A stretch of DNA of 64,000 nt from Massilia forsythiae (lineage in GTDB: Bacteria; Pseudomonadota; Gammaproteobacteria; Burkholderiales; Burkholderiaceae_D), in assembly GCF_012849555.1 (NCBI RefSeq), contig NZ_CP051685.1, positions 62,001-126,000 on the forward strand, given 5' to 3'. Shown in pieces: positions 1 to 64,000 of the stretch. Both the position numbers and the translations under genes were made by a program. Within the stretch, counting starts at the first letter, position 1; the number at the start of each line of letters is the position of its first letter. Under the pieces are notes generated by a model. That model was given only the letters and a program-made list of their open reading frames with translations. It ran no database searches and was not told the DNA's origin.

Positions 1-323
1 GCCGGGCGGTGCGATGTCTCAAGCGTGCGGGTGCAACCAAACGCAGGGAGGGACGGTCGCCAGGCCATGCACAACTGGGCTTTTCGTCTGCGTAATATGG
101 TTCAGGAAATCGGTGGCAAGTTGCCTTGGCCGATCAGAACTGGCCGGAAAGCGTCAACGATACCGACCTTGGCTAGTCTGTATGGGTCCCCGCCTTCGCG
201 GGGACGACGAGCTGGAGGTCGATGTGGTAGCAGCAATAATGCTGGCGAGCGGACCACTTGGCGCCAGCACGACCAAAGTCAGCCAAGAATGATTTTTACC
301 TTACTGCCGGCAAAAAATCGGAC
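1..323. other. Left margin without a supported gene
   Basis: I see no convincing coding region here. Short open frames have no recognisable product and no good ribosome binding site. Positions 182-209 carry one palindromic module of repeat family B (a hairpin of the form ATGGGTCCCCGCC-TTCG-GGGGACGACG), also seen at 28.5, 37.5 and 45.6 kb. The rest may be the untranslated end of a gene lying to the left. Confidence 0.5.
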
Positions 324-782
324 TCATTTGCGCGGCTGCTCGACCGCGTCGATCGCTTCCTGGAACTCGGCCAGGTCTTCGAAGTTCTTGTAGACCGAGG
401 CGAAGCGGATGTAGGCGATCTTGTCGAGGCGCTGCAGTTCCTGCATCACCAGTTCGCCGATGTGGCCGGTGTCGACCTCGCGCCGGCCGCTGGTCAGGAG
501 CTTTTCCTCGATCGAGGCGACGGCGGCGTCGATGGCTTCGGCCGGCACCGGGCGCTTGCGCAGCGCCAGGCGCAGGCTGGCGCGCAGCTTGCCGGATTCG
601 AATTCGGTGCGGCTGCCGTTCTTCTTGACGATGATCGGCATCGACAATTCGACCCGCTCGTAGGTGGTGAAGCGCTTGTCGCACTGGGCGCAGCGGCGCC
701 GGCGCCGGATGGCATCGCCGACCTCGGATATGCGGGTATCGAGGACCTGGGTGTCATCGTGGTGACAGAACGGACATTTCAT
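324..782 (-). CDS. nrdR: Transcriptional repressor NrdR
   Basis: NrdR is a nucleotide-sensing repressor of ribonucleotide reductase operons. The 152-residue protein has the family's normal length. A zinc ribbon with C3, C6, C31 and C34 is followed by a basic stretch (RRRRR, 26-30) and then an ATP-cone domain at about residues 49-139 that binds ATP or dATP. The ATG at 782 is chosen because translation begins MKCPFC, the canonical NrdR start; the longer frame adds an unrelated leader. It lies 84 bp downstream of glyA on the same strand, an arrangement common in proteobacteria, and is probably cotranscribed with it. No NrdR boxes were seen in this window, so its targets lie elsewhere. Confidence 0.96.
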
Positions 783-866
783 GGGCGCCGGATGCTGCAG
801 AGGGCTGGGGAACGCGCCGCGGACCACAGACCCGTGCGGGCGTCCGTGGCCGAAGCACAGCGCTTC

Positions 867-2114
867 TTATGCTGCGTAGACCGGATACTTGTCGGTCAGT
901 TGCTTGACTTGCGCCTTCACGCGCTCGATGGTGGCGGCGTCGTGCGGGTTGTCCAGCACGTCGGCGATCAGGTGGCCGACCTTGGTGGCGTCCTCTTCCT
1001 TGAAGCCGCGCGTGGTGAAGGCCGGGCTGCCCAGGCGGATGCCCGAGGTCACGAACGGCTTCTGCGGGTCGTTCGGAATGCCGTTCTTGTTGGTGGTCAT
1101 GTGCGCCTGGCCCAGGATCGCTTCCGCTTCCTTGCCGGTCAGGCCTTTCGCGCGCAGGTCGACCAGTATCACGTGCGATTCGGTGCGGCCCGACACGATG
1201 CGCAGGCCGCGCTCGATCAGTGCGTCGGCCAATGCCTTGGCGTTCTTGACCACCTGCTGCTGGTAGGCCTTGAATTCCGGCGTCAGCGCTTCCTTGAAGG
1301 CCACCGCCTTGCCGGCGATCACGTGCATCAGCGGACCGCCCTGGATACCCGGGAAGATCGCCGAATTGATCGCCTTTTCGTGTTCGGCCTTCATCAGGAT
1401 GATGCCGCCGCGCGGGCCGCGCAGCGATTTATGGGTGGTCGAGGTCACGAAGTCGGCGTGCGGCACCGGGTTCGGGTATTCGCCGGCGGCGATCAGGCCG
1501 GCATAGTGGGCCATGTCGACCATGAAGTACGCGCCGACTTCCTTGGCCACGCGGGCGAAGCGCTCGAAGTCGATGCGCAGCGCGAACGCCGAGGCGCCGG
1601 CGATGATCATCTTCGGCTTGTGCTCGCGCGCCAGGCGTTCCATTTCGTCGTAGTCGATGTCTTCCTGCTCGGTCAGGCCGTAGGACACCACGTTGAACCA
1701 CTTGCCCGACATGTTCAGCGCCATGCCGTGGGTCAGGTGGCCGCCTTCGGCCAGCGACATGCCCATGATGGTGTCGCCCGGTTTCAGCATGGCGAAGAAC
1801 ACGCCCTGGTTGGCCTGCGAGCCCGAGTTCGGCTGGACGTTGGCGGCTTCGGCGCCGAACAGTTCCTTGACGCGGTCGATCGCCAGCTGCTCGGCGACGT
1901 CGACGTATTCGCAGCCGCCGTAGTAGCGCTTGCCCGGGTAGCCTTCGGCATACTTGTTGGTCAGCTGGGAGCCCTGCGCTTCCATCACCGCCGGCGAGGT
2001 GTAGTTCTCCGAGGCGATCAGTTCGATGTGGTCTTGCTGGCGCTGGTTTTCCTTCTGGATGGCGCCCCACAGTTCCGGGTCGACCTTGGCGAGCGTGTGA
2101 TCTTTTGCAAACAT
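867..2114 (-). CDS. glyA: Serine hydroxymethyltransferase
   Basis: GlyA interconverts serine and glycine while loading tetrahydrofolate with a one-carbon unit; it is a cytosolic PLP enzyme. The 415-residue length matches the family. The PLP-binding lysine is K229 in the motif [14 protein letters not shown], the same number as in the E. coli enzyme. Other family signatures are ELIASENY near the N terminus and the tyrosine-rich KRYYGGCEY segment. The start at 2114 is supported by a GGAG ribosome binding site just upstream; the same frame stays open far upstream, but that extension has no family similarity. It leads the glyA-nrdR unit and is divergent from the YdfG-like gene. Confidence 0.98.
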
Positions 2115-2537
2115 GAAAAACTCCAATCGGTAAGAGAACCAGGCGACGGACAGCGCCGGACCGGGCGGAAGCCGCCGGACGCCGCGCGCGCGGACAGCCG
2201 AACGGCGACCGGGCCGGCGAACGCGGTCCAATCGGTGGCTGCCCAGGCGAACGGCAAATGGAAAATCCCACGTTCCCCGGTGGATGCCCACCTTCGCCGG
2301 GCGCGGCAGCGCGCGGTTTTCGCCAGTTACGTGAGACGCAAGATACTCGATACAGCGGCGCGCGCGGCATGCGGCGCGCCGGCTGCGGATCGCCCGATTG
2401 TACGGGAAGTCGCGTCCGGTAAGCAAGGAAACCCATGTGCGCGCCGGCGCCGGCGGCGAACGATCCGGACGATGGCCATATCGGCTACAATCCCGCAGCT
2501 CATAGCTGCTCTTCAACATCCCCGGGGAACCTCGATC
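2115..2537. other. Divergent intergenic region glyA / ydfG-like gene
   Basis: This 423-bp gap must hold the promoters for glyA (leftward) and the dehydrogenase (rightward). It is GC-rich. I found no clear sigma-70 hexamers, riboswitch-like fold or dispersed repeat module in it. Confidence 0.4.
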
Positions 2538-3284
2538 ATGATCGTCTTCATTACCGGCGCATCGGCCGGCTTCGGCGCCGCCATGGCGCGCACTTTCGTC
2601 AAGAACGGCCACCAGGTGGTGCTGGCGGCGCGCCGCAAGGACCGGCTGGAGGCGCTGGCCGCCGAACTCGGCGAATCGGCGCTGCCGATCGCGATGGACG
2701 TCACCGACAAGGCCTCGATCGAGGAAGCGCTGTCGATGCTGCCGCAATCCTGGCGCCAGATCGACGTGCTGATCAACAATGCCGGCCTGGCCCTGAACAC
2801 CAAGCCGGCGCACGAAGTGCCTTTGGCCGACTGGAACACGATGATCGACACCAACGTCAAGGGCCTGGTGACGATGACCCATGCGCTGCTGCCCTCGATG
2901 GTCGAGCGCGGCAGCGGCCTGGTGATCAACCTGGGCTCGGTGGCCGGCCACTACCCCTACCCGGGCGGCAACGTGTACGGCGCCACCAAGGCCTTCGTCG
3001 AGCAGTTCACGCTGAACCTGCGCGCCGACCTGGTCGGCACCGGCGTGCGCGCCACCAACCTGGCGCCCGGCCTGTGCGGCGGCACCGAATTTTCCAACGT
3101 GCGCCTGAAGGGCGACGACGCGGCCGCCGCCAAGGTCTACGAAGGCACCCAGCCGCTGACCGCGGAAGACATCGCCGCCACCGCCTACTGGATCGCCACC
3201 CTGCCGCCGCACGTCAACGTCAACCTGATCGAGCTGATGCCGACTTGCCAGGGCTTTTCGCCGTTCAACATCAAGCGCGCCTGA
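2538..3284 (+). CDS. ydfG: YdfG-like NADP-dependent SDR oxidoreductase
   Basis: A classical short-chain dehydrogenase of 248 residues, the size of E. coli YdfG, which oxidises L-allo-threonine, serine and 3-hydroxy acids and reduces malonic semialdehyde. The Rossmann glycine motif TGASAGFG is at residues 6-13, the NNAG motif follows, and the catalytic set is S134, Y147 and K151 in YGATK. An arginine pair after the second strand (AARRKD) is typical of NADP rather than NAD binding. The protein starts directly at the first strand (MIVFITGAS), so the ATG at 2538 is the natural start. The precise substrate cannot be read from sequence; YdfG is the best family match. Confidence 0.88.
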
Positions 3285-3303
3285 CACACCGTCGTTTTGC
3301 CAA

Positions 3304-3419
3304 CGTAGGGTGGACGGCTTGCCGTCCTCGCGTTCGACAAACACTTGCATCGCGGCGTCGCACACTCAAGTTGAACGCGTGGACGGGAAACCCGCCTCGC
3401 CGGCCGCGTCCACCCTACG
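3304..3419. repeat. Family C inverted repeat, copy 1
   Basis: The sequence CGTAGGGTGGACGG at 3304 is mirrored by CGTCCACCCTACG ending at 3419, giving an element of about 116 bp with complementary ends and further short inverted segments inside. A second copy with the same ends lies at 63024-63088. Both sit between genes. The gap 3285-3606 otherwise holds only the presumed promoter region of the tol operon (AT-rich around 3555-3605). Confidence 0.75.
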
Positions 3420-3606
3420 ATGTTTCACCAGCGTCCGATCTTGTGAAAAAGTGTTACAGTTGTTGGCCTGACATGCAGATGTCCGCTCTACTACCCACGT
3501 TTTCACCCATCCCAGCCCTTGCATTGCCGTCCGCGCCGGATCGATATGCATGCCAAAGTTATTACTGCTGGCCAAATTGGCGTAAAATATTTACCATTTT
3601 TCATCC

Positions 3607-4023
3607 ATGGCAGCTGAAATGGCTTCAGTCTTCACCTGGCCAGTGCGTGTCTACTACGAAGACACCGATGCCGGCGGGATCGTTTATTACGCCAATTACC
3701 TGAAGTTTTACGAACGCGCCCGCACCGAGTGGCTGCGTTCGCTCGGCATCGGGCAACAGGAACTGCTGGGCAGCGAAGGCGTCGCGTTCGTGGTGCGCAG
3801 CGCCGCCGTCGAGTACCTGGCGGCCGCGCGCCTGGACGATGAAGTGACCCTGACGCTGCGCATCGAAAAGCTGGGCCGCGCGTCGGTCCAGTTGGCCCAG
3901 CAAGCCTGGCGCGGCGACACCCTGCTCTCCAGCGCCAGCGTGAAGGTCGCCTGCGTGGATGCAGCCACGATGCGGCCGCGTTCCCTGCCAGACCCTGCCG
4001 CTGCTAAAATGCGGGCCGCCTGA
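3607..4023 (+). CDS. ybgC: Tol-Pal associated acyl-CoA thioesterase YbgC
   Basis: A 138-residue single hotdog-fold 4HBT thioesterase that hydrolyses short-chain or ACP-linked acyl thioesters near the inner membrane. The signature EDTDAGGIVYYANYLKFYERAR begins at residue 18 and contains the catalytic aspartate region. It is the first gene of the ybgC-tolQRAB-pal-cpoB cluster, as in most proteobacteria, and ends 42 bp before tolQ. An alternative start at 3619 would remove four residues; neither has a strong ribosome binding site. The AT-rich stretch just upstream is a plausible promoter region for the operon. Confidence 0.94.
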   Translation: MAAEMASVFTWPVRVYYEDTDAGGIVYYANYLKFYERARTEWLRSLGIGQQELLGSEGVAFVVRSAAVEYLAAARLDDEVTLTLRIEKLGRASVQLAQQAWRGDTLLSSASVKVACVDAATMRPRSLPDPAAAKMRAA

Positions 4024-4065
4024 TGCCACCCTCCACCGAATCGATACCGAACCGACATTGAACCG

Positions 4066-4749
4066 ATGAACGCAGTCCAAGACCTTTCCTTCATTGAGCT
4101 GATCAGCCACGCCCACATCCTGGTCAAGCTGATCATGGCCCTGCTGTTCGCGGTCTCCCTCATCAGCTGGACCTACATCTTCCGCAAGGTGTTCGCGCTG
4201 CGCGCCGCGCGCCGCCAGACCGAGCAGTTCGAGCGCAGCTTCTGGGCCGGTGGCAATTTGCACACCCTGCACCAGAGCGCCAGCAGCCAGCGCGACCAGA
4301 GCGGTCCGCTGGCGCGCATTTTCGAAGCCGGCATGGGCGAATTCATCAAGGGCAAGCAGGCCTCGCGCGACGCGCTCGACGTCGGCGCGGTGCTGGACGG
4401 CGCCCGCCGCGCCATGCGCGCCGCCTTCCACCGCGAGCTCGACATGATGGACACGCACCTGAACTTCCTGGCCTCGGTCGGCTCGGTGTCGCCCTACATC
4501 GGCCTGCTGGGCACGGTCTGGGGCATCATGAATGCGTTCCGCGGCCTGGCCAGCGTGCAGCAGGCCACCCTGGCGACCGTCGCGCCGGGCATTGCCGAGG
4601 CGCTGATCGCCACCGCCATCGGCCTGTTCGCGGCGATTCCGGCGGTGGTGGCGTACAACCGCTTCACCCACGACATCGACCGCCTCGCGATCCGCTTCGA
4701 GAGCTTCGTCGAGGAATTCTCGAACATCCTGCAGCGCCAGTCGCGCTGA
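4066..4749 (+). CDS. tolQ: Tol-Pal proton channel subunit TolQ
   Basis: TolQ is the inner-membrane MotA/TolQ/ExbB-type subunit that, with TolR, uses the proton gradient to energise TolA during outer-membrane constriction at division. The 227 residues show one N-terminal membrane helix (about 17-37), a cytoplasmic loop, and two further helices (about 132-155 and 170-190) containing the conserved stretch SPYIGLLGTVWGIMNAF. It lies between ybgC and tolR with short gaps, so it is cotranscribed. Confidence 0.97.
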   Translation: MNAVQDLSFIELISHAHILVKLIMALLFAVSLISWTYIFRKVFALRAARRQTEQFERSFWAGGNLHTLHQSASSQRDQSGPLARIFEAGMGEFIKGKQASRDALDVGAVLDGARRAMRAAFHRELDMMDTHLNFLASVGSVSPYIGLLGTVWGIMNAFRGLASVQQATLATVAPGIAEALIATAIGLFAAIPAVVAYNRFTHDIDRLAIRFESFVEEFSNILQRQSR

Positions 4750-4797
4750 GCGGCGCCGGCGCGTCGCAAGCAACCGCAAGCAATCGGAAAATCGGCC

Positions 4798-5226
4798 ATG
4801 GCCTTCAACAGCAACCTGCGCAGCGGACGGCGCAAGCTCAAGTCCGACATCAACGTCGTGCCCTACATCGACGTGATGCTGGTGCTGCTCATCATCTTCA
4901 TGGCGGTGCCGCCGTCGCAGAACCCGACCGAGATCAAGCTGCCCAGCGCCGAGCGCTCGACCCAGCCCCCCAGCGACTACATCCAGATCGCGGTGAAGGA
5001 AAACGCCAGGCTGGCCATCGGCGTCAACGGCACGGCGCCGCAGCCGCTGGAAGAAGTCGACACGCGCGCCGCGCTGGTGGAGCGCCTGCACGCCATCCAC
5101 GACGCGCATCCCGACTACGCGGTGCTGATCTCGGGCGACCGCGACAGCAAGTACGACGACGTGATCCAGTTGATCTCGGAAGCCAAGAAGATGGGCATCA
5201 ACCGCGTGGGCCTGGCCACGAAGTGA
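4798..5226 (+). CDS. tolR: Tol-Pal proton channel subunit TolR
   Basis: A 142-residue ExbD/TolR protein. It has a short basic cytoplasmic N terminus, one membrane helix (about 20-40) and a periplasmic peptidoglycan-facing domain. D25 in the motif VVPYIDVMLVLL is the essential proton-carrying aspartate of the family (D23 in E. coli). It stops 10 bp before tolA, so the genes are translationally close. Confidence 0.97.
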   Translation: MAFNSNLRSGRRKLKSDINVVPYIDVMLVLLIIFMAVPPSQNPTEIKLPSAERSTQPPSDYIQIAVKENARLAIGVNGTAPQPLEEVDTRAALVERLHAIHDAHPDYAVLISGDRDSKYDDVIQLISEAKKMGINRVGLATK

Positions 5227-5236
5227 AGACGAACTG

Positions 5237-6517
5237 ATGTCAGCACGCAAGCACGACGACACCGGCGCCGGCGCCGCCTCTCCCTACCGGCTGCCGCCCG
5301 AACCGAACCGCTGGCCCTCGATCGGCCTGGCGGTGGGCGTGCACGCCCTGTTGCTGGCCTTCCTCTGGGTCGGCGTCAGCTGGCAGAACAATACCCCGGT
5401 GTCGGTCGAGGCCGAAGTCTGGGACATGAGCACCCAGAGTGCGTCCGCCCCGCCGGCGCCGACCCCGCCACCGCCGCAGGAAAGCCAGCCGGAGCCGCTG
5501 CCGGCACCGAAACCGGCGCCCGAACCGGAACTCGAGCCGGAACCGGCGCCCATCCCGCGTCCGGCCCCGCTGCCGCGCGCGACCGCGCCGGAGCCGGTCG
5601 CCAAGCCGCTGCCGAAGCAGCCGGACATCGCCCTCGAGCGCGACAAGAAACGCAAGAAGGAACTGGAGCGCAAGCAGGAAGAGGCGCGCCTGGAGCGCGA
5701 GCGCGAAGCCGAGGAAAAACGCGCCGAAGAAAAGCGCGTGGAAGAACGCAAGCGCGTCGAACAGGAGCGCAAGGCCAAGGCACTGGCCGAGCAGAAGGAA
5801 CGCGACCTGCAGGAAAAGAAAGAACGCCAGCTGGAACAAGAGCGCGTCGAGAAGAAAGAACAGGCGCGCAAGGAAGAAGCCGAGAAGAAAAAGCAGGCCG
5901 ACAAGGCCGAGAAGGACAAGCAGGCCGCCAAAGCCGAGAAGGAAAAAGCGGACCGCGAAAAAGCGGAGAAGGCCGAGAAAGCCGAGCGCGAGAAAGCGGA
6001 AAAAGCCGACAAGGAAAAGGCGGAAAAAGCGGCCAGGGAAAAGGCCGAGAAGGCGGAGAAGGCGGAGAAGGCCGCCAAGGAAAAAGCCGAGAAAGCCGAA
6101 AAGGCGGCCAAGGAAAAGGCCGAGAACGCCAAGCTGGCCGCCGCGCGCGACGCCGAGATGAAACGCCTGATGGCCGGCGCCGGCGCCGGCACCAGCGGCA
6201 GCAGCGGCACGGCCGCCAAGTCGACCGCCCCGCGCATCGACAAGGGCTACAGCAGCAAGATCCAGGCCAAGGTCAAAGGGAATACGGCTTACTCGGGCAG
6301 CACCGACGAGGGCGGCAATCCGGTCGCCACCTTCCGTGTCGAGCAGTTGCCCACCGGCGAAATCATTTCGGTCCGCAAGCTCAAGAGCAGCGGCATCCCG
6401 GCCTTCGACGAGGCGGTCGAACGCGGCATCACCGCCTCGTCGCCGTTGCCCAAGAAGGACGACGGCACGGTCGAGCGCACCATCGAGATCAACTTCCACA
6501 TGAAGGAATTGCGTTGA
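5237..6517 (+). CDS. tolA: Tol-Pal energy-transducing protein TolA
   Basis: TolA spans the periplasm from the TolQR motor to TolB and Pal. The 426 residues, close to the usual length, show a membrane anchor (about 27-48), a proline/glutamate-rich linker (about 73-130), a very long Lys/Glu/Ala/Arg helix (about 135-305) built of repeated AEKAEKAAKEK-type units, and a C-terminal globular TolA domain (about 335-426). The helix is low in complexity, so its length may vary between strains. The start at 5237 sits just after tolR. The opposite strand is open over this gene only because of codon bias. Confidence 0.95.
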   Translation: MSARKHDDTGAGAASPYRLPPEPNRWPSIGLAVGVHALLLAFLWVGVSWQNNTPVSVEAEVWDMSTQSASAPPAPTPPPPQESQPEPLPAPKPAPEPELEPEPAPIPRPAPLPRATAPEPVAKPLPKQPDIALERDKKRKKELERKQEEARLEREREAEEKRAEEKRVEERKRVEQERKAKALAEQKERDLQEKKERQLEQERVEKKEQARKEEAEKKKQADKAEKDKQAAKAEKEKADREKAEKAEKAEREKAEKADKEKAEKAAREKAEKAEKAEKAAKEKAEKAEKAAKEKAENAKLAAARDAEMKRLMAGAGAGTSGSSGTAAKSTAPRIDKGYSSKIQAKVKGNTAYSGSTDEGGNPVATFRVEQLPTGEIISVRKLKSSGIPAFDEAVERGITASSPLPKKDDGTVERTIEINFHMKELR

Positions 6518-6607
6518 CCCGGCTAGCGGCGCTTCCCTCGGGCGCGCCATCCGTATTGCAAGCCACGGTAGAGTGCTGACGTTGCCTTAACCATCGCTGA
6601 GAAACTT

Positions 6608-7873
6608 ATGAAAAAACTACATACCCTGCTGTTTTCCGCCTCCCTGATGATGGGCGCCGCCGCCCATGCCCAGTTGCGCGTCGAAATCGCCGGCGTGGGC
6701 AGCAACCAGATCCCGGTCGCGGTCGCGGGCTTCGCGGACGAATCGGTAGCGCCGGAACAGGTGTCCGCCATCATCCGCGCCGACCTCGAGCGCAGCGGCG
6801 TGTTCAAGGTGATCGATGCGCGCCAGACCATTTCCGACAGCGCCAGCCCCGACCTGGGCGCCTTCAAGTCCGCCGGCGCCGACGCGCTGGTGGTGGGTTC
6901 GGTGCAGCGCATGCCGGACGGCCGCCTGCAGATCCGCTACAAGCTGCACGACACCGTCAAGAAGACCCAGCTGTCGCAACTGTCGGACGCCGTCAGCGCG
7001 CGCAACACGCGCCTGGAAGGCCACCGCATCGCCGACGACATCTATGAAAAGCTGACCGGCGTGCGCGGCATCTTCGCCACCCGCATCGCCTACGTGAAGG
7101 AAAACCGCGCCGGCCGCGATTATCAATTGGTAGTGGCCGACGCCGACGGCGAAGGCGAGCAGGTCGCCGCCCACGGCAAGGAGCCGATCATCTCGCCGGC
7201 CTGGTCGCCGGACGGCACCAAGGTCGCCTACGTCTCGTTCGAGATGCGCAAGCCCGTGATCTACGTGCAGAACCTGGTGACCGGCCAGCGCACCGTGGTG
7301 GCCAACGAAAAAGGCAGCAACTCGGCGCCGTCGTGGTCGCCCGACGGCACGCGCCTGGCGCTGGCCCTGTCGAAGACCGGCAACACCCAGATCTACGTCG
7401 TCAACGCCGACGGCAGCGGCCTGCGCCGCGTCTCCAACAGCAACGGCATCGACACCGAACCGCAATTCTCGGCCGACGGCCAGAGCATCTATTTCACCAG
7501 CGACCGCAGCGGCGGCCCGCAGGTCTACAAGATGAGCGCCGGCGGCGGCCAGGCCACCCGCGTCACCTTCAACGGCAGCTACAATATCAGCCCGCGCGTT
7601 TCCTCGGACGGCAAGACGCTGGCCTGGATCTCGCAGCGCGACGGCGGCTATTCCCTGTATGCGATGGACCTGGCCAGCGGCCAGGAACAGCGCCTGGCCG
7701 ATTCGGCCAGCGAACCGAGTTTTTCGCCCAACGGCAAATACATCATGTACGCCACCAAGGGCGGCGGGCGCGTCGCGCTGGCCGTGGTGTCGGTCGACGG
7801 GCGCGTCAAGCAACGCTTGAGCACCCAGGCGGGAAACATCCGGGAACCCAGCTGGGGCCCGTTCATGAAGTAA
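6608..7873 (+). CDS. tolB: Tol-Pal periplasmic beta-propeller TolB
   Basis: TolB shuttles between Pal and TolA in the periplasm. The 421-residue precursor starts with a signal peptide (about 1-21, cleavage after AHA). An N-terminal TolB domain follows, then repeated PD40/WD40-like blades with motifs such as [30 protein letters not shown] and [14 protein letters not shown], forming a six-bladed propeller. The gap to tolA is 90 bp. Length and organisation are normal for the family. Confidence 0.97.
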
Positions 7874-7914
7874 GTTGATGAAGTAAATAAGATTTTTTGA
7901 CCAGGAGAAAAACC

Positions 7915-8448
7915 ATGCGCAACATCAAAAGTGTAGCCCTCATCGCATCCTTCGCCGCCGTGCTGTCGGCTTGCTCGTCCTCGCCGAAACTGACCGAGAC
8001 CCCGGTCGTCGAGCAGTCGCCGGTGACCCAGGCCGCGCCGCCGCCGGCCGATACCACCCGTGACATCCGTCGGGTCGAAACCGGCAACGTCGACGCCCTG
8101 AACGATCCGAAAGGCGTGCTGGCCAACCGCAGCGTGTACTTCGACTTCGACAGCTACGTCGTGCGCGACGACGGCAAGCCGGTCGTCGAGAACCACTCGG
8201 CCTACCTGGCCAAGAACAAGCAGCGCCACATCCTGATCCAGGGTAACACCGACGATCGCGGCGGCACCGAGTACAACCTGGCCCTGGGCCAGAAGCGCGC
8301 CGAAGCTGTGCGCAAGTCGATGGCCGCCCTGGGCGTGGCCGACGGCCAGATGGAAGCCGTGTCGCTGGGCGAGGAAAAGCCGAAGGCGACCGGCAGCGGC
8401 GAATCGGTGTGGGCGGAAAACCGTCGCGCCGACATCGTCTACCAATAA
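7915..8448 (+). CDS. pal: Peptidoglycan-associated lipoprotein Pal
   Basis: Pal anchors the outer membrane to peptidoglycan. The 177-residue precursor has a lipoprotein signal with lipobox LSAC and lipidated C20, a Pro/Thr-rich linker, and a C-terminal OmpA-like domain (about 68-177). Peptidoglycan-binding residues are seen in the NTDDRGGTEYNLALGQKRA segment. I place the start at the ATG at 7915, preceded by AGGAG; an in-frame TTG at 7897 would include that ribosome binding site inside the gene and is rejected. Confidence 0.97.
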   Translation: MRNIKSVALIASFAAVLSACSSSPKLTETPVVEQSPVTQAAPPPADTTRDIRRVETGNVDALNDPKGVLANRSVYFDFDSYVVRDDGKPVVENHSAYLAKNKQRHILIQGNTDDRGGTEYNLALGQKRAEAVRKSMAALGVADGQMEAVSLGEEKPKATGSGESVWAENRRADIVYQ

Positions 8449-8490
8449 GCGCCGACGCGGTCACGCCGACCAGCGATTTGCGACCGATTG

Positions 8491-8534
8491 ACAGCGGGGC
8501 GGGATGCAGTGCAGACTGCTTCCTGCCCCGCTGT
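8491..8534. other. Intra-operon hairpin between pal and cpoB
   Basis: A 20-bp arm (8491-8510) pairs with 8515-8534 around a four-base loop, with one G-U type pair and one mismatch. No run of T follows directly (CGTTTGGTTTCC), so it is not a classical terminator. It may stabilise the upstream mRNA or reduce read-through into cpoB. It lies in a 140-bp gap, the widest in the operon. Confidence 0.6.
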
Positions 8535-8588
8535 CGTTTGGTTTCCAGATACACAGTTCACCCGTTTCAAGGTTAGAAAGAGTCGAAG

Positions 8589-9350
8589 ATGATCAACCTG
8601 CCCAAGCCCCGCCTCGCGGCCGTCGCCCTCGCCCTCGCCGCCTGGCTTCCCCTGCACGCCGGCGCCGGCATTCTCGACGACGACGAAGCGCGCCGCGCCA
8701 TCCTCGACCTGCGCACCAAGGTCGACGCCCTGTCGCGCGACGTCAACGGCCGCATCGACAACAAGGCCGACAAGTCGATCAGCGTCGACATCCTGAACCA
8801 GCACGAACAGACGATGCAGGAAATCGCGCGCCTGCGCGGCCAGCTCGAAGTGCTGTCGAACCAGGTCGCCAGCGCCCAGAAGGGCCAGAAGGACCTGTAC
8901 GCCGACCTCGACGCGCGCATCAAGAAGCTCGAGCCGCGCCAGGAGACCATCGACGGCCAGACAGCCGAAGTGCTGCCGAGCGAAAAGAAATCCTACGAGG
9001 GCGCCATGGAACTGTTCAAGTCCGGCGACTACAAGGGCGCCGCCGCCTCGCTGCAGGACTTCGTGCGCCGCTTCCCGGATTCGGCCTACGCCTCCAACGC
9101 CCAGTACTGGCTCGGCAACGCCTTTTATGCGCAGCGCGACTACAAGAACGCGATCGCCGCCCAGGAAAGCGTGGTGGCCAACTACGGCACCAGCGCCAAG
9201 GCGCCGGACGCCATGCTGAACATCGCTTCCAGCTATACCGAACTGAAGGACAAGAAGAACGCCAAGAAGGCGCTGCAGCAGCTGGTGACCAAGTTCCCGG
9301 ACTCGACCGCGGCGCAGGCGGCCAAGGACCGGCTGGCGGCCTTGAAGTGA
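8589..9350 (+). CDS. cpoB: Cell division coordinator CpoB (YbgF)
   Basis: CpoB is a periplasmic protein that couples TolA to PBP1B during septal peptidoglycan synthesis and outer-membrane constriction. The 253 residues comprise a signal peptide (about 1-25), an N-terminal coiled-coil trimerisation region (about 32-110) and a C-terminal block of three TPR repeats (about 132-253) with typical YWLGNAFYAQRDYKNAIAA helices. It is the last gene of the tol-pal operon and is followed by an independent tRNA promoter. Confidence 0.94.
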   Translation: MINLPKPRLAAVALALAAWLPLHAGAGILDDDEARRAILDLRTKVDALSRDVNGRIDNKADKSISVDILNQHEQTMQEIARLRGQLEVLSNQVASAQKGQKDLYADLDARIKKLEPRQETIDGQTAEVLPSEKKSYEGAMELFKSGDYKGAAASLQDFVRRFPDSAYASNAQYWLGNAFYAQRDYKNAIAAQESVVANYGTSAKAPDAMLNIASSYTELKDKKNAKKALQQLVTKFPDSTAAQAAKDRLAALK

Positions 9351-9386
9351 TCGCCGCTTGATCCTGGACCTGGCGGGCGCCGGGGT

Positions 9387-9415
9387 TTGACAGCGTTCTG
9401 GATCGGCCCTATAAT
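9387..9415 (+). promoter_or_regulatory. Consensus sigma-70 promoter of tRNA-Lys
   Basis: TTGACA at 9387-9392 and TATAAT at 9410-9415 are separated by exactly 17 bp. Both hexamers are perfect matches. Transcription would start at about 9421-9423, some six bases before the mature tRNA. Confidence 0.93.
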
Positions 9416-9427
9416 CTCGCTTCTTTC

Positions 9428-9503
9428 GGGTCGTTAGCTCAGCTGGTAGAGCAGCGGACTTTTAATCCGTTGGTCGCAGGTTCGAATCCCGCACGGCCTA
9501 CCA
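9428..9503 (+). tRNA. tRNA-Lys (anticodon UUU)
   Basis: The 76-nt cloverleaf starts GGGTCGT and ends ACGGCCT-A-CCA, with the CCA encoded. The acceptor stem pairs fully if G-U pairs are allowed. The anticodon loop ACTTTTAAT gives UUU, and the T arm has the usual GGTTCGAATCC. It has its own perfect promoter and terminator. Confidence 0.97.
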
Positions 9504-9523
9504 CGAATTTGCAGTATCAAATC

Positions 9524-9556
9524 AAGGCGTTACGAGTGATCGTGACGCCTTTTTTG
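9524..9556 (+). terminator. Intrinsic terminator after tRNA-Lys
   Basis: Arm 9524-9535 (AAGGCGTTACGA) pairs with 9540-9551 (TCGTGACGCCTT) around a GTGA loop with one G-U pair, and is followed by a T run. It lies 20 bases past the tRNA. Confidence 0.9.
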
Positions 9557-9691
9557 TTTTCTCGACAGTGCTGCATTTCCCCTACAAGGCGGGAACTTTC
9601 GACTCACCCATACGTCTACCATCGAGCGAGCACGGCATCACTGCCAGGGCTCTGGTGCAAGCCAATCTTCGTCAAGGATAAAGGATGGTGT

Positions 9692-10033
9692 ATGGGGACG
9701 CGTTATGGCCGCCGCGCGGCAAGCGGCAACTATGAATATCACGATAGCCTGGAAGCGCTGAATGCCGCCGCAGAGCGCGAAAGCAGCCGCGCACTCGCAG
9801 GATGGTTCGGCTTGTTCGGCTTGCTCGCAGGCGGCGTGCTGACGTACCTCGTACTGCACAAGTTCGGTGTGGACTGGCCCAGATGGTTGCGTTTCACCCT
9901 CGTGATAGCGGGAAGCGGTGTCCTCGCCTACACACTGGCCAGATTCGCGAACCTTCTATGGGCCATTATCGTGATCGGTGCGCTCCTCGTCCTGGCCTCG
10001 GGCCTTGGCGCGTTGCTGTGGAAAGCAGTGTAG
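9692..10033 (+). CDS. Small hypothetical membrane protein
   Basis: A 113-residue protein I do not recognise. After a hydrophilic tail rich in charged residues (1-32) it has three probable membrane segments at about 33-56, 62-80 and 83-109. The start MGTRYGRR is chosen because AAGGATGG lies just upstream and the residues read before it in frame come from tRNA and terminator sequence. It stands alone between the tRNA-Lys terminator and the convergent DUF2325 gene. Hydrophobicity and normal codon usage suggest it is real; no function can be assigned. Confidence 0.7.
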   Translation: MGTRYGRRAASGNYEYHDSLEALNAAAERESSRALAGWFGLFGLLAGGVLTYLVLHKFGVDWPRWLRFTLVIAGSGVLAYTLARFANLLWAIIVIGALLVLASGLGALLWKAV

Positions 10034-10090
10034 ACGGTCCTTGCGTCGACGGGCCATCGCTCGACCGGTACCCTGCATGCCGATCGCGCG

Positions 10091-11317
10091 TTACTCTCGA
10101 CATGCACCGCTTGTCGCCGGCTCCGCCGCCTTGCGCAGGCACACCGACAGACTCGACGTGCTCGGGTTATCGACGAACAGGCAGCGCTTGCCGTTGCGCT
10201 TGCAGAAATCCTTGACGCGCCAATACGCCTGGTGGCTGATGCAGCCGGTCTGGCAGATCACCAGATCGGCCGCGGCCAGGCTGGTGTCGAGCAGTTCGCT
10301 GGCCTGTTCCAGGCCGCCGTCGTGGTGCATGAAGCGCGCCCCTTCCCGCTCCAGCAGTTCGCGGTAGTTGGGGACGTTGCCGCTGCGCCCGCCCACGCAC
10401 AACACGGTCTTGTCGACCAGGGCTGGCGCCTCCACCGCCGCTGCCGGCACCGCGGTCGCAGGGGGCGCCGCCATTGCCGCCGCGGCGACCGCCGCCGCAT
10501 CCTGGCGTGCGCGCGCCGCCGCCTGCTGGCGCAGCTGCATCAATTCCAGCGCCAGCTTCTGCTCGCGCTCCTGCGCTTCGTCGGCACGGCGCTTCAGCCT
10601 TTCGCGGTCACGCATGTCCGGTAGGGTTGCGGTCAAGGCTTCCAGGCGCTCCTGCAGGGCTTCGATGGCGACGTCGCGTGCGGCCAGTTCGGCGCGCAGG
10701 CCGGCCAGCTGCTCGGCCAGGCGCAGCGCTTCCTTGCCCTTGGCGTCGGCGGCGCGCGCCGTCTTGTCGCGCGTCTGTTCGAGTTCGCGGCTCAAGCCGG
10801 CGCACTGCTTCTGCAATTCGGCGAAACGGGTCAGGTCGACGCGGGCGCTGGCGCCGGCCTGGTGCTGGATCATGTGCATGTCGCGCACCGCCGCTTCGAT
10901 CATCGGCATGTCGCAGCGCGGATGGGTCAGCGTGGCCCAGAAGGCGCCGGCAACGTCGCCGCGCTCGACCGCCTGGCGCCATGCGGCCTGGACCGCCTGC
11001 GCGTCGCGCAGCGTGCGGAACTGGCGCAGCACGGCGGCAAAACGTTCGTCCAGCGTGCGCTGCAGCAGTTCGGACAGCTTGTTCCTGGTGGCGCATTCGT
11101 GCACGGCCCAGACATGGACGTCGTAGTCGTCGCCCTCCACGGGGCGCACCACCACCTTGTTCACCAGGCGGCGTAGCAGCGCCAGCGGCAGGCACACGCC
11201 GATCAGTGGGCAGTGGCAATTGGTGGGCAATTCCCACAAGCGCCGGCGGCGCGAGCCGGCGGATTCGTCGAGGGCGTCGGGATGGGCGAAATGGGGTTTC
11301 TTGTCGTGGTCACACAT
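10091..11317 (-). CDS. DUF2325 protein, Fur-controlled operon
   Basis: A 408-residue protein of unknown function. The N-terminal part (about 25-130) carries a CHC...C cluster (C34, C36, C42) in PTNCHCPLIGVCLPLALL and a helical segment. A charged coiled coil spans about 170-270, followed by an Ala/Pro linker. The C-terminal DUF2325 domain (about 305-398) begins KTVLCVGGRSGNVPNY, a Rossmann-like nucleotide-binding or metal-sensing fold, and has further cysteines in ICQTGCISHQAYW and FCKRNGKRC. It starts 12 bp after the small cysteine protein and shares its Fur-overlapped promoter. A role under iron starvation is inferred from the operator only. Confidence 0.85.
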   Translation of the reverse strand: MCDHDKKPHFAHPDALDESAGSRRRRLWELPTNCHCPLIGVCLPLALLRRLVNKVVVRPVEGDDYDVHVWAVHECATRNKLSELLQRTLDERFAAVLRQFRTLRDAQAVQAAWRQAVERGDVAGAFWATLTHPRCDMPMIEAAVRDMHMIQHQAGASARVDLTRFAELQKQCAGLSRELEQTRDKTARAADAKGKEALRLAEQLAGLRAELAARDVAIEALQERLEALTATLPDMRDRERLKRRADEAQEREQKLALELMQLRQQAAARARQDAAAVAAAAMAAPPATAVPAAAVEAPALVDKTVLCVGGRSGNVPNYRELLEREGARFMHHDGGLEQASELLDTSLAAADLVICQTGCISHQAYWRVKDFCKRNGKRCLFVDNPSTSSLSVCLRKAAEPATSGACRE

Positions 11318-11329
11318 GGGCGTTTCCGT

Positions 11330-11566
11330 TCAGTGCAGCGGCAGGCCGGCCGCGCGGTCCTTGCTCAGGCGCGCCTGGGCATCGTCGAGCAGGCGTTGCG
11401 CCTTGCCGACCAGGGCGCTCAGTTCGCGCAGCTCTTCCAGCTTGAGGCGCAGGGACAGGTTCGGCAGGGCCAGGTGGATGGCGCCGCAGTCGGGGCAGCC
11501 CAGCACGCGTCCCGCACTGCCGGAGGCAAGGACGACGCAATTGCAGGTGGAATGGGAAGCGGTCAT
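11330..11566 (-). CDS. Small CxC/CxxC protein, first gene of Fur operon
   Basis: A 78-residue protein. C8, C10, C24 and C27 form a CxC...CxxC pattern like a zinc ribbon or small metal knuckle, followed by a helix of about 40 residues (37-70) rich in Leu, Arg and Glu. The ATG at 11566 is preceded by CGGAG. It is 12 bp upstream of the DUF2325 gene, so the two are almost certainly cotranscribed and may interact. I do not recognise a named family. Confidence 0.75.
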   Translation of the reverse strand: MTASHSTCNCVVLASGSAGRVLGCPDCGAIHLALPNLSLRLKLEELRELSALVGKAQRLLDDAQARLSKDRAAGLPLH

Positions 11567-11594
11567 GACCGGGCTCCGGTGTCGAGATGCTTTT

Positions 11595-11641
11595 AATGTA
11601 TCGCAGTTTTCTTTTCATGTAAATGCGAATCATTCTCATTT
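11595..11641 (-). promoter_or_regulatory. Fur box overlapping promoter of DUF2325 operon
   Basis: Read on the minus strand, AATGAGAATGATTCGCATT matches 12 of 15 core Fur positions (TGATAATCATTATCA) by eye. It runs into TTTACA (complement of 11618-11623), which lies 17 bp from TACATT (complement of 11595-11600), a reasonable -35/-10 pair. Fur-Fe(II) bound here would block RNA polymerase. The 26 bases 11616-11641 differ at one position from 48400-48425, upstream of the Fiu-type receptor. Confidence 0.85.
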
Positions 11642-11851
11642 CTTTAGGATATTCCCGCTTTGCGTTCGACCCTTCTGAAAAATCGACCGCACAAGCACCG
11701 GCTATAGTTGCCAATAATCAACAATATGGATGCATTCAGGAGCGAAAATTTTCCTTGAGGAATATTCTTAACAAACAAAGCCAGGTCCGAGCAATGTGTC
11801 GGGTAACATCCGACGCCGGACTATCCGAATCCCCTCTCAGCCACTGTTGCC

Positions 11852-12865
11852 ATGCCCCTGGACCTCTCCGACACCCTCGTGGTCGGCATATCCGCCACCG
11901 CCCTGTTCGATCTCGCCGACGCCGATGCCGTCTATAAAGCCAGGCATGCGAAGAACCCGCACGGTGCGCTCGACGACTACCGTGCCTACATGCTCGAACG
12001 CGAAAACGAGCCGCTGCGCGACGGCACCGGCATGGCGCTGGTACGCGCCCTGCTCGGCCTGAACCGGTATGCGCCGTCGGAATCGCGGCCGCTGGTCGAG
12101 GTCGTCGTGATGTCGCGCAACAGTCCGGAGACCGGGATGCGCGTCTTCAACAATATCCGTTCGCGCGGCTTGCCGATCGCGCGCCACGCCTTCACAGGCG
12201 GGCGCTCGGTGGTCGATTACCTGGATGCGTTCGCGGTCGACCTGTTCCTTACTACCAACGTCGAGGATGCCCAACGCGTCATCGATGCCCAGGCCGCCGC
12301 CGCCGCGGTATTGAAGCCGCCGCCCGGCAGTTGCGACGCGCCGGAAGACCAGGTACGCATCGCCTTCGACGGCGACGCGGTGCTGTTCGACGATTCCAGC
12401 GAACTGGTCTACAAGACCGAAGGACTGGACCGTTTCCATACGATCGAAAACGAGCGCCAGAAGGAGCCGATGAACGATGGCCCATACGCCATCCTGCTAC
12501 GCAAGCTGGCGCGCCTGCAGGAACGCCTGCCGTTCGGCGCCGACCTCTCGCCGGTGCGCATCGCCATCGTCACCGCGCGCAGCGCCCCGGCCGAGATGCG
12601 CGTCATTAACACCCTGCGCCACTGGGGCGTGTACGTGAACGAAATCTTCTTCCTGGGGGGGGTGCAGAAATCGAAGGTGGTCAAGGCGTTCCGGCCGCAT
12701 ATCTTCTTCGACGACCAGGATTTGCACCTGGATCCGGCGGCCAAGCACGTACCGGCCGGGCGCGTCCCCTACCGTTCCGATTCGCCGCTGTACACGCCGG
12801 TTACGGCCGCGCTCGACCTGGCCGCCGAACCGCCGCTGCTGGTCGACAAGCTGGACGCGACCTGA
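11852..12865 (+). CDS. 5'-nucleotidase (cytosolic NT5C1-like)
   Basis: A 337-residue protein of the 5'-nucleotidase family related to eukaryotic cytosolic 5'-nucleotidase I, which dephosphorylates AMP and related mononucleotides. Family stretches are VVGISATALFDLADAD near the N terminus, MSRNSPETGMRVFNNIRSRGL, RIAFDGDAVLFDDSSE (the DGD acid motif, about 168-183) and FFDDQDLH near the C terminus. It is a single gene, divergent from the Fur operon, with the start at 11852 shortly after the intergenic region. Substrate preference is an inference from the family. Confidence 0.88.
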   Translation: MPLDLSDTLVVGISATALFDLADADAVYKARHAKNPHGALDDYRAYMLERENEPLRDGTGMALVRALLGLNRYAPSESRPLVEVVVMSRNSPETGMRVFNNIRSRGLPIARHAFTGGRSVVDYLDAFAVDLFLTTNVEDAQRVIDAQAAAAAVLKPPPGSCDAPEDQVRIAFDGDAVLFDDSSELVYKTEGLDRFHTIENERQKEPMNDGPYAILLRKLARLQERLPFGADLSPVRIAIVTARSAPAEMRVINTLRHWGVYVNEIFFLGGVQKSKVVKAFRPHIFFDDQDLHLDPAAKHVPAGRVPYRSDSPLYTPVTAALDLAAEPPLLVDKLDAT

Positions 12866-13230
12866 CTGCGTCCTTCCGCGCACACGGTTTGTCTGCGGCA
12901 GGCACGGCCCGGCGTCCCTACCGTACTGACCTTCTTGCGCTGCGGCACTCCCGTACGAGATCATCCCTGCCGCCCGCACGGACGCTTTTGCTCACGCCGC
13001 CGGCGCCCGCCGTGCGGCTGCCCCGGGTCGCGCCAGCCATCGATCACTCCTCGCTTCCGGCTGGATCCGGCGACGTTCGCTATGCTGGCTCGTGCCGTGG
13101 CGGGCATCGCCGAGGTCCGGGTTGCAAAAACAGCCAGCCCCATGCAAACGCCCCGGTTTGGTTATAAAATGCGTCTCTTATATTTCCTGTACGCATATAC
13201 GCCGTCCGGCTACCGCACAACGAGGACTCC
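12866..13230. other. Intergenic region upstream of cystine symporter
   Basis: A 365-bp gap with no supported gene. An AT-rich patch around 13160-13200 (GGTTATAAAATGCG...) resembles a -10 region for the downstream symporter gene, but I cannot assign a convincing -35. No dispersed repeat is present. Confidence 0.4.
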
Positions 13231-14631
13231 ATGAGCATTCAACTGATCCTGAACCTGGCCATTGCGCTTGCCGTATGCGCGCTGCTGTACGTGTTCCAGC
13301 AGCGCCACGTTTCCTTCACCAAGCGCGTGTTTTCCGGCCTCGGCCTGGGCGTGGTGCTCGGCGCGGCCTTCCAGGCGGTGTACGGCAACGGCTCGCCGGT
13401 GATCGCCGCCACCGGCGAATACCTGAACGTGATCGGCGAAGGCTACGTCAAACTGCTGCAGATGATCATCGTGCCGCTGATCATGGTGTCCATCATCCAG
13501 GCCATCCTCAAGCTGCGCGATGCTACCGCGCTCGGCAAGATCAGCGCCCTGACCATCGGCACGCTGATGGCGACCACCGCGGTCGCCGCCGCGATCGGCA
13601 TCCTGATGGCCAAGCTGTACGGCCTGACGGCAGTCGGCCTCACGTCCACGGCGGCCGAAGTCGCGCGCGGCCAGTACCTGGAAGGCAAGCTGTCGGCCGC
13701 CCAGCAATTGTCGCTGCCGAACACGATCCTTTCGTTCCTCCCCGAAAACCCGTTCCTCGACATGACCGGCGCACGCAAGACCTCGACCATCGCGGTGGTG
13801 CTGTTCTCGATCTTCCTGGGCGTGTCCGCCACCGGCATCGCCGCCAAGAAGCCGGACGTGTTCGAGTCGTTCAGCCGCTTCGTCCATGTCGCCCACGTGA
13901 TCGTGATGCGCATGGTGACCCTGGTGCTGCGATTGACCCCGTTCGGCGTGTTCGCCCTGATCACCAAGGTGGTGGCCAGTTCCAGCCTGCAGGACATCCT
14001 GCACCTGCTCGGCTTCGTGCTGGCTTCCTACAGCGCCCTGGTCACGATGTTCTGCGTGCACCTGCTGCTGATCGCCGCGGTCGGCCTGAATCCGGGCCGC
14101 TACGTGAAGAAGGTATTCCCGGTGCTGGCCTTCGCCTTTACCTCGCGCACCTCGGCCGGTGCGATCCCGATGAACGTGCAGACCCAGACCGGGCGCCTGG
14201 GCACGCCGGAAGGCATCGCCAACTTCGCCGCGTCGTTCGGCTCGATGATGGGCCAGAACGGCTGCGCCGGTATCTATCCGGCGATGCTGGCGGTGATGAT
14301 CGCGCCCACCGTCGGCATCGATCCCTACACCGCCGGCTTCATCCTGCCCCTGATCGGCATCGTCACCATCGGCTCGGTCGGCGTGGCCGGCGTGGGGGGC
14401 GGCGCCACCTTCGCCGCGCTGATCGTGCTGTCGGCGATGAACCTGCCGGTGGCGCTGGCCGGCCTGCTGATCTCGATCGAGCCGCTGATCGACATGGGCC
14501 GCACCGCGCTCAACGTGAACGGCTCGATCACCGCCGGCACCATCGCCAGCCGCGTGCTCGGCCAGACCGACATGCAGGTGTTCAACAACGACGCCGAGAT
14601 CAACCTGGACGGCGACCAGCTGGTCGCCTGA
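13231..14631 (+). CDS. tcyP: L-cystine symporter TcyP (YdjN type)
   Basis: A 466-residue dicarboxylate/amino acid:cation symporter resembling TcyP/YdjN, which imports L-cystine. It has about eight to ten hydrophobic segments and two re-entrant hairpin regions. Serine-rich motif TSRTSAGAIPMN lies at about 310-321, followed by the conserved ASFGSMMGQNGCAGIYPAM stretch and the C-terminal LIDMGRTALNVNGS motif, where family members coordinate ions. The start MSIQLILNLAIA at 13231 gives a normal N-terminal helix. It is monocistronic and convergent with the HAF protein gene. A CysB-like regulator gene lies at the far right of the window. Confidence 0.92.
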   Translation: MSIQLILNLAIALAVCALLYVFQQRHVSFTKRVFSGLGLGVVLGAAFQAVYGNGSPVIAATGEYLNVIGEGYVKLLQMIIVPLIMVSIIQAILKLRDATALGKISALTIGTLMATTAVAAAIGILMAKLYGLTAVGLTSTAAEVARGQYLEGKLSAAQQLSLPNTILSFLPENPFLDMTGARKTSTIAVVLFSIFLGVSATGIAAKKPDVFESFSRFVHVAHVIVMRMVTLVLRLTPFGVFALITKVVASSSLQDILHLLGFVLASYSALVTMFCVHLLLIAAVGLNPGRYVKKVFPVLAFAFTSRTSAGAIPMNVQTQTGRLGTPEGIANFAASFGSMMGQNGCAGIYPAMLAVMIAPTVGIDPYTAGFILPLIGIVTIGSVGVAGVGGGATFAALIVLSAMNLPVALAGLLISIEPLIDMGRTALNVNGSITAGTIASRVLGQTDMQVFNNDAEINLDGDQLVA

Positions 14632-14682
14632 TCGCCGGCCGACGGCGCGCCGCATCGCGTGCCGCCAAAAGGAAGGTGCCGT

Positions 14683-15837
14683 TCAGCGTGTCTTCCAATA
14701 ACGCCGCGCACCGCCGCGGCGCCAGCCCAGCAGCAGCCCACCCAGCAACAAGGCATACGCGGCCGGTTCCGGCACTGCCGGCACCAGGTCGAGCCGCACT
14801 GCCTGGCACACGTCGCCCCGGCACGCGGTCGCAGCGATCTGCTGCAGGTCGTTGATGGCGGCGGCATCCTGGATCACCCAGCCCGATTCCGGATCGATCA
14901 GGACGTTCAGGTCGACCATCGCACCGTTCTCGTACAGGAACCCATGGGACAAGAAATCGCCCAGACCTGCACTGCCTACGATTTGTCCCAGGTTGTTGAT
15001 ATCGTACGCGGCGCTGCTCCACAGGGGGGACGGTCCACCAAGGTTGCGCATGACACCGTTCTCGTATAGAAAAGCGGTGGACGGGTAGATGTCGTCCGGG
15101 TTGACGTTGGAATCGGTGCCGAGATAGCCGACGATCTGGCCGTGGTCATTGATCGACCTGGCAGTGCTCCAGGGGCCACCCAGATTGCCCAGGCTGGTCA
15201 TCGTGCCGTCACGGTACAAAAACGGGTCGTGAGGAAAATTGGGGGCGCCGTTGAACACATTGCCGGCCGCTCCCACGACGTCGCCTGTATTGTTGATGGC
15301 ATACGCATAACTGAAGTCGCCGATCGGCAGCGTACCGAGGTCGGTGAAGACGCCATTGGTATAGGTATAGGCATGGTCATGCGTCACATCTCCAGGCTTT
15401 CCGACTGTCATCGCACCCACGACCGTTCCGTTGTTGTTTATCCCGTAAGCAAAGGAATTCCCCGTTTCCCGGATCGCGCTCATGCTGCCGCCGCTATAGA
15501 CGAAGCCGGTGAAACCCCTCCACGGTCCGTTGGTGGGCGTGTCGAAAGCCGAACCTGCCACTTGTCCATGATCGTTGATCGCATAGGCATGGCTGTCGGT
15601 GCCGCCAAAAGTACCGAGGTCCGTCAGGTCGCCATTGGTATATACGAACGCGTGATAGCTGTCGCCAGACCGCAGCGATCCCACCACTTGGCCAAGATTG
15701 TTCAAGTCGCTCACATTGCTGCCGGCACCGGCTACTTCGGTAACGGTATATCGTACATCGGCGTTGGCAAGCAAAGGCGCGGCAAGCGAAACCGCGGCAA
15801 GCAATTGCATGTAATGCAGTAGGGAAAAGCGATTCAT
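14683..15837 (-). CDS. PEP-CTERM secreted protein with HAF repeats
   Basis: A 384-residue exported protein. Residues 1-26 form a signal peptide. The body consists of repeats of the HAF type, each with a core like AYAINDHGQVAG or ARSINDHGQIVG, giving at least six copies and suggesting a beta-propeller. The C terminus has a PEP-CTERM sorting signal: VPEP, a hydrophobic helix (YALLLGGLLLGW) and an Arg-rich tail, recognised by exosortase A. The ATG at 15837 is preceded by GGAGG. Lower GC in the middle of the gene than in its neighbours may hint at faster evolution or transfer. Function is unknown; an extracellular matrix role is plausible. Confidence 0.9.
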   Translation of the reverse strand: MNRFSLLHYMQLLAAVSLAAPLLANADVRYTVTEVAGAGSNVSDLNNLGQVVGSLRSGDSYHAFVYTNGDLTDLGTFGGTDSHAYAINDHGQVAGSAFDTPTNGPWRGFTGFVYSGGSMSAIRETGNSFAYGINNNGTVVGAMTVGKPGDVTHDHAYTYTNGVFTDLGTLPIGDFSYAYAINNTGDVVGAAGNVFNGAPNFPHDPFLYRDGTMTSLGNLGGPWSTARSINDHGQIVGYLGTDSNVNPDDIYPSTAFLYENGVMRNLGGPSPLWSSAAYDINNLGQIVGSAGLGDFLSHGFLYENGAMVDLNVLIDPESGWVIQDAAAINDLQQIAATACRGDVCQAVRLDLVPAVPEPAAYALLLGGLLLGWRRGGARRYWKTR

Positions 15838-16128
15838 GGAAACCTCCGGTGGGTGAAAAAAAGCTATGTAAGCAGCATAGGCTGGCTCGACCCTCTGGTG
15901 CTGAGCATGCTCACGAACCCGCACTGAATCATGTCGCGGGAGCCCGTGCCATGCTCGCCTTGGAACACGCTCGATAGCGTCAGGAAATGAATATTGACGG
16001 CATGAATGCTCCGCGTAAGCGTCTTCCTACACCATTGTTTTGTTTACGTTTTCTGGAGGAATCGTGCGCGGCTCTCCCGTCGAATCCGTCTATGATGAAG
16101 TCATGTCAATTTCACAAATGGGCGGGTG

Positions 16129-16893
16129 ATGGAACAGAAGTGGCCGAAGGAAATTTGGTTGGTCAGGCACGGACAAAGCGCCGGTAACGTCGCACGTGAC
16201 GCCGCCGAGGCCGCCGCCGGATTGCGCATCGATATCGCCGAGCGCGACGTCGACGTGCCCTTGTCGGAGCTCGGCGAGCGCCAGTCGCGCGCACTGGCCG
16301 AATGGTTCCTGCAAATGCCGCCGGAACAGCGGCCGAACGTCGTGCTGCATTCGCCCTATATCCGCGCTGCCCAGACCGCCAGGTTCCTGCTCGACCGCAT
16401 GGATCGCGACGAACTGCTCGCCGTGCATGCCGACGAACGCCTGCGCGAAAAGGAATTCGGCGTTCTTGACCGGCTCACCACGCACGGCATCGCCCAGCAG
16501 TTCCCCGACTTGTACGAGCAGCGCCACCACGTCGGCAAGTTCTACTTCCGTCCACCCGGCGGCGAAAGCTGGTGCGACGTGATCCTGCGCCTGCGCAGCG
16601 TGCTCGACACGGTCACGCGCGAATACGCGGGCGACCGGGTACTGATCGTGGCGCACCAGGTCATCGTTAACTGCTTCCGCTATCTGCTGGAACGCATGGA
16701 CGAAGCGGCCATCCTGGAACAGGACCGCGCCGGCGACGTGCCGAACTGCTCGGTGACCTCGTATGCCTTCGATCCGACCCTCGGCAAGCGCGGCAAGCTG
16801 GCGGTCCGCCTGATTAATTTCGTGGCGCCGCTGGAGCAGACCGGCACTCCCGTTACCGCCGGCAAGGATATTCCTGCCGCACCCAAGGCTTGA
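16129..16893 (+). CDS. Histidine phosphatase family protein
   Basis: A 254-residue member of the phosphoglycerate mutase-like histidine phosphatase superfamily. H14 in LVRHGQSAGN is the phosphoacceptor, LHSPYIRAAQTA supplies a second arginine, ERLREKEFG supplies the acid, and the second histidine is in VAHQVIVNCF. ATG 16129 is used; a GTG three bases earlier is possible. The downstream dehydratase frame overlaps its stop, so the two are probably cotranscribed. The substrate cannot be read from sequence. Confidence 0.9.
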   Translation: MEQKWPKEIWLVRHGQSAGNVARDAAEAAAGLRIDIAERDVDVPLSELGERQSRALAEWFLQMPPEQRPNVVLHSPYIRAAQTARFLLDRMDRDELLAVHADERLREKEFGVLDRLTTHGIAQQFPDLYEQRHHVGKFYFRPPGGESWCDVILRLRSVLDTVTREYAGDRVLIVAHQVIVNCFRYLLERMDEAAILEQDRAGDVPNCSVTSYAFDPTLGKRGKLAVRLINFVAPLEQTGTPVTAGKDIPAAPKA

Positions 16894-16904
16894 ACACGCC
16901 GGTG

Positions 16905-17906
16905 ATGACCCTCCATACACAAAACGCACAAGAGGCACAAACCGTGCAAGCCGCCGCGCCGGCGCCGGCCGATGCGCGTCCGCGCGACATCGACACCAGC
17001 CTGCTGCGCAACTGGCCCCTGCCGATGCCGTCGGACGATACCGACAAGGAAGGCCGCGGTCACGTGCTGGTGCTGGGCGGCTCGTCGGAAATGCCGGGCG
17101 CCGTGATCCTGGCCGCCACCGCCGCCATGCGCGCCGGCGCCGGCAAGCTGACCATCGCCACCGGCCGCAGCGTGGCGCAACTGGTGGCGCTGGCGATTCC
17201 TGAATCGCGCGTGCTCGGCCTGGCCGAGAACGCCGTCGGCGGCTTCACCGTCGAAGCGGTGGAGGCGCTCGATCCGCTGGCCGACAAGATCACTGCGATC
17301 CTGATCGGCCCCGGCATGCAGGACGAGGAAGCGACCGCGCGCCTGGTGCATGCGCTGCTGCCGCGCCTGCAGGGCAGCGACACCCGCATCCTGCTCGACG
17401 CGAATGCGATGGGCGCGATCCTGCATCCGCCGGCCGGTGTCAACGCACCCTTCCGCTTCGACGTTCCTGTCCTGGTGACGCCGCACGCGGGCGAGATGGC
17501 GCACCTGACCGGTATCGACAAGGAAGACATTTGCGCTACCCCCGATCGTCATGCGCTGGAAGCGGCGCAACGCTGGAATGCGGTGGTGGCGCTCAAGGGC
17601 GCGCGCACCGTGATCGCGGCGTCCAGCGGTGAGCGCTGGCAGCACGAGGGCGGCAATGTCGGGCTGGCGGCGTCGGGTTCGGGCGACGTGCTCGCCGGCA
17701 TCATCGCCGGGCTGGCGGCGCGCGGCGCCGACCTGGCGCAGGCAGTCGGCTGGGGCGTGGCCATGCATGCGCGCGCCGGCGAACGCCTGGCCGAACGCAT
17801 GGGAACACTCGGTTACCTGGCGCGGGAATTACCTGACGAAATTCCCGCGCTGCTGCAACAAACCGCAAGCGAAGCCGCCGAATCACCGTCACGGCGCCCG
17901 GCTTGA
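16905..17906 (+). CDS. nnrD: ADP-dependent NAD(P)H-hydrate dehydratase
   Basis: A ribokinase-fold repair enzyme that converts hydrated NADH or NADPH back to the normal cofactor at the expense of ADP. About 333 residues. Family motifs are VLVLGGSSEMPGAVILAATAAMRAGAG at the N terminus, LLDANAM in the middle, LVTPHAGEM, and the catalytic GSGDVLAGIIAGLAARG near residue 255. The fused epimerase domain found in some bacteria is absent. Start choice is uncertain: the ATG at 16905 is used, but a TTG at 16890 overlapping the upstream stop codon, or a GTG at 16902, could also serve. Confidence 0.9.
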   Translation: MTLHTQNAQEAQTVQAAAPAPADARPRDIDTSLLRNWPLPMPSDDTDKEGRGHVLVLGGSSEMPGAVILAATAAMRAGAGKLTIATGRSVAQLVALAIPESRVLGLAENAVGGFTVEAVEALDPLADKITAILIGPGMQDEEATARLVHALLPRLQGSDTRILLDANAMGAILHPPAGVNAPFRFDVPVLVTPHAGEMAHLTGIDKEDICATPDRHALEAAQRWNAVVALKGARTVIAASSGERWQHEGGNVGLAASGSGDVLAGIIAGLAARGADLAQAVGWGVAMHARAGERLAERMGTLGYLARELPDEIPALLQQTASEAAESPSRRPA

Positions 17907-18322
17907 ATTGCGGATTGAAGGAAACGGCCGACTGTGATGAAAATCGACAGTTTGTACGCTTCCGAGGCTTGAAGGCAGAAGTTCGGGCTTTATGTAGTAA
18001 TCCCGCGGGCGGCAATGCGGACAAAGCAAGAGGTGTGCAATCCGGCGAACTGGCAAGTGGCGCGCCAGTCTAATCAGGACAGCCGAATTCGTGCGCCGAC
18101 CGGGGCTATACATTGCATTGCATGTGGCAGTGTACCGTTCCTCTGATGATTCCCAGTCCGGGCTTCGGCCCGGCAGGAGTCTGCAAGGACCTCGAGAAAC
18201 CGTTGAGGGCAGTAAGGCAAGACGTCGTTGGTTTCGAGGGGTCACCCCACTGGCGCCGCCGGTTTCCAGCGCCTCACCTGGAAATGGCGGTACAAGATAG
18301 ATGTGAACGAGGAGTACAACAA
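17907..18322. other. Intergenic region before Gly/Thr lipoprotein
   Basis: A 416-bp gap without a supported gene. It holds a compact hairpin with a TTCG loop at 18158-18173 (CCGGGC/GCCCGG), not followed by a T run. The lipoprotein ribosome binding site GAGGAG is at its right end. No promoter could be assigned with confidence. Confidence 0.4.
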
Positions 18323-18778
18323 ATGAAAACGCTGAACAATGCATCGAAAATCCTGTTTGCCGCTGCCCTGATGGCGAGCCTCGCCGCTTGCAAGCGCAAT
18401 GACACCACCAGCACGACCGGCACCGGCGACACGTCGGCGACCGCGCCGAGCAGCACGTCGGGCACCAGCGGCACCACCGGCACCACCGGCGCAGCGGGTG
18501 ACACCGGCACCACCACCGGCACCGGCGCGACTGGCACCACCGGTACCGGCACCATGGGCACCACCGGCGATACCGGCACGGGCGCTACCGGCACCGGCAC
18601 CACGGGCGGCGGCACCAGCGCAACCGGCACCACCGGCGGCGCAACCGGCACCGGCACCACCGGTACCGGCACCACCGGCACCACCTCTTCGGGCACCTCG
18701 GGTACCTCGGGCACGGCAGGCAGCGGCACCGGCAGCGACACCACCAACAGCGGCTCGACCGGCGGCACCACCCGCTGA
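18323..18778 (+). CDS. Gly/Thr-repeat lipoprotein, hypothetical
   Basis: A 151-residue lipoprotein: a short N terminus, a hydrophobic stretch, and lipobox LAAC with C23 as the lipidated cysteine. After KRNDTTS the mature protein is almost only Gly, Thr, Ser and Ala, in degenerate repeats of GTTGTGT type. The ATG at 18323 has a GAGGAG ribosome binding site. The same composition is visible at DNA level as repeated ACCGGCACC units. Such tails are flexible and prone to length change by slippage. It may be a stress-induced envelope lipoprotein, but no function is known to me. Confidence 0.8.
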   Translation: MKTLNNASKILFAAALMASLAACKRNDTTSTTGTGDTSATAPSSTSGTSGTTGTTGAAGDTGTTTGTGATGTTGTGTMGTTGDTGTGATGTGTTGGGTSATGTTGGATGTGTTGTGTTGTTSSGTSGTSGTAGSGTGSDTTNSGSTGGTTR

Positions 18779-19114
18779 TCGGGTTGCCTGGCTGGGCTGC
18801 CTGTACGGGTTGCCCATGCAGGTGGGCATCGGCTCGCCGGCGTCGGCGTTCGTACCAGGCAGGGGATCGGCAAAGGGTTTCACCGACCCGTTGCGCCGGT
18901 CTGCCAGGGCAGTCGGCCGCGCCGGTGGCCGCTTCGCTCCATCGCTAAGGCAGGCACTCCACACGGAAGCTGGCGCTCCGTCGCCAAGGCAGGGGCTTCA
19001 TCGTTACCGCGTGCACTGGACGCGGCAGATGCGGCGCCAGTGCATGCCGTTCCGACAGCATGCAATGCCGCGTAACCAGCCTCGTGGCTGTGTGACGCTG
19101 GCTGGCGCAAGACT
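18779..19114 (+). other. Possible long 3' untranslated region or RNA
   Basis: Between the lipoprotein stop and the strong terminator lie 336 bp with no supported reading frame. Near 18951-19000 a short motif (CGCTCC.TCGC.AAGGCAGG) occurs twice in slightly different form. It could be the 3' end of the lipoprotein mRNA or a separate small RNA ending at the terminator. Confidence 0.3.
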
Positions 19115-19143
19115 CGGCGGCGGCTTCGGCCGCCGCCGTTTTT
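19115..19143 (+). terminator. Strong intrinsic terminator with TTCG loop
   Basis: CGGCGGCGGC (19115-19124), loop TTCG, and GCCGCCGCCG (19129-19138) make a perfect 10-bp stem followed by five T. It is orientated for plus-strand transcription, so the lipoprotein message or an RNA downstream of it ends here. Confidence 0.88.
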
Positions 19144-19249
19144 CATTCCGCTTCCCCGAGTCCCTCCCGGGATTCCTCTGCGCTCCAAAATCCTTTTCGT
19201 ACCCGACCGGATACGCCGGCTTGCCTCGACCCGGCGGGCAGCGCCAATG

Positions 19250-19274
19250 AAAAAGGGCCTGCACAGGCAGGCCC
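19250..19274 (-). terminator. Intrinsic terminator of the RND operon
   Basis: On the minus strand GGGCCTGC, loop CTGT and GCAGGCCC are followed by TTTTT. It lies about 40 bp beyond the stop codon of the efflux transporter gene. Confidence 0.9.
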
Positions 19275-19311
19275 CCAAGTCAGCGCGGGCCGGCCGCAGC
19301 CGCCCTGCCGG

Positions 19312-22300
19312 TCACGCTTCCACGGTACGCGGGCGGCGGCCCAGCGCGAAACGGCCTGCCTTGACGATCATGCGGAACACGAAACGCACCATCGTCAGCG
19401 TCAGGATCGCCTCCAGCAAGGTCTGCACGAAGGCCGGCAGCGGCGTGATGATCGCGGCGCGGCGGTGGAACTTGACCGCCATGCGGTCGCGCGCGATCTC
19501 GATGCTGTCGTAGAAAGTCGGCACCACCAGCAGCGTCAGCAGCGTCGAGGTGATGGTGCCGCCGATGATGGCGATCGCCAGCGGCTGGTAGAACTCGCCC
19601 GAGTCGCCCAGGGCCAGCGCCACCGGCAGCATGCCGGCGATCAGCGCGAAGGTGGTCATCAGGATCGGACGCAGGCGCGCGCGGCCGGCTTCCATCAGCG
19701 ATTCCTCGCGCAGGACGTTGCGCTCTTCCACCGTCAGCACCCTGCCCTGCATGCCCTCGGCTTCGCGCGAACGCGCCGCGTCGAGCAGTAGGATGGCATT
19801 CTTGGCCACCAGGCCCATCAGCATGATGATGCCGATGAAGCTCATCAGGTTGAGGGTGCCGTGGGTCAGCAGCAGCGCCAGCACCACGCCGATCAGCGAC
19901 AGCGGCAGCGACATCATGACGCCGAGCGGCGCGGTGAAGGAGCCGAACTGCATCACCAGCACCAGGTACATCAGGCCGATGCCCGATACCAGCGCGATGC
20001 CCATCTGGGTGAACAGTTCCTGCTGGTCCTTGCTCTGGCCGCCCAGCGACAGGCCGTAGCCCGGCGGGAAATCCATCGCCTTGGCCAGCTTCATGGCGTC
20101 GCCCATCACTTCGCCGTTGGAGCGGCCCTGCACGTTGGCGGACACGCGCACCACGCGCTTGCCGTCCTTGTGCTCGATCGCCGACGGTCCCTTGGCCATG
20201 GTGATCTTGGCGATCTGGTCGAGCGGCACCATCATGTTGCTGCCGCCGACGGCGATCGGCAGGCGCTCGATGTTCTCGGTGCCGACCCGGTCCTCGGGCA
20301 CCAGGCGCACCGCCACGTCGCGCGTCTCGCCAGTGGGGTCGACCCAGTCGCCGACCTCGATGCCGGCGAAGGCCACGCGCAGCGCGCTGGCGGCGTCGCC
20401 CACCGAAATGCCGAGCATGCTGGCCAGACCGCGGTCGAGTTCGATCTGCAGCTCGTTCTTCGGATCCTGCTGCGACAGCGTGACGTCGACCGCACCCGGC
20501 ACCTGGCGCAGCTTCGCCATGTAAGCTTCGGTCAGCTCCATCAGCTTGCGCGTGTCGGCGCCGGTGAATTCGATCTGCACCGGCTTGCCGTTGCCGCTCA
20601 TGTCGTCCATGACGGTGTACTCGGCGCCGACCAGGCGCGCGATCTTGGCGCGCAGTTCCACGGCGACCTCGGCGGCGCTGCGCTTGCGTTCGCGGCGCTT
20701 GCCGATGTCGACGTAGATGCGCCCGCCCCCCGAGTTGATCGAGCTGTTGGTGTCCTTGGTTTCCGGCAGCGTGTGCGCCAGCGCCGCGGCTTCCTCGATC
20801 TTCTTCTGCGCATAGGCGACCGAGGACGAGGCGGGGGTGCGCACCTCGATCGAGATCTGGCCCGAATCCATGGCCGGCAGGAACGACGTACCGCCGAAGA
20901 ACGCGTTCAGCGTCAGCGCGGCAACCAGGCTGCCGACCGCGATCACCGCCATCCAGCGCCGGTGGTGCAGCGCCCAGGCGATCACGTTGCCGTAGCGGTC
21001 GGCCTGGCGGTCGAACCAGGCGTTGAAGCGCGCCAGCTGCTTTTCCAGGCCCTTCTTCGGCGCATGGTGGTGGCCCGGCGGGTCGCCCCAATAGGCCGAC
21101 AGCATCGGGTCCAGCGTGAACGAGATCAAGAGCGAGACGATTACCGAGCAGGTCACGGTCAGCGCGAACGGACGGAACCATTCGCCCGAGATGCCGGGCA
21201 TGAAGGCCACCGGGATGAACACGGCCATGATCGAGAAGGTGGTCGAGGCCACCGCCATGCCGATCTCGGCGGTACCTTCGAGGGCGGCAGTGCGGCGGTC
21301 GGAACCGTTTTCCATGTGGCGCACGATGTTTTCGCGCACCACGATGGCGTCGTCGATCAGCACGCCGATCGCCAGCGACAGCCCGAGCAGGGTCATGAAG
21401 TTCAGCGTGAAGCCGCACAGCCAGACCGCGATGAAGGCAGCCAGCACCGAGGTCGGCAGCGACAGCGCGGTGATCAGCGTCGAGCGCCACGAATTCAAAA
21501 AGGCGTACACCACGAAGATGGTCAATACGGCGCCGAACACCAGCGATTCGATCACGTTGTTCAGGCTATCCTGGGCATCCTTGCCGCCGTCGTAGGACAC
21601 TTCCAGCTTGGTGCCGGCCGGCAGTTCCTTGTTGATCTCCCCGACCATGGCGCGCACCTTGTTGGCGATCGCCACAGTCGAGGCGTCGCGCGAACGCACG
21701 ATCTGGATGCCGACGTTGGGCTTGCCGTTGTGGCTGGACAGGCTGTTGACCTCGGCGAAACCGTCCTGGATGTCGGCCACCTGGTTCAGGCGCACGATCT
21801 GCTCGCCGTTGCGCTTGACCACGACCTGGGAAAAGTCTTCCGGACGCTCGATGCGGCCGACCAAGCGGATGCCCTTCTCGTCCAGATCGCTGCGCACCTT
21901 GCCCACCGGCGCATTGGTGTTCTGGCGGCTCAGTGCATTGGTGACGTCGGTCACCGACACGTTGAATTCACGCAGCTTTTGCGCATGCAGCAGCACCGAC
22001 AGCTCGCGCCGCAGCGAGCCGTCGATGTTGACGTTGGCGACGCCGTCGATGGCGCGGAAGCGGTCGGCCAGCTGGTCTTCGGCCAGGCGCGAGATTTCCG
22101 CGTGGCTCTGGCTGCTGGACGACAGTCCCAGGTTCATGATCGGCTGGGCCGACGGGTCGACCCGGCGCAGCACCGGCTCGCGCATCTCGATCGGCAGCTT
22201 GTAGCGCACCGAGGCGATCGCATTGCGCACGTCGTCCGAGGCTTCGATCAGGTTGCGCTTGAAATCGAAGCGCAGCACGATGGTGGCGCTGCCTTCGTTG

Positions 22301-22551
22301 GCATAGGCGTGCACCTCGGTCACGCCGGTGATGCTCTGCATCTGCTTTTCGAGACGGTCGATCAGCTCGCGCTCCGAGGTTTCCGGCGACGCGCCCGGAT
22401 ACGGCACGTTGACCACGATGATCGGGATCTCGACGTCCGGGTTCTGGTTGACGCGCAGCTTGCTCAGGGCGAGCAGGCCCATGCACATCATGGCGATGAT
22501 CAGCACGACCGTGGCGATCGGCTTCTTCACACTGAAATTGGAAAGGAACAT
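19312..22551 (-). CDS. RND efflux transporter, HAE1 family
   Basis: A 1079-residue inner-membrane resistance-nodulation-division pump that expels hydrophobic or amphiphilic compounds using proton influx. It has the usual N-terminal helix (FSVKKPIATVVLIIAM), two large periplasmic loops and two groups of membrane helices. D400 and D401 in LIDDAIVV are the proton-relay [10 protein letters not shown], and the partner lysine lies in GLVAKNAILLL. The C-terminal extension of about 60 residues includes another hydrophobic patch. The adaptor gene lies 34 bp upstream. No outer-membrane factor gene is present nearby, so the pump must borrow one. Substrate unknown. Confidence 0.95.
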   Translation of the reverse strand: MFLSNFSVKKPIATVVLIIAMMCMGLLALSKLRVNQNPDVEIPIIVVNVPYPGASPETSERELIDRLEKQMQSITGVTEVHAYANEGSATIVLRFDFKRNLIEASDDVRNAIASVRYKLPIEMREPVLRRVDPSAQPIMNLGLSSSSQSHAEISRLAEDQLADRFRAIDGVANVNIDGSLRRELSVLLHAQKLREFNVSVTDVTNALSRQNTNAPVGKVRSDLDEKGIRLVGRIERPEDFSQVVVKRNGEQIVRLNQVADIQDGFAEVNSLSSHNGKPNVGIQIVRSRDASTVAIANKVRAMVGEINKELPAGTKLEVSYDGGKDAQDSLNNVIESLVFGAVLTIFVVYAFLNSWRSTLITALSLPTSVLAAFIAVWLCGFTLNFMTLLGLSLAIGVLIDDAIVVRENIVRHMENGSDRRTAALEGTAEIGMAVASTTFSIMAVFIPVAFMPGISGEWFRPFALTVTCSVIVSLLISFTLDPMLSAYWGDPPGHHHAPKKGLEKQLARFNAWFDRQADRYGNVIAWALHHRRWMAVIAVGSLVAALTLNAFFGGTSFLPAMDSGQISIEVRTPASSSVAYAQKKIEEAAALAHTLPETKDTNSSINSGGGRIYVDIGKRRERKRSAAEVAVELRAKIARLVGAEYTVMDDMSGNGKPVQIEFTGADTRKLMELTEAYMAKLRQVPGAVDVTLSQQDPKNELQIELDRGLASMLGISVGDAASALRVAFAGIEVGDWVDPTGETRDVAVRLVPEDRVGTENIERLPIAVGGSNMMVPLDQIAKITMAKGPSAIEHKDGKRVVRVSANVQGRSNGEVMGDAMKLAKAMDFPPGYGLSLGGQSKDQQELFTQMGIALVSGIGLMYLVLVMQFGSFTAPLGVMMSLPLSLIGVVLALLLTHGTLNLMSFIGIIMLMGLVAKNAILLLDAARSREAEGMQGRVLTVEERNVLREESLMEAGRARLRPILMTTFALIAGMLPVALALGDSGEFYQPLAIAIIGGTITSTLLTLLVVPTFYDSIEIARDRMAVKFHRRAAIITPLPAFVQTLLEAILTLTMVRFVFRMIVKAGRFALGRRPRTVEA

Positions 22552-22585
22552 GGCTTGTTATCCTGGTTATATTTCCTTCGGTTCC

Positions 22586-23761
22586 TTATTGCTTGGCCGC
22601 CGCCGGGGCGGTGCCGGCGCTCGCCAGGGCCGGCACCTTGGGCGCCGCCATCTCGACCTTCTGGCCATCCTTCAAACTGGAATTCGGGTGGCGCAGCACG
22701 GTGTCGCCGGCCGCCAGGCCGTTCCTGACCTCGAAATTGCCGGTGCGCGGATCGCGCGCGCCCATGCCCAGGTCGGCCTTGGCCAGCGTATTGCCCTTCA
22801 CCTTCCAGGCGTAGGTCTTGTCGCCGGATTTCACGAGCGCCGACTCCGGCAACATCAGCACGTCCGCCGTCTCGGCATCGATGCGGCCCTCGGCATACAG
22901 GCCGGCCACGCGCGGCTGGGCGCCGCCGGCCAAGCCGACCAGCACCTCGACCTGGCGGGTAACGTCGTTGGCCGACGGATCGATGCGCCGCACCACGCCG
23001 TTGAACTGCTGTTCGCCGTAGCCGTTGACGCGGAACATGACCGGCTGCCCGACCTTGACCGCGGCGATCTTGTCGGCCGACACGCGGCCCTCGAAGCGCA
23101 TGCTGTTGGGATCGATCACCTTCAGCAATTCCTTGCCGATGGCGGCGGTGTCGCCGTTGGACACCTTGCGGTCCGAGACGATGCCGTCGAAGGGCGCCCG
23201 CACCACGGTGCGGCCGACCTGCTGGCGCGCCGTCGCCATGCGCGCGCGCGCTGCCGAGATTTCACTCTGGGCATTGTTGCGGCGCACTTCGGCATCGTCC
23301 AGCGCCTGGATCGAGGTCATGCCGGACGCACGCAGCGTCTTCATGCGGTCGAGCGCGCGCTGCGACTGGTCGAAGGCCTGGGTGGCGGCACGCAGCGCTT
23401 CCTCCGTCGACAGCAGGCTGTCGCGCACGGAGCTTTCGTCCAGCTTGACCAGCACGTCGCCGCGCTTGACCGGCTCGCCGTTTTCCTTGAGCACCTGCAT
23501 CACCACGGCCGAAACTTCGGCGCGCAGGTCGGCCTTGCGTTCCGGCTGGATCGAACCGGTGATCACCGGACCGGACGCCAGGGAATTGCTCTGCACCGTC
23601 AGCACGTCCTCGGACGACACCAGCAACTGGACCGGCTTGTCGCTGGCCTTGGCATCCGCCTGTTTGCCCGCTGTCTCGGGCTTGGCGGGTTCCTTGCCGG
23701 GTTTATTGCACGCGGTCAGCGCCGACGCAATGGCAAGAAAGATGAGGGTTTTGCGCAGCAT
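22586..23761 (-). CDS. RND efflux periplasmic adaptor lipoprotein
   Basis: A 391-residue membrane-fusion protein joining the pump to an outer-membrane channel. The signal peptide ends in lipobox LTAC with C18. A Lys/Pro/Ala linker follows, then the barrel and lipoyl halves (SAVVMQVLKENGEPVKRGDVLVKLD and RAPFDGIVSDRKVSNGD) flanking a coiled-coil hairpin (about 115-185), then the beta-barrel and membrane-proximal domains. The ATG at 23761 is preceded by GGGAGAACC. It is the first gene of the operon. No regulator gene is adjacent. Confidence 0.93.
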   Translation of the reverse strand: MLRKTLIFLAIASALTACNKPGKEPAKPETAGKQADAKASDKPVQLLVSSEDVLTVQSNSLASGPVITGSIQPERKADLRAEVSAVVMQVLKENGEPVKRGDVLVKLDESSVRDSLLSTEEALRAATQAFDQSQRALDRMKTLRASGMTSIQALDDAEVRRNNAQSEISAARARMATARQQVGRTVVRAPFDGIVSDRKVSNGDTAAIGKELLKVIDPNSMRFEGRVSADKIAAVKVGQPVMFRVNGYGEQQFNGVVRRIDPSANDVTRQVEVLVGLAGGAQPRVAGLYAEGRIDAETADVLMLPESALVKSGDKTYAWKVKGNTLAKADLGMGARDPRTGNFEVRNGLAAGDTVLRHPNSSLKDGQKVEMAAPKVPALASAGTAPAAAKQ

Positions 23762-23910
23762 GTGGTGGTTCTCCCGAGTGGACTCGTTGCTGTAATTAGA
23801 ATAGAAAAAGCCAGCGCGCAGTATCAAACAGGCGCCCTTCTCCGTCAATTGACGGATCGGCAAAGCGCGGTTTTTGTGGGATGAAATGCAGATAGGCAGG
23901 ATGAAATGCA

Positions 23911-23952
23911 GGGGTCAGAGCCCGGTGTTGCTTTAAAAAGGGCTCTGACCCC
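23911..23952. repeat. Family A inverted repeat, copy 1
   Basis: GGGGTCAGAGCCC (23911-23923) is perfectly mirrored by GGGCTCTGACCCC (23940-23952) around a 16-base loop. Three more copies lie at 34984-35022, 35083-35122 and 36312-36357. Confidence 0.85.
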
Positions 23953-24024
23953 GGTGTTCAGCGGAGACGGTTTTAGAACCGGTGTTTCTTTTCAGGCTCT
24001 TTCAGCAGCTGAGCGATGCTACGT

Positions 24025-24065
24025 ATGGATCCCCGCCGAGGGGGCCGCCAAGGCCGGGGACGACG
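24025..24065. repeat. Degenerate family B module
   Basis: The sequence from TATGGATCCCCGCC to GGCCGGGGACGACG resembles the ends of family B (ATGGGTCCCCGCC ... GGGGACGACG), with extra GC-rich bases in the middle. It lies at the 3' end of the PAP2-like gene and could fold as a hairpin. Confidence 0.55.
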
Positions 24066-24099
24066 TTGTTGCTAAGTCGCGTGTCGAGTAGATCACGCT

Positions 24100-24519
24100 T
24101 TATTTAACGAACAACCTGTACACCAGATTCCCCATCAAGATCCCGGTCACGATCCCGCCGCCGATTTCCACCAGCGTATGCCCCATCCGCTCGCGCAGCT
24201 TGCGATGTACAGGATCGGTGCCGGCCAGGCGGTTGATGGCAGCCGCCTGGCGCCCGACGTGCTGGCGCAGGTTGTTGGCATCGATCATCACGACGAAGCA
24301 CAGGGTCACCGCCACGCCGAAGGCCGGGTGCCCCATGCCCTCGCGCAGCGCGATCAGGGTGGCCATGCTGACGACGGTGGCGCTGTGGTTGCTGGGAAAG
24401 CCGCCGTTGCCGACCAGGTCGAAGGCCCAGCGCCGCTGGCGTGCGCTGTTGATCAGGAATTTGATCGGGCCGACCGCCAGCCAGGTGAGCACGGGGGTCA
24501 GCAGGTAAGTCAGGTCCAT
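24100..24519 (-). CDS. Divergent PAP2 family protein (YuiD-like)
   Basis: A 139-residue integral membrane protein of the divergent PAP2 (acid phosphatase/vanadium haloperoxidase-related) family. It has about four membrane segments and the family stretches PIKFLINSARQRRW, NGGFPSNHSATV (SNH in place of the usual PSGH) and a C-terminal ERMGHTLVEIGGG motif with the second histidine. Activity has not been shown for most members. It is transcribed away from the DUF475-TerD pair. Confidence 0.88.
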   Translation of the reverse strand: MDLTYLLTPVLTWLAVGPIKFLINSARQRRWAFDLVGNGGFPSNHSATVVSMATLIALREGMGHPAFGVAVTLCFVVMIDANNLRQHVGRQAAAINRLAGTDPVHRKLRERMGHTLVEIGGGIVTGILMGNLVYRLFVK

Positions 24520-24664
24520 GAAGTATCCATATAAAAGGTTGTGCGCGAAAGCCGGGCGAAATTATCGCAGATGCATTTGCCCGTCGCGAAATCGGCTGCG
24601 CCCATTCAGGGAAGTTGCGGGTAATATGTTGCTTGGTGTGGTATTTCAGACAATGGAGAAATCG

Positions 24665-25705
24665 ATGCAACATTTCAGGCTGTCATTCGTGGTCACCATC
24701 GTCCTGCTCGGACTGGCGGCGTGGTGGGGCTTCGACCATGGAGGCAGCGCCGGCCTGCTGCAGGCACTGTGGATCGCGGCGGTGCTGGGCGTGCTGGAAG
24801 TCTCGCTGTCGTTCGACAACGCGGTGGTCAACGCTTCCGTGCTGCGCAACTGGAACGCATTCTGGCGCAAGCTGTTCCTGACGGTCGGCATCCTGGTCGC
24901 CGTGTTCGGCATGCGCCTGCTGTTCCCGCTGTTGATCGTCTCGGTGGCGACCGGCCTGGGCCTGGTCGACGTGTGGCACATGGCGATCGCCAATCCCGAC
25001 GAGTATGCGCGCCACCTGACCTCCAAGCACGCCGAGGTGGCGGCCTTCGGCGGGGCCTTCCTGCTGCTGGTCTTCCTCAACTTCCTGTTCGACGAGGAAA
25101 AGGAACTTCACTGGCTGGGCTGGATCGAAGAAAAGGTCGGCACCTACGGCACCTCGGGCCTGGCGATCCTGCTGACCCTGCTCGCGGTATTCGGCTGCAT
25201 GAGCCTGATGCCGCCCGAGCGCAAGCTCGACGTGCTGGTGGCCGGCGTGGTCGGGGTGCTGGTGTACGTCGGCGTCGACTGGTTCAGCGGCTTGCTCGAG
25301 GAAGAAGAATCCGATCCATCGGTCGGCAAGATGATCTCGCAGGGCAGCATCGGCGGCTTCCTGTACCTGGAAGTGCTGGACGCCTCGTTCAGTTTCGACG
25401 GCGTGATCGGCGCATTCGCCATCACCAAGGACGTGGTCATCATCATGCTGGGCCTGGCGATCGGCGCCATGTTCGTGCGCTCGCTGACGGTATTCCTGGT
25501 CCACAAGGGCACGCTGGAACAATTCGTCTATCTCGAGCACGGCGCCCATTATGCAATCGGCATCCTCGCCCTGATCATGTTCGCCAGCGTCGAGTATCAT
25601 ATTCCCGAGTGGTTCACCGGATTGTCCGGCGTGGCCTTCATCCTGGTGTCGCTGTGGTCGTCCGTACGCTACAAGCGGCGCCAGGAACTCCATCCCGCGG
25701 CGTGA
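24665..25705 (+). CDS. DUF475 / TerC-like membrane protein
   Basis: A 346-residue inner-membrane protein of the TerC superfamily (DUF475 branch), linked to tellurite resistance and metal homeostasis. About eight membrane helices are visible. Two internally related motifs, [12 protein letters not shown] with D51 and [13 protein letters not shown] with D245, place acidic residues inside the membrane, as in TerC transporters, and suggest an inverted duplication. The start at 24665 has GGAGA at the correct distance; an in-frame ATG twelve bases earlier lacks one. It lies 38 bp upstream of a TerD gene, so the two probably form a Ter module. Membrane metal export or Mn handling is an inference. Confidence 0.9.
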
Positions 25706-25743
25706 TCCGGCGCGGCTCGCACAAACCAGAGAAAGGAACAACG

Positions 25744-26319
25744 ATGGCGATCAGTTTGCAAAAAGGCGGCAACGTCAATCTGTCCAAGGAAGACCCGAAC
25801 CTCAGGAAGGTCATCATCGGCCTCGGTTGGGATCCGCGCGCCACCGACGGCGCCACCTTCGACCTCGACGGCAGCGCCTTCATGCTGCGCGCCGACGGCA
25901 AGGTGCGCGGCGATGCCGACTTCATCTTCTACAACAACCTGAAGTCCACCGACGGCTCGGTGGTGCACACCGGCGACAACCGCACCGGCCAGGGCGAAGG
26001 CGACGACGAGCGCCTGGAAGTCGACCTGACCCGCGTGCCGGCCGACATCGAGAAGCTGGCGTTCTCGGTCACCATCCACGAAGCCGACCAGCGCCGCCAG
26101 AACTTCGGCATGATCGGGCGCGCCTTCATCCGCTGCCTGAACGCCGACGGCGAGCGCGAGATCGCCCGCTACGACCTGTCCGAGGACAGCTCGACCGAGA
26201 CCGCCATGATCTTCGGCGAACTGTACCGCTACGGCAGCGAGTGGAAATTCCGCGCGGTCGGCCAGGGCTACAACGGCGGCCTGGGGCCGCTGGCGCGCTC
26301 TTTCGGCGTGAACGCATAA
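25744..26319 (+). CDS. terD: TerD family calcium-binding stress protein
   Basis: A 191-residue TerD/TerE/CABP protein. It starts [15 protein letters not shown], the family N terminus. The Ca-binding acidic motif [13 protein letters not shown] is at residues 77-89, with a second acidic cluster around [18 protein letters not shown]. TerD proteins are cytosolic and act with TerC-like membrane proteins in resistance to tellurite, phage or oxidative stress. The ribosome binding site is AGAAAGGA. The pair with the DUF475 gene is compact, but terA, terB, terZ and similar partners are not present. Confidence 0.92.
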
Positions 26320-26401
26320 GCGCCAGGACGAGACAGGCGTAGCGCACGGCATTGGACATTTTGACAATCCGGACGCCGATGGGCAGAATGGGCGCAACTT
26401 T

Positions 26402-26845
26402 ATGCCGACCAACCCCGGATTGCCGACCCGACTGCCCATCATGCCCATTACCCGCCCCCGCCGTGCCGGCCCCATCGTCCTTGCCATCCTCGTCGCCGCG
26501 GCCGCTTTGTTCGCGCTTTATCTCTGGACCGTGCTGAACTGGTCGTACTCGGAAGGCGAACGCGCCGGCTACCTGCAGAAGCTGTCGAAGAAGGGCTGGC
26601 TGTGCAAGACCTGGGAAGGCGAGATCCTGCTGTCCAGCATGCCGGGCGCGATCCCCGAGCGCTTCGCCTTCACGGTGCGCGACGAAAACGTGGTCAGGCA
26701 ACTGCAAGCCTCGATGGGCCAGCGCGTCCAGCTCAGCTATTCGCAGCACGTCGGCCTGCCGACCACCTGCTTCGGCGAAACCTCGTATTTCGTGGACAAG
26801 GCCATGGTCGGCGGCGTCAACCCGGTGGCGCCGAACAATACATGA
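26402..26845 (+). CDS. Hypothetical single-span membrane protein
   Basis: A 147-residue protein I cannot name. A basic N terminus is followed by one membrane helix (about 24-44, IVLAILVAAAALFALYLW), then a small periplasmic or cytosolic domain with motifs NWSYSEGERAGYLQKLSKKGWLCKTWEGE and a second cysteine in PTTCFGETSYF; the two cysteines could form a disulfide. Similar small proteins occur in other bacteria without known function. The start could also be the ATG at 26441. Confidence 0.75.
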   Translation: MPTNPGLPTRLPIMPITRPRRAGPIVLAILVAAAALFALYLWTVLNWSYSEGERAGYLQKLSKKGWLCKTWEGEILLSSMPGAIPERFAFTVRDENVVRQLQASMGQRVQLSYSQHVGLPTTCFGETSYFVDKAMVGGVNPVAPNNT

Positions 26846-26861
26846 CAAACTGAAAACGGTG

Positions 26862-26897
26862 TGCCACCATGCTTTTCTTGCATGAAAGAAGGTGGCA
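26862..26897 (+). promoter_or_regulatory. Hairpin covering the hydrolase ribosome binding site
   Basis: TGCCACC at 26862-26868 pairs with GGTGGCA at 26891-26897, and the sequence between them is itself partly palindromic (ATGC...GCAT). The GAAGG ribosome binding site (26888-26892) overlaps the right arm, and the ATG is at 26899. The structure could reduce initiation of the hydrolase gene. Confidence 0.4.
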
Positions 26898-26898
26898 T

Positions 26899-27900
26899 AT
26901 GAAAACCAGGTTGGCCACGAGGCTGCCCAGCATGGTCTTGCCGGCAGGTGCGCTGGCAGGCGCCCTGGCAGGCACGATCGTCCCGGCGCAGGCATCGACC
27001 ATCGTCGACTGGACGCTGAACCGTCCCGAAGGCACGCGCCGCTACCTCGTGGTCGAGCCGGACAGGCTGGCCGCGCGCAATCGTCCGCTGGTCATCCTGC
27101 TGCATGGCCACGGCGCCAGCGCGGCGATGATGGTCGGCGTCGATTCGCTGGCCGGCTACCGACCGCAGGACTGGATCCGCCTCGCCGAACGCGAGCGCAT
27201 CATGCTGATCGCCCCCGAAGGCAGCACCGCCAGCGATGGCAAGATCGACTGGAACGACTGCCGCGGCGATGCCAGCATCCGCAGCGACGACGTCGGCTTC
27301 ATCGCCGAACTGATCGACAATGCGGTCGCCCGGCTGGGCGCCGACCCCGAGCGCATCTACGTGTTCGGCAGCGCCAACGGCGGCGCCATGGCCTACCGCC
27401 TCGGCATCGAGCTGGGGCCGCGCCTGGCCGCCATCGGCGTGCAGGGTGCGCTGATGCCGGCCCAGAGCCGCTGCCGCGCGCCATCCCACCCGCTGTCGGT
27501 ATTCGTCACCCACGGCACCGCCGATCCGGTGATGCCCTACGGCGGCGGCAAGGTCGGCAACTGGCTGCTGCGCGAGCGCGGCAACGGCCTCGGCGCCGAA
27601 GAGTCGCTGGCGGTGTGGCGCCGCCTGGCCGGCCTGGGCGGCGGCCCCTACCGTTCGCGCATCCCGCACCTGCAATCGTCGGACCCGACTTCCGCGATAC
27701 GCTACGTCTGGGGCGGCGACCCGGCCCAGGTGCAGGTCGAGCTGCTGCGCATCGACGGCGGCGGCCACGTGCCGGCCTCCAAGGGCGACGCGTTTCCGTG
27801 GTGGCTGAACAAGCTGGTGGGCAACATGAACCGCGACGTCGACACTGCCGAGGAAGCGTGGATCTTTTTTAGGGACAAGCGTGCCATCGTCAAGCAATAG
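26899..27900 (+). CDS. LpqC-type alpha/beta hydrolase with altered nucleophile
   Basis: A 333-residue exported protein resembling LpqC and polyhydroxybutyrate depolymerases. A signal peptide (about 1-32) is followed by the HGHGAS oxyanion region (about 72) and an alpha/beta hydrolase core. At the nucleophile elbow, where relatives read GxSNGG, this protein reads GSANGG (157-162), so A159 takes the place of the catalytic serine and S158 is one residue too early. The acid (D209 in HGTADPVMPY) and histidine (H290 in GGGHVP) are kept. It may be a non-catalytic binding protein, or S158 may have taken over. The ATG at 26899 has GAAGG upstream; an in-frame start 30 bp earlier has none. Confidence 0.82.
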   Translation: MKTRLATRLPSMVLPAGALAGALAGTIVPAQASTIVDWTLNRPEGTRRYLVVEPDRLAARNRPLVILLHGHGASAAMMVGVDSLAGYRPQDWIRLAERERIMLIAPEGSTASDGKIDWNDCRGDASIRSDDVGFIAELIDNAVARLGADPERIYVFGSANGGAMAYRLGIELGPRLAAIGVQGALMPAQSRCRAPSHPLSVFVTHGTADPVMPYGGGKVGNWLLRERGNGLGAEESLAVWRRLAGLGGGPYRSRIPHLQSSDPTSAIRYVWGGDPAQVQVELLRIDGGGHVPASKGDAFPWWLNKLVGNMNRDVDTAEEAWIFFRDKRAIVKQ

Positions 27901-27912
27901 GAACGGGACGGC

Positions 27913-28311
27913 ATGGGATTGAGCGTCGATCCGGAGGAAGTCGAGTTCATCGCCATCCGCGCGCAGGGGCCGGGCGGGCAAAACGTTAACAAGGTGTCGT
28001 GCGCGGTGCATGCGCGCTTCGACATCGCGGCATCGTCATTGCCGCCGGAGGTCAAAGCGCGCCTGCTGGCGCTGCCCGACGCGCGCATCACGCGCCAGGG
28101 CGTGGTGGTGCTCAAGGCGCAGGGGTCGCGCAGCCTGGAGCAGAACAAGCTGGACGCGCTGCGGCGCTTGCAGGAACTGGTCGACGCCGCGGCGCACGTG
28201 GCGGCCGAACGCCGCGCGACCCGGCCGACGCGCGGCTCGCAGCGGCGGCGGCTTGACAGCAAGACGCGGGCGGGACGGACCAAGGCGTTGCGGGGCAAGG
28301 TGAGCGAGTAG
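27913..28311 (+). CDS. arfB: Ribosome-rescue peptidyl-tRNA hydrolase ArfB
   Basis: ArfB (YaeJ) enters the A site of stalled ribosomes and hydrolyses peptidyl-tRNA without a stop codon. The 132-residue length fits. The GGQ motif is at 21-23 within IRAQGPGGQNVNKVS, and the C-terminal tail (about 98-132) is rich in Arg and Lys, as needed to enter the empty mRNA channel. It starts 12 bp after the hydrolase stop and may be cotranscribed with it. Confidence 0.95.
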   Translation: MGLSVDPEEVEFIAIRAQGPGGQNVNKVSCAVHARFDIAASSLPPEVKARLLALPDARITRQGVVVLKAQGSRSLEQNKLDALRRLQELVDAAAHVAAERRATRPTRGSQRRRLDSKTRAGRTKALRGKVSE

Positions 28312-28468
28312 ACGCGGATGGCCGCCTACCGACACTGCTGTGCCGCTTATATTGCTGATCTAAAAACCGCCGTTCCCAGCATTGCCGGAAACGACTCCCA
28401 GGCATTGCCGGAAACGACTCCCCGCGCAGGCGCATTACTGTCCAAGATAGTATTGCTGGCTTAAAGAC

Positions 28469-28594
28469 CGTCGTTCCCGCGAAGGCGGGAATCCATACCG
28501 AGCGTGCTCAATTCATCGATCGGAAATATCTAGTCAGTAATAAATGATCGACTTCGATTAGTTGGCATGGGTCCCCGCCTTCGCGGGGACGACG
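28469..28594. repeat. Family B element, copy with a different core
   Basis: CGTCGTTCCCGCGAAGGCGGGAATCCAT at 28469 and its mirror ATGGGTCCCCGCC-TTCG-GGGGACGACG ending at 28594 bound an AT-rich core that differs from the core of the 37.5 and 45.6 kb copies. Two direct repeats of a GCATTGCCGGAAACGACTCC unit lie just to the left (28380-28421). The gap 28312-28643 holds nothing else. Confidence 0.75.
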
Positions 28595-28643
28595 AGTAAT
28601 TCCCTATACGCGTCGATCTATTCCAGTACAGGCAACAGGTAGA

Positions 28644-31550
28644 TCATCCATTCCCGCGCTGACGCGCCACCACGTCCGCCAGGCGCGCCGCGGCCTGGGC
28701 GGCCGACGGCTGCTGCGAAAACCGCTCCAGCACCTCGCGCGCCAGGTCTTCGGATTCGGCGCGTTGCTTGGCCTCTGCCTGGCGCGTCTCGATCTGCACG
28801 CGCAGGGCGCCCAGTTCGGCCAGCTGCTCGTCCTGGCGGCCGGCTTCCAGTTCGACCAGGCGGCGCTTGGCCTCGGCCATCTCCTGGGTGGCGTGGGCGG
28901 TCTTGCGCTGCATCTCGGCGGCCTGCTGCGCCTGTTCCAGCAAGGTGCGCTGGGCATCGCGCTTGTCGATCGCGGCCTGGGCGGCGGCCTGCTCGGCCAG
29001 CTCGCGCGTCCTGGCCAGCTGCGCGCGCTCTTCCTCGGCGGCGGCGCGCGCTTCGGCGGCGGCGACCGCGGCGCGCTCGGACGCCATGCGCGCACCGGCG
29101 GCCTCGCTGGCGCGGGTGTCGGCAGCGGCCTGCTGGCGCTGCGCGGCCAGCTTCTGTTCCAGCAGCGCCAGCGCGGTGCGCGCGGCGTCGGCGCCGGCGC
29201 GCTCGGCGGCGATGGCTTCCTCGTCCATGCGCTGCAGGCGCAGCGCCAGCTCGGCGTGGCCGGTTTGGGCGCGCGCCAGCTCGGCGGCGCGCGCCTGCTC
29301 GGCCCTGGCCAGCGCGGCTTCGTGTTCGGCCCGCAGCGCGGCCAGCGCTGCGCCATGTCGTTCGGTTTGCGCGGCCAGCGCTGCGCCATGTCGTTCGGTT
29401 TGCGCGGCCAGCGCTGCGCGATGTTGTTCGGCTTGTGCGGCCAGCGCCGCGGCGTGTCGTTCGGATTGCTCGGCCAGCGTCGCGCCGTGCGGTCCGGACT
29501 GGTTCGCCAACTCGGTGCGATGCCGTTCCGACTGCGCCGCCAGCGCCGCCTGCTGCTCCCCGTCTTGTGCGGCCAGCGCGGCCTCGTGCAATCCGGCCTG
29601 TTCGGCCAGCGCGGCGCGGTGGCGTTCGGCGCGCTGCGCCAGTTCCGTTTCCTGCTGACCGGCGAGCGCGCCCAGCGCCGCATCCTGTTCGGCGGCCAGC
29701 GCGGCCAGCGCCTGCATGGCCGCCTCGCGCCCGGCGTGCAGCGCGGCCAGGGTGCGTGCCTGCTCGGCGGCCTGGGCGGCTTCGGCCTGCTCCAGCGCGG
29801 CCAGCGCTTCCTGGTGTGCGGCGGCGGCGGCGGCATCGGCGGCGGCGGCGCGCTGGGCTTCCAGTTCGGCCTGGCGCGCCGCCAGCAGGCGCTGCTCGTC
29901 GGCGGCGCGCGACTGCATCAGGCCGGCCTGCTCGCGTTCCGCCGCCGCGCGCTCGGCCGCGGCGCGCTCCAGCGCCCGTTCGGCATCGATGCGCGCCTGC
30001 TGCAGCGCCAGCGCTTCCTGCTCGGCCTGCACGCGCGCCGCCTCCGCCTGCGCCAGCGCCTGGCCGTCGGCAGCACGCCGCTCCGCCAGCGCCACCGCTT
30101 CGCGCTGCAGCGCGGCCTGCTCGGTCGCCGCCGCCAGCGCCGCTTCGGCCGCCGCATTCTCGGCAGTACGGGCCTCGGCCGCGGCCTGGGCCAGCACGGC
30201 GCGCTGTTCGGCCAGTTCGCGTTCGCGCCGCTGCTGCTCGGCGTCGCGCAGTGCGGCTTCCTGTTCGACCTGGTCGGCCATGCCGCGCTGGCGTGCGAGC
30301 TCGAGGGCAGCGCGCTCGGCGTCCAGGCGCGACTGGGCCTGCTCGGCTTCGCGCTCCTCGGCGGCGGCGCGCTCCAGCGCCACGTCGCGCAGCTTGCGGT
30401 CGGCCTCGATGCGCGCCTCGGTGGCGGCCAGGATGCGCCCTTCCGCCTCGCGCCGCGCCTGGGCGCTGGCGGCGGCGGTGTGTTCCAGGCGCTCGCGGTG
30501 CACGGCAGCGTCGCGCAATTCCTTCTCGGTCTGCAAGCGCATGCGCAGCGACTGGGCGGCGGTGCGCTCCGACTCGGCCTGCGCCACCGCGATCGCCTCG
30601 CGTTCCTGCTCGACGTGGGCCAGGGCGCGCGCTTCTTCCAGCGCGCGCGCCTCGGCGGCGGCGCGCGCGAAACTCGATGCCAGCGCCACCTGGTCGGCGC
30701 GCTCGCGCTGCTGCGCCAGGTCGAGCGCCTCGGCCTCGGCTTCGGCCAGCTTCTCGGCGGTCAGGCGCGCGGCCCGTTCGGCGCGCTCGCGCTCGCGCGC
30801 CAGGATCGCCACGCGCGCGTCGGCGCTGGCGCTGTACGAGACTTCCTCGCGCGCCGCGTGTACCGCCGCCAGGCGCTCGGCCGCCTGCATGCGCGCCTGC
30901 TCGGAATGCAGGGCCAGTTCGTCGGCCTCGCGTTCGGCGCGCGCAGCGAACTCGGCGTCGGCCCGGGCCTGTTCCTCGGCGCGGCGCCGCGCTTCCTCGG
31001 CGGCGCGCGCGCGGCCCTCGGCGGCCAGGCGGATCTGGGTATCGGCCTCGACCCGCTGGCGCAGCTCGGCGGTTTCCTGGCGCATCGCTTCCAGGCGTTC
31101 GCTGGCGGCGCGCGCGGCGGCGCGCAGGGTGTCGATGCGGTCGCGGTTGGCCTCGATCGCCTCCTCGGACGCCTGGGCGTTGGCCAGCGCGGCGGCGGCG
31201 GCCTGGGCATCGATGGCGGCGCGCTCCTCGGCCAGGCCGCGCGCGCGCGCCTCGGCGTGGGCGCGGTTCTCGGCCGCCACCGCCGCCTTGGCTTCCGCCT
31301 CGACGCGCGCGATGCCTTCCTGGATCGCACGCTTTTCCAGGTGCGCGCGCTGTTGCGGCGCGTCCGGTTGACCGGCCGGCGGCGCGGCAACCGGCGGCGC
31401 GGCGGCCGATGCCGCGGCGACCGGCGGCGCGGACGGGGCGGACGGCGTGACGGGCACAGCCGCCGGCCCCGCGGCGGCCGTCGGCACCGGTGCGGCCGGC
31501 GTCAGGTCGATCGTGAAATCGGCGTCGTCATGCGGTGCGTGGTCGGTCAT
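28644..31550 (-). CDS. Giant Ala/Glu/Arg-rich coiled-coil protein
   Basis: A 968-residue protein of unknown function. Residues 1-15 are acidic, 16-65 are Ala/Pro-rich, and almost all of 70-950 is predicted coiled coil made of Ala, Glu, Arg and Gln. There is no signal peptide or membrane helix, so it is probably cytosolic. Residues about 634-757 form a run of 11-residue repeats with consensus xERHxAALAAQ (about a dozen copies), a hendecad pattern expected to give a right-handed coiled coil. It starts 218 bp from the end of srkA on the same strand. A scaffold or filament role is a guess from architecture. GC bias leaves the opposite strand open too, but the repeats and composition support this strand. 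Confidence 0.75.
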   Translation of the reverse strand: MTDHAPHDDADFTIDLTPAAPVPTAAAGPAAVPVTPSAPSAPPVAAASAAAPPVAAPPAGQPDAPQQRAHLEKRAIQEGIARVEAEAKAAVAAENRAHAEARARGLAEERAAIDAQAAAAALANAQASEEAIEANRDRIDTLRAAARAASERLEAMRQETAELRQRVEADTQIRLAAEGRARAAEEARRRAEEQARADAEFAARAEREADELALHSEQARMQAAERLAAVHAAREEVSYSASADARVAILARERERAERAARLTAEKLAEAEAEALDLAQQRERADQVALASSFARAAAEARALEEARALAHVEQEREAIAVAQAESERTAAQSLRMRLQTEKELRDAAVHRERLEHTAAASAQARREAEGRILAATEARIEADRKLRDVALERAAAEEREAEQAQSRLDAERAALELARQRGMADQVEQEAALRDAEQQRRERELAEQRAVLAQAAAEARTAENAAAEAALAAATEQAALQREAVALAERRAADGQALAQAEAARVQAEQEALALQQARIDAERALERAAAERAAAEREQAGLMQSRAADEQRLLAARQAELEAQRAAAADAAAAAAHQEALAALEQAEAAQAAEQARTLAALHAGREAAMQALAALAAEQDAALGALAGQQETELAQRAERHRAALAEQAGLHEAALAAQDGEQQAALAAQSERHRTELANQSGPHGATLAEQSERHAAALAAQAEQHRAALAAQTERHGAALAAQTERHGAALAALRAEHEAALARAEQARAAELARAQTGHAELALRLQRMDEEAIAAERAGADAARTALALLEQKLAAQRQQAAADTRASEAAGARMASERAAVAAAEARAAAEEERAQLARTRELAEQAAAQAAIDKRDAQRTLLEQAQQAAEMQRKTAHATQEMAEAKRRLVELEAGRQDEQLAELGALRVQIETRQAEAKQRAESEDLAREVLERFSQQPSAAQAAARLADVVARQRGNG
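29280..29655 (-). repeat. 33-bp coding tandem repeats (hendecads)
   Basis: Within the coiled-coil gene a 33-bp unit encoding TERHGAALAAQ-type hendecads is repeated about a dozen times. Copies 29341-29373 and 29374-29406 are identical, and 29407-29439 is close to them. Identical neighbours indicate recent duplication. Confidence 0.85.
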
Positions 31551-31768
31551 GGATGTTCTCGCGGTGGCTGCGTTGGGCGGCGTCTGGACTGCGTCCGGTC
31601 TGCATTCGGGCGCATTCGTGCCGGCCTGGTGCGCGGCACGGACGAGCCCCGATGACGATTATGCAGGATCGGCGCGCAACCCGCCACGCCGAGTTGGCGC
31701 ACGAATCCGTGCCAGTTCGGCATATGGGCAACACTCGCCGATGCGCCATGCGCGGCGCACGGCGTCCG

Positions 31769-32800
31769 TCATGCCGGCCACAGCGGCTGCTCGTCCATCA
31801 GCGCGATCTGCTCGCGCAGTTCGAGGATGCGGTCCTGCCAGTAGCGCTGGGTATTGAACCAGGGGAAGGCGGCAGGAAAAGCGGGATCGTTCCAGCGCAT
31901 CGCCAGCCAGGCCGAATAGTGGACCAGGCGCAGCGTGCGCAAGGCCTCGACCAGGTGCAGCTGGCGCGCGTCGAACTCACAAAAATCCTCGTAGCCGGCC
32001 AGCACGTCGCCCAGCTGGCGCACCATCTCGTCGCGCTCGCCCGACAGCAGCATCCACAGGTCCTGCACCGCCGGCCCCATGCGGCTGTCGTCGAAATCGA
32101 CGAAATGGGGTCCATCGCCGGTCCACAACACGTTGCCGACATGGCAGTCGCCGTGCAGGCGCAGCAAGGGGACGTCCCCGGCGCGCTCGTAGCAGCGCGC
32201 GACGCCGTCCAGCGCCTGGTCCAGCACGCTGGCATAGGCGGTCGCCAGCTCCGGCGGAACGAAGCCGTGCTCCAGCAGCCAGGCGCGCGGCGCACGCCCG
32301 AACGTGTCCAGGTCGAGCGTGGGCCGCTCCCGGTAAGGGCGCACGCCGCCGGCCGCGTGGATGCGGCCGATGAAGCGGCCGATCCATTCCAGCGTGGCAG
32401 GATCCGACAGTTCCGGCGCGCGTCCGCCGCGGCTGGGGAACACGGCGAAGCGGAAGCCCGCATACTCGTGCAGCGTGCGGCCGCCGAGCACGAGCGCCGG
32501 CACCACCGGCACTTCCTGCGCCGCCAGCTCCTCGACGAAGGCGTGTTCCTCGAGGATGGCGGCGTCGCTCCAGCGCTGCGGCCGGTAGAACTTGAGCACC
32601 ACCGGCTGCCCCTCTTCGCGGCCGACCCGATAGACCCGGTTTTCGTAGCTGTTCAGGGCCAGCAGGCGGCCGTCGCCGCGCAGGCCGACGCTGTCGAGGG
32701 CGTCGAGCACCGTCAACGGGTCGAGCCGGGAAAAAGGGTGCGCATTCGGGGCGTCCGGCATATCGTCGCCCTGCCCCTGGTTGTCTGTTCGATGATCCAT
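31769..32800 (-). CDS. srkA: Stress response kinase A (SrkA/YihE)
   Basis: A 343-residue protein kinase of the APH/ChoK fold that protects against stress-induced death by counteracting MazEF-type pathways in E. coli. Family motifs: PLTVLDALDSVGL and ALNSYENRVYRVG at the N terminus, VLKFYRPQRWSDAAILEEH with the ATP lysine and glutamate, HGDCHVGNVLW with catalytic D218, and FVDFDDSRMGPAVQDLW with the Mg-binding aspartate. The ATG at 32800 gives the family length; an in-frame ATG 13 codons later is also possible. It lies upstream of the coiled-coil gene on the same strand. Thioredoxin gene dsbA, a common neighbour in enterics, is absent. Confidence 0.93.
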   Translation of the reverse strand: MDHRTDNQGQGDDMPDAPNAHPFSRLDPLTVLDALDSVGLRGDGRLLALNSYENRVYRVGREEGQPVVLKFYRPQRWSDAAILEEHAFVEELAAQEVPVVPALVLGGRTLHEYAGFRFAVFPSRGGRAPELSDPATLEWIGRFIGRIHAAGGVRPYRERPTLDLDTFGRAPRAWLLEHGFVPPELATAYASVLDQALDGVARCYERAGDVPLLRLHGDCHVGNVLWTGDGPHFVDFDDSRMGPAVQDLWMLLSGERDEMVRQLGDVLAGYEDFCEFDARQLHLVEALRTLRLVHYSAWLAMRWNDPAFPAAFPWFNTQRYWQDRILELREQIALMDEQPLWPA

Positions 32801-33095
32801 GCCGCCATTGTAAGGCGGGCGGCGCAGGGGCGCTCGGCGTGAGTCGATCTGACGAATTTGCGTCTTTCTCCATACGGCAGCTGTCACATCTGGCAGGCCT
32901 TTCCATACTGCCCGAACGAAGCACCGGCCACGAGGCAATTACATCTTTGTCGAATTTGATGAACAAAATACCAATAATCCTATTCACAATGTGCGTGAAC
33001 GCACCGAAGCACCCTGCATAAATGCGGTTTGATGACACATCAGCACTTGCAACGCCTGTCGCGCTACATGCTGCCCCACCATGGAGATCAAGAAC

Positions 33096-34133
33096 ATGAA
33101 AAAAGCCCTGCCCCTGACCGCCATCGCCGCGGCCCTCGTCTGGAACGTCGCCGCCGCCCAGGACGCGGCCCAGCCGCCCAAGGCCGAAGCGCACATGCAG
33201 AAAGTACTGGACGCATTGAAATCGCTGAACGGCAAGCCGATCGAGACCCTGAGCCCGGAAGAGGCGCGCAAGCAGCCGACCCCGACCGACGCGGTCAAGA
33301 AGGTCCTGACCGACATGGGCAAGAGCACGGCGCCGGAAGCCGGCGTCACCGTCAAGGACATGACCGTCCAGGGTCCGGGCGGCAGCTTCCCGGTCCACAT
33401 CTACACGCCTGAAGGCAAGGGTCCGTTCCCGGTCATGCTGTACTACCACGGCGGCGGCTTCGTGATCGCCGACACCAAGGTGTACGACGCCTCGCCGCGC
33501 GCGCTGGCCAAGATGGCCAAGGCGATCATGGTCGCGGTCGACTACCGCCAGGCCCCGGAACACAAGTTCCCGGCCGCCGCGGACGACGCCTATGCCGCCT
33601 ACACCTGGACCCTGCAGCACGCCAAGGAATTCAACGGCGACCCGATGCGCGTGGCGGTCGGCGGCGAATCGGCCGGCGGCAACCTGGCCACCGTGGTGTC
33701 GCTGATGGCGCGCGACAAGAAGGCGCAGATGCCGGTGCACCAGTTGCTGGTCTATCCGGTGGTCGACAACGACATGAACACCCCGTCGTACCAGCGCAAC
33801 GCCAACGCCAAGCCGCTGAACAAGCCGATGATGGCCTGGTTCTTCAAGCACTACGGCGCCGACCCGTCGAGCCCGTACGCGCTGCCGATGAAGGCGACTT
33901 CGCTGAAGGGCCTGCCGTCGGCCACCATCGTCGCCGCCGAGATCGATCCGCTGCTGAGCGAAGGCAAGTCGTACGCCGACCGCCTCAAGAAGGATGGCGT
34001 CAAGGTCGACTACAAGGAATACAGCGGCGTGACCCACGAGTTCTTCGGCATGGGCGCCGTGGTACCGAAGGCCAAGGATGCCGAGCAGTTCGCGGCCGAC
34101 GGCCTCAAGAAGGCATTCGACGCCAAGCGTTGA
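33096..34133 (+). CDS. Exported HSL-family alpha/beta hydrolase (esterase)
   Basis: A 345-residue secreted or periplasmic esterase of the hormone-sensitive-lipase group. A signal peptide (about 1-22, ending VAAAQ) precedes a helical cap region. The oxyanion motif HGGGF starts at H118, the nucleophile is S192 in GESAGG, and acid and histidine follow in AEIDPL and GVTHEFF. The start at 33096 has GGAG about eight bases upstream; an ATG five codons earlier contains that site. Such enzymes cleave short-chain esters; the substrate is unknown. Confidence 0.9.
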   Translation: MKKALPLTAIAAALVWNVAAAQDAAQPPKAEAHMQKVLDALKSLNGKPIETLSPEEARKQPTPTDAVKKVLTDMGKSTAPEAGVTVKDMTVQGPGGSFPVHIYTPEGKGPFPVMLYYHGGGFVIADTKVYDASPRALAKMAKAIMVAVDYRQAPEHKFPAAADDAYAAYTWTLQHAKEFNGDPMRVAVGGESAGGNLATVVSLMARDKKAQMPVHQLLVYPVVDNDMNTPSYQRNANAKPLNKPMMAWFFKHYGADPSSPYALPMKATSLKGLPSATIVAAEIDPLLSEGKSYADRLKKDGVKVDYKEYSGVTHEFFGMGAVVPKAKDAEQFAADGLKKAFDAKR

Positions 34134-34306
34134 TCGATTCCCGCTCGCTGGACGCCTGAGCGGCGTCCATACGGCGTCCGACGCCCCGCGCCACGGTTCA
34201 TCACCGTCGCGCGGGGCGTCGCTTTTCGGCACGCCGACGCTTTTCATGGGCATCCGCCGCCGCAGGCGTTACACTGGCGGTTTCACGCAACGCATCCACC
34301 GCAACA

Positions 34307-34984
34307 ATGCATCTCGACCAGCCCCTCTCCGAAAAAGAATTCGACGATCTCGACAACTTCCTGCTGTCCGAACGCAGCCCGGAAGACGCGATGACCATGG
34401 ACACCCTGCACGGCTACCTGACCGCGATCGCGATCGGCCCTGAAACCATCATGCCCGCCGAATGGCTGCCGAAGGTCTGGGGCGGCGAAGGCGAGGCGCC
34501 GACGTGGAAGAACGCCAAGGAAGAAGAACGCGTGGTCAACCTGATCATGCGCTTCATGAACGAGGTGCTGGTCACCTTCGAGGTGGCGCCCAAGGAATTC
34601 GAGCCGCTGTACGTCGAGCACGAGCACGGCAACGAGACGCTGATCGACGCCGAAGCCTGGTGCTGGGGCTTCTGGGAAGGCATGGAGCTGCGCCCGGGCT
34701 CGTGGGACCCGATCTGGACCTCGGAAGCGGCGCCGCTGATGCGCCCGATCTACCTGCTCGGCGCCGACGAGATCGAGGAAAGCGAACTGGCCGAAGTCGA
34801 GGATCCGCGCAAGGCGCACAAGCTGGCGCTGGACATCGAGGCCAATTTGCCGGCGATCCACCGCTACTGGCTGCCGCTGCGCAAGGGTGCGGTCGAGACC
34901 GTGCGCCGCGAGGAGCCGAAGGTCGGCCGCAACGACGAATGCCCCTGCGGCAGCGGCAAGAAATCCAAGAAGTGCTGCGGCTAG
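34307..34984 (+). CDS. YecA/YgfB family protein with SEC-C motif
   Basis: A 225-residue cytosolic protein of the UPF0149 (YecA/YgfB) family. The helical YgfB domain covers about 8-175. The C-terminal SEC-C zinc motif NDECPCGSGKKSKKCCG (about 209-225) resembles the SecA tail and probably binds zinc and ribosomes or SecB-like partners. Its TAG stop overlaps the stop of the convergent HPP gene within CTAG at 34981-34984. Precise function is unknown. Confidence 0.9.
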   Translation: MHLDQPLSEKEFDDLDNFLLSERSPEDAMTMDTLHGYLTAIAIGPETIMPAEWLPKVWGGEGEAPTWKNAKEEERVVNLIMRFMNEVLVTFEVAPKEFEPLYVEHEHGNETLIDAEAWCWGFWEGMELRPGSWDPIWTSEAAPLMRPIYLLGADEIEESELAEVEDPRKAHKLALDIEANLPAIHRYWLPLRKGAVETVRREEPKVGRNDECPCGSGKKSKKCCG

Positions 34985-36285
34985 GGGTCAGAGTCCGGTT
35001 CAATCGGTTGGGCTCTGACCCCGATGTTCCGCCACCGGCTCCCATCCCCTGCCGGGTACTGATCATGCCTCCTCTGCACACCGGGGTCAGAGCCCATGCA
35101 ATCAACACCGGGCTCTGACCCCTCGCTCAATCCCGATTCATACAAGGCAGCCAGCAGGTCCGACTGGCTGACGATCCCCACGAACACCCCATCCTGATCC
35201 ACCACCGGCACGTGGTGCAGTCCGCCATTGCTCATGGCCGGCACCAGCGCCGCGATCGGTTCGTCCACGCGCGCGGTGGTCACCGCCGTGCGCATGAGCT
35301 CGGCCACCAGCGCTGGCCGGTCGACGCGCACGCCCAGCAAATGGCCCAGCAGCGCGCGCAGGCGCGAACGCAGGGTCTGGTAATCGTCCAGGCCGACGTG
35401 GCGCAGCAGATCGTTCTGGCCGATCATCCCGGCCACGCGGCGCTCGTCGTCCAGCACCGGCAGCGCGTGCAGGTCGTGGCGGCGCAGCAGGCGCCAGGCT
35501 TCGGGCAGCGGCGTTTCCGCACGCACCGTCACGGCATCCGTGGACATGATCGCGGCGCAGGTGACGACGCCGAAGCGGCGCTGCCAGGCGCGCATCTCGG
35601 TCTCCAGCAGGATGGCTTCCAGATCGTCGCGGCTGACGTCCAGCACCTGGCCGTAGCGCGCCAGTACCGCGTCCAGGTCGTCACTGGTGAAACCGAGGCG
35701 CGCGCTCGGCGCCGGGTCTTGCGTGGCGTGCGCGTTGCGCAGCGCCGATTGCTGGGTATGCGGATAGCGGCGTCCGGTCAGGTTGTTGAACACCAGCGCC
35801 ACCAGCACGATCAGCGACGAATTCAGGCACACCGGCAGCAGCGCGAACTTGAAGCCGGCCGCCGCCACCGCCGGCCCGCCCAGCACCGCCGTCAGCGCCA
35901 CCGCGCCGCTGGGCGGGTGCAGGCAGCGCAGCAGGAACATCGCCAGGATCGCCAGCGCGCCGGCCAGCGGCGCCGCCAGCATCGGCACGCCGATCGCCTT
36001 CATGCAGGCGACCCCGATCAGGGCCGAGATCGTATTCCCGCCGATGACGGACCACGGCTGGGCCAGCGGACTGGCCGGCACGCAGAACAGCAGCACCGCC
36101 GAGGCGCCCATCGGCGCCACCAGCGACAGCGGCACGCCCATCGATCCGGTCACCATGTCGCTGAGGAGGTAGGTCACCAGCAGGCCGACCATGGCGCCGG
36201 CCACGGCGCGCACCCGCTCGGCGCGCGAGGCCGTCGTCGGCTGCGGCACGAAGGCGCGCAGCCATTCCAACCGTTTATCGAGCAT
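34981..36285 (-). CDS. HPP family membrane protein with CBS pair
   Basis: A 434-residue protein. Residues about 25-185 form an HPP transmembrane domain with the signature FLLRCLHPPSGAVAL; HPP proteins include nitrite transporters of the chloroplast. A linker and two CBS domains (about 245-385) follow and probably sense adenine nucleotides. The last ~47 residues (from about 388) are encoded by two family A repeats and have no family character. The frame runs through them until a CTAG shared with the convergent YecA-like gene. Another family A copy lies just upstream of its start (36312-36357). Function in anion transport is an inference. Confidence 0.85.
   Translation of the reverse strand: MLDKRLEWLRAFVPQPTTASRAERVRAVAGAMVGLLVTYLLSDMVTGSMGVPLSLVAPMGASAVLLFCVPASPLAQPWSVIGGNTISALIGVACMKAIGVPMLAAPLAGALAILAMFLLRCLHPPSGAVALTAVLGGPAVAAAGFKFALLPVCLNSSLIVLVALVFNNLTGRRYPHTQQSALRNAHATQDPAPSARLGFTSDDLDAVLARYGQVLDVSRDDLEAILLETEMRAWQRRFGVVTCAAIMSTDAVTVRAETPLPEAWRLLRRHDLHALPVLDDERRVAGMIGQNDLLRHVGLDDYQTLRSRLRALLGHLLGVRVDRPALVAELMRTAVTTARVDEPIAALVPAMSNGGLHHVPVVDQDGVFVGIVSQSDLLAALYESGLSEGSEPGVDCMGSDPGVQRRHDQYPAGDGSRWRNIGVRAQPIEPDSDP
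34984..35022. repeat. Family A inverted repeat, copy 2
   Basis: GGGGTCAGAGTCC at 34984 pairs with GGGCTCTGACCCC ending at 35022 with one G-U position. It begins right at the stop codon of the YecA-like gene and is read as coding sequence by the HPP gene on the other strand. Confidence 0.85.
35083..35122. repeat. Family A inverted repeat, copy 3
   Basis: GGGGTCAGAGCCC at 35083 pairs exactly with GGGCTCTGACCCC ending at 35122. It lies inside the 3' end of the HPP reading frame, about 60 bp from copy 2. Confidence 0.85.
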
Positions 36286-36311
36286 TTGTCACTTTGTCGA
36301 AAAATCCGAGA

Positions 36312-36357
36312 TTCGGGGTCAGAGCAGAATGCTGCTCGATTGTGCTCTGACCCCGAA
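36312..36357. repeat. Family A inverted repeat, copy 4
   Basis: TTCGGGGTCAGAGCA (36312-36326) pairs with TGCTCTGACCCCGAA (36343-36357), a perfect 15-bp stem. It lies 26 bp before the start codon of the HPP gene, between it and the divergent MBL-fold gene, so it may overlap promoters of both. Confidence 0.85.
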
Positions 36358-36486
36358 TTGCGGTCAGGGTATCAGGCGGGCAATTCTATCAAGATGTCCG
36401 GGCGGGAGCAGGCTGTTCAACATTGCTGTACGATGGACGACGCGCGTCTGCGCGCCCCGACTACCGCACACGAGAAGGACAAGAAT

Positions 36487-37446
36487 ATGATCAACGCATG
36501 CAAGACCACCCTGCTGGCCGCCCTGGTGGCCGCCCTGCCCGCCGCCTTCGCGCCGGCCCACGCGGCCGCGCCGATGGTCAAGACCCCGGCGCCCGGCTTC
36601 TTCCGCATCATGGTGGGCGACTTCGAGGTCACGCCGGTCAACGACGGCACCGTCGACCTGCCGGTCGACCAGTTGCTGCGCCAGAAACCGGAACAGACCC
36701 GTGCCACCCTGGAAAAGAACTTCCTCAAGGCGCCGCTGGAAACCTCGGACAATGCCTTTTTGATCAATACCGGCAGCAAGCTGGTGCTGGTCGACACCGG
36801 CGCCGGCGCCCTGTTCGGCCCGACCCTCGGTAAATTCGTCAACAACCTGAAGGCGGCCGGCTACCAGCCCGAGCAGATCGACGAGATCTACATCACCCAC
36901 ATGCACGGCGACCACGTGGGCGGCCTGGTAAACAGTGGCCAGCGCGTGTTTCCGAACGCGGTCGTGCGCGCCGGCAAGGCCGATGCCGACTTCTGGCTGA
37001 GCCAGGCGAACATGGACAAGGCGCCGGCCGACAAGAAGAGCTTCTTCCAGGGCGCGATGACGGCCATCAATCCCTACGTCCAGGCCGGCAAGTTCAAGCC
37101 CATCGACGGTGCCGGCCAGCTGGTGCCGGGCGTGTCCGCCATGCCGGAACACGGCCACACGCCGGGCCACACCAGTTACGTGGTGGAAAGCCGCGGCCAG
37201 AAACTGGTGCTGATGGGCGACCTGATCCACGTGGCGTCGGTCCAGTTCGACAATCCGCAGGTGACGATCGGCTTCGACAGCGACGAAAAGGCGGCATACG
37301 CATCGCGCAAGCAGGTGTTCGACGATGCGGCCAAGAACGGCTACCTGGTCGGCGGGGCGCACCTGCAGTTTCCGGGACTGGGACATATCGCCGGCCAGGG
37401 CAAGGGGTATCGCTGGATTCCGGTGAATTACACGCAGATGCGTTGA
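36487..37446 (+). CDS. Exported MBL-fold metallo-hydrolase
   Basis: A 319-residue metallo-beta-lactamase-fold protein with a signal peptide (about 1-26, ending AHA). The zinc motif THMHGDHVGG supplies H138, H140, D142 and H143; later ligands are in EHGHTPGHTSY and GDLIH. The arrangement resembles quorum-quenching lactonases and other periplasmic MBL-fold hydrolases rather than class B beta-lactamases. An AAGGACAAGAAT stretch precedes the ATG. Substrate unknown. Confidence 0.9.
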   Translation: MINACKTTLLAALVAALPAAFAPAHAAAPMVKTPAPGFFRIMVGDFEVTPVNDGTVDLPVDQLLRQKPEQTRATLEKNFLKAPLETSDNAFLINTGSKLVLVDTGAGALFGPTLGKFVNNLKAAGYQPEQIDEIYITHMHGDHVGGLVNSGQRVFPNAVVRAGKADADFWLSQANMDKAPADKKSFFQGAMTAINPYVQAGKFKPIDGAGQLVPGVSAMPEHGHTPGHTSYVVESRGQKLVLMGDLIHVASVQFDNPQVTIGFDSDEKAAYASRKQVFDDAAKNGYLVGGAHLQFPGLGHIAGQGKGYRWIPVNYTQMR

Positions 37447-37449
37447 TGA

Positions 37450-37589
37450 TGTCGTTCCCGGCCTCGGCGGCCCCCTTGGCGGGAACCCATACTGAGCAAG
37501 AGAATTCCTTACCATTGAAGCAACTGGAATATTTCAGAAATAACGACTGTGGATACTCAGCATGGGTCCCCGCCTTCGCGGGGACGACG
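37450..37589. repeat. Family B element with ~80-bp core, copy 1
   Basis: Ends GTCGTTCCCG...GGGAACCCAT at the left and ATGGGTCCCCGCC-TTCG-GGGGACGACG at 37562-37589 bound an AT-rich core. Its reverse complement matches 45613-45692 with about seven differences over some 80 positions by eye. No open frame or transposase is inside. Confidence 0.8.
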
Positions 37590-37640
37590 TTTACTGGTAC
37601 GAGGTCATGGGCAATGGCGACGTAGCTGAAACGAGCCACG

Positions 37641-40136
37641 CTACGCTTCGAGTGCCTTTCCCAGCGGTACTACATCGGCCAGCACCCGCGCCAGCTTGTC
37701 CATGTCGACCGGCTTCACCAAGTGGTGATCGAAGCCGGCTTCCAGCGCCGTGCGGCGATCCTGTTCCTGGCCGTAGCCGGTGACGGCCACCAGCACCATG
37801 CCCGCGGTGCGCGGGTCGGCGCGCAGGCGGCGCGCCATCTCGTTGCCGTCCATGTCGGGCAGGCCGATGTCCAGCAGCGCCGCGTCCGGGCGCTCGTCGA
37901 GCGCGCGCGCCAGGCCGCGCGGCGATTCGTTTTCCACCGCAACGGCGTAGCCGCAGGCTTCCAGCAGCATGCCCAGCGTGGCGGCGGCGTCGACGTTGTC
38001 GTCCACCACCAGCAGGCGCAGCGGCGCGGCTTCCCCGGCCGCGGCCTGGCCCGCCTCCGGCAGGGACGACGATGCGGCCTGCGCCAGCGGCTGCATCAGC
38101 GGCAGCGCCACCTCGAAGCTGCTGCCCTGCCCCAGTCCCGGGCTGTAACAGGCGACCGTGCCGCCATGCAACTCGACCAGGTTCTTGACCAGCGCCAGGC
38201 CCAGCCCCAGGCCGCCCTGCGAGCGGTCGGACGAACGCTTGGCCTGGGTGAACAGGTCGAACACGTGTTCGGTCAGTGCCGGCTCCATGCCGATGCCCTC
38301 GTCGCGCACGGCCAGGCGCAGGTATGCCGCGTCGGCATCGGCCATCAGCTCGATGCGGCATCCTTCGGGCGTGTACTTGGCGGCATTGCCGAGCAGGTTG
38401 GCCAGCACCTGCACCAGGCGCGCGCGGTCGCCCAGCACGCTGGCGTCCGGGCGCGCGACGGCGACCTGCAGGTGCTGGCGGCGCGCCTCGAACATCGGCC
38501 GCACCTGCTCGATCGCCTCGTCGACGATGGTGCGCGCCGTCACCGGCGCGCGCGCCAGCGTCACCAGCCCACGGGTGACGCGCGACACGTCCAGCAGGTC
38601 GTCCACCAGGCTGGTCATGTGGCGCACCTGGCGGCCGATGATGGCGCTGCTCTGGCGCACGCGCGCCTCGTCCAGGCGGCCGATGCGCAGCAGGTCGGCG
38701 GCGGCGCTGATCGGCGCCAGCGGGTTGCGCAGCTCGTGCGCCAGCATCGCCAGGAATTCGTCTTTTCTCTGGTCGGCGGCGCGCAGCTTGGCCGTGGCCT
38801 GCTTGCTGGCGCTGATGTCGAGGAAGAAGCAGACCACGCCGCCGTCGCGCGTCGGATAGGCGCGCACCTCGAACCAGTTTTCCGTGCCGTCCGGCGCATC
38901 GTAGCTGAACTCGACGCTGCCGGCCACGCGCGCCTGCATCACCTCGTGGTATAGCTGCCCGGCCGGGCCGTGCTCGACCTCGGGCCAGACATCCCAATGC
39001 TTCCTGCCGATCACCTGCGCGGCGCTGCGGTGCGCGAGGCGCAGACCCTCGGCATTCACCTGCAGAACGGTCCAGTCGCGGCCGATCAGGATGAAGCCCT
39101 CGGCGATGCTGTCCAGAATGATCTGGCTGCGGTCGCGCTCCGCGCGCAGCGCGGCGTGGGCGCGCGCCAGGTCGACCGCGCTCCACAAGCGTTCCGACAT
39201 GCCGCGCGCCAGCGCGATCTCGGCTTCGCTCCAGCGGTGCGGCGCGCTGCAGCCGAGCGCCAGGAAGGACAGCAGTTCGCCCCCTTTCACCAGCGGCACC
39301 AGCAGGCTGGCGACCACGCCGATGGCGGCGTAGGCATCGCGGTGGGCCGCGGTACGCGTGTCACTGCGCGCATCCTCGATCGCGATCACCTCACCGGCGC
39401 GGCCGGCGCGCGCCACCTCGGGGCCGAAGGCGTCGATCGCGAATACCTGCCCCGCCATGCCGGACAGTCCCTGGCGCTGCCAGTCGCGCGCGACGGAGAA
39501 CGTGTGGCCGCGCGCATCCACCTCGCCGTACATCACGCGCTCTACCTGCAGCGCTTCGCCGAGCAGCGCGCTGGCGGTGTAGATCGCTTCGTCGGCCGAG
39601 GTAAGCGGACGCAGCGCATCGGCCAGCGCCAGCTCGAAGGCGGCGCGGCGCTCGGCCTGCACACGCTGGGTGGTTTCGATGTTGGTGCAGTACATGCCCA
39701 TCACCCGGCCCGCGCCGTCGTGCAGCGGCGAATAGGAAAAGGTGAACCAGGTGCGCTCGCGGTAGCCGTGGCGCTCCATGACCAGCGGCAGGTCTTCGAA
39801 ATACGCGGATTTGTTGGACAGCGCGCGGTCGACGATCGGCACCAGGTCGGGCCAGATCTCGGCCCAGATGACGTGGAACGGCTGGCCGAAGGCCCACGGA
39901 TGCTTGGCGCCGAGGATGGGGATATAGGCGTCGTTGTACAGGAAGCGCAATTCCGGCCCCCAGCAGACGAACATCGGAAAGGCGGAGCTGACCGCCATCG
40001 ACACCGCCGTCGTCAGTTCGGGAGGCCAGTCCGATGGCGGACCGAGCGGCGACGCGCTCCAGTCGCATTCGCTCAGGAGGCGCCGCACGTCGCTCTGGCC
40101 GCCGAGGCCGGCAGTGGTACGCAAGATATCAGCCAT
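37641..40136 (-). CDS. Hybrid sensor histidine kinase / response regulator
   Basis: An 831-residue cytosolic hybrid kinase without membrane helices. Domains in order: PAS (about 20-145, with FPMFVCWGPELRFLYNDAY), GAF (about 165-330), PAS (about 335-455), HisKA with H467 in LAHELRNPLAP, HATPase (about 575-690, with GGLGLGLALVK), and a C-terminal receiver with D756 in LLDIGLPDMDG. The ATG at 40136 is chosen because the PAS domain follows directly; upstream residues lack family similarity. It lies downstream of orn on the same strand with a 109-bp gap. No DNA-binding partner is adjacent, so phosphate may pass to a regulator elsewhere. Confidence 0.92.
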   Translation of the reverse strand: MADILRTTAGLGGQSDVRRLLSECDWSASPLGPPSDWPPELTTAVSMAVSSAFPMFVCWGPELRFLYNDAYIPILGAKHPWAFGQPFHVIWAEIWPDLVPIVDRALSNKSAYFEDLPLVMERHGYRERTWFTFSYSPLHDGAGRVMGMYCTNIETTQRVQAERRAAFELALADALRPLTSADEAIYTASALLGEALQVERVMYGEVDARGHTFSVARDWQRQGLSGMAGQVFAIDAFGPEVARAGRAGEVIAIEDARSDTRTAAHRDAYAAIGVVASLLVPLVKGGELLSFLALGCSAPHRWSEAEIALARGMSERLWSAVDLARAHAALRAERDRSQIILDSIAEGFILIGRDWTVLQVNAEGLRLAHRSAAQVIGRKHWDVWPEVEHGPAGQLYHEVMQARVAGSVEFSYDAPDGTENWFEVRAYPTRDGGVVCFFLDISASKQATAKLRAADQRKDEFLAMLAHELRNPLAPISAAADLLRIGRLDEARVRQSSAIIGRQVRHMTSLVDDLLDVSRVTRGLVTLARAPVTARTIVDEAIEQVRPMFEARRQHLQVAVARPDASVLGDRARLVQVLANLLGNAAKYTPEGCRIELMADADAAYLRLAVRDEGIGMEPALTEHVFDLFTQAKRSSDRSQGGLGLGLALVKNLVELHGGTVACYSPGLGQGSSFEVALPLMQPLAQAASSSLPEAGQAAAGEAAPLRLLVVDDNVDAAATLGMLLEACGYAVAVENESPRGLARALDERPDAALLDIGLPDMDGNEMARRLRADPRTAGMVLVAVTGYGQEQDRRTALEAGFDHHLVKPVDMDKLARVLADVVPLGKALEA

Positions 40137-40245
40137 GGGTAAATTCTCGCATACCTTGCTGGCCGGGTCATTCACATTTGCAACGACGAATGACACAATT
40201 TGCTGCCGTGTGCGCCTGGTGCGGCTGCGCACTACGGATTACGCG

Positions 40246-40830
40246 TTACAGCTTAATGAAATGCTCGCGGTAGTAACGCAGTTCCTCGATCGACTCGATG
40301 ATGTCGGCCAGCGCGGTATGCTTCTGCGCCTTCTTGAAACCGGACGCCAGTTCCGGCTTCCAGCGGCGGCACAGTTCCTTCAGGGTCGAGACGTCCAGGT
40401 TACGGTAGTGGAAAAAGGCTTCCAGCTTGGGCATGCCGCGCGCCATGAAGCGGCGGTCCTGGCAGATCGAGTTGCCGCACATCGGCGACTTGCCGGCCGG
40501 GACGTACTGCTTCAAAAAGGCGATCAGTTCCTGCTCGGCGCGTGCCTCGTCGACGGTGGAGGCCTTGACGCGGTCGATCAGGCCGGAACGGCCGTGCGTG
40601 CCCTTGTTCCAGTTGTCCATCTTGTCCAGCGTGGCGTCGCTCTGGTGGATGGCGAACACCGGGCCTTCGGCGATGACGTTCAGGTCAGGGTCGGTGACCA
40701 CGGCGGCGACTTCGATGATGCGGTCGCCGTCCGGGTCGAGGCCGGTCATTTCCATGTCGATCCAGACCAGGTTCAATTCATTCGGACGCTGAGGGGCGTT
40801 GCCGGCTTGCGTTTCAATCGCTTGTGACAT
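40246..40830 (-). CDS. orn: Oligoribonuclease
   Basis: Orn degrades two-to-five-nucleotide RNAs and pGpG, the linear product of c-di-GMP breakdown. The 194-residue protein has the DEDD exonuclease motifs: [10 protein letters not shown] with Asp and Glu, the central [12 protein letters not shown] segment, and HTALADI with the catalytic His and Asp. The ATG at 40830 is preceded by AGAGAGA. It is divergent from the M48 protease gene, an arrangement common in betaproteobacteria. It would also clear pGpG made by EAL proteins. Confidence 0.97.
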
Positions 40831-40915
40831 AATTCTCTCTTGATGAGGGGTCTTCCCCCGATACGTTTCCAATAAACCGAATTTGGAAAAACCTGCATTT
40901 TCTCACAGGCACAGG

Positions 40916-42181
40916 ATGCTTTCATTCTCGTTTTCGCTGTTGTTCGTCTTTTTCTTCGTGCTGACGCTGGCGCTGCGCAGCTGGCTGGCCACGCGCCACG
41001 TGCGCCATGTGCTGCGCCATCGCGACCGCGTGCCGGCCGAGTTCGCCGCAAGCATTCCGCTGGAAGCGCACCGCAAGGCGGCCGACTACACCGTCGCCAA
41101 GACCCGCTACGGCCTGTTCCACGCCTTGTTCAGCGGACTGGTGCTGATCGGCTTCACGCTGCTGGGCGGGCTGCAGGCCTTGTCCGGCGCCCTGTTGCAG
41201 GCGTTCGGCCCGGGCATGGCCTACCAGGTCGCGCTGGTGGCGGCGTTCGCGGCCGTCTCGGGCGCGCTCGACCTGCCGTTCTCGTACTGGTTCCAGTTCG
41301 TGCTGGAAGAGCGCTTCGGCTTCAACAAGATGCAGCCGGGCCTGTGGTGGCGCGACCTGGCCAAGAGCACCGCGCTCGGCGCCGCGCTCGTGCTGCCGCT
41401 GCTGTGGGCGGTGCTGTTCCTGATGGAGCGCGCCGGCAGCCTGTGGTGGCTATATACGTGGCTGGTGTGGAGCGGCTTCCAGCTGCTGATGATGGTGGTC
41501 TATCCGCTCTTCATCGCGCCGCTGTTCAACAAGTTCACCCCGCTCGCCGACGACTCGCTGAAAGCACGCATCGAAGGCCTGATGGCACGCACCGGCTTCG
41601 CCGCCAAGGGCCTGTTCGTGATGGACGGCAGCAAGCGATCCAGCCACGGCAACGCCTATTTTTCCGGCTTCGGCGCCAACAAGCGCATCGTGTTCTTCGA
41701 CACCCTGATCGAGCGCCTGGCGCCGCCCGAGGTCGAGGCCGTGCTGGCGCACGAACTCGGCCACTTCAAGCTCAAGCACATCGTCAAGCGCATCGCCGCG
41801 ATGTTCGCGCTGTCGCTGGTATTCCTGGCCATGCTCGGCTGGCTCAAGGGCCAGGCCTGGTTCTACACCGGCCTGGGCGTGACGCCGCTGCTGGGCGCGC
41901 CCAACGACGCGATGGCGCTGCTGCTGTTCAGCCTGGCGCTGCCGGTATTCCTATTCCCGTTCGCCCCGCTGTCCTCGTTCGGCTCGCGCAAGCACGAGTT
42001 CGAAGCCGATGCCTTCGCCGCCCGCCACAGCGACGCGCGCGACCTGGTCTCGGCGCTGGTCAAAATGTATGAAGACAATGCTTCTACCCTGACGCCGGAC
42101 CCGGTCCACTCCCTGTTCTACGATTCGCACCCGCCGGCTTCGATCCGCGTGCGCCACCTGCAAACCGGAGCCGCGGCATGA
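40916..42181 (+). CDS. M48 family (Ste24-like) membrane metalloprotease
   Basis: A 421-residue integral membrane zinc protease related to CAAX protease Ste24. About six or seven membrane helices, with the HExxH motif at H279, E280 and H283 in [12 protein letters not shown]. The third ligand region is [13 protein letters not shown] near residue 363. Starts at MLSFSFSL. Its TGA overlaps the ATG of rsgA (ATGA), so the two are translationally coupled. In bacteria its substrate is unknown; membrane protein quality control is likely. Confidence 0.93.
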
Positions 42182-43086
42182 GCAAGCACGAAGAACTGCG
42201 CGGCACCATCGTCGCCGCCCACGGCCGCCACTACCTGGCCGACGTCGACGGCGCGTTCATGCAGTGCGTCACGCGCGGCAAGAAGACCAACGTCGCGGTG
42301 GGCGACATCGTGCACCTGAAGCGCACCTCGGCGGACCAGGCGGTGATCGAAAGGATCGCCGAACGCTCCACCTTGCTGTACCGCTCGGACCAGTACAAGT
42401 CGAAGCTGCTGGCGGCCAACATCACGCGCCTGTTCATCGTCATCGCCACCGAGCCGAGCTTCACCGACGACCTGGTATCGCGCGCGCTGGTGGCGTGCGA
42501 GGCGGCCGGCATCGAGGCGCACCTGATCCTCAACAAGATCGACGTCACCGAGGGACTCGAACGCGCCCGCCGGCGCGCGGCGCTGTACACCGGCATGGGC
42601 TATCCGCTGCACGAAGTCTCGGCCACCGCCGACCCGCAGGGCGCGGTGGCGACACTGTCGCCGCTGCTGGCCGGGCAATCGTCGATCCTGATCGGCCAGT
42701 CCGGCATGGGCAAGTCCTCGCTGGTGAACTTGCTGATTCCGGACGCCGACATCGCCGTGCGCGAGATCTCGGAAGCGCTCGACACCGGCAAGCACACCAC
42801 CACCTTCACGCGACTGTACAAGCTACCCGACAGCCAGGGCGGCGGCAGCGTGATCGATTCGCCCGGCTTCCAGGAATTCGGCCTGTACCACCTCAGCGAA
42901 GGCATGCTGGAACGCGCCTTCGTCGACTTCAAGCCGTATCTCGGCGGCTGCAAGTACTACAACTGCCGCCACCTGGCCGAGCCGCAATGCGCGATCCTGC
43001 AGGCGGTCGCGGACGGCCAGATCTCGCCCCTGCGCCACGAACTGTATGCCCAGCTGCTGCACGAGTCGGCGCAAACCTTGTATTGA
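42178..43086 (+). CDS. rsgA: Small ribosomal subunit GTPase RsgA
   Basis: RsgA checks late 30S subunit maturation. The 302 residues contain an OB fold (about 1-75), a circularly permuted GTPase in which NKID (G4) precedes the P-loop GQSGMGKSS (173-181), the G3 motif DSPG, and a C-terminal zinc motif [14 protein letters not shown] (C-x4-C-x-H-x5-C). The four-base overlap with the protease gene indicates cotranscription, a gene order often seen with orn in betaproteobacteria. Confidence 0.97.
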
Positions 43087-43150
43087 CAAGGTTTTTGCTG
43101 ACGGCTTAGCTTGCCTAATGATAATTTTTCGAAAGGCAAGCGAAACCGCT

Positions 43151-43156
43151 TATAAT
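43151..43156 (+). promoter_or_regulatory. Candidate -10 element for argF
   Basis: TATAAT at 43151-43156 is a perfect -10 hexamer 30 bp before the argF ATG. The -35 region at the right distance (TTCGAA, 43128-43133) is weak. I see no clear ArgR box. Confidence 0.5.
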
Positions 43157-43185
43157 TTAGAGGATCATCGCATCCCGAATACGAC

Positions 43186-44112
<927 letters not shown>

Positions 44113-44161
44113 GCGCAGCATCCCGGCTTTCATTACCATTGCATCACCCAAGCTTGATCGT

Positions 44162-44202
44162 CGGCGCGCCGTTTCCCCGAACCCGGGAACAGCGCGCGCC
44201 GG
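44162..44202. other. GC-rich hairpin between argF and argG
   Basis: CGGCGCGCC-GTTTCCC and GGGAAC-AGCGCGCGCCG can pair with small bulges around a CGAACC loop. No T run follows. It may separate or tune expression of argF and argG. Confidence 0.45.
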
Positions 44203-44247
44203 CTGACCATTGAACCCTCCTCCACGTCTCACATCATCGGAATTTCC

Positions 44248-45480
<1,233 letters not shown>

Positions 45481-45534
45481 AGGCATGCTCGGCTTGCCGC
45501 GCTTGCGGCAGGCCGGTACAGCGCCATGCGGAAA

Positions 45535-45566
45535 GCCGCCGATCTGGAAGGATCGGCGGCTTTTTT
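45535..45566 (+). terminator. Intrinsic terminator of argG
   Basis: GCCGCCGATC (45535-45544), loop TGGAAG, and GATCGGCGGC (45551-45560) form a perfect 10-bp stem followed by TTTTTT. Confidence 0.95.
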
Positions 45567-45586
45567 GTATTTGTTTGCTTCGAAAC

Positions 45587-45799
45587 CGTCGTCCCCGCGG
45601 AGGCGGGGACCCATGCTGAGCATCCACAGTTGGTATTTCTGAAATATGCCAGTTGCTTCGATGGTAATGAATTCTGTTGCTCAGTATGGGGTAAAGAATG
45701 CCAGTGGCATTCTTCACCCTGCGCGGGGACGACGAGCTATGGGTTAAAGCAGAGATAACGCTTATCTTGGACAGCAGTGCGCCTGCGCGGGGACGACGA
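45587..45799. repeat. Family B element with ~80-bp core, copy 2
   Basis: It begins CGTCGTCCCCGCGGAGGCGGGGACCCAT and contains the same core as copy 1 in opposite orientation. The right end is disturbed: after TCAGTATGGG there is an added small palindrome (GAATGCCAGTGGCATTC) and then two partial ends, GCGCGGGGACGACGAG at about 45721 and 45785. This suggests a secondary insertion or end duplication. Confidence 0.75.
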
Positions 45800-45829
45800 G
45801 CAAGCGGGTCCGGCCTGGCGCACTCTCGC

Positions 45830-45867
45830 AAAAAAAACCGCCCTCCCCCGCACCCGGGAGAGGACGG
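45830..45867 (-). terminator. Intrinsic terminator of the Fiu-type receptor gene
   Basis: On the minus strand CCGTCCTCTCCC pairs with GGGGGAGGGCGG (with a G-U pair and a bulge), followed by eight T. It lies about 100 bp past the receptor stop codon. Confidence 0.75.
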
Positions 45868-45965
45868 CCGGGATCCGTCCCGCCCGGCGCCGTCCCTGGT
45901 CCGCACCGCCCCCACGGCATGCGGACCACGGGCGGCGCCGTGGATGGCGGGATGCTCCCCGAAAC

Positions 45966-48332
45966 TCAGAAGTGGAAGTTGGCGGTCAGGGTCGCCCAGC
46001 GCGGCGCGCCCGGCGTATAGCGGTAGCCGCTCTTGTTGATCGCCGCCACGTATTCCTTGTCGAACAGGTTGTACACGTTCAGGCGCAGGTCGACGTAGCG
46101 GTTCACGCTGTACTCGGCCATGGCGTCGGCCACCCAGTAGGCGTTGGTGTAGGCCGGGGTACCGACCGCGCCGTCGGTGCCGCGCAGCAGGCGGCCGTTG
46201 TAGCGCGCGCCGCCGCCGATCTTGACGCCCATCGGCAGCGTGTACGTGGTCCAGCTGGTGAAGGCGTGCTTGGGCGTGTAGGTCAGCGAATTCTCGCCGG
46301 AAGCGCTGATCACCCTGCCCGCTTCGACCTTGGTGTCCATCCAGGTATAGCCGGCGCTCAGCAGCCAGTTGCGCGCCAGTTCCCCGGTCGCGCCCAATTC
46401 CACGCCCTGCACGCGCTTGCGGCCGGTCTGGTAGTAGCGCAGGTCGACCGGGTCCTGCTCGACCTCGTTCTTGACCTCGGTACGGTACAGCGCCGCGCTC
46501 ACGCCCATCTTCTTGTCCAGCAGGTCCCACTTGGTGCCGACTTCGGTGGTGACGCTCACCTGCGGCTGGAAGATCGGATTCGAGGCGCTGTTGGCGCTGC
46601 CGCTCAACGCCAGGTTCGAGCCGGGCGGCTGCTTCGAGTTGGCCCACAGGGCGTACACGCTGCTGTTGGCGGTCGGCTTGTAGGTGGCCGACAGCTTTCC
46701 GCTGACCAGCTGGTCCGACACTTCGAAGTGGGCCGGGATCTGGGTGTTCACCGGCAGCGTCGGGTTGGCGGCGGCGGTCGAGAGCGTCACCGCGTCGTAG
46801 GTGGTGTCGAAGTGGTCCAGGCGTACCGAGGCGCCCAGCAGCCACTGTTCGCCGATCTTGATGGTGTCCAGCAGGTAACCCGACTCGGTGACCGATTCGC
46901 CCTGCGTGCGGGCGCCGTTGCGTACCGGGCTCAAGGCGGTCGGCTGGATGCCCGGCACCGGGCGGTACAGGTTGGCCGGCACCAGGGCGCCGAGGCCGGT
47001 ATTGGTCCAGTTGTTCTGCTTTTCGTCGGTCAGGTCGAGGCCGGCCACCAGGGTGTGCTTCAGGCCATTGGTGTCGAAATCGGCGGTCAGCGTGGTCTGG
47101 TTGGCCAGGATCGTGTTGCGCTGGTCCTTGTTGGTGCGCGTGGTGCGGGCCAGCAGCCAAGTCGACGGATCGGCGGTGCGCACGGCCGGATAGGTGGCGC
47201 TCGGCGCGGTGATGATGTTGGCGGTGGTGCCCATGAAGGCGCTCAGCAGGTAGAACTGCTGGGTCTTGCCGTAGCGGCTGGTGTTACGCAGGCGCAGCTT
47301 CGGGCTGAACTCGTGGTCGATGATGACCGTGCCCATGTCGGCCTTGACGTGGTCGAAGTCGGCGGCCGAGCCATAGAAATTCTGCGGGTCCACCTTGGCC
47401 GCCGTCGCCAGTTCGGTGCGGGTCGCCGCCGGCGGGGTGTAGCCCGGCAGGCCGATGGTCGGCACGCCGCCGTCCGGCAGGTTGTCCTGCTTGACGTGCA
47501 GGTAATCGATGTACAGGCGGGTGCCGCCGTTCAGGCCGAAGGCCAGCGACGGCGCGATGCCCCAGCGCTTGTTCTTGACGACGTCGCGCGCCGGGTTGCC
47601 GCTGTCCTGGTCGAGCAGGTTGAGGCGCAGCGCGGTGCCGCTGGCGGCATCCAGCACGACGTTCAGGTCTGCGCTGCCGCGGCGGTTGTGGGCGCTGCCG
47701 GCGGTCACGCTGGCGCCGTTGCTGTTCTTCAGGAACGGCTGCTTGGTATTCAGGTTGATCGAGCCGGTGGGGGCGCCGCGGCCGTTGTCGGTGCCGGCCG
47801 GGCCCTTCAATACGTCGATCTGCTCGATGTTGAAGACGTCGCGCGAGACCGAGCCGATGTCGCGGATGCCGTCCACGAACAGGCTGCCCGAGCTGTCGAA
47901 GCCGCGCATGTAGATGGCGTCGCCGGTATTGGTGCTGCCGTTTTCGCCCAGGAAAAAGGTGCCGACGCCCGGCGTGTTGCGCAGCGCTTCGGTCAGCGTG
48001 GTGGCGCCCTGCTGCTGGAACAATTCCTTCTTGATCACCATGATGGTCTGCGGCGTGTCGACCAGCGCTTCGGTGTACTTGGCCGAGCCGGCGCGGTCGG
48101 CCTTGTATTCGTTCTCGCGTTCGCCGTTGATGTGGACCTCGTGCGGACGGGCCGATTGGGCGTCGGCGGGTTCGACGGCAGGCGCTGCCGCTGCCGGCGC
48201 GGCGGCCGGTGCATCGGCGGCGCTGGCGGCATGGCCGGCCAGCGGCAGCAGGATGGCGAGCGCGGCGGCGCTGGTGGAACGCAGGGAAAGCGGCGAATGT
48301 TTACGGCTGGTGATGTGCTTGGACGGTTTCAT
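45966..48332 (-). CDS. fiu: Catecholate siderophore TonB receptor, Fiu type
   Basis: A 788-residue outer-membrane receptor importing ferric catecholates or their breakdown products. The signal peptide (about 1-39) is followed by an Ala/Pro linker, a plug domain (about 80-195) with TPQTIMVI, FLGENGSTNTGDAIYMRGFD, SLFVDGIRDIGSVSRD and KGPAGTDNGRGAPTGSIN, and a 22-strand barrel ending in F (NFHF). The plug and the last strands (NLFDKEYVAAINKSGYRYTPGAPR) closely resemble E. coli Fiu as I recall it. It is controlled by a Fur box, has a terminator downstream, and stands alone. No PiuC-type oxygenase gene is adjacent. Confidence 0.93.
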   Translation of the reverse strand: MKPSKHITSRKHSPLSLRSTSAAALAILLPLAGHAASAADAPAAAPAAAAPAVEPADAQSARPHEVHINGERENEYKADRAGSAKYTEALVDTPQTIMVIKKELFQQQGATTLTEALRNTPGVGTFFLGENGSTNTGDAIYMRGFDSSGSLFVDGIRDIGSVSRDVFNIEQIDVLKGPAGTDNGRGAPTGSINLNTKQPFLKNSNGASVTAGSAHNRRGSADLNVVLDAASGTALRLNLLDQDSGNPARDVVKNKRWGIAPSLAFGLNGGTRLYIDYLHVKQDNLPDGGVPTIGLPGYTPPAATRTELATAAKVDPQNFYGSAADFDHVKADMGTVIIDHEFSPKLRLRNTSRYGKTQQFYLLSAFMGTTANIITAPSATYPAVRTADPSTWLLARTTRTNKDQRNTILANQTTLTADFDTNGLKHTLVAGLDLTDEKQNNWTNTGLGALVPANLYRPVPGIQPTALSPVRNGARTQGESVTESGYLLDTIKIGEQWLLGASVRLDHFDTTYDAVTLSTAAANPTLPVNTQIPAHFEVSDQLVSGKLSATYKPTANSSVYALWANSKQPPGSNLALSGSANSASNPIFQPQVSVTTEVGTKWDLLDKKMGVSAALYRTEVKNEVEQDPVDLRYYQTGRKRVQGVELGATGELARNWLLSAGYTWMDTKVEAGRVISASGENSLTYTPKHAFTSWTTYTLPMGVKIGGGARYNGRLLRGTDGAVGTPAYTNAYWVADAMAEYSVNRYVDLRLNVYNLFDKEYVAAINKSGYRYTPGAPRWATLTANFHF

Positions 48333-48378
48333 GTGGTCGTTGAACGTTGTCTTTGAATAATTATTGCAACGCCAAGCA

Positions 48379-48425
48379 CTTTAACAAGAATTTATCTCCA
48401 TGTAAACGCGAATCATTCTCATTTT
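48379..48425 (-). promoter_or_regulatory. Fur box overlapping promoter of the Fiu-type receptor gene
   Basis: Minus-strand AATGAGAATGATTCGCG leads into TTTACA (complement of 48402-48407), 17 bp from TAAAGT (complement of 48379-48384). The layout is the same as at 11595-11641, and the 26 bases 48400-48425 differ there at one position only. Iron-loaded Fur should repress the gene. Confidence 0.88.
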
Positions 48426-48657
48426 CGTTTCATTCAACGTCTTGCCAACACTCTCGTTCCGCGCCATGATGCTTTTTCGACAAATTCGAGGAGGCGCCAA
48501 GGGCGAGACCGGCGCGGACGAGCAGCGCCCCTGCCTGCGCAGCGGCGCATGCGGCACGAGCTATCGGATATCGTTGTATCGGGCGGAAAGGATGCGCACG
48601 GCTAGCCTAGGCTGGCCCCGGCGCGTGGTGGAGAATGGCGTAGTGGCGGGCGGAAAT

Positions 48658-48789
48658 TCAGGAGATGGTGCGACGTTCGTTCAAGAGCTTTTCGAACTTG
48701 AGGCGCTGCACCCGCGTCTCTTCGATCAGCCGTTCGGACGCTTTCAGGTCTTCCTGGAACAGCTTGAATAATTCCCTCAGTTTTTTCAT
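48658..48789 (-). CDS. Possible 43-residue helical protein
   Basis: A short frame starting MKKLRELFKLF and ending NERRTIS would encode a strongly amphipathic, charged helix. The ribosome binding site is not convincing and no family is recognised. The gap 48426-48977 contains nothing else I can support. Could be a chance frame. Confidence 0.3.
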   Translation of the reverse strand: MKKLRELFKLFQEDLKASERLIEETRVQRLKFEKLLNERRTIS

Positions 48790-48977
48790 CACGACCACAC
48801 GCACCGACAAGGCAAAACAGCATTTTATTGCCACTCGGCATTTCCAACCGTGCGCCAGCGCACCCTCGTGCAACGCCGGCATGCGGTAATCCGATCGGTT
48901 CTATGTCCGTTGCCGCACCGACTTGTTTTACAAACGGTACTATGCTCGGCTCGTGACTCACGCTTTCCCGCTGAAAA

Positions 48978-50870
48978 ATGACTGCCCCACATTCCGCCCC
49001 CACCGATGCCGCAAACGATGGGGCTCCGGCACCGAAGAAAAAGCGCCGTAACGGCCGCCTCTCGATGGCGGCATGGAAACAGTTCGTCAACGTGGCGAAG
49101 CCGTACTGGCTGGGCGAGGAAAAGAACAAAGCCTGGGGGATGATGGTGTCGCTCATCGTCCTGATGCTGGTCGACACCAAGCTGGCCGTCATGCTCAACA
49201 ACCAGGCCGGCGAGATGACCTCGGCGCTGGCCGGCAAGAACGGCGACAGGTTCTGGACGGCGGTGCGCGCCTGCCTGTTCACGCTGGCGTTCGCGGTACC
49301 GGTGTATGCGTCCTACTACTACATGCGCGACACCTTCGCCAACCAGTGGCGGCGCTGGCTTACCGGCCGTTTCCTGGACGGCTACCTGAAAGGCCGCAAT
49401 TACTACCAGCTCGGCTTCGATAGCGAGATGGACAATCCCGACCAGCGCATCAGCGAAGACATCAACACCTTTACGGGACGGTCGATCAATTTCCTGCTGA
49501 TCTTCCTGGGTTCGATGATGCAGCTGGTCGCCTTCAGCGCCGTGCTGTGGTCGATCTCGCACCTGCTGGTGGGCGTGCTGGCAGTGTATGCGCTGGCCGG
49601 CACCGTCATCGCCCTGTACGCTTTCGGCAACCCGCTGATCCACCTGAATTTCTGGCAGCTGCGGCGCGAGGCGGATTTCCGCTTCAGCCTGATCCGCATG
49701 CGCGAAAACGCCGAATCGATCGCCTTCTACCGCGGCGAAGCGCAGGAGCGCGCCCACATCGACATCAAATTCAACAAGACGATCAATAACTTCGTCAAGC
49801 TGATCCGGAAGCAGCGCAACCTGAACCTGTACCAGCGCACGTTCAGCCAACTGACCCTGGTGTTGCCGGGCATGATCCTGGCCAACGGCGTGCTGTCGGG
49901 CGAACTGGAAGTGGGCCGGGCGATCCAGGCCGCCGGCGCCTTCACCGCCGTGCTCGGCGCCGTGGGCGTGATCGTCGACAATTTCGAGAGCCTGAGCCGC
50001 TTCGTGGCCGGCATCGGCCGCCTGCACGCCTTGTCCAAGCTGGTGCTGCCCGAGACGGCGTCCGACATGCCCGCGCCAGTCGCGCCCGAGGCGCACCCGC
50101 GCATCCAGCGCCGTCCGGGCGCGCACCTGGCGCTGGAAGCCGTGACCCTGCATCCGCCGCAGTCCGAGCGCGTGCTGATCAGGGAACTGAACCTGGCCCT
50201 GAAGCCGGGCGAGGCGCTGTTGATCACCGGCGAAAGCGGTTGCGGCAAGAGCTCGCTGCTGCGCGCCATCGCCGGCCTGTGGCATACCGGCAGCGGTACC
50301 ATCCACCATCCGCCGGCCGAGGATTTCTTCTTCCTGCCACAGCGCCCCTATTTGCAGACGGGCACGCTGCGCAGCCAGCTGATCTACCCGAGCACGCATT
50401 CCAGCCTGAGCGACGAGCAATTGCTGGACATCCTGGACCAGGTCCACCTGCCGCGCGTGGCCGCGCGCGTGGGCGGCCTGAACGCGGTGCAGGACTGGGA
50501 CAAATTGCTGTCGGTCGGCGAACAGCAGCGCCTGGCCTTCGCGCGCGTGCTGGTGCACGCGCCGCGCATCGTCATCCTGGACGAAGCGACCAGCGCGCTC
50601 GACAGCGGCAACGAAGCCTCGCTGTACGCACGCCTGCGCGCCACCGGCACCACCCTGATCAGCATCGCGCACCGGGCGGCGGTGCTGCGCCACCACACCC
50701 ACGTGCTGCGCCTGGTCGGCGACGGCGCCTGGGAGGTGCACGAGGCTGAAGGCTACCAGTTCGACGGCGCGGCTGCCGATGCGCACGGCGCCGCCGGCGC
50801 CCAGCCGGCGCGGCCGGCACTGAAGGTGGTGGCCGCGGGAAATCCGGAACCGAAGGTCGCCGCCCAATAA
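48978..50870 (+). CDS. YddA/SbmA-like ABC transporter, fused permease-ATPase
   Basis: A 630-residue ABC half-transporter, probably a homodimer. After a Lys-rich cytosolic tail come about six membrane helices (about 50-340) of the SbmA/BacA-like type (DNPDQRISEDINTFT, NAESIAFYRGE). The ATPase has Walker A GESGCGKSS (418-426), signature LSVGEQQR (511-518), and Walker B RIVILDEATSALD. Relatives include E. coli YddA and vitamin B12/peptide importers such as Rv1819c. The C-terminal ~45 residues are Ala/Pro-rich. Substrate unknown. It is monocistronic and convergent with murB. Confidence 0.92.
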   Translation: MTAPHSAPTDAANDGAPAPKKKRRNGRLSMAAWKQFVNVAKPYWLGEEKNKAWGMMVSLIVLMLVDTKLAVMLNNQAGEMTSALAGKNGDRFWTAVRACLFTLAFAVPVYASYYYMRDTFANQWRRWLTGRFLDGYLKGRNYYQLGFDSEMDNPDQRISEDINTFTGRSINFLLIFLGSMMQLVAFSAVLWSISHLLVGVLAVYALAGTVIALYAFGNPLIHLNFWQLRREADFRFSLIRMRENAESIAFYRGEAQERAHIDIKFNKTINNFVKLIRKQRNLNLYQRTFSQLTLVLPGMILANGVLSGELEVGRAIQAAGAFTAVLGAVGVIVDNFESLSRFVAGIGRLHALSKLVLPETASDMPAPVAPEAHPRIQRRPGAHLALEAVTLHPPQSERVLIRELNLALKPGEALLITGESGCGKSSLLRAIAGLWHTGSGTIHHPPAEDFFFLPQRPYLQTGTLRSQLIYPSTHSSLSDEQLLDILDQVHLPRVAARVGGLNAVQDWDKLLSVGEQQRLAFARVLVHAPRIVILDEATSALDSGNEASLYARLRATGTTLISIAHRAAVLRHHTHVLRLVGDGAWEVHEAEGYQFDGAAADAHGAAGAQPARPALKVVAAGNPEPKVAAQ

Positions 50871-50953
50871 GCGGCCAGGTCCCTGCAGCCGAACCGCTGC
50901 CTCGGCGCGTCTGCGGGCGTGTGCGGAAAACCTGCAGCTTGGCCGGACGGCGT

Positions 50954-51982
50954 TTACACGAACACCGGCTCCGGCTCCAGCGCCACCCCGTAGCGCTGCG
51001 CCACGTCGGCCTGGATCGCGCGCGCCAGCGCCACCACGTCGCCGCCGCCGGCGCCGCCATTGTTCACCAGCACCAGCGCCTGCTTCGGATAGACGCCGGC
51101 CGGTCCCAGGTTCCTGCCCTTCCAGCCGCACTGGTCGATGAGCCAGCCGGCGGCCAGCTTTTCGCTGCCGTCGGCTTGCGCATGGTGCACCAGGTCCGGA
51201 AACGCGGCCAGCAGGCGCGCGCACTGCTCTGCCGGCACCACCGGATTCTTGAAGAAGCTGCCGGCATTGCCGATCTCGGCCGGGTCGGGCAGCTTGCGGC
51301 GCCGGATCGCGATCACCGCGTCGGCCACCTGGCGCGGCGTCGGCGCATGGATGCCGGCGGCGTCCAGTGCCTGCGCCAGTTCGGCGTAGCGCAGATTCGG
51401 CTGCCAGCGCTCGGGCAGCGCGAAGGTCACGTCCAGCACGATCAGCCCGGCGCCCTCGGCGTGCTTGAACACGCTGTCGCGGTAGCCGAAGCGGCAGGCG
51501 GCGGCGTCGAGCACGCGTGTGCTGTTGTCGCCGGTATCGAACACCGTCACCGCATGCAAGGTATCGCGCGTTTCCGCGCCGTAGGCACCGACGTTCTGGA
51601 TCGGCGCGGCGCCCACGGTGCCGGGGATCAGGGCCAGGTTTTCCAGGCCGCCCAGGCCCTGCGCCAGCGTCCACTCGACGAAGGCGTGCCAGTGTTCGCC
51701 GGCGCCGGCACGCACCAGCACGCGACCGTCCCGCTCGCCGACGAGCGCGCGGCCGGGCAGCGCCATGTGCAGCACCAGGCCGTCGAAATCACCTGTAAAG
51801 AGGATGTTGCTGCCGCCGCCCAGCACCAGGCGCGGCAGCGCGGCCAGCTCCGGGTCGGCCAGCGCCGCGGCCAGCTGGCGCGCGTCGGTGACGCGCAGGT
51901 AGCGGCGCGCGCGTGCATCGATGCGGAAAGTGTTCAAGGTGGCAAGGGAAACGTCGGCGGCGATGGGCAGGTCTGGGTGCAT
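50954..51982 (-). CDS. murB: UDP-N-acetylenolpyruvoylglucosamine reductase
   Basis: MurB makes UDP-N-acetylmuramate from the enolpyruvyl intermediate with FAD and NADPH in peptidoglycan synthesis. The 342 residues match type I MurB (E. coli-like). FAD motifs [11 protein letters not shown] and [17 protein letters not shown] are present, the catalytic serine is in [10 protein letters not shown], and the terminal glutamate is in EPEPVFV. The ATG at 51982 fits the family N terminus NTFRIDA. It is divergent from yajQ. Confidence 0.97.
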
Positions 51983-52198
51983 GGCGAAGCGAATGAGAAT
52001 GGAGATCTCCGGCGCACGGCCGGGCCGGACGATTATAGTGGCTGGGCACGCCCGGCCGGCGCAATCCGCCGGCGCTTCGCTTGCCGGCCAGCGCAAATCC
52101 GCTGGAAATCGGTGGCGAAACCACAGCGCCGGGCGGCCGGTCGCCGCGTTGTCCGCTAAAATAACGGTTTCACCATATGCAAGAAAAGGAAGAATACG

Positions 52199-52684
52199 AT
52201 GCCATCGTTTGATGTGGTCTGCGAAGCGGACATGGTCGAAGTCAAGAACGCGGTCGAGCAATCCAACAAGGAAATCGGCACCCGCTTCGATTTCAAGGGC
52301 AGCTCGGCCAACGTCGAGCAGAAGGAACGCGAAATCACGCTGTACGGCGACGCCGATTTCCAGCTGGCGCAAGTGCGCGACGTGTTGCTCAACAAGATGA
52401 CCAAGCGCAAGGTCGACGTCCGCTTCCTGGACGAAGGCAAGGTCGAGAAGATCGGCGGCGACAAGGTCAAGCAGGTGCTGAAGGTGCGCAACGGCATCGA
52501 GACCGAAGACGCGAAAAAGATCACCAAGCTCATCAAGGAAAGCAAGATGAAGGTGCAGGCGTCGATCCAGGGCGAGACCGTGCGCGTCACCGGCAAGGAC
52601 CGCGACACCCTGCAGGAAGCCATCGCCCTGCTGCGCAAGGACGTCAAGGACCTGCCGCTCGAATTCAACAACTTCCGCGACTGA
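52199..52684 (+). CDS. yajQ: YajQ family nucleotide-binding protein
   Basis: A 161-residue UPF0234 protein with two RRM-like domains. It begins [21 protein letters not shown], contains RFDFKGSSA and ends [10 protein letters not shown], all family signatures. In Xanthomonas a homologue binds c-di-GMP and acts with a regulator on virulence genes; in E. coli it binds RNA or nucleotides. The precise role here cannot be read. The start has AAGGAAG upstream. Confidence 0.95.
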
Positions 52685-52968
52685 TTCTCCCGGTCGCCAT
52701 GCCCGCGCCGGCAGCGTCCGCCATGCGGACCGGCCGGCGCCGATCTCCTTCTTCCGTTCCAATTCCTTCCGCCGCATACGGCGGCGCGTCGCGGCACCGC
52801 CACGGGCGCGGCTTGCGCATGCCATTGGGACAAAAAGCCCATCTTGGACGACTCGCCGCTTAGGGTAGAATGGAGTATGCGCAAATACGTCGAACATTGG
52901 CGTTGTTTTGCAATAAAACAGTTCTCGATAGAGGGCCGCTTGCGGACTCTGGTAGTCTAAGGATAGCA

Positions 52969-54234
52969 ATGAAACGTGTTGATGATTTCCGCCTGCGTAT
53001 GGGCAACAAGGAGTATGTGCCCATCATGATCGGCGGCATGGGCGTGGACATTTCGACGTCCGAACTGGCGCTGGAAGTGGCGCGCCTGGGCGGCATCGGC
53101 CATATCTCGGACGCCATGGTCCCGGACGTATCGGACCGCAAGTTCGATACCAGCTTCGTCAAGGAAAAGACCAAGCTGTACAAGTTCAACATCAACAACA
53201 TGGACAAGTCGGTGGTCCAGTTCGACCTCGACCGCCTGGCCGAAGCCACCCGCCTGCACGTGGGCGCCACCATGGAAGCCAAGAAGGGCGACGGCCTGGT
53301 GTTCGTCAACTGCATGGAAAAGCTGACCATGAACGCGCCCAAGGAAACCCTGCGCACGCGCCTGTCGGCGGCGCTGGACGCGGGCATCGACGGCATCACG
53401 ATGTCGGCCGGCCTGCATCTCGGCTCGTTCGAGCTGGTCAAGGACCACCCGCGCTTCCGCGACGCCAAGCTGGGCATCATCGTGTCCTCGGTACGCGCGC
53501 TGCAACTGTTCCTGCGCAAAGTGTCGCGCCTGAACCGCCTGCCCGACTACATCGTGGTCGAAGGCCCCTTGGCCGGCGGCCACCTCGGCTTCGGCATCGA
53601 CGACTGGAAGGACTACGACCTGCACACGATCATGGACGAGATCCACGCGTTCATGAAGGCCGAGCAGCTGGACATTCCGCTGATCGCCGCCGGCGGCATC
53701 TTCACCGGTTCCGATGCCGTGGGCTTCCTGGAAAAAGGCGCCGGCGGCGTGCAGGTGGCGACCCGCTTTACCGTCACCCACGAATGCGGCCTGCCGGACG
53801 ACGTCAAGCAGGAATACTTCCGCGCCAGCGAGGAAGACATCATCGTCAACGGCGTCTCGCCGACCGGCTACCCGATGCGCATGCTGAAGCAGACCCCGGC
53901 GATCGGTTCCGGCATCCGCCCAGGCTGCGAATCCTACGGCTATCTGCTGGATGCGACCGGCAATTGCGCCTACATCAATTCGTACAACCGGGAAATCATG
54001 GCCAATCCGGGCCAGAAGAACGTGCAGGTGTTCGACAAGACTTGCCTGTGCACCCACATGCGCAACTTCAAGTGCTGGACCTGCGGCTCGACCACCTACC
54101 GCCTGAAGGATACGACCCACAAGCTGGCCGACGGCAGCTACCAGGTACTGTCTGCGGAACATGTGTTCAAGGACTACCAGTTCAGCGTCGACAACCGCAT
54201 CGCCCTGCCGGTGCGGCAGGAGGCGGCGGCCTGA
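52969..54234 (+). CDS. Nitronate monooxygenase-like FMN protein with Cys tail
   Basis: A 421-residue TIM-barrel flavoprotein of the nitronate monooxygenase/enoyl reductase group. Motifs: [15 protein letters not shown] at the N terminus, [23 protein letters not shown] with the catalytic-site histidine, [12 protein letters not shown] and GGVQVATRF for FMN phosphate. Unlike typical members it has a C-terminal part with C359, C361, C369 and C372 ([14 protein letters not shown]), a potential zinc or iron-sulfur site. An AAGGA precedes the ATG at 52969; an in-frame ATG 99 bp upstream has no family similarity. Substrate unknown. Confidence 0.85.
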
Positions 54235-54275
54235 GCGGCTGCTTCACTGGCCGCGTTGCGGGGATGGAATAGCCA

Positions 54276-54305
54276 GACGACGGCGCGGACTTCCGCGCCG
54301 TCGTC
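54276..54305 (+). terminator. Perfect hairpin after the flavoprotein gene
   Basis: GACGACGGCGCGG (54276-54288), loop ACTT, and CCGCGCCGTCGTC (54293-54305) make a perfect 13-bp stem. No T run follows, so it is terminator-like or protects the mRNA end. Confidence 0.55.
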
Positions 54306-54422
54306 GCATGTGCGTCCTACGCTAGGATTTCGTCTCTTAAATTAATCGATATCAGCATTCCCAATAGAACGAAATCGCCGTCCCGCTGTCCAACGCGGGT
54401 TCACGATGTACGGGAGCGCCAC

Positions 54423-56849
54423 ATGTTCGACTTCGAGACACCGGGCCAGGCCGTGTTCCTGGCAAATATGGCAGGCAATATCAGCACCTGGAACGCCGGC
54501 TGTGCCAGCCTGTTCGGCATGCCGGCGGGAGACGTGATCGGCCTTCCCGTCACGACGCTCATCGCCAGCGGGCAGGAGGCATGGCTGGCTGTGCTGCAGG
54601 CGCTGGCGCGTCAGGCGGACGCGCCGGAGCCGCCGCCGGCCAACCTGCGCATCGAGGCCGACCTGCACTGCGCCGAGGGCCGCATCTTCCATGTGAGCAT
54701 GGTGCTGGCGCCGCAACAGGGCACAGCAACGGGCGATTTCGCCGTCGCGGTCGAGACCGAGTACGATCCCGAGATGCCGGAAGCGGCGCGCGTGGCGCGC
54801 ATTCCGCTGGCCTCCATCGTCGACCTGTTGCCGGGTAATTTTTACACGCTCAACCGGGAAGGCCGCTTCGTGCTGTGGAACCGCAACCTGGAGCGGGTCA
54901 CCGAAATGATGCCGGACGAACTGGCGGCGGCGCACGCCACCGACCTGCTCGATCCGCCGCAGCGCCAACTGCTGCTCGAGGGCATGCACCGCGTGTTCGA
55001 CCTCGACGAGGAGGTGAATTTCGAGGTCGACTACGTCTCGAAAAGCGGGCGCGAAACGCCGTTCCTGTTATGCGGAAGCAAGGTTCGCTGCGACGGCAAC
55101 GAATACCTGTTCGGCATGGGCATCGACATCAGCGAACGGCGCACCCGCGAGGAAACACTGCGCCTGCGCGAGCGCGCCCTGCATGCGGCCAGCAACGGCA
55201 TCGTCATTACCCGCTGCGGCGGTCCGGCGGACAACCTGATCGAATACGTCAATCCGGCCTTCGAGCGCATCACCGGCTATCCGGCCGCCGAAGTGACCGG
55301 ACGCGACCCGCGTTTCATGGCGGTGCCGGGCATGGACCTCAACGAACGCGCCCTGCTGCGCGAGGCGATCGTGGCGCGGCGCGCGGTCAATGTGGTGCTG
55401 CGCAACCTGCGCAAGAACGGCGAACTGTTCTGGAACGACCTGAACGTCACCCCGGTGCGCGACGAGCATGGCGCGGTCACCCACTACATCGGCGTGATCA
55501 ACGACGTCACCGCGCTCAAGCAGCGCACCGCCCACCTGGAGCACGAGGTCAACCACGACGCCCTCACCGGCCTGGCCAACCGCAACCTGATGTGGGACCG
55601 GCTGGAACAGGCGCTGCACCTGGCGCAGCGCCAGAAATCGCTGGTGGCGACCGTGCTGCTGGACCTGAACAATTTTAAGGCGATCAACGACACCCACGGC
55701 CACGAGGCCGGCGACGTCGTATTGAAAGTGGTGGCGCGGCGCCTGCAGGCCTCGGTGCGCGACAGCGACACGGTGGCGCGCATGTCCGGCGACGAGTTCG
55801 TGCTGGTGCTGGCCAACCAGCCGTCGCTGCGCTACACGCTGCGCATGATCGAGCGCGTGCGCGCCAGCTTCGCGATCCCGGTGAATTTCAATGGCCGCGA
55901 GATCGCGGTCGGCGCCAGCCTCGGCGTATCGCTGTATCCGCACGACGGCGCCACGGCGACCGAGCTGGTGCGCGCCGCCGACGTCGCCATGTACCATGGC
56001 AAGGGCAATCCTGAGGGCGGCGTGCATTTCTTCTCGGCCGACATGCGCTCGAGCACCGAGGCCAAGCACAAGATCGAGCGCGACCTGCGCCATGCCCTCG
56101 ACCACGACGAGCTATTTTTGCTGTACCAGCCGCGCGTGGCGATCGGGTCCGGCAAGATCACCGGCTTCGAGGCGCTGCTGCGCTGGCGCCATCCCGAGCA
56201 GGGCGAACTGGCGCCGCCCCGCTTCCTGGCCGAAGCGGAAGAAAACGGCTTGATCGTCCAGATCGGCCAGCGCGTGCTCGACCAGGGCTGTGCTTTCGCC
56301 GCGCGCCTGGGCAGGCTGGGCACGGGCAGCGTGCCGCTGACGGTGAACGTCTCGTACCGCGAATACAGCCAGCCCAACTTCGTGGCCGACATGGCGGCGC
56401 AGCTGGAACGGCACCGGCTGCCGCCGCACAGCCTGCAGCTCGACCTGCGCATGGAGGCGCTGGTACGCAACCCCGCCCTCGGGCGCGAACTGGCGGCGCA
56501 ACTGCGCGAACACGGCGTGGGCTTGTCGGTGGATGCCTTCGGCAGCGGGCTGTGCGATCTCGGCTACCTGCAGCAGCTGGAAGCCAGGCAGGTCAAGCTC
56601 GACGCCGGCACCGTGCATGCGCTCGGCGAAGGCAGCGGCGGCGCCATCGGCGCCATCGCCAAGAGCCTGATCGACATCGGCCACAACCTGGACATGGACG
56701 TGATCGGGGAAGCGGTGGAAACGCGCCCGCAGATGGAGTGCCTGAAGTCGCTCGGCTGCGACCAGTTGCAGGGAATGTGGTTTAGCCAGCCGCTGTCGGC
56801 CGACGAGGCCTTCGCCAGCCTGGAGAGCCAGCGTGCGCTGCATGCCTGA
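54423..56849 (+). CDS. PAS-PAS-PAS-GGDEF-EAL protein with degenerate EAL
   Basis: An 808-residue cytosolic protein. Three PAS domains (about 5-110, 125-240, 255-370) lead to a GGDEF domain (about 378-535) whose active-site motif is SGDEF (455-459), and an EAL domain (about 555-800). The EAL motif E583-A584-L585 is kept, but the LxLTES glutamate position reads M677 and the metal-binding DDFG reads DAFG (D704, A705), so phosphodiesterase activity is unlikely. The cyclase may be active, since SGDEF occurs in some working cyclases. It may act as a c-di-GMP or GTP receptor. It is convergent with the DHH gene. Confidence 0.93.
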   Translation: MFDFETPGQAVFLANMAGNISTWNAGCASLFGMPAGDVIGLPVTTLIASGQEAWLAVLQALARQADAPEPPPANLRIEADLHCAEGRIFHVSMVLAPQQGTATGDFAVAVETEYDPEMPEAARVARIPLASIVDLLPGNFYTLNREGRFVLWNRNLERVTEMMPDELAAAHATDLLDPPQRQLLLEGMHRVFDLDEEVNFEVDYVSKSGRETPFLLCGSKVRCDGNEYLFGMGIDISERRTREETLRLRERALHAASNGIVITRCGGPADNLIEYVNPAFERITGYPAAEVTGRDPRFMAVPGMDLNERALLREAIVARRAVNVVLRNLRKNGELFWNDLNVTPVRDEHGAVTHYIGVINDVTALKQRTAHLEHEVNHDALTGLANRNLMWDRLEQALHLAQRQKSLVATVLLDLNNFKAINDTHGHEAGDVVLKVVARRLQASVRDSDTVARMSGDEFVLVLANQPSLRYTLRMIERVRASFAIPVNFNGREIAVGASLGVSLYPHDGATATELVRAADVAMYHGKGNPEGGVHFFSADMRSSTEAKHKIERDLRHALDHDELFLLYQPRVAIGSGKITGFEALLRWRHPEQGELAPPRFLAEAEENGLIVQIGQRVLDQGCAFAARLGRLGTGSVPLTVNVSYREYSQPNFVADMAAQLERHRLPPHSLQLDLRMEALVRNPALGRELAAQLREHGVGLSVDAFGSGLCDLGYLQQLEARQVKLDAGTVHALGEGSGGAIGAIAKSLIDIGHNLDMDVIGEAVETRPQMECLKSLGCDQLQGMWFSQPLSADEAFASLESQRALHA

Positions 56850-56915
56850 AGCCGCATGCCTGCGCGCGTGCGCGCCGGATGCCGGGCGGCGCCCGGCGTC
56901 CGGCATCCGCCGTGC

Positions 56916-57863
56916 TCAGCCTTCCCCGGTGATGCGCCGGACCAGCGCGCCGAGCACCTCTTGCGCCATCTCGTTGGCGACCTGGCAGGTGCCGGCGTTC
57001 TCGTGCCCGCCGCCGCCGTATTCGAGCATCAGCGCGCCGATATCGGTGTTCGAACTGCGGTTCAGGATCGATTTGCCGGTGGCGAACACCGTGTTCTGCT
57101 TCTTGAGGCCCCACAGCACGTGGATCGAGATGTTCGCCTGCGGGAACAAGGCATAGATCAGGAAACGGTTGCCGGCATAGATCACCGGTTCTTCGCGCAG
57201 GTCGAGCACCGCCAGGTTGCCGTGCACCGCGACGCAGCGTTCGATCTGGCGCTTGCACAGGGCATTGTGCTCGCGGTACAAGGCGGTGCGCTCGGCCACG
57301 TCGGGCAGCGCCATGATGCGGTCGATATCGTGGTCGCGGCAGGCATCGATGAGCGCCATCATCAGCTGGTAGTTCGAGATGCGGAAGTCGTGGAAGCGGC
57401 CCAGGCCGGTGCGCGCATCCATCAGGAAATTCAGCAGGGTCCAGCCCTGCGGCTCCAGCACCTCGCCGCGGTCGAAGCGCGCGGCGTCGGCCTTGTCGAC
57501 GGCGTCCATCATGCCGCGCCAGGCCGACGGGAAGGCGCGCGCACCGCCGTAATGGTCGAACACCACCCGCGCCGCCGACGGCGCGCGCGGATCGATCACG
57601 TGGTTGGCGCGGCGGCCGCGGTGAGCGCCGTTGCGCAGCGTTTCCGACGAGTGATGGTCGAACACCAGGTGGGCGCCGGCCACGTACGGCAGGTTGGTGG
57701 TGATATCGCGCGCACCGATGGCGATCTTCCCATCCTGCATGTCCTTCGGGTGGACGAACAGGATCTCGTCGATCAGGTCCAGGTGCTTGAGCAGGACGGC
57801 GCAGACCAGGCCGTCGAAATCGCTGCGGGTGACGAGACGGTAGCGTTGGGCAACGGCAGACAT
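56916..57863 (-). CDS. DHH family phosphoesterase
   Basis: A 315-residue DHH-DHHA1 protein. Metal motifs are TRSDFDGLVCAVLL (N-terminal [10 protein letters not shown]), VFDHHSSET (the DHH triad) and GGGGHENAGTCQV (DHHA1 substrate motif). Relatives hydrolyse polyphosphate ends, nanoRNA, pGpG, cyclic dinucleotides or pAp; which one applies is not visible. The ATG at 57863 is preceded by AAAGAGG; the TTG two codons earlier is less likely. It lies between a GGDEF/EAL gene and a sensor kinase. Confidence 0.9.
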   Translation of the reverse strand: MSAVAQRYRLVTRSDFDGLVCAVLLKHLDLIDEILFVHPKDMQDGKIAIGARDITTNLPYVAGAHLVFDHHSSETLRNGAHRGRRANHVIDPRAPSAARVVFDHYGGARAFPSAWRGMMDAVDKADAARFDRGEVLEPQGWTLLNFLMDARTGLGRFHDFRISNYQLMMALIDACRDHDIDRIMALPDVAERTALYREHNALCKRQIERCVAVHGNLAVLDLREEPVIYAGNRFLIYALFPQANISIHVLWGLKKQNTVFATGKSILNRSSNTDIGALMLEYGGGGHENAGTCQVANEMAQEVLGALVRRITGEG

Positions 57864-58141
57864 CGGCAACCTCTTTCGGTAGTGGAAGGACGTCGTTCAT
57901 GCTACGACCAATATTTCCCAATGACATCTATCAAACGCAAACCCGGGCGCCATCGCCGCGCCCTGGCCGTCCGTTCCGCCGTCCAGGGCTGCGATCCTGC
58001 AGACTGTCGCAAAGGGGTGGCCACGCGCGGCAAGCCGGTTTAAAGTTGCAACATTCCAACACCAAGCGGTGCATGCAAGATGATGGTGGCCTCGGCCCGC
58101 CCCTTGCACTCGCCGCTTGACGCGCCACCAAGCTTGTCTTC

Positions 58142-59578
58142 ATGCAAACACGGCATCCATCGCAGCAAGTCGTTTCGAACACCCTCGCCGGGCTGCAGCG
58201 CAGCTTCGACGCGGTCGCCACCTGGGTAACCCAATTGTCATGGTGGAAGTTCCTGCTGTTCGCCGCGCTGATGCTGGTGGCTGGCCAGATCCTGCAGGAT
58301 GAATTGTTCTCGGGCGGCGAGGAAGACATCGTGCGCACCGAACGCGGCGGGCGCCGCGACGAACCGGCGATCACCATCGACGACAGCGGCATCCACATCA
58401 ACCAACGCGGCCGCACGCGCGGCGCCGGCACGGTCGACATCGACGCCAAGGCGCTGGCCGCCAGGGCCGAGGCGGCGGCGCGGGAAGCGGCGGCCAAGGC
58501 CAACGAGGGCGGCGCGGCCGCGGAGGCGGCGCACAAGGCGGCCGACGAGGCGGCGCACCAGGCCGCCGCCTCCGCCGAGCAGGCCGCCGCCGCGGCAACT
58601 GCGGCCGCAGCCGCGCCGGCGCCGCCCGCACCGCCAACGCCGCCCTCCCCGCCCGCGAACGCGACCGGCCGCAACCTGCTGAGCGGCGCAGTCGCCAGCG
58701 CCAGGGGCCGCGGCGGCAACGAGGAAGTCCACATCGACCTGCCGCCGCAGATCAGCGAAGAACTGTCGGACGCGATCGAGACGGCGGTGGACGATGCCGC
58801 CGAAGCCAAGGCCAGGAGCTACCACAAGCAGGCCTCGACCTGGTTCACCAGCTTCGTCTGGCTGCTGGTGCTGGCCCTGTTCGGCACCAAGGCGCTGGTC
58901 GGGGGCAAGAAGCGCGCCGAGGCCGAGATGCAGACCGCCACCGCCGCCGCCGAGCGCGAATCGATGCAGCGCCAGCTGTCCGAAGCGCGCATGCAGGCGA
59001 TGCAGGCCCAGGTCGAGCCGCATTTCCTGTTCAACACGCTGGCCTCGGTGGAACACCTGATCGAGACCGACCCGCCGCGCGCCTCCGCCATGCAGCGCAC
59101 GCTCATCCAGTACCTGCGCGCGGTGCTGCCGCAGATGCGCGACAACAACCTAGTGACCCGCCTCGGGCGCGAGGTGGACATGGTGACTGCCTATCTCGAC
59201 CTGCTCAAGATGCGCATGGAAGAGCGCCTGGTGGTGTCCATGGACGTGCCGGACGGCCTGCGCAGCGCGGCCTTCCCGCCGATGATGCTGCAGTCGATGG
59301 TCGAGAACGCGATCAAGCACGGCCTGGAATGCAAGCCCGAGGGCGGCCACCTGGCGGTGACCGCGGAAATCGTCGACAGCAAGCTGCGCGTCACCGTGGC
59401 CGACGACGGCGTCGGCTTCGGCGTCATGCCGAGCAAGGGCACCGGCCTGGGCCTGTCGAACATCCGCGAGCGCCTGAAGCTGCTGCATGGCGACGCCGGC
59501 CGGCTGCACATCTCCGCCAACGATCCAGGCGGCGTGGTCGCCACCATCGAGGTGCCCTACCAGATGGCGCCCAAGTGA
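58142..59578 (+). CDS. LytS/AlgZ-type sensor histidine kinase
   Basis: A 478-residue kinase of the His_kinase (LytS) class. Helix 1 is at about 34-52 and helix 2 at about 236-253; between them lies an unusual extracytoplasmic region of ~180 residues with an Ala/Glu-rich helical segment and a Pro-rich stretch (about 105-175). The transmitter has H294 in QVEPHFLFNTLASVE and ATPase motifs MVENAIKHGL and GLGLSNIRERL. It is followed 82 bp later by a LytTR response regulator, a standard pair. The signal is unknown. Confidence 0.92.
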   Translation: MQTRHPSQQVVSNTLAGLQRSFDAVATWVTQLSWWKFLLFAALMLVAGQILQDELFSGGEEDIVRTERGGRRDEPAITIDDSGIHINQRGRTRGAGTVDIDAKALAARAEAAAREAAAKANEGGAAAEAAHKAADEAAHQAAASAEQAAAAATAAAAAPAPPAPPTPPSPPANATGRNLLSGAVASARGRGGNEEVHIDLPPQISEELSDAIETAVDDAAEAKARSYHKQASTWFTSFVWLLVLALFGTKALVGGKKRAEAEMQTATAAAERESMQRQLSEARMQAMQAQVEPHFLFNTLASVEHLIETDPPRASAMQRTLIQYLRAVLPQMRDNNLVTRLGREVDMVTAYLDLLKMRMEERLVVSMDVPDGLRSAAFPPMMLQSMVENAIKHGLECKPEGGHLAVTAEIVDSKLRVTVADDGVGFGVMPSKGTGLGLSNIRERLKLLHGDAGRLHISANDPGGVVATIEVPYQMAPK

Positions 59579-59660
59579 GTCGCCGGCGGCGCCGGCCTAT
59601 TGCCTGGCGCCGCGTTTCGTTGAATAATCGGCATCTTCACAATCAAAACACGCTCCCGCC

Positions 59661-60470
59661 ATGCCTACCGCAATCATTGCCGACGATGAAAGATTGATGC
59701 GCGACCTGCTGCGCACCCGCCTGGGCCAGGTGTGGCCGGAACTGGAAATCGTCGGCGAGGCGAAGAACGGCGACGAAGCCGTGCAACTGGTGGGCGAATT
59801 GCAGCCCGATCTGACCTTCCTCGACATCCGCATGCCCGGCAAGACCGGCATGGAAGCGGCGCGCGACATCGGCGACGCCAGCCAGGTGGTGTTCGTCACC
59901 GCCTACGACCAGTACGCGGTGGAAGCGTTCGAACGCGGCGCCATCGACTACGTGCTGAAACCGCCCGAGCCGGAGCGCCTGAAGATCACTGTGGAGCGCC
60001 TCAAGGAACGCCTGCAGGAACGCGCCAAGTCCGCGGCCGGCGGCGCGGTTGCCAAGCCGGACGGCGCCGCGAATGCCAACCTGGGCGACACCGTCACCGC
60101 CATGCTGTCGCAGCTGGCCGAGAAGATCGCCGCGCCCAAGCCGAAGTACCTGCAATGGATCCAGGCCAGCATCGGCCAGGACCTGCGCATGATCCCGGTC
60201 GAGGACATCCTGTTCTTCCGTTCCGACGAAAAATATACCTGCGTACAGACCGAAAAATTCGAGGCGCTGATCCGCAAGCCGGTGCGCGACCTGGCCGAGG
60301 AACTCGATCCCTCGCTGTTCTGGCAGATCCACCGCGCCACCCTGGTCAACGTCAACGCCATCGAAGGCGTGACGCGCGATATCCGCGGGCGCCACCTGGT
60401 ACTGGTCAAGGGCCGACCCGACAAGCTCGAGGTCAGCCGCAGCTTCCTGCACCTGTTCAAGCAGATGTAA
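59661..60470 (+). CDS. LytTR-type response regulator
   Basis: A 269-residue regulator. The receiver (about 1-120) has acidic residues DDE at 8-10, phospho-acceptor D55 in FLDIRMPG and K in VLKPPEP. A flexible linker is followed by a LytTR DNA-binding domain (about 165-269) with IPVEDILFFRSDEKYT, FWQIHRATLVNV and SRSFLHLF. It is encoded next to its likely kinase. LytTR proteins bind direct repeats upstream of target genes; none could be identified here. Confidence 0.95.
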   Translation: MPTAIIADDERLMRDLLRTRLGQVWPELEIVGEAKNGDEAVQLVGELQPDLTFLDIRMPGKTGMEAARDIGDASQVVFVTAYDQYAVEAFERGAIDYVLKPPEPERLKITVERLKERLQERAKSAAGGAVAKPDGAANANLGDTVTAMLSQLAEKIAAPKPKYLQWIQASIGQDLRMIPVEDILFFRSDEKYTCVQTEKFEALIRKPVRDLAEELDPSLFWQIHRATLVNVNAIEGVTRDIRGRHLVLVKGRPDKLEVSRSFLHLFKQM

Positions 60471-60567
60471 GGGCGGCGGCCGGTTGTCTGGCCTCAAACC
60501 GGCCGGCGGCGGCGCGCGTAAGGTAGATGACGGACCCGCACGGCGGGTTCTTCACCGAGCCTACCCC

Positions 60568-61803
60568 ATGAATCGACCGCGCCGCGCCCGCGTCGCCGGC
60601 TGGCATACAGCCCTGTCCACATTCCGCTGCGCCGTCCTGCCGCTGGCAGTGCCCGCGGCGTGCTTCGTGTGCGGGCTGGCAACCGGCCGCGTGCTGCAGC
60701 GGCGCGCCCAGCAGGAGCGAGAAACCGTGCCGGCCAGCCGCCAGATCGTCCACCACGCCAACGAGGCCATCATCTCGGCCGACCTGGCCAACACCATCGT
60801 CATGGCCAACCCGGCCGCCGCCGCCCTGTTCGGCACCAGCGTCGACCAGATGGTCGGCAGCGGGCTGGAACGCTACATCGAAGCGCCCGACGGGGTGGAC
60901 GAGAGCGTGGCCGGCAACATGGCCGAGGGCGTCCCCGACGGCCCGGCCGACTATTTCCGCGCCGGCAGCGGCCGCGCCGGGCGGCGCGCCACCGACTACG
61001 CGGTCACCGGCCTGCACGCCGACGGCAGCCGCTTCCGCCTGGAAGGCTCGATTTCGCGCGCGAATACCGGCGCGCCCTTCTATACCGTGATCATGCGCGA
61101 CGTGTCGGAACGCCAGCGCGTGCAGGACCAGCTGAGCCGCTCGCACGACCAGTTGCGCCAGCTGTCGGCGGCGCTGCAGACCATCCGCGAAGAAGAGCGC
61201 ACCCATATCGCGCGCGAACTGCACGACGACCTCGGCCAGCTGCTGGCCTCGCTGCGCATGGACCTGAACCTGCTGCAGCACACCGCCGGCACGCCCTCGG
61301 ACAGCTTGCGCCTGATGAACGGCATGGAGCAGAACCTGCTGACGGCGATCACCTCGCTGCGCCGTATCGCCACCAACCTGCGTCCGCGCGCGCTCGACGA
61401 GGGCGGCCTGTATTTCGCCCTGCAGGGCTTGCGCGACGACTTCGTCGAACGCTACGGCATCCCGTGCAGCCTGCTGGCCGACGAAGCCGAGCTGCGCCTG
61501 GACGACGCCGCCAGCACCGCCATCTTCCGCATCGTGCAGGAAGCGCTGACCAATATCGCGCGCCACGCCGATGCCGACAGCGTGACCATGAACCTGTTTC
61601 GCCTGAACAGCGAACTGCTGGTGACGATCCGCGACGACGGCCGCGGCATCCGTCCGGAAGACATGGAAAAGGCCGAATCGCTGGGCCTGATCGGCATGCG
61701 CGAGCGGGTATGGGCGATGCACGGCGACATCGTGATCGGCGCCGAAGAGCCGTCCGGGACGCGCATCGACATCGTGCTGCCGGTGGCCGGGCACCTGGTT
61801 TGA
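60568..61803 (+). CDS. NarX/DegS-type sensor histidine kinase, orphan
   Basis: A 411-residue kinase. A hydrophobic stretch (about 22-45) may anchor it. A PAS domain (about 58-180) precedes a HisKA_3 dimerisation domain with H219 in ARELHDDLGQLLASL, and a HATPase with IVQEALTNIARHA and LGLIGMRERVWAM. Such kinases normally pair with LuxR-type regulators; none is encoded beside it. The ATG at 60568 is used because the PAS and anchor follow; there is no strong ribosome binding site. It lies 97 bp after the LytTR gene on the same strand. Confidence 0.9.
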   Translation: MNRPRRARVAGWHTALSTFRCAVLPLAVPAACFVCGLATGRVLQRRAQQERETVPASRQIVHHANEAIISADLANTIVMANPAAAALFGTSVDQMVGSGLERYIEAPDGVDESVAGNMAEGVPDGPADYFRAGSGRAGRRATDYAVTGLHADGSRFRLEGSISRANTGAPFYTVIMRDVSERQRVQDQLSRSHDQLRQLSAALQTIREEERTHIARELHDDLGQLLASLRMDLNLLQHTAGTPSDSLRLMNGMEQNLLTAITSLRRIATNLRPRALDEGGLYFALQGLRDDFVERYGIPCSLLADEAELRLDDAASTAIFRIVQEALTNIARHADADSVTMNLFRLNSELLVTIRDDGRGIRPEDMEKAESLGLIGMRERVWAMHGDIVIGAEEPSGTRIDIVLPVAGHLV

Positions 61804-61951
61804 GCCGGTCCTGCAATCTCACTATCGCATTCGGGTCCGGTTGACGACATTCCCTTTTGTCATCAACCCGACATACGTGTTCGATAAGATGCCTGCCGAT
61901 CGGGGAGACGCGTTCTTCTCGTCGTGCCGACATCTTATTGGAGAAACCTGA

Positions 61952-63001
61952 ATGCAAGTCAAACGCCTGGCCGCCCTGCTCGCCGCTGCTCCACTGACCA
62001 CCCTTCCGCTGGTCGCCGTTTCGCTGCCCGCCGCCGCCCAGACCAACGTGACCCTGTACGGCATCGTCGACGCCGCCGTTTCCTCGCAAGACAGCGGCGG
62101 TCCGGAAGGCCGCCAGACCGTGGTCAACTCGGGCAACCAATCCAGCAGCCGCTTCGGCTTCCGTGGCGCCGAAGACCTGGGCAATGGCCTGAAAGCCATC
62201 TTCAACCTGGAAGCCGGCGTCGCCGTCGACACCGGCGCAGCCGATTCGGCCCTGTTCGGCCGCCGCGCCGTGGTCGGCCTGGAAGGCGACTTCGGCGCCG
62301 TCACCGTCGGCCGCGAATACTCGCCGATCGCTTCCATCGCCGCCGCCACCGACGCCTTCGGCCAGGGCTTCTACGGCAGCAACCTGTCGGCCTTCACCAC
62401 CAACCGCCTGACGCGCCGCCTGTCGAACTCGGTCAACTACAAGAGCACCGGCTGGCATGGCCTGAAATTGCTGGCCGCCTATGCCGCCGGCGAAGTCAAC
62501 GCCGTCAACACGCCGTCGGGCGACCTGCGCGGCCTCGGCGTCGAATACACGCTGGGCGGCCTGTACCTGGGCGGCGCCTACCACCAGATCAAGCGCGTGG
62601 GCGCCGACGACGACCGCGAAGCGGCTGTCGGCGCCGGCTACAAGTTCGATGCGCTGGGCGGCCTGGAAATCAAGGGCAACTGGATGCAGGCCGACCGCGA
62701 AGGCACGCCGGCCAAGTTCAAGCAGGTCAACCTGGGCGGCTCGGTCCCGTTCGGCGCGCACCGCGTGTACGCCAACCTGCAGCAGAACAAGCAGGGCGGC
62801 GCAAAAGGCAACGCCTGGGCGCTCGCGTACACCTATTCGCTGTCGAAGCGCACCAACCTGTATGCCAGCTATGCCGACCTGAACAACAACCGCCTGGGCG
62901 TGTTCGGCCTGAACTCGTCGTCGACCGCCGTGGCCCCGGCCGCGACCGCGCTCGGCGCCGATCCGTCGGTGCTGTCGCTGGGTATCCGGCACGCGTTCTG
63001 A
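61952..63001 (+). CDS. Gram-negative porin (general diffusion type)
   Basis: A 349-residue outer-membrane porin of the Burkholderiales Porin_4 family, a 16-strand trimer for small solutes. The signal peptide (about 1-30) ends AAAQT, and the mature chain starts NVTLYGIVDAAVS. Family motifs SRFGFRGAEDLGNGLKAIFNLEAG and LFGRRAVVGLEGDFGAVTVGREY are present, and the C terminus is the usual LGIRHAF with final Phe. The ribosome binding site is TTGGAGAAA. A family C repeat follows 22 bp after the stop. Confidence 0.95.
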   Translation: MQVKRLAALLAAAPLTTLPLVAVSLPAAAQTNVTLYGIVDAAVSSQDSGGPEGRQTVVNSGNQSSSRFGFRGAEDLGNGLKAIFNLEAGVAVDTGAADSALFGRRAVVGLEGDFGAVTVGREYSPIASIAAATDAFGQGFYGSNLSAFTTNRLTRRLSNSVNYKSTGWHGLKLLAAYAAGEVNAVNTPSGDLRGLGVEYTLGGLYLGGAYHQIKRVGADDDREAAVGAGYKFDALGGLEIKGNWMQADREGTPAKFKQVNLGGSVPFGAHRVYANLQQNKQGGAKGNAWALAYTYSLSKRTNLYASYADLNNNRLGVFGLNSSSTAVAPAATALGADPSVLSLGIRHAF

Positions 63002-63023
63002 GCGGCAAACGTACCTGTGTGGG

Positions 63024-63088
63024 CGTAGGGTGGACGGCGCACGCGAACCAAGGATTCAACCGATGTCGGTCGAGCCGTCCACCCTACG
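63024..63088. repeat. Family C inverted repeat, copy 2
   Basis: CGTAGGGTGGACGG (63024-63037) is mirrored exactly by CCGTCCACCCTACG (63075-63088), giving a 14-bp stem. It lies between the ends of the convergent porin and methyltransferase genes and could end transcription from both sides, although no T runs flank it. Confidence 0.8.
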
Positions 63089-63112
63089 CATCGGCCGGCA
63101 ACGTCGTCGAAG

Positions 63113-63808
63113 TCACTTCAACCGGCACGTCAGCACCCAGCACGACTCCCAGCGCGCGATGCGGATCTCGCGCGCGGCGTTGCCCAGGCGCTTGCGCAGC
63201 GCGCTGTCGGTCGGGTAGCCCTTCGGCAGTTCGAAACGCTCGCCGTCCGCCCCGTTGACGAGCTGGTAGGTGTTGCCCTGGGCATCGGTGCGCGCGATCG
63301 GCGGGCTGGTGCCTTCGACCTGATCGTCGTCCAGCAGCACCAGCTGCACGTCCTTGCCGACCCGCGCGCGCAGGGCGGCCAGCAGGTGCTCCTGGGCGGC
63401 GCGCGTCAGGTGCGACCACCAGAAGCCGATGAACACGGTCTTTACGGGCTCCACGCCGGGCGGCAAGCCGGACAGCAGGTCGGCCGGCAGGTTCAGCGCA
63501 TCCGCCTGGCGCCAGGTGACCAGGTCGGCGGGCAATTCGCGTGCGCGCGCCTGCGCCAGCATCGCTTCGTTGATGTCCAGCGCCAGCACGTGCGCGGCCG
63601 ACTCCGCCAGCGCCTCGGTCCAGCGGCCGCTGCCGCAGGCCAGTTCCAGCACCGTCTGTCCTTCCACCAGTTGCGCCAGGCCGTCGGCGACCTCGTCCAG
63701 GTCGGCTTCACGCTCGGGATCTTCCTCGCGCGCATCGTCGGCGGCGGCCGCCTGCGCATAGAAACGCGCGACGGCGTCGGTGTCCTTGTCTTGGTATGTC
63801 TTGCTCAT
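63113..63808 (-). CDS. Class I SAM-dependent methyltransferase
   Basis: A 231-residue cytosolic methyltransferase. Motif I is VLELACGSGRWTEAL (about 53-67), motif II has the acidic LALDINEAML, and WRQADALNLP gives motif III. The N terminus is acidic (REEDPEREADLDE). The substrate is unknown. It starts at MSKTYQDKD with AGACGGAAACAG upstream, and is read away from the regulator gene at the window edge, on the same strand. Confidence 0.88.
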   Translation of the reverse strand: MSKTYQDKDTDAVARFYAQAAAADDAREEDPEREADLDEVADGLAQLVEGQTVLELACGSGRWTEALAESAAHVLALDINEAMLAQARARELPADLVTWRQADALNLPADLLSGLPPGVEPVKTVFIGFWWSHLTRAAQEHLLAALRARVGKDVQLVLLDDDQVEGTSPPIARTDAQGNTYQLVNGADGERFELPKGYPTDSALRKRLGNAAREIRIARWESCWVLTCRLK

Positions 63809-63867
63809 GACTGTTTCCGTCTTGCTGCGAGCCCGCGTCCGGTAGCGGCGGGCTCGTGATGATCACA

Positions 63868-64000
63868 TTAAAGTTCGTAGTTCTCGCTGGTCCCGCGCAT
63901 CGCCGCTTCCACCATCTTGCGGTTCAGCACTGGCGCCAGCAGTTCGATGAAGGTGTAGACATAGCTGCGCAGGTAGGCGCCCTGCTTGATCGCCACGCGC
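63868..64000 (-). CDS. cysB: CysB-type LysR regulator, 3' end only
   Basis: Only the last ~43 codons are inside the window; the gene continues beyond the right edge. The translation reads RVAIKQGAYLRSYVYTFIEL, then continues to end TSENYEL. The motif KQGAYLRSYVYTFIELLAP corresponds to the C terminus of CysB proteins, activators of sulfur assimilation that sense N-acetylserine. The related CysB-like regulators Cbl or a paralogue cannot be excluded. Confidence 0.75.
   Translation of the reverse strand, partial: RVAIKQGAYLRSYVYTFIELLAPVLNRKMVEAAMRGTSENYEL

Follow-up and report, generated by a model that had tools for sequence, protein, structure and literature searches.

A Fur-linked gene pair in Massilia forsythiae encodes a three-part DUF2325 protein with a candidate role in heme or iron handling

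The gene pair lies in a 64,000-nucleotide stretch of the Massilia forsythiae genome, here called the window, and consists of two minus-strand open reading frames separated, as the sequence-only reading had it, by a gap of 12 bp. The upstream gene (11330–11566) encodes a small cysteine-bearing protein of 78 residues and the downstream gene (10091–11317) a protein of 408 residues, which combines a helical N-terminal domain, a predicted coiled coil and a DUF2325 domain. A Fur-type palindrome, AAATGAGAATGATTCGCATTT in the minus-strand reading, occupies positions 11621–11641 and is defined by a genome-wide palindrome scan and by its conservation in relatives; the Fur box AATGAGAATGATTCGCATTT corresponds to positions 11621–11640. 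A promoter-like site on the same strand as the genes, TTTACA-17-TACATT (11595–11623), is assigned from its consensus match only and is the sole such match between 10000 and 11850, where shuffled sequences yield a mean of 0.1. Its −35 element, TTTACA (11623–11618), shares three nucleotides with the end of the palindrome, in agreement with the earlier placement of the −35 at the Fur box, and the pair has a Fur-type palindrome at its promoter. A divergent 5′-nucleotidase gene (PF06189) begins at 11852. Elsewhere in the window, a tRNA-Lys gene (anticodon TTT; 9428–9503, plus strand) is situated between the Tol-Pal region and the gene pair, and a 413-residue open reading frame (14683–15924, minus strand) ends in VPEPAAYALLLGGLLLGWRR, a terminus that we take to resemble a PEP-CTERM signal.

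When up to three mismatches are allowed, a scan of the window returns the 11621 site, on both strands, and a site at 48404–48423 with one mismatch; 100 shuffled sequences return none. This second Fur-type palindrome (48404–48424) is a comparison site outside the operon and precedes a TonB receptor gene (Plug domain) at about 48.4 kb. The claim that the operator of the pair is nearly identical to that of a receptor gene therefore stands. At the scale of the whole genome (6.37 Mb), a search for the 21-bp palindrome AAATGAGAATSATTCTCATTT with up to three mismatches identifies 12 sites, compared with none for the reversed palindrome used as a control. The site at 11621–11641 ranks first among the 12 and is the only one with a single mismatch to AAATGAGAATSATTCTCATTT. 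Nine of the other 11 are found ahead of TonB receptor genes with a Plug domain (five sites), feoAB, a PepSY-type gene, a gene for a PKHD-type 2OG hydroxylase, presumably PiuC-like, and a 173-residue open reading frame followed by a superoxide dismutase gene. The remaining two precede a truncated DUF2325 gene of 197 residues and a homologue of a small open reading frame, ORF110, so that members of the DUF2325-pair set account for three of the 12 best sites. The truncated gene (C1:2980937–2981530; L155, 845–1438, minus strand), whose own palindrome has two mismatches, retains the C355-C359-H362-C372 half of the domain and lacks HHDGG. The ORF110 homologue (129 residues; L160, 1555–1944) has its own Fur-type palindrome at C1:2654633–2654653 and gives no Pfam or NCBIfam match; in relatives, ORF110 is located between hemP and the DUF2325 gene.

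The palindrome also recurs ahead of relatives of the large protein. Across 145 Oxalobacteraceae genomes there are 48 matches at E ≤ 0.001, 32 of which are near full length as judged from the table of matches; in all of the 30 loci examined among these 32, a palindrome matching at least 17 of 21 positions occurs within 1.3 kb upstream, and none of 300 simulated sequences of equal composition reaches 16 of 21. A second set comprises the best 80 of 396 relatives in named genomes, mostly Oxalobacteraceae and Comamonadaceae, whose counts are inflated by near-copies. With L048 left out as too short, 71 of the 79 testable loci of this set score at least 16 of 21 within 1.1 kb, compared with 1 of 395 simulated sequences and 15 of 294 control regions. 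Of these 15 control regions, 13 are found in front of a PepSY-type gene belonging to a neighbouring string, one precedes an untyped open reading frame and one has no called open reading frame nearby. The neighbouring string, composed of flavodoxin-type reductase and PepSY-type genes and convergent to the DUF2325 gene at about +1.3 to +5.8 kb, is present in L066, L075, L084, L088 and other Janthinobacterium, Duganella and Pseudoduganella loci.

More distant palindromes are found at −1434 in L049 (19 of 21) and at −1535 in L110 (18 of 21), and about 7.9–8.9 kb upstream in four Undibacterium loci (L053, L055, L059, L061) and a Rhodoferax MAG (L063), with scores of 18–20 of 21. In the last five loci the palindrome precedes a large open reading frame heading a gene string that ends in the DUF2325 gene; judging from gene spacing, each string is probably a single transcript. 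Once the heads of gene strings are counted, 78 of the 79 testable loci from the best 80 of 396 have a palindrome; the exception, L083, is truncated by a contig end, and no site at up to three mismatches occurs in its 2.9-Mb assembly. Both genes of the pair are recognised in 20 named loci from the same best 80 of 396, and none of these presents the pair without a Fur box: the palindrome is within 1.1 kb in 16, and in the other four it heads a heme-uptake gene string terminating in the pair.

In 369 genomes of the class, the family profile gives 23 matches. The distant full-length loci (L126–L143), of which 17 of 18 are testable since the upstream side of L141 is at a contig end, score at least 15 of 21 in 15 cases and at least 16 in 12, whereas 640 simulated sequences (32 loci) reach at least 15 in 16 cases and at least 16 in one; L144, L145, L147, L179 and L181–L186, in which the gene was not recognised by pattern, are left out of the scoring of distant loci. 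L126 and L142 have no palindrome upstream and adjoin imelysin and bacterioferritin genes. An Azospirillum relative with H331 and C355 (L211) has a palindrome of 17 of 21, with exbB, exbD and tonB about 5 kb away. Two shorter kinds of relative were also seen. Five short stand-alone DUF2325 genes with HHDGG (L174–L178, from genomes of one other family, f219) run against the pattern, with palindrome scores of only 12–13 of 21, and may be under another regulator. L146 and L147 (genomes G334 and G439) are N-domain relatives in frames of 342–362 residues, in which DUF2325 was not recognised; their best upstream palindromes score 17 of 21. Taken together, the box, the scarcity of such sites in the genome, the genes that the other sites precede, and the palindromes ahead of relatives strongly support Fur control of the operon, as firmly as sequence alone allows, and at that level bear out the iron control proposed earlier. 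From this we infer that Fur binds the site and represses the operon in the cell.

The genes surrounding iron-type loci, whose kinds are assigned by Pfam searches of representatives, include hemP, hmuRSTUV-chaN and bacterioferritin. Among the best 80 of 396 named loci, the HemP motif (Pfam-checked in three sequences) occurs in the same string in 45; ferritin-type genes adjoin 12, seven downstream and five upstream with no overlap; and ChaN-type, FecCD and imelysin genes are beside seven, five and three, respectively. The Undibacterium string before DUF2325 reads receptor-HemS-binding protein-FecCD-ABC-VOC-ChaN, and representatives of the string genes are recognised as TonB receptor (L196), HemS, periplasmic binding protein, ABC ATPase, glyoxalase-type protein, FecCD and ChaN. 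A Bfd-type gene is upstream of L134. The M. forsythiae genome itself gives no PF10636 match, and hemP was not found in it. This genome context, and this only, narrows the earlier range of zinc, heme, iron-sulfur or nucleotide handling towards iron and heme.

The large protein is a member of PF10087 (82.4 bits against a cut-off of 33.6), with the DUF2325 domain at residues 305–396 (10130–10405, minus strand). Its His/Cys-rich N-domain (residues 21–160; 10838–11257, minus strand) yields a confident structure model for which structure comparison found no match in the PDB, and long helices at residues 137–280 (10478–10909, minus strand) are predicted to form a coiled coil, in line with matches of coiled-coil type. 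C34, C36 and C42, which had been noted before, are confirmed at these positions in the translation, and the DUF2325 domain contributes HHDGG (331–335), C355, C359, H362 and C372. Comparison of 126 full-length relatives, after exclusion of 9 of 135 loci outside the residue pattern (L045, L048, L069, L073, L078, L116, L124, L168 and L173), shows no variation in H152, H332, D333, H362 and C372; substitutions at C36, H68, H132, H148 and C359 are each confined to one or two sequences. The DUF2325 domain displays a receiver-like α/β arrangement; a Foldseek search gives no match at E ≤ 0.001, and comparable scores go to TIR and deoxyribosyltransferase folds. We propose that the domain may be of Rossmann/receiver type. 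It differs from response-regulator receiver domains in that its third strand carries no phospho-acceptor Asp at its end; the strand at 352–356 runs into C355-Q-T-G-C359, and distant relatives of the protein have an Asp at position 358.

These features bear on whether the large protein could act as a secondary regulator within the iron response, made together with HemP, in which the N-domain binds RNA or DNA and the DUF2325 domain senses a metal or small molecule. HemP, HmuP and ChuP (PF10636) are Fur-controlled small proteins whose genes open many of the strings that contain the DUF2325 gene, and passages of two reports describe them as regulators of heme uptake, HemP acting on heme-receptor genes (PMC9131926, PMC9241770). 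The frequency of the HemP motif given above (45 of the 80), the conserved basic RRR-LW at the start of the N-domain and the receiver-like arrangement of DUF2325 would suit such a role. Pfam and NCBIfam, however, match no known nucleic-acid-binding domain in the proteins of the pair, the N-domain model is without a PDB counterpart, and the invariant His/Cys set exceeds what a regulator of this kind would need; we consider this explanation rather unlikely.

The small protein has no Pfam match above the cut-off and no NCBIfam match. PF10636, the HemP/HmuP family, is absent from the four Pfam families retrieved at E ≤ 0.1, and the small protein and HemP co-occur in three named loci. The cysteines C8, C10, C24 and C27 are where the sequence-only reading had put them, yet in 18 aligned sequences only C8, C24 and C27 are invariant while C10 varies; H31, which had gone unmentioned, is invariant as well. 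C8, C24, C27 and H31 form a conserved pattern of paired Cys/His ligands of the ribbon kind, as far as pattern goes, and we assume that the C-x2-C-x3-H motif resembles a zinc ribbon. Only 12 of the 145 Oxalobacteraceae genomes contain the small protein. Eleven of these also match the large one (in G010 there are two pieces only), with the genes adjacent in nine of the 11; in G025 a contig end adjoins the small gene. Since the reverse does not hold, dependence seems to run one way, with the small protein relying on the large one. Where the small gene is apart or at an edge (L038, L041, L044), it has its own palindrome of 18, 20 and 20 of 21. Among the best 80 of 396 named loci, the small Cys protein is in the string in 17, and a broader pattern also picks up L047, L062 and L120. 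The notion of a Fur-linked pair holds in that both genes stand behind the box, but it is the large protein that recurs throughout, and its partner varies between the small protein, HemP with another small open reading frame, and neither.

A point of comparison from the literature is Cj1384c of Campylobacter jejuni, which the available excerpts of three reports describe as a stand-alone DUF2325 protein of 104 residues with seven cysteines (PMC4491227, PMC3815106, PMC9426514); two of them place it in the iron-limitation response, with raised expression in a fur mutant and a Fur motif (PMC4491227, PMC3815106). By description only, it resembles the large protein in its DUF2325 domain, its many cysteines and its upstream Fur motif (PMC4491227, PMC3815106). 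It differs, in the same excerpts, by lacking the N-domain and coiled coil, by its position beside katA and by additional control through PerR and RacRS, and it was the top induced gene in killing light (PMC9426514). Given this control and induction, a role in oxidative stress fits Cj1384c as well (PMC9426514). By analogy, the large protein might shield or repair iron or heme centres where iron control meets peroxide stress, with its cysteines serving as redox groups and not as ligands. The katA neighbourhood, joint PerR and Fur control and light induction of Cj1384c, as given in these excerpts (PMC4491227, PMC3815106, PMC9426514), speak for this, as does the palindrome ahead of the open reading frame preceding superoxide dismutase, one of the 12 sites in the genome. 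The neighbours observed are nonetheless chiefly heme-uptake and iron-storage genes, and invariant His and Asp next to the Cys residues suggest ligands; we regard a protective role as improbable. The literature retrieved on DUF2325, seen in excerpts, contains no account of a protein joining a long N-domain to DUF2325, one Ensifer gene being named without its build, and PF10087 and UPF0751 go unmentioned; titles and abstract openings on hemP and the Fur regulon in the bacterial family of the host say nothing of the large protein.

Handling or sensing of heme or iron is, from sequence evidence, the most likely function of the large protein. In the mechanism that we favour, the operon would be repressed by Fur and turned on at iron exhaustion, probably as a single transcript. 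The large protein would be the iron-type member of a three-part family, probably cytosolic and dimerised by its long coiled coil, and would most likely bind heme or ferrous iron derived from heme import or bacterioferritin, acting as a sensor or handler of what it binds. H331, H332, D333, C355, C359 and H362 are the proposed ligands in DUF2325, and C36, H68, H132, H148 and H152 those in the N-domain; the small protein may be a metal-ribbon partner through C8, C24, C27 and H31. To this mechanism as a whole we assign an even chance. Fur regulons are well mapped, so a family in which almost every iron-type locus tested bears a Fur-type site, and which is encoded close to hemP, hmuRSTUV, chaN and bacterioferritin, marks a gap in iron biology, and the pair has the appearance of an undescribed component of the bacterial response to iron shortage.

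The most novel point of the analysis is a split between iron- and molybdenum-associated members of the family. In a comparison of 48 relatives, from which L168 was left out, nine have V, L, I, S or T at position 331 together with F at 355. None of the nine has a palindrome of at least 15 of 21 within 1.1 kb (best score 13), in contrast to 32 of 37 relatives with H331 and C355; in the other five of the 37, the palindrome is distant (L053, L110) or lacking (L126, L142), or the locus has no upstream DNA (L141). Two relatives with Y331, L133 and L173, both have a palindrome, and L133 keeps it despite having F355 also, contrary to the rule; L139 lacks C359. Because the nine form one clade in a quick tree (SH-aLRT 96; one change accounts for the label), the link between the palindrome and residues 331/355 may rest on a single event.

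Molybdenum genes adjoin seven of these nine loci. The neighbour of L172 encodes a ModE-like protein, whose score of 94.5 bits for TIGR00637 falls slightly short of the cut-off of 98.5. According to deposited annotations, the neighbours are modABC and Glp in L215, modA in L214, Glp in L213, NifQ and a molybdopterin enzyme in L212, and XdhC and a molybdopterin enzyme in L216; no molybdenum gene was recognised in the flanking stretches examined for L169 and L171. Matches occur in 34 plasmid records, six of which had their neighbourhood examined. The molybdenum-linked proteins, namely the paralogue in M. forsythiae itself and those of Methylorubrum, Aureimonas, Rhizobium, Shinella and Caballeronia plasmids, have the same three-part build as the large protein of the window and share with it the N-domain residues and H332, D333, H362 and C372. 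They differ at 331 and 355, in having no palindrome and in their neighbours. The absence of the palindrome and the molybdenum neighbours in the clade without H331 and C355 suggest that the identity of these residues tracks the metal served. The same observation tells against an explanation in which structural zinc is held by both Cys sets and the large protein serves as a scaffold whose fold persists under iron shortage. The zinc-ribbon-like C-x2-C-x3-H pattern of the small protein would agree with zinc, and the small protein by itself may bind it, but we consider zinc in both proteins decidedly improbable.

To return to a role in metal status, it is possible, and we put it forward tentatively, that proteins with an N-domain and DUF2325 form an undescribed metal-status class with a new N-terminal fold. 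Their metal would be set largely by residues 331 and 355, His/Cys for iron under Fur and a hydrophobic or small residue with Phe for molybdenum near ModE-like genes, with one copy of each in such bacteria. The molybdenum-linked clade offers a built-in comparison, at these two residues, for what the DUF2325 pocket recognises, and the answer would bear also on Cj1384c, which is highly iron-responsive in Campylobacter in the excerpts cited above. The paralogue of M. forsythiae, on C1 near 485 kb (L165, 5114–6484, minus strand), is full length, has L331 and F355, lacks a palindrome and adjoins genes for a Mop protein (TIGR00638, 2.7e-41) and a molybdopterin-binding protein, so that this genome carries one iron-type and one molybdenum-type full-length copy.
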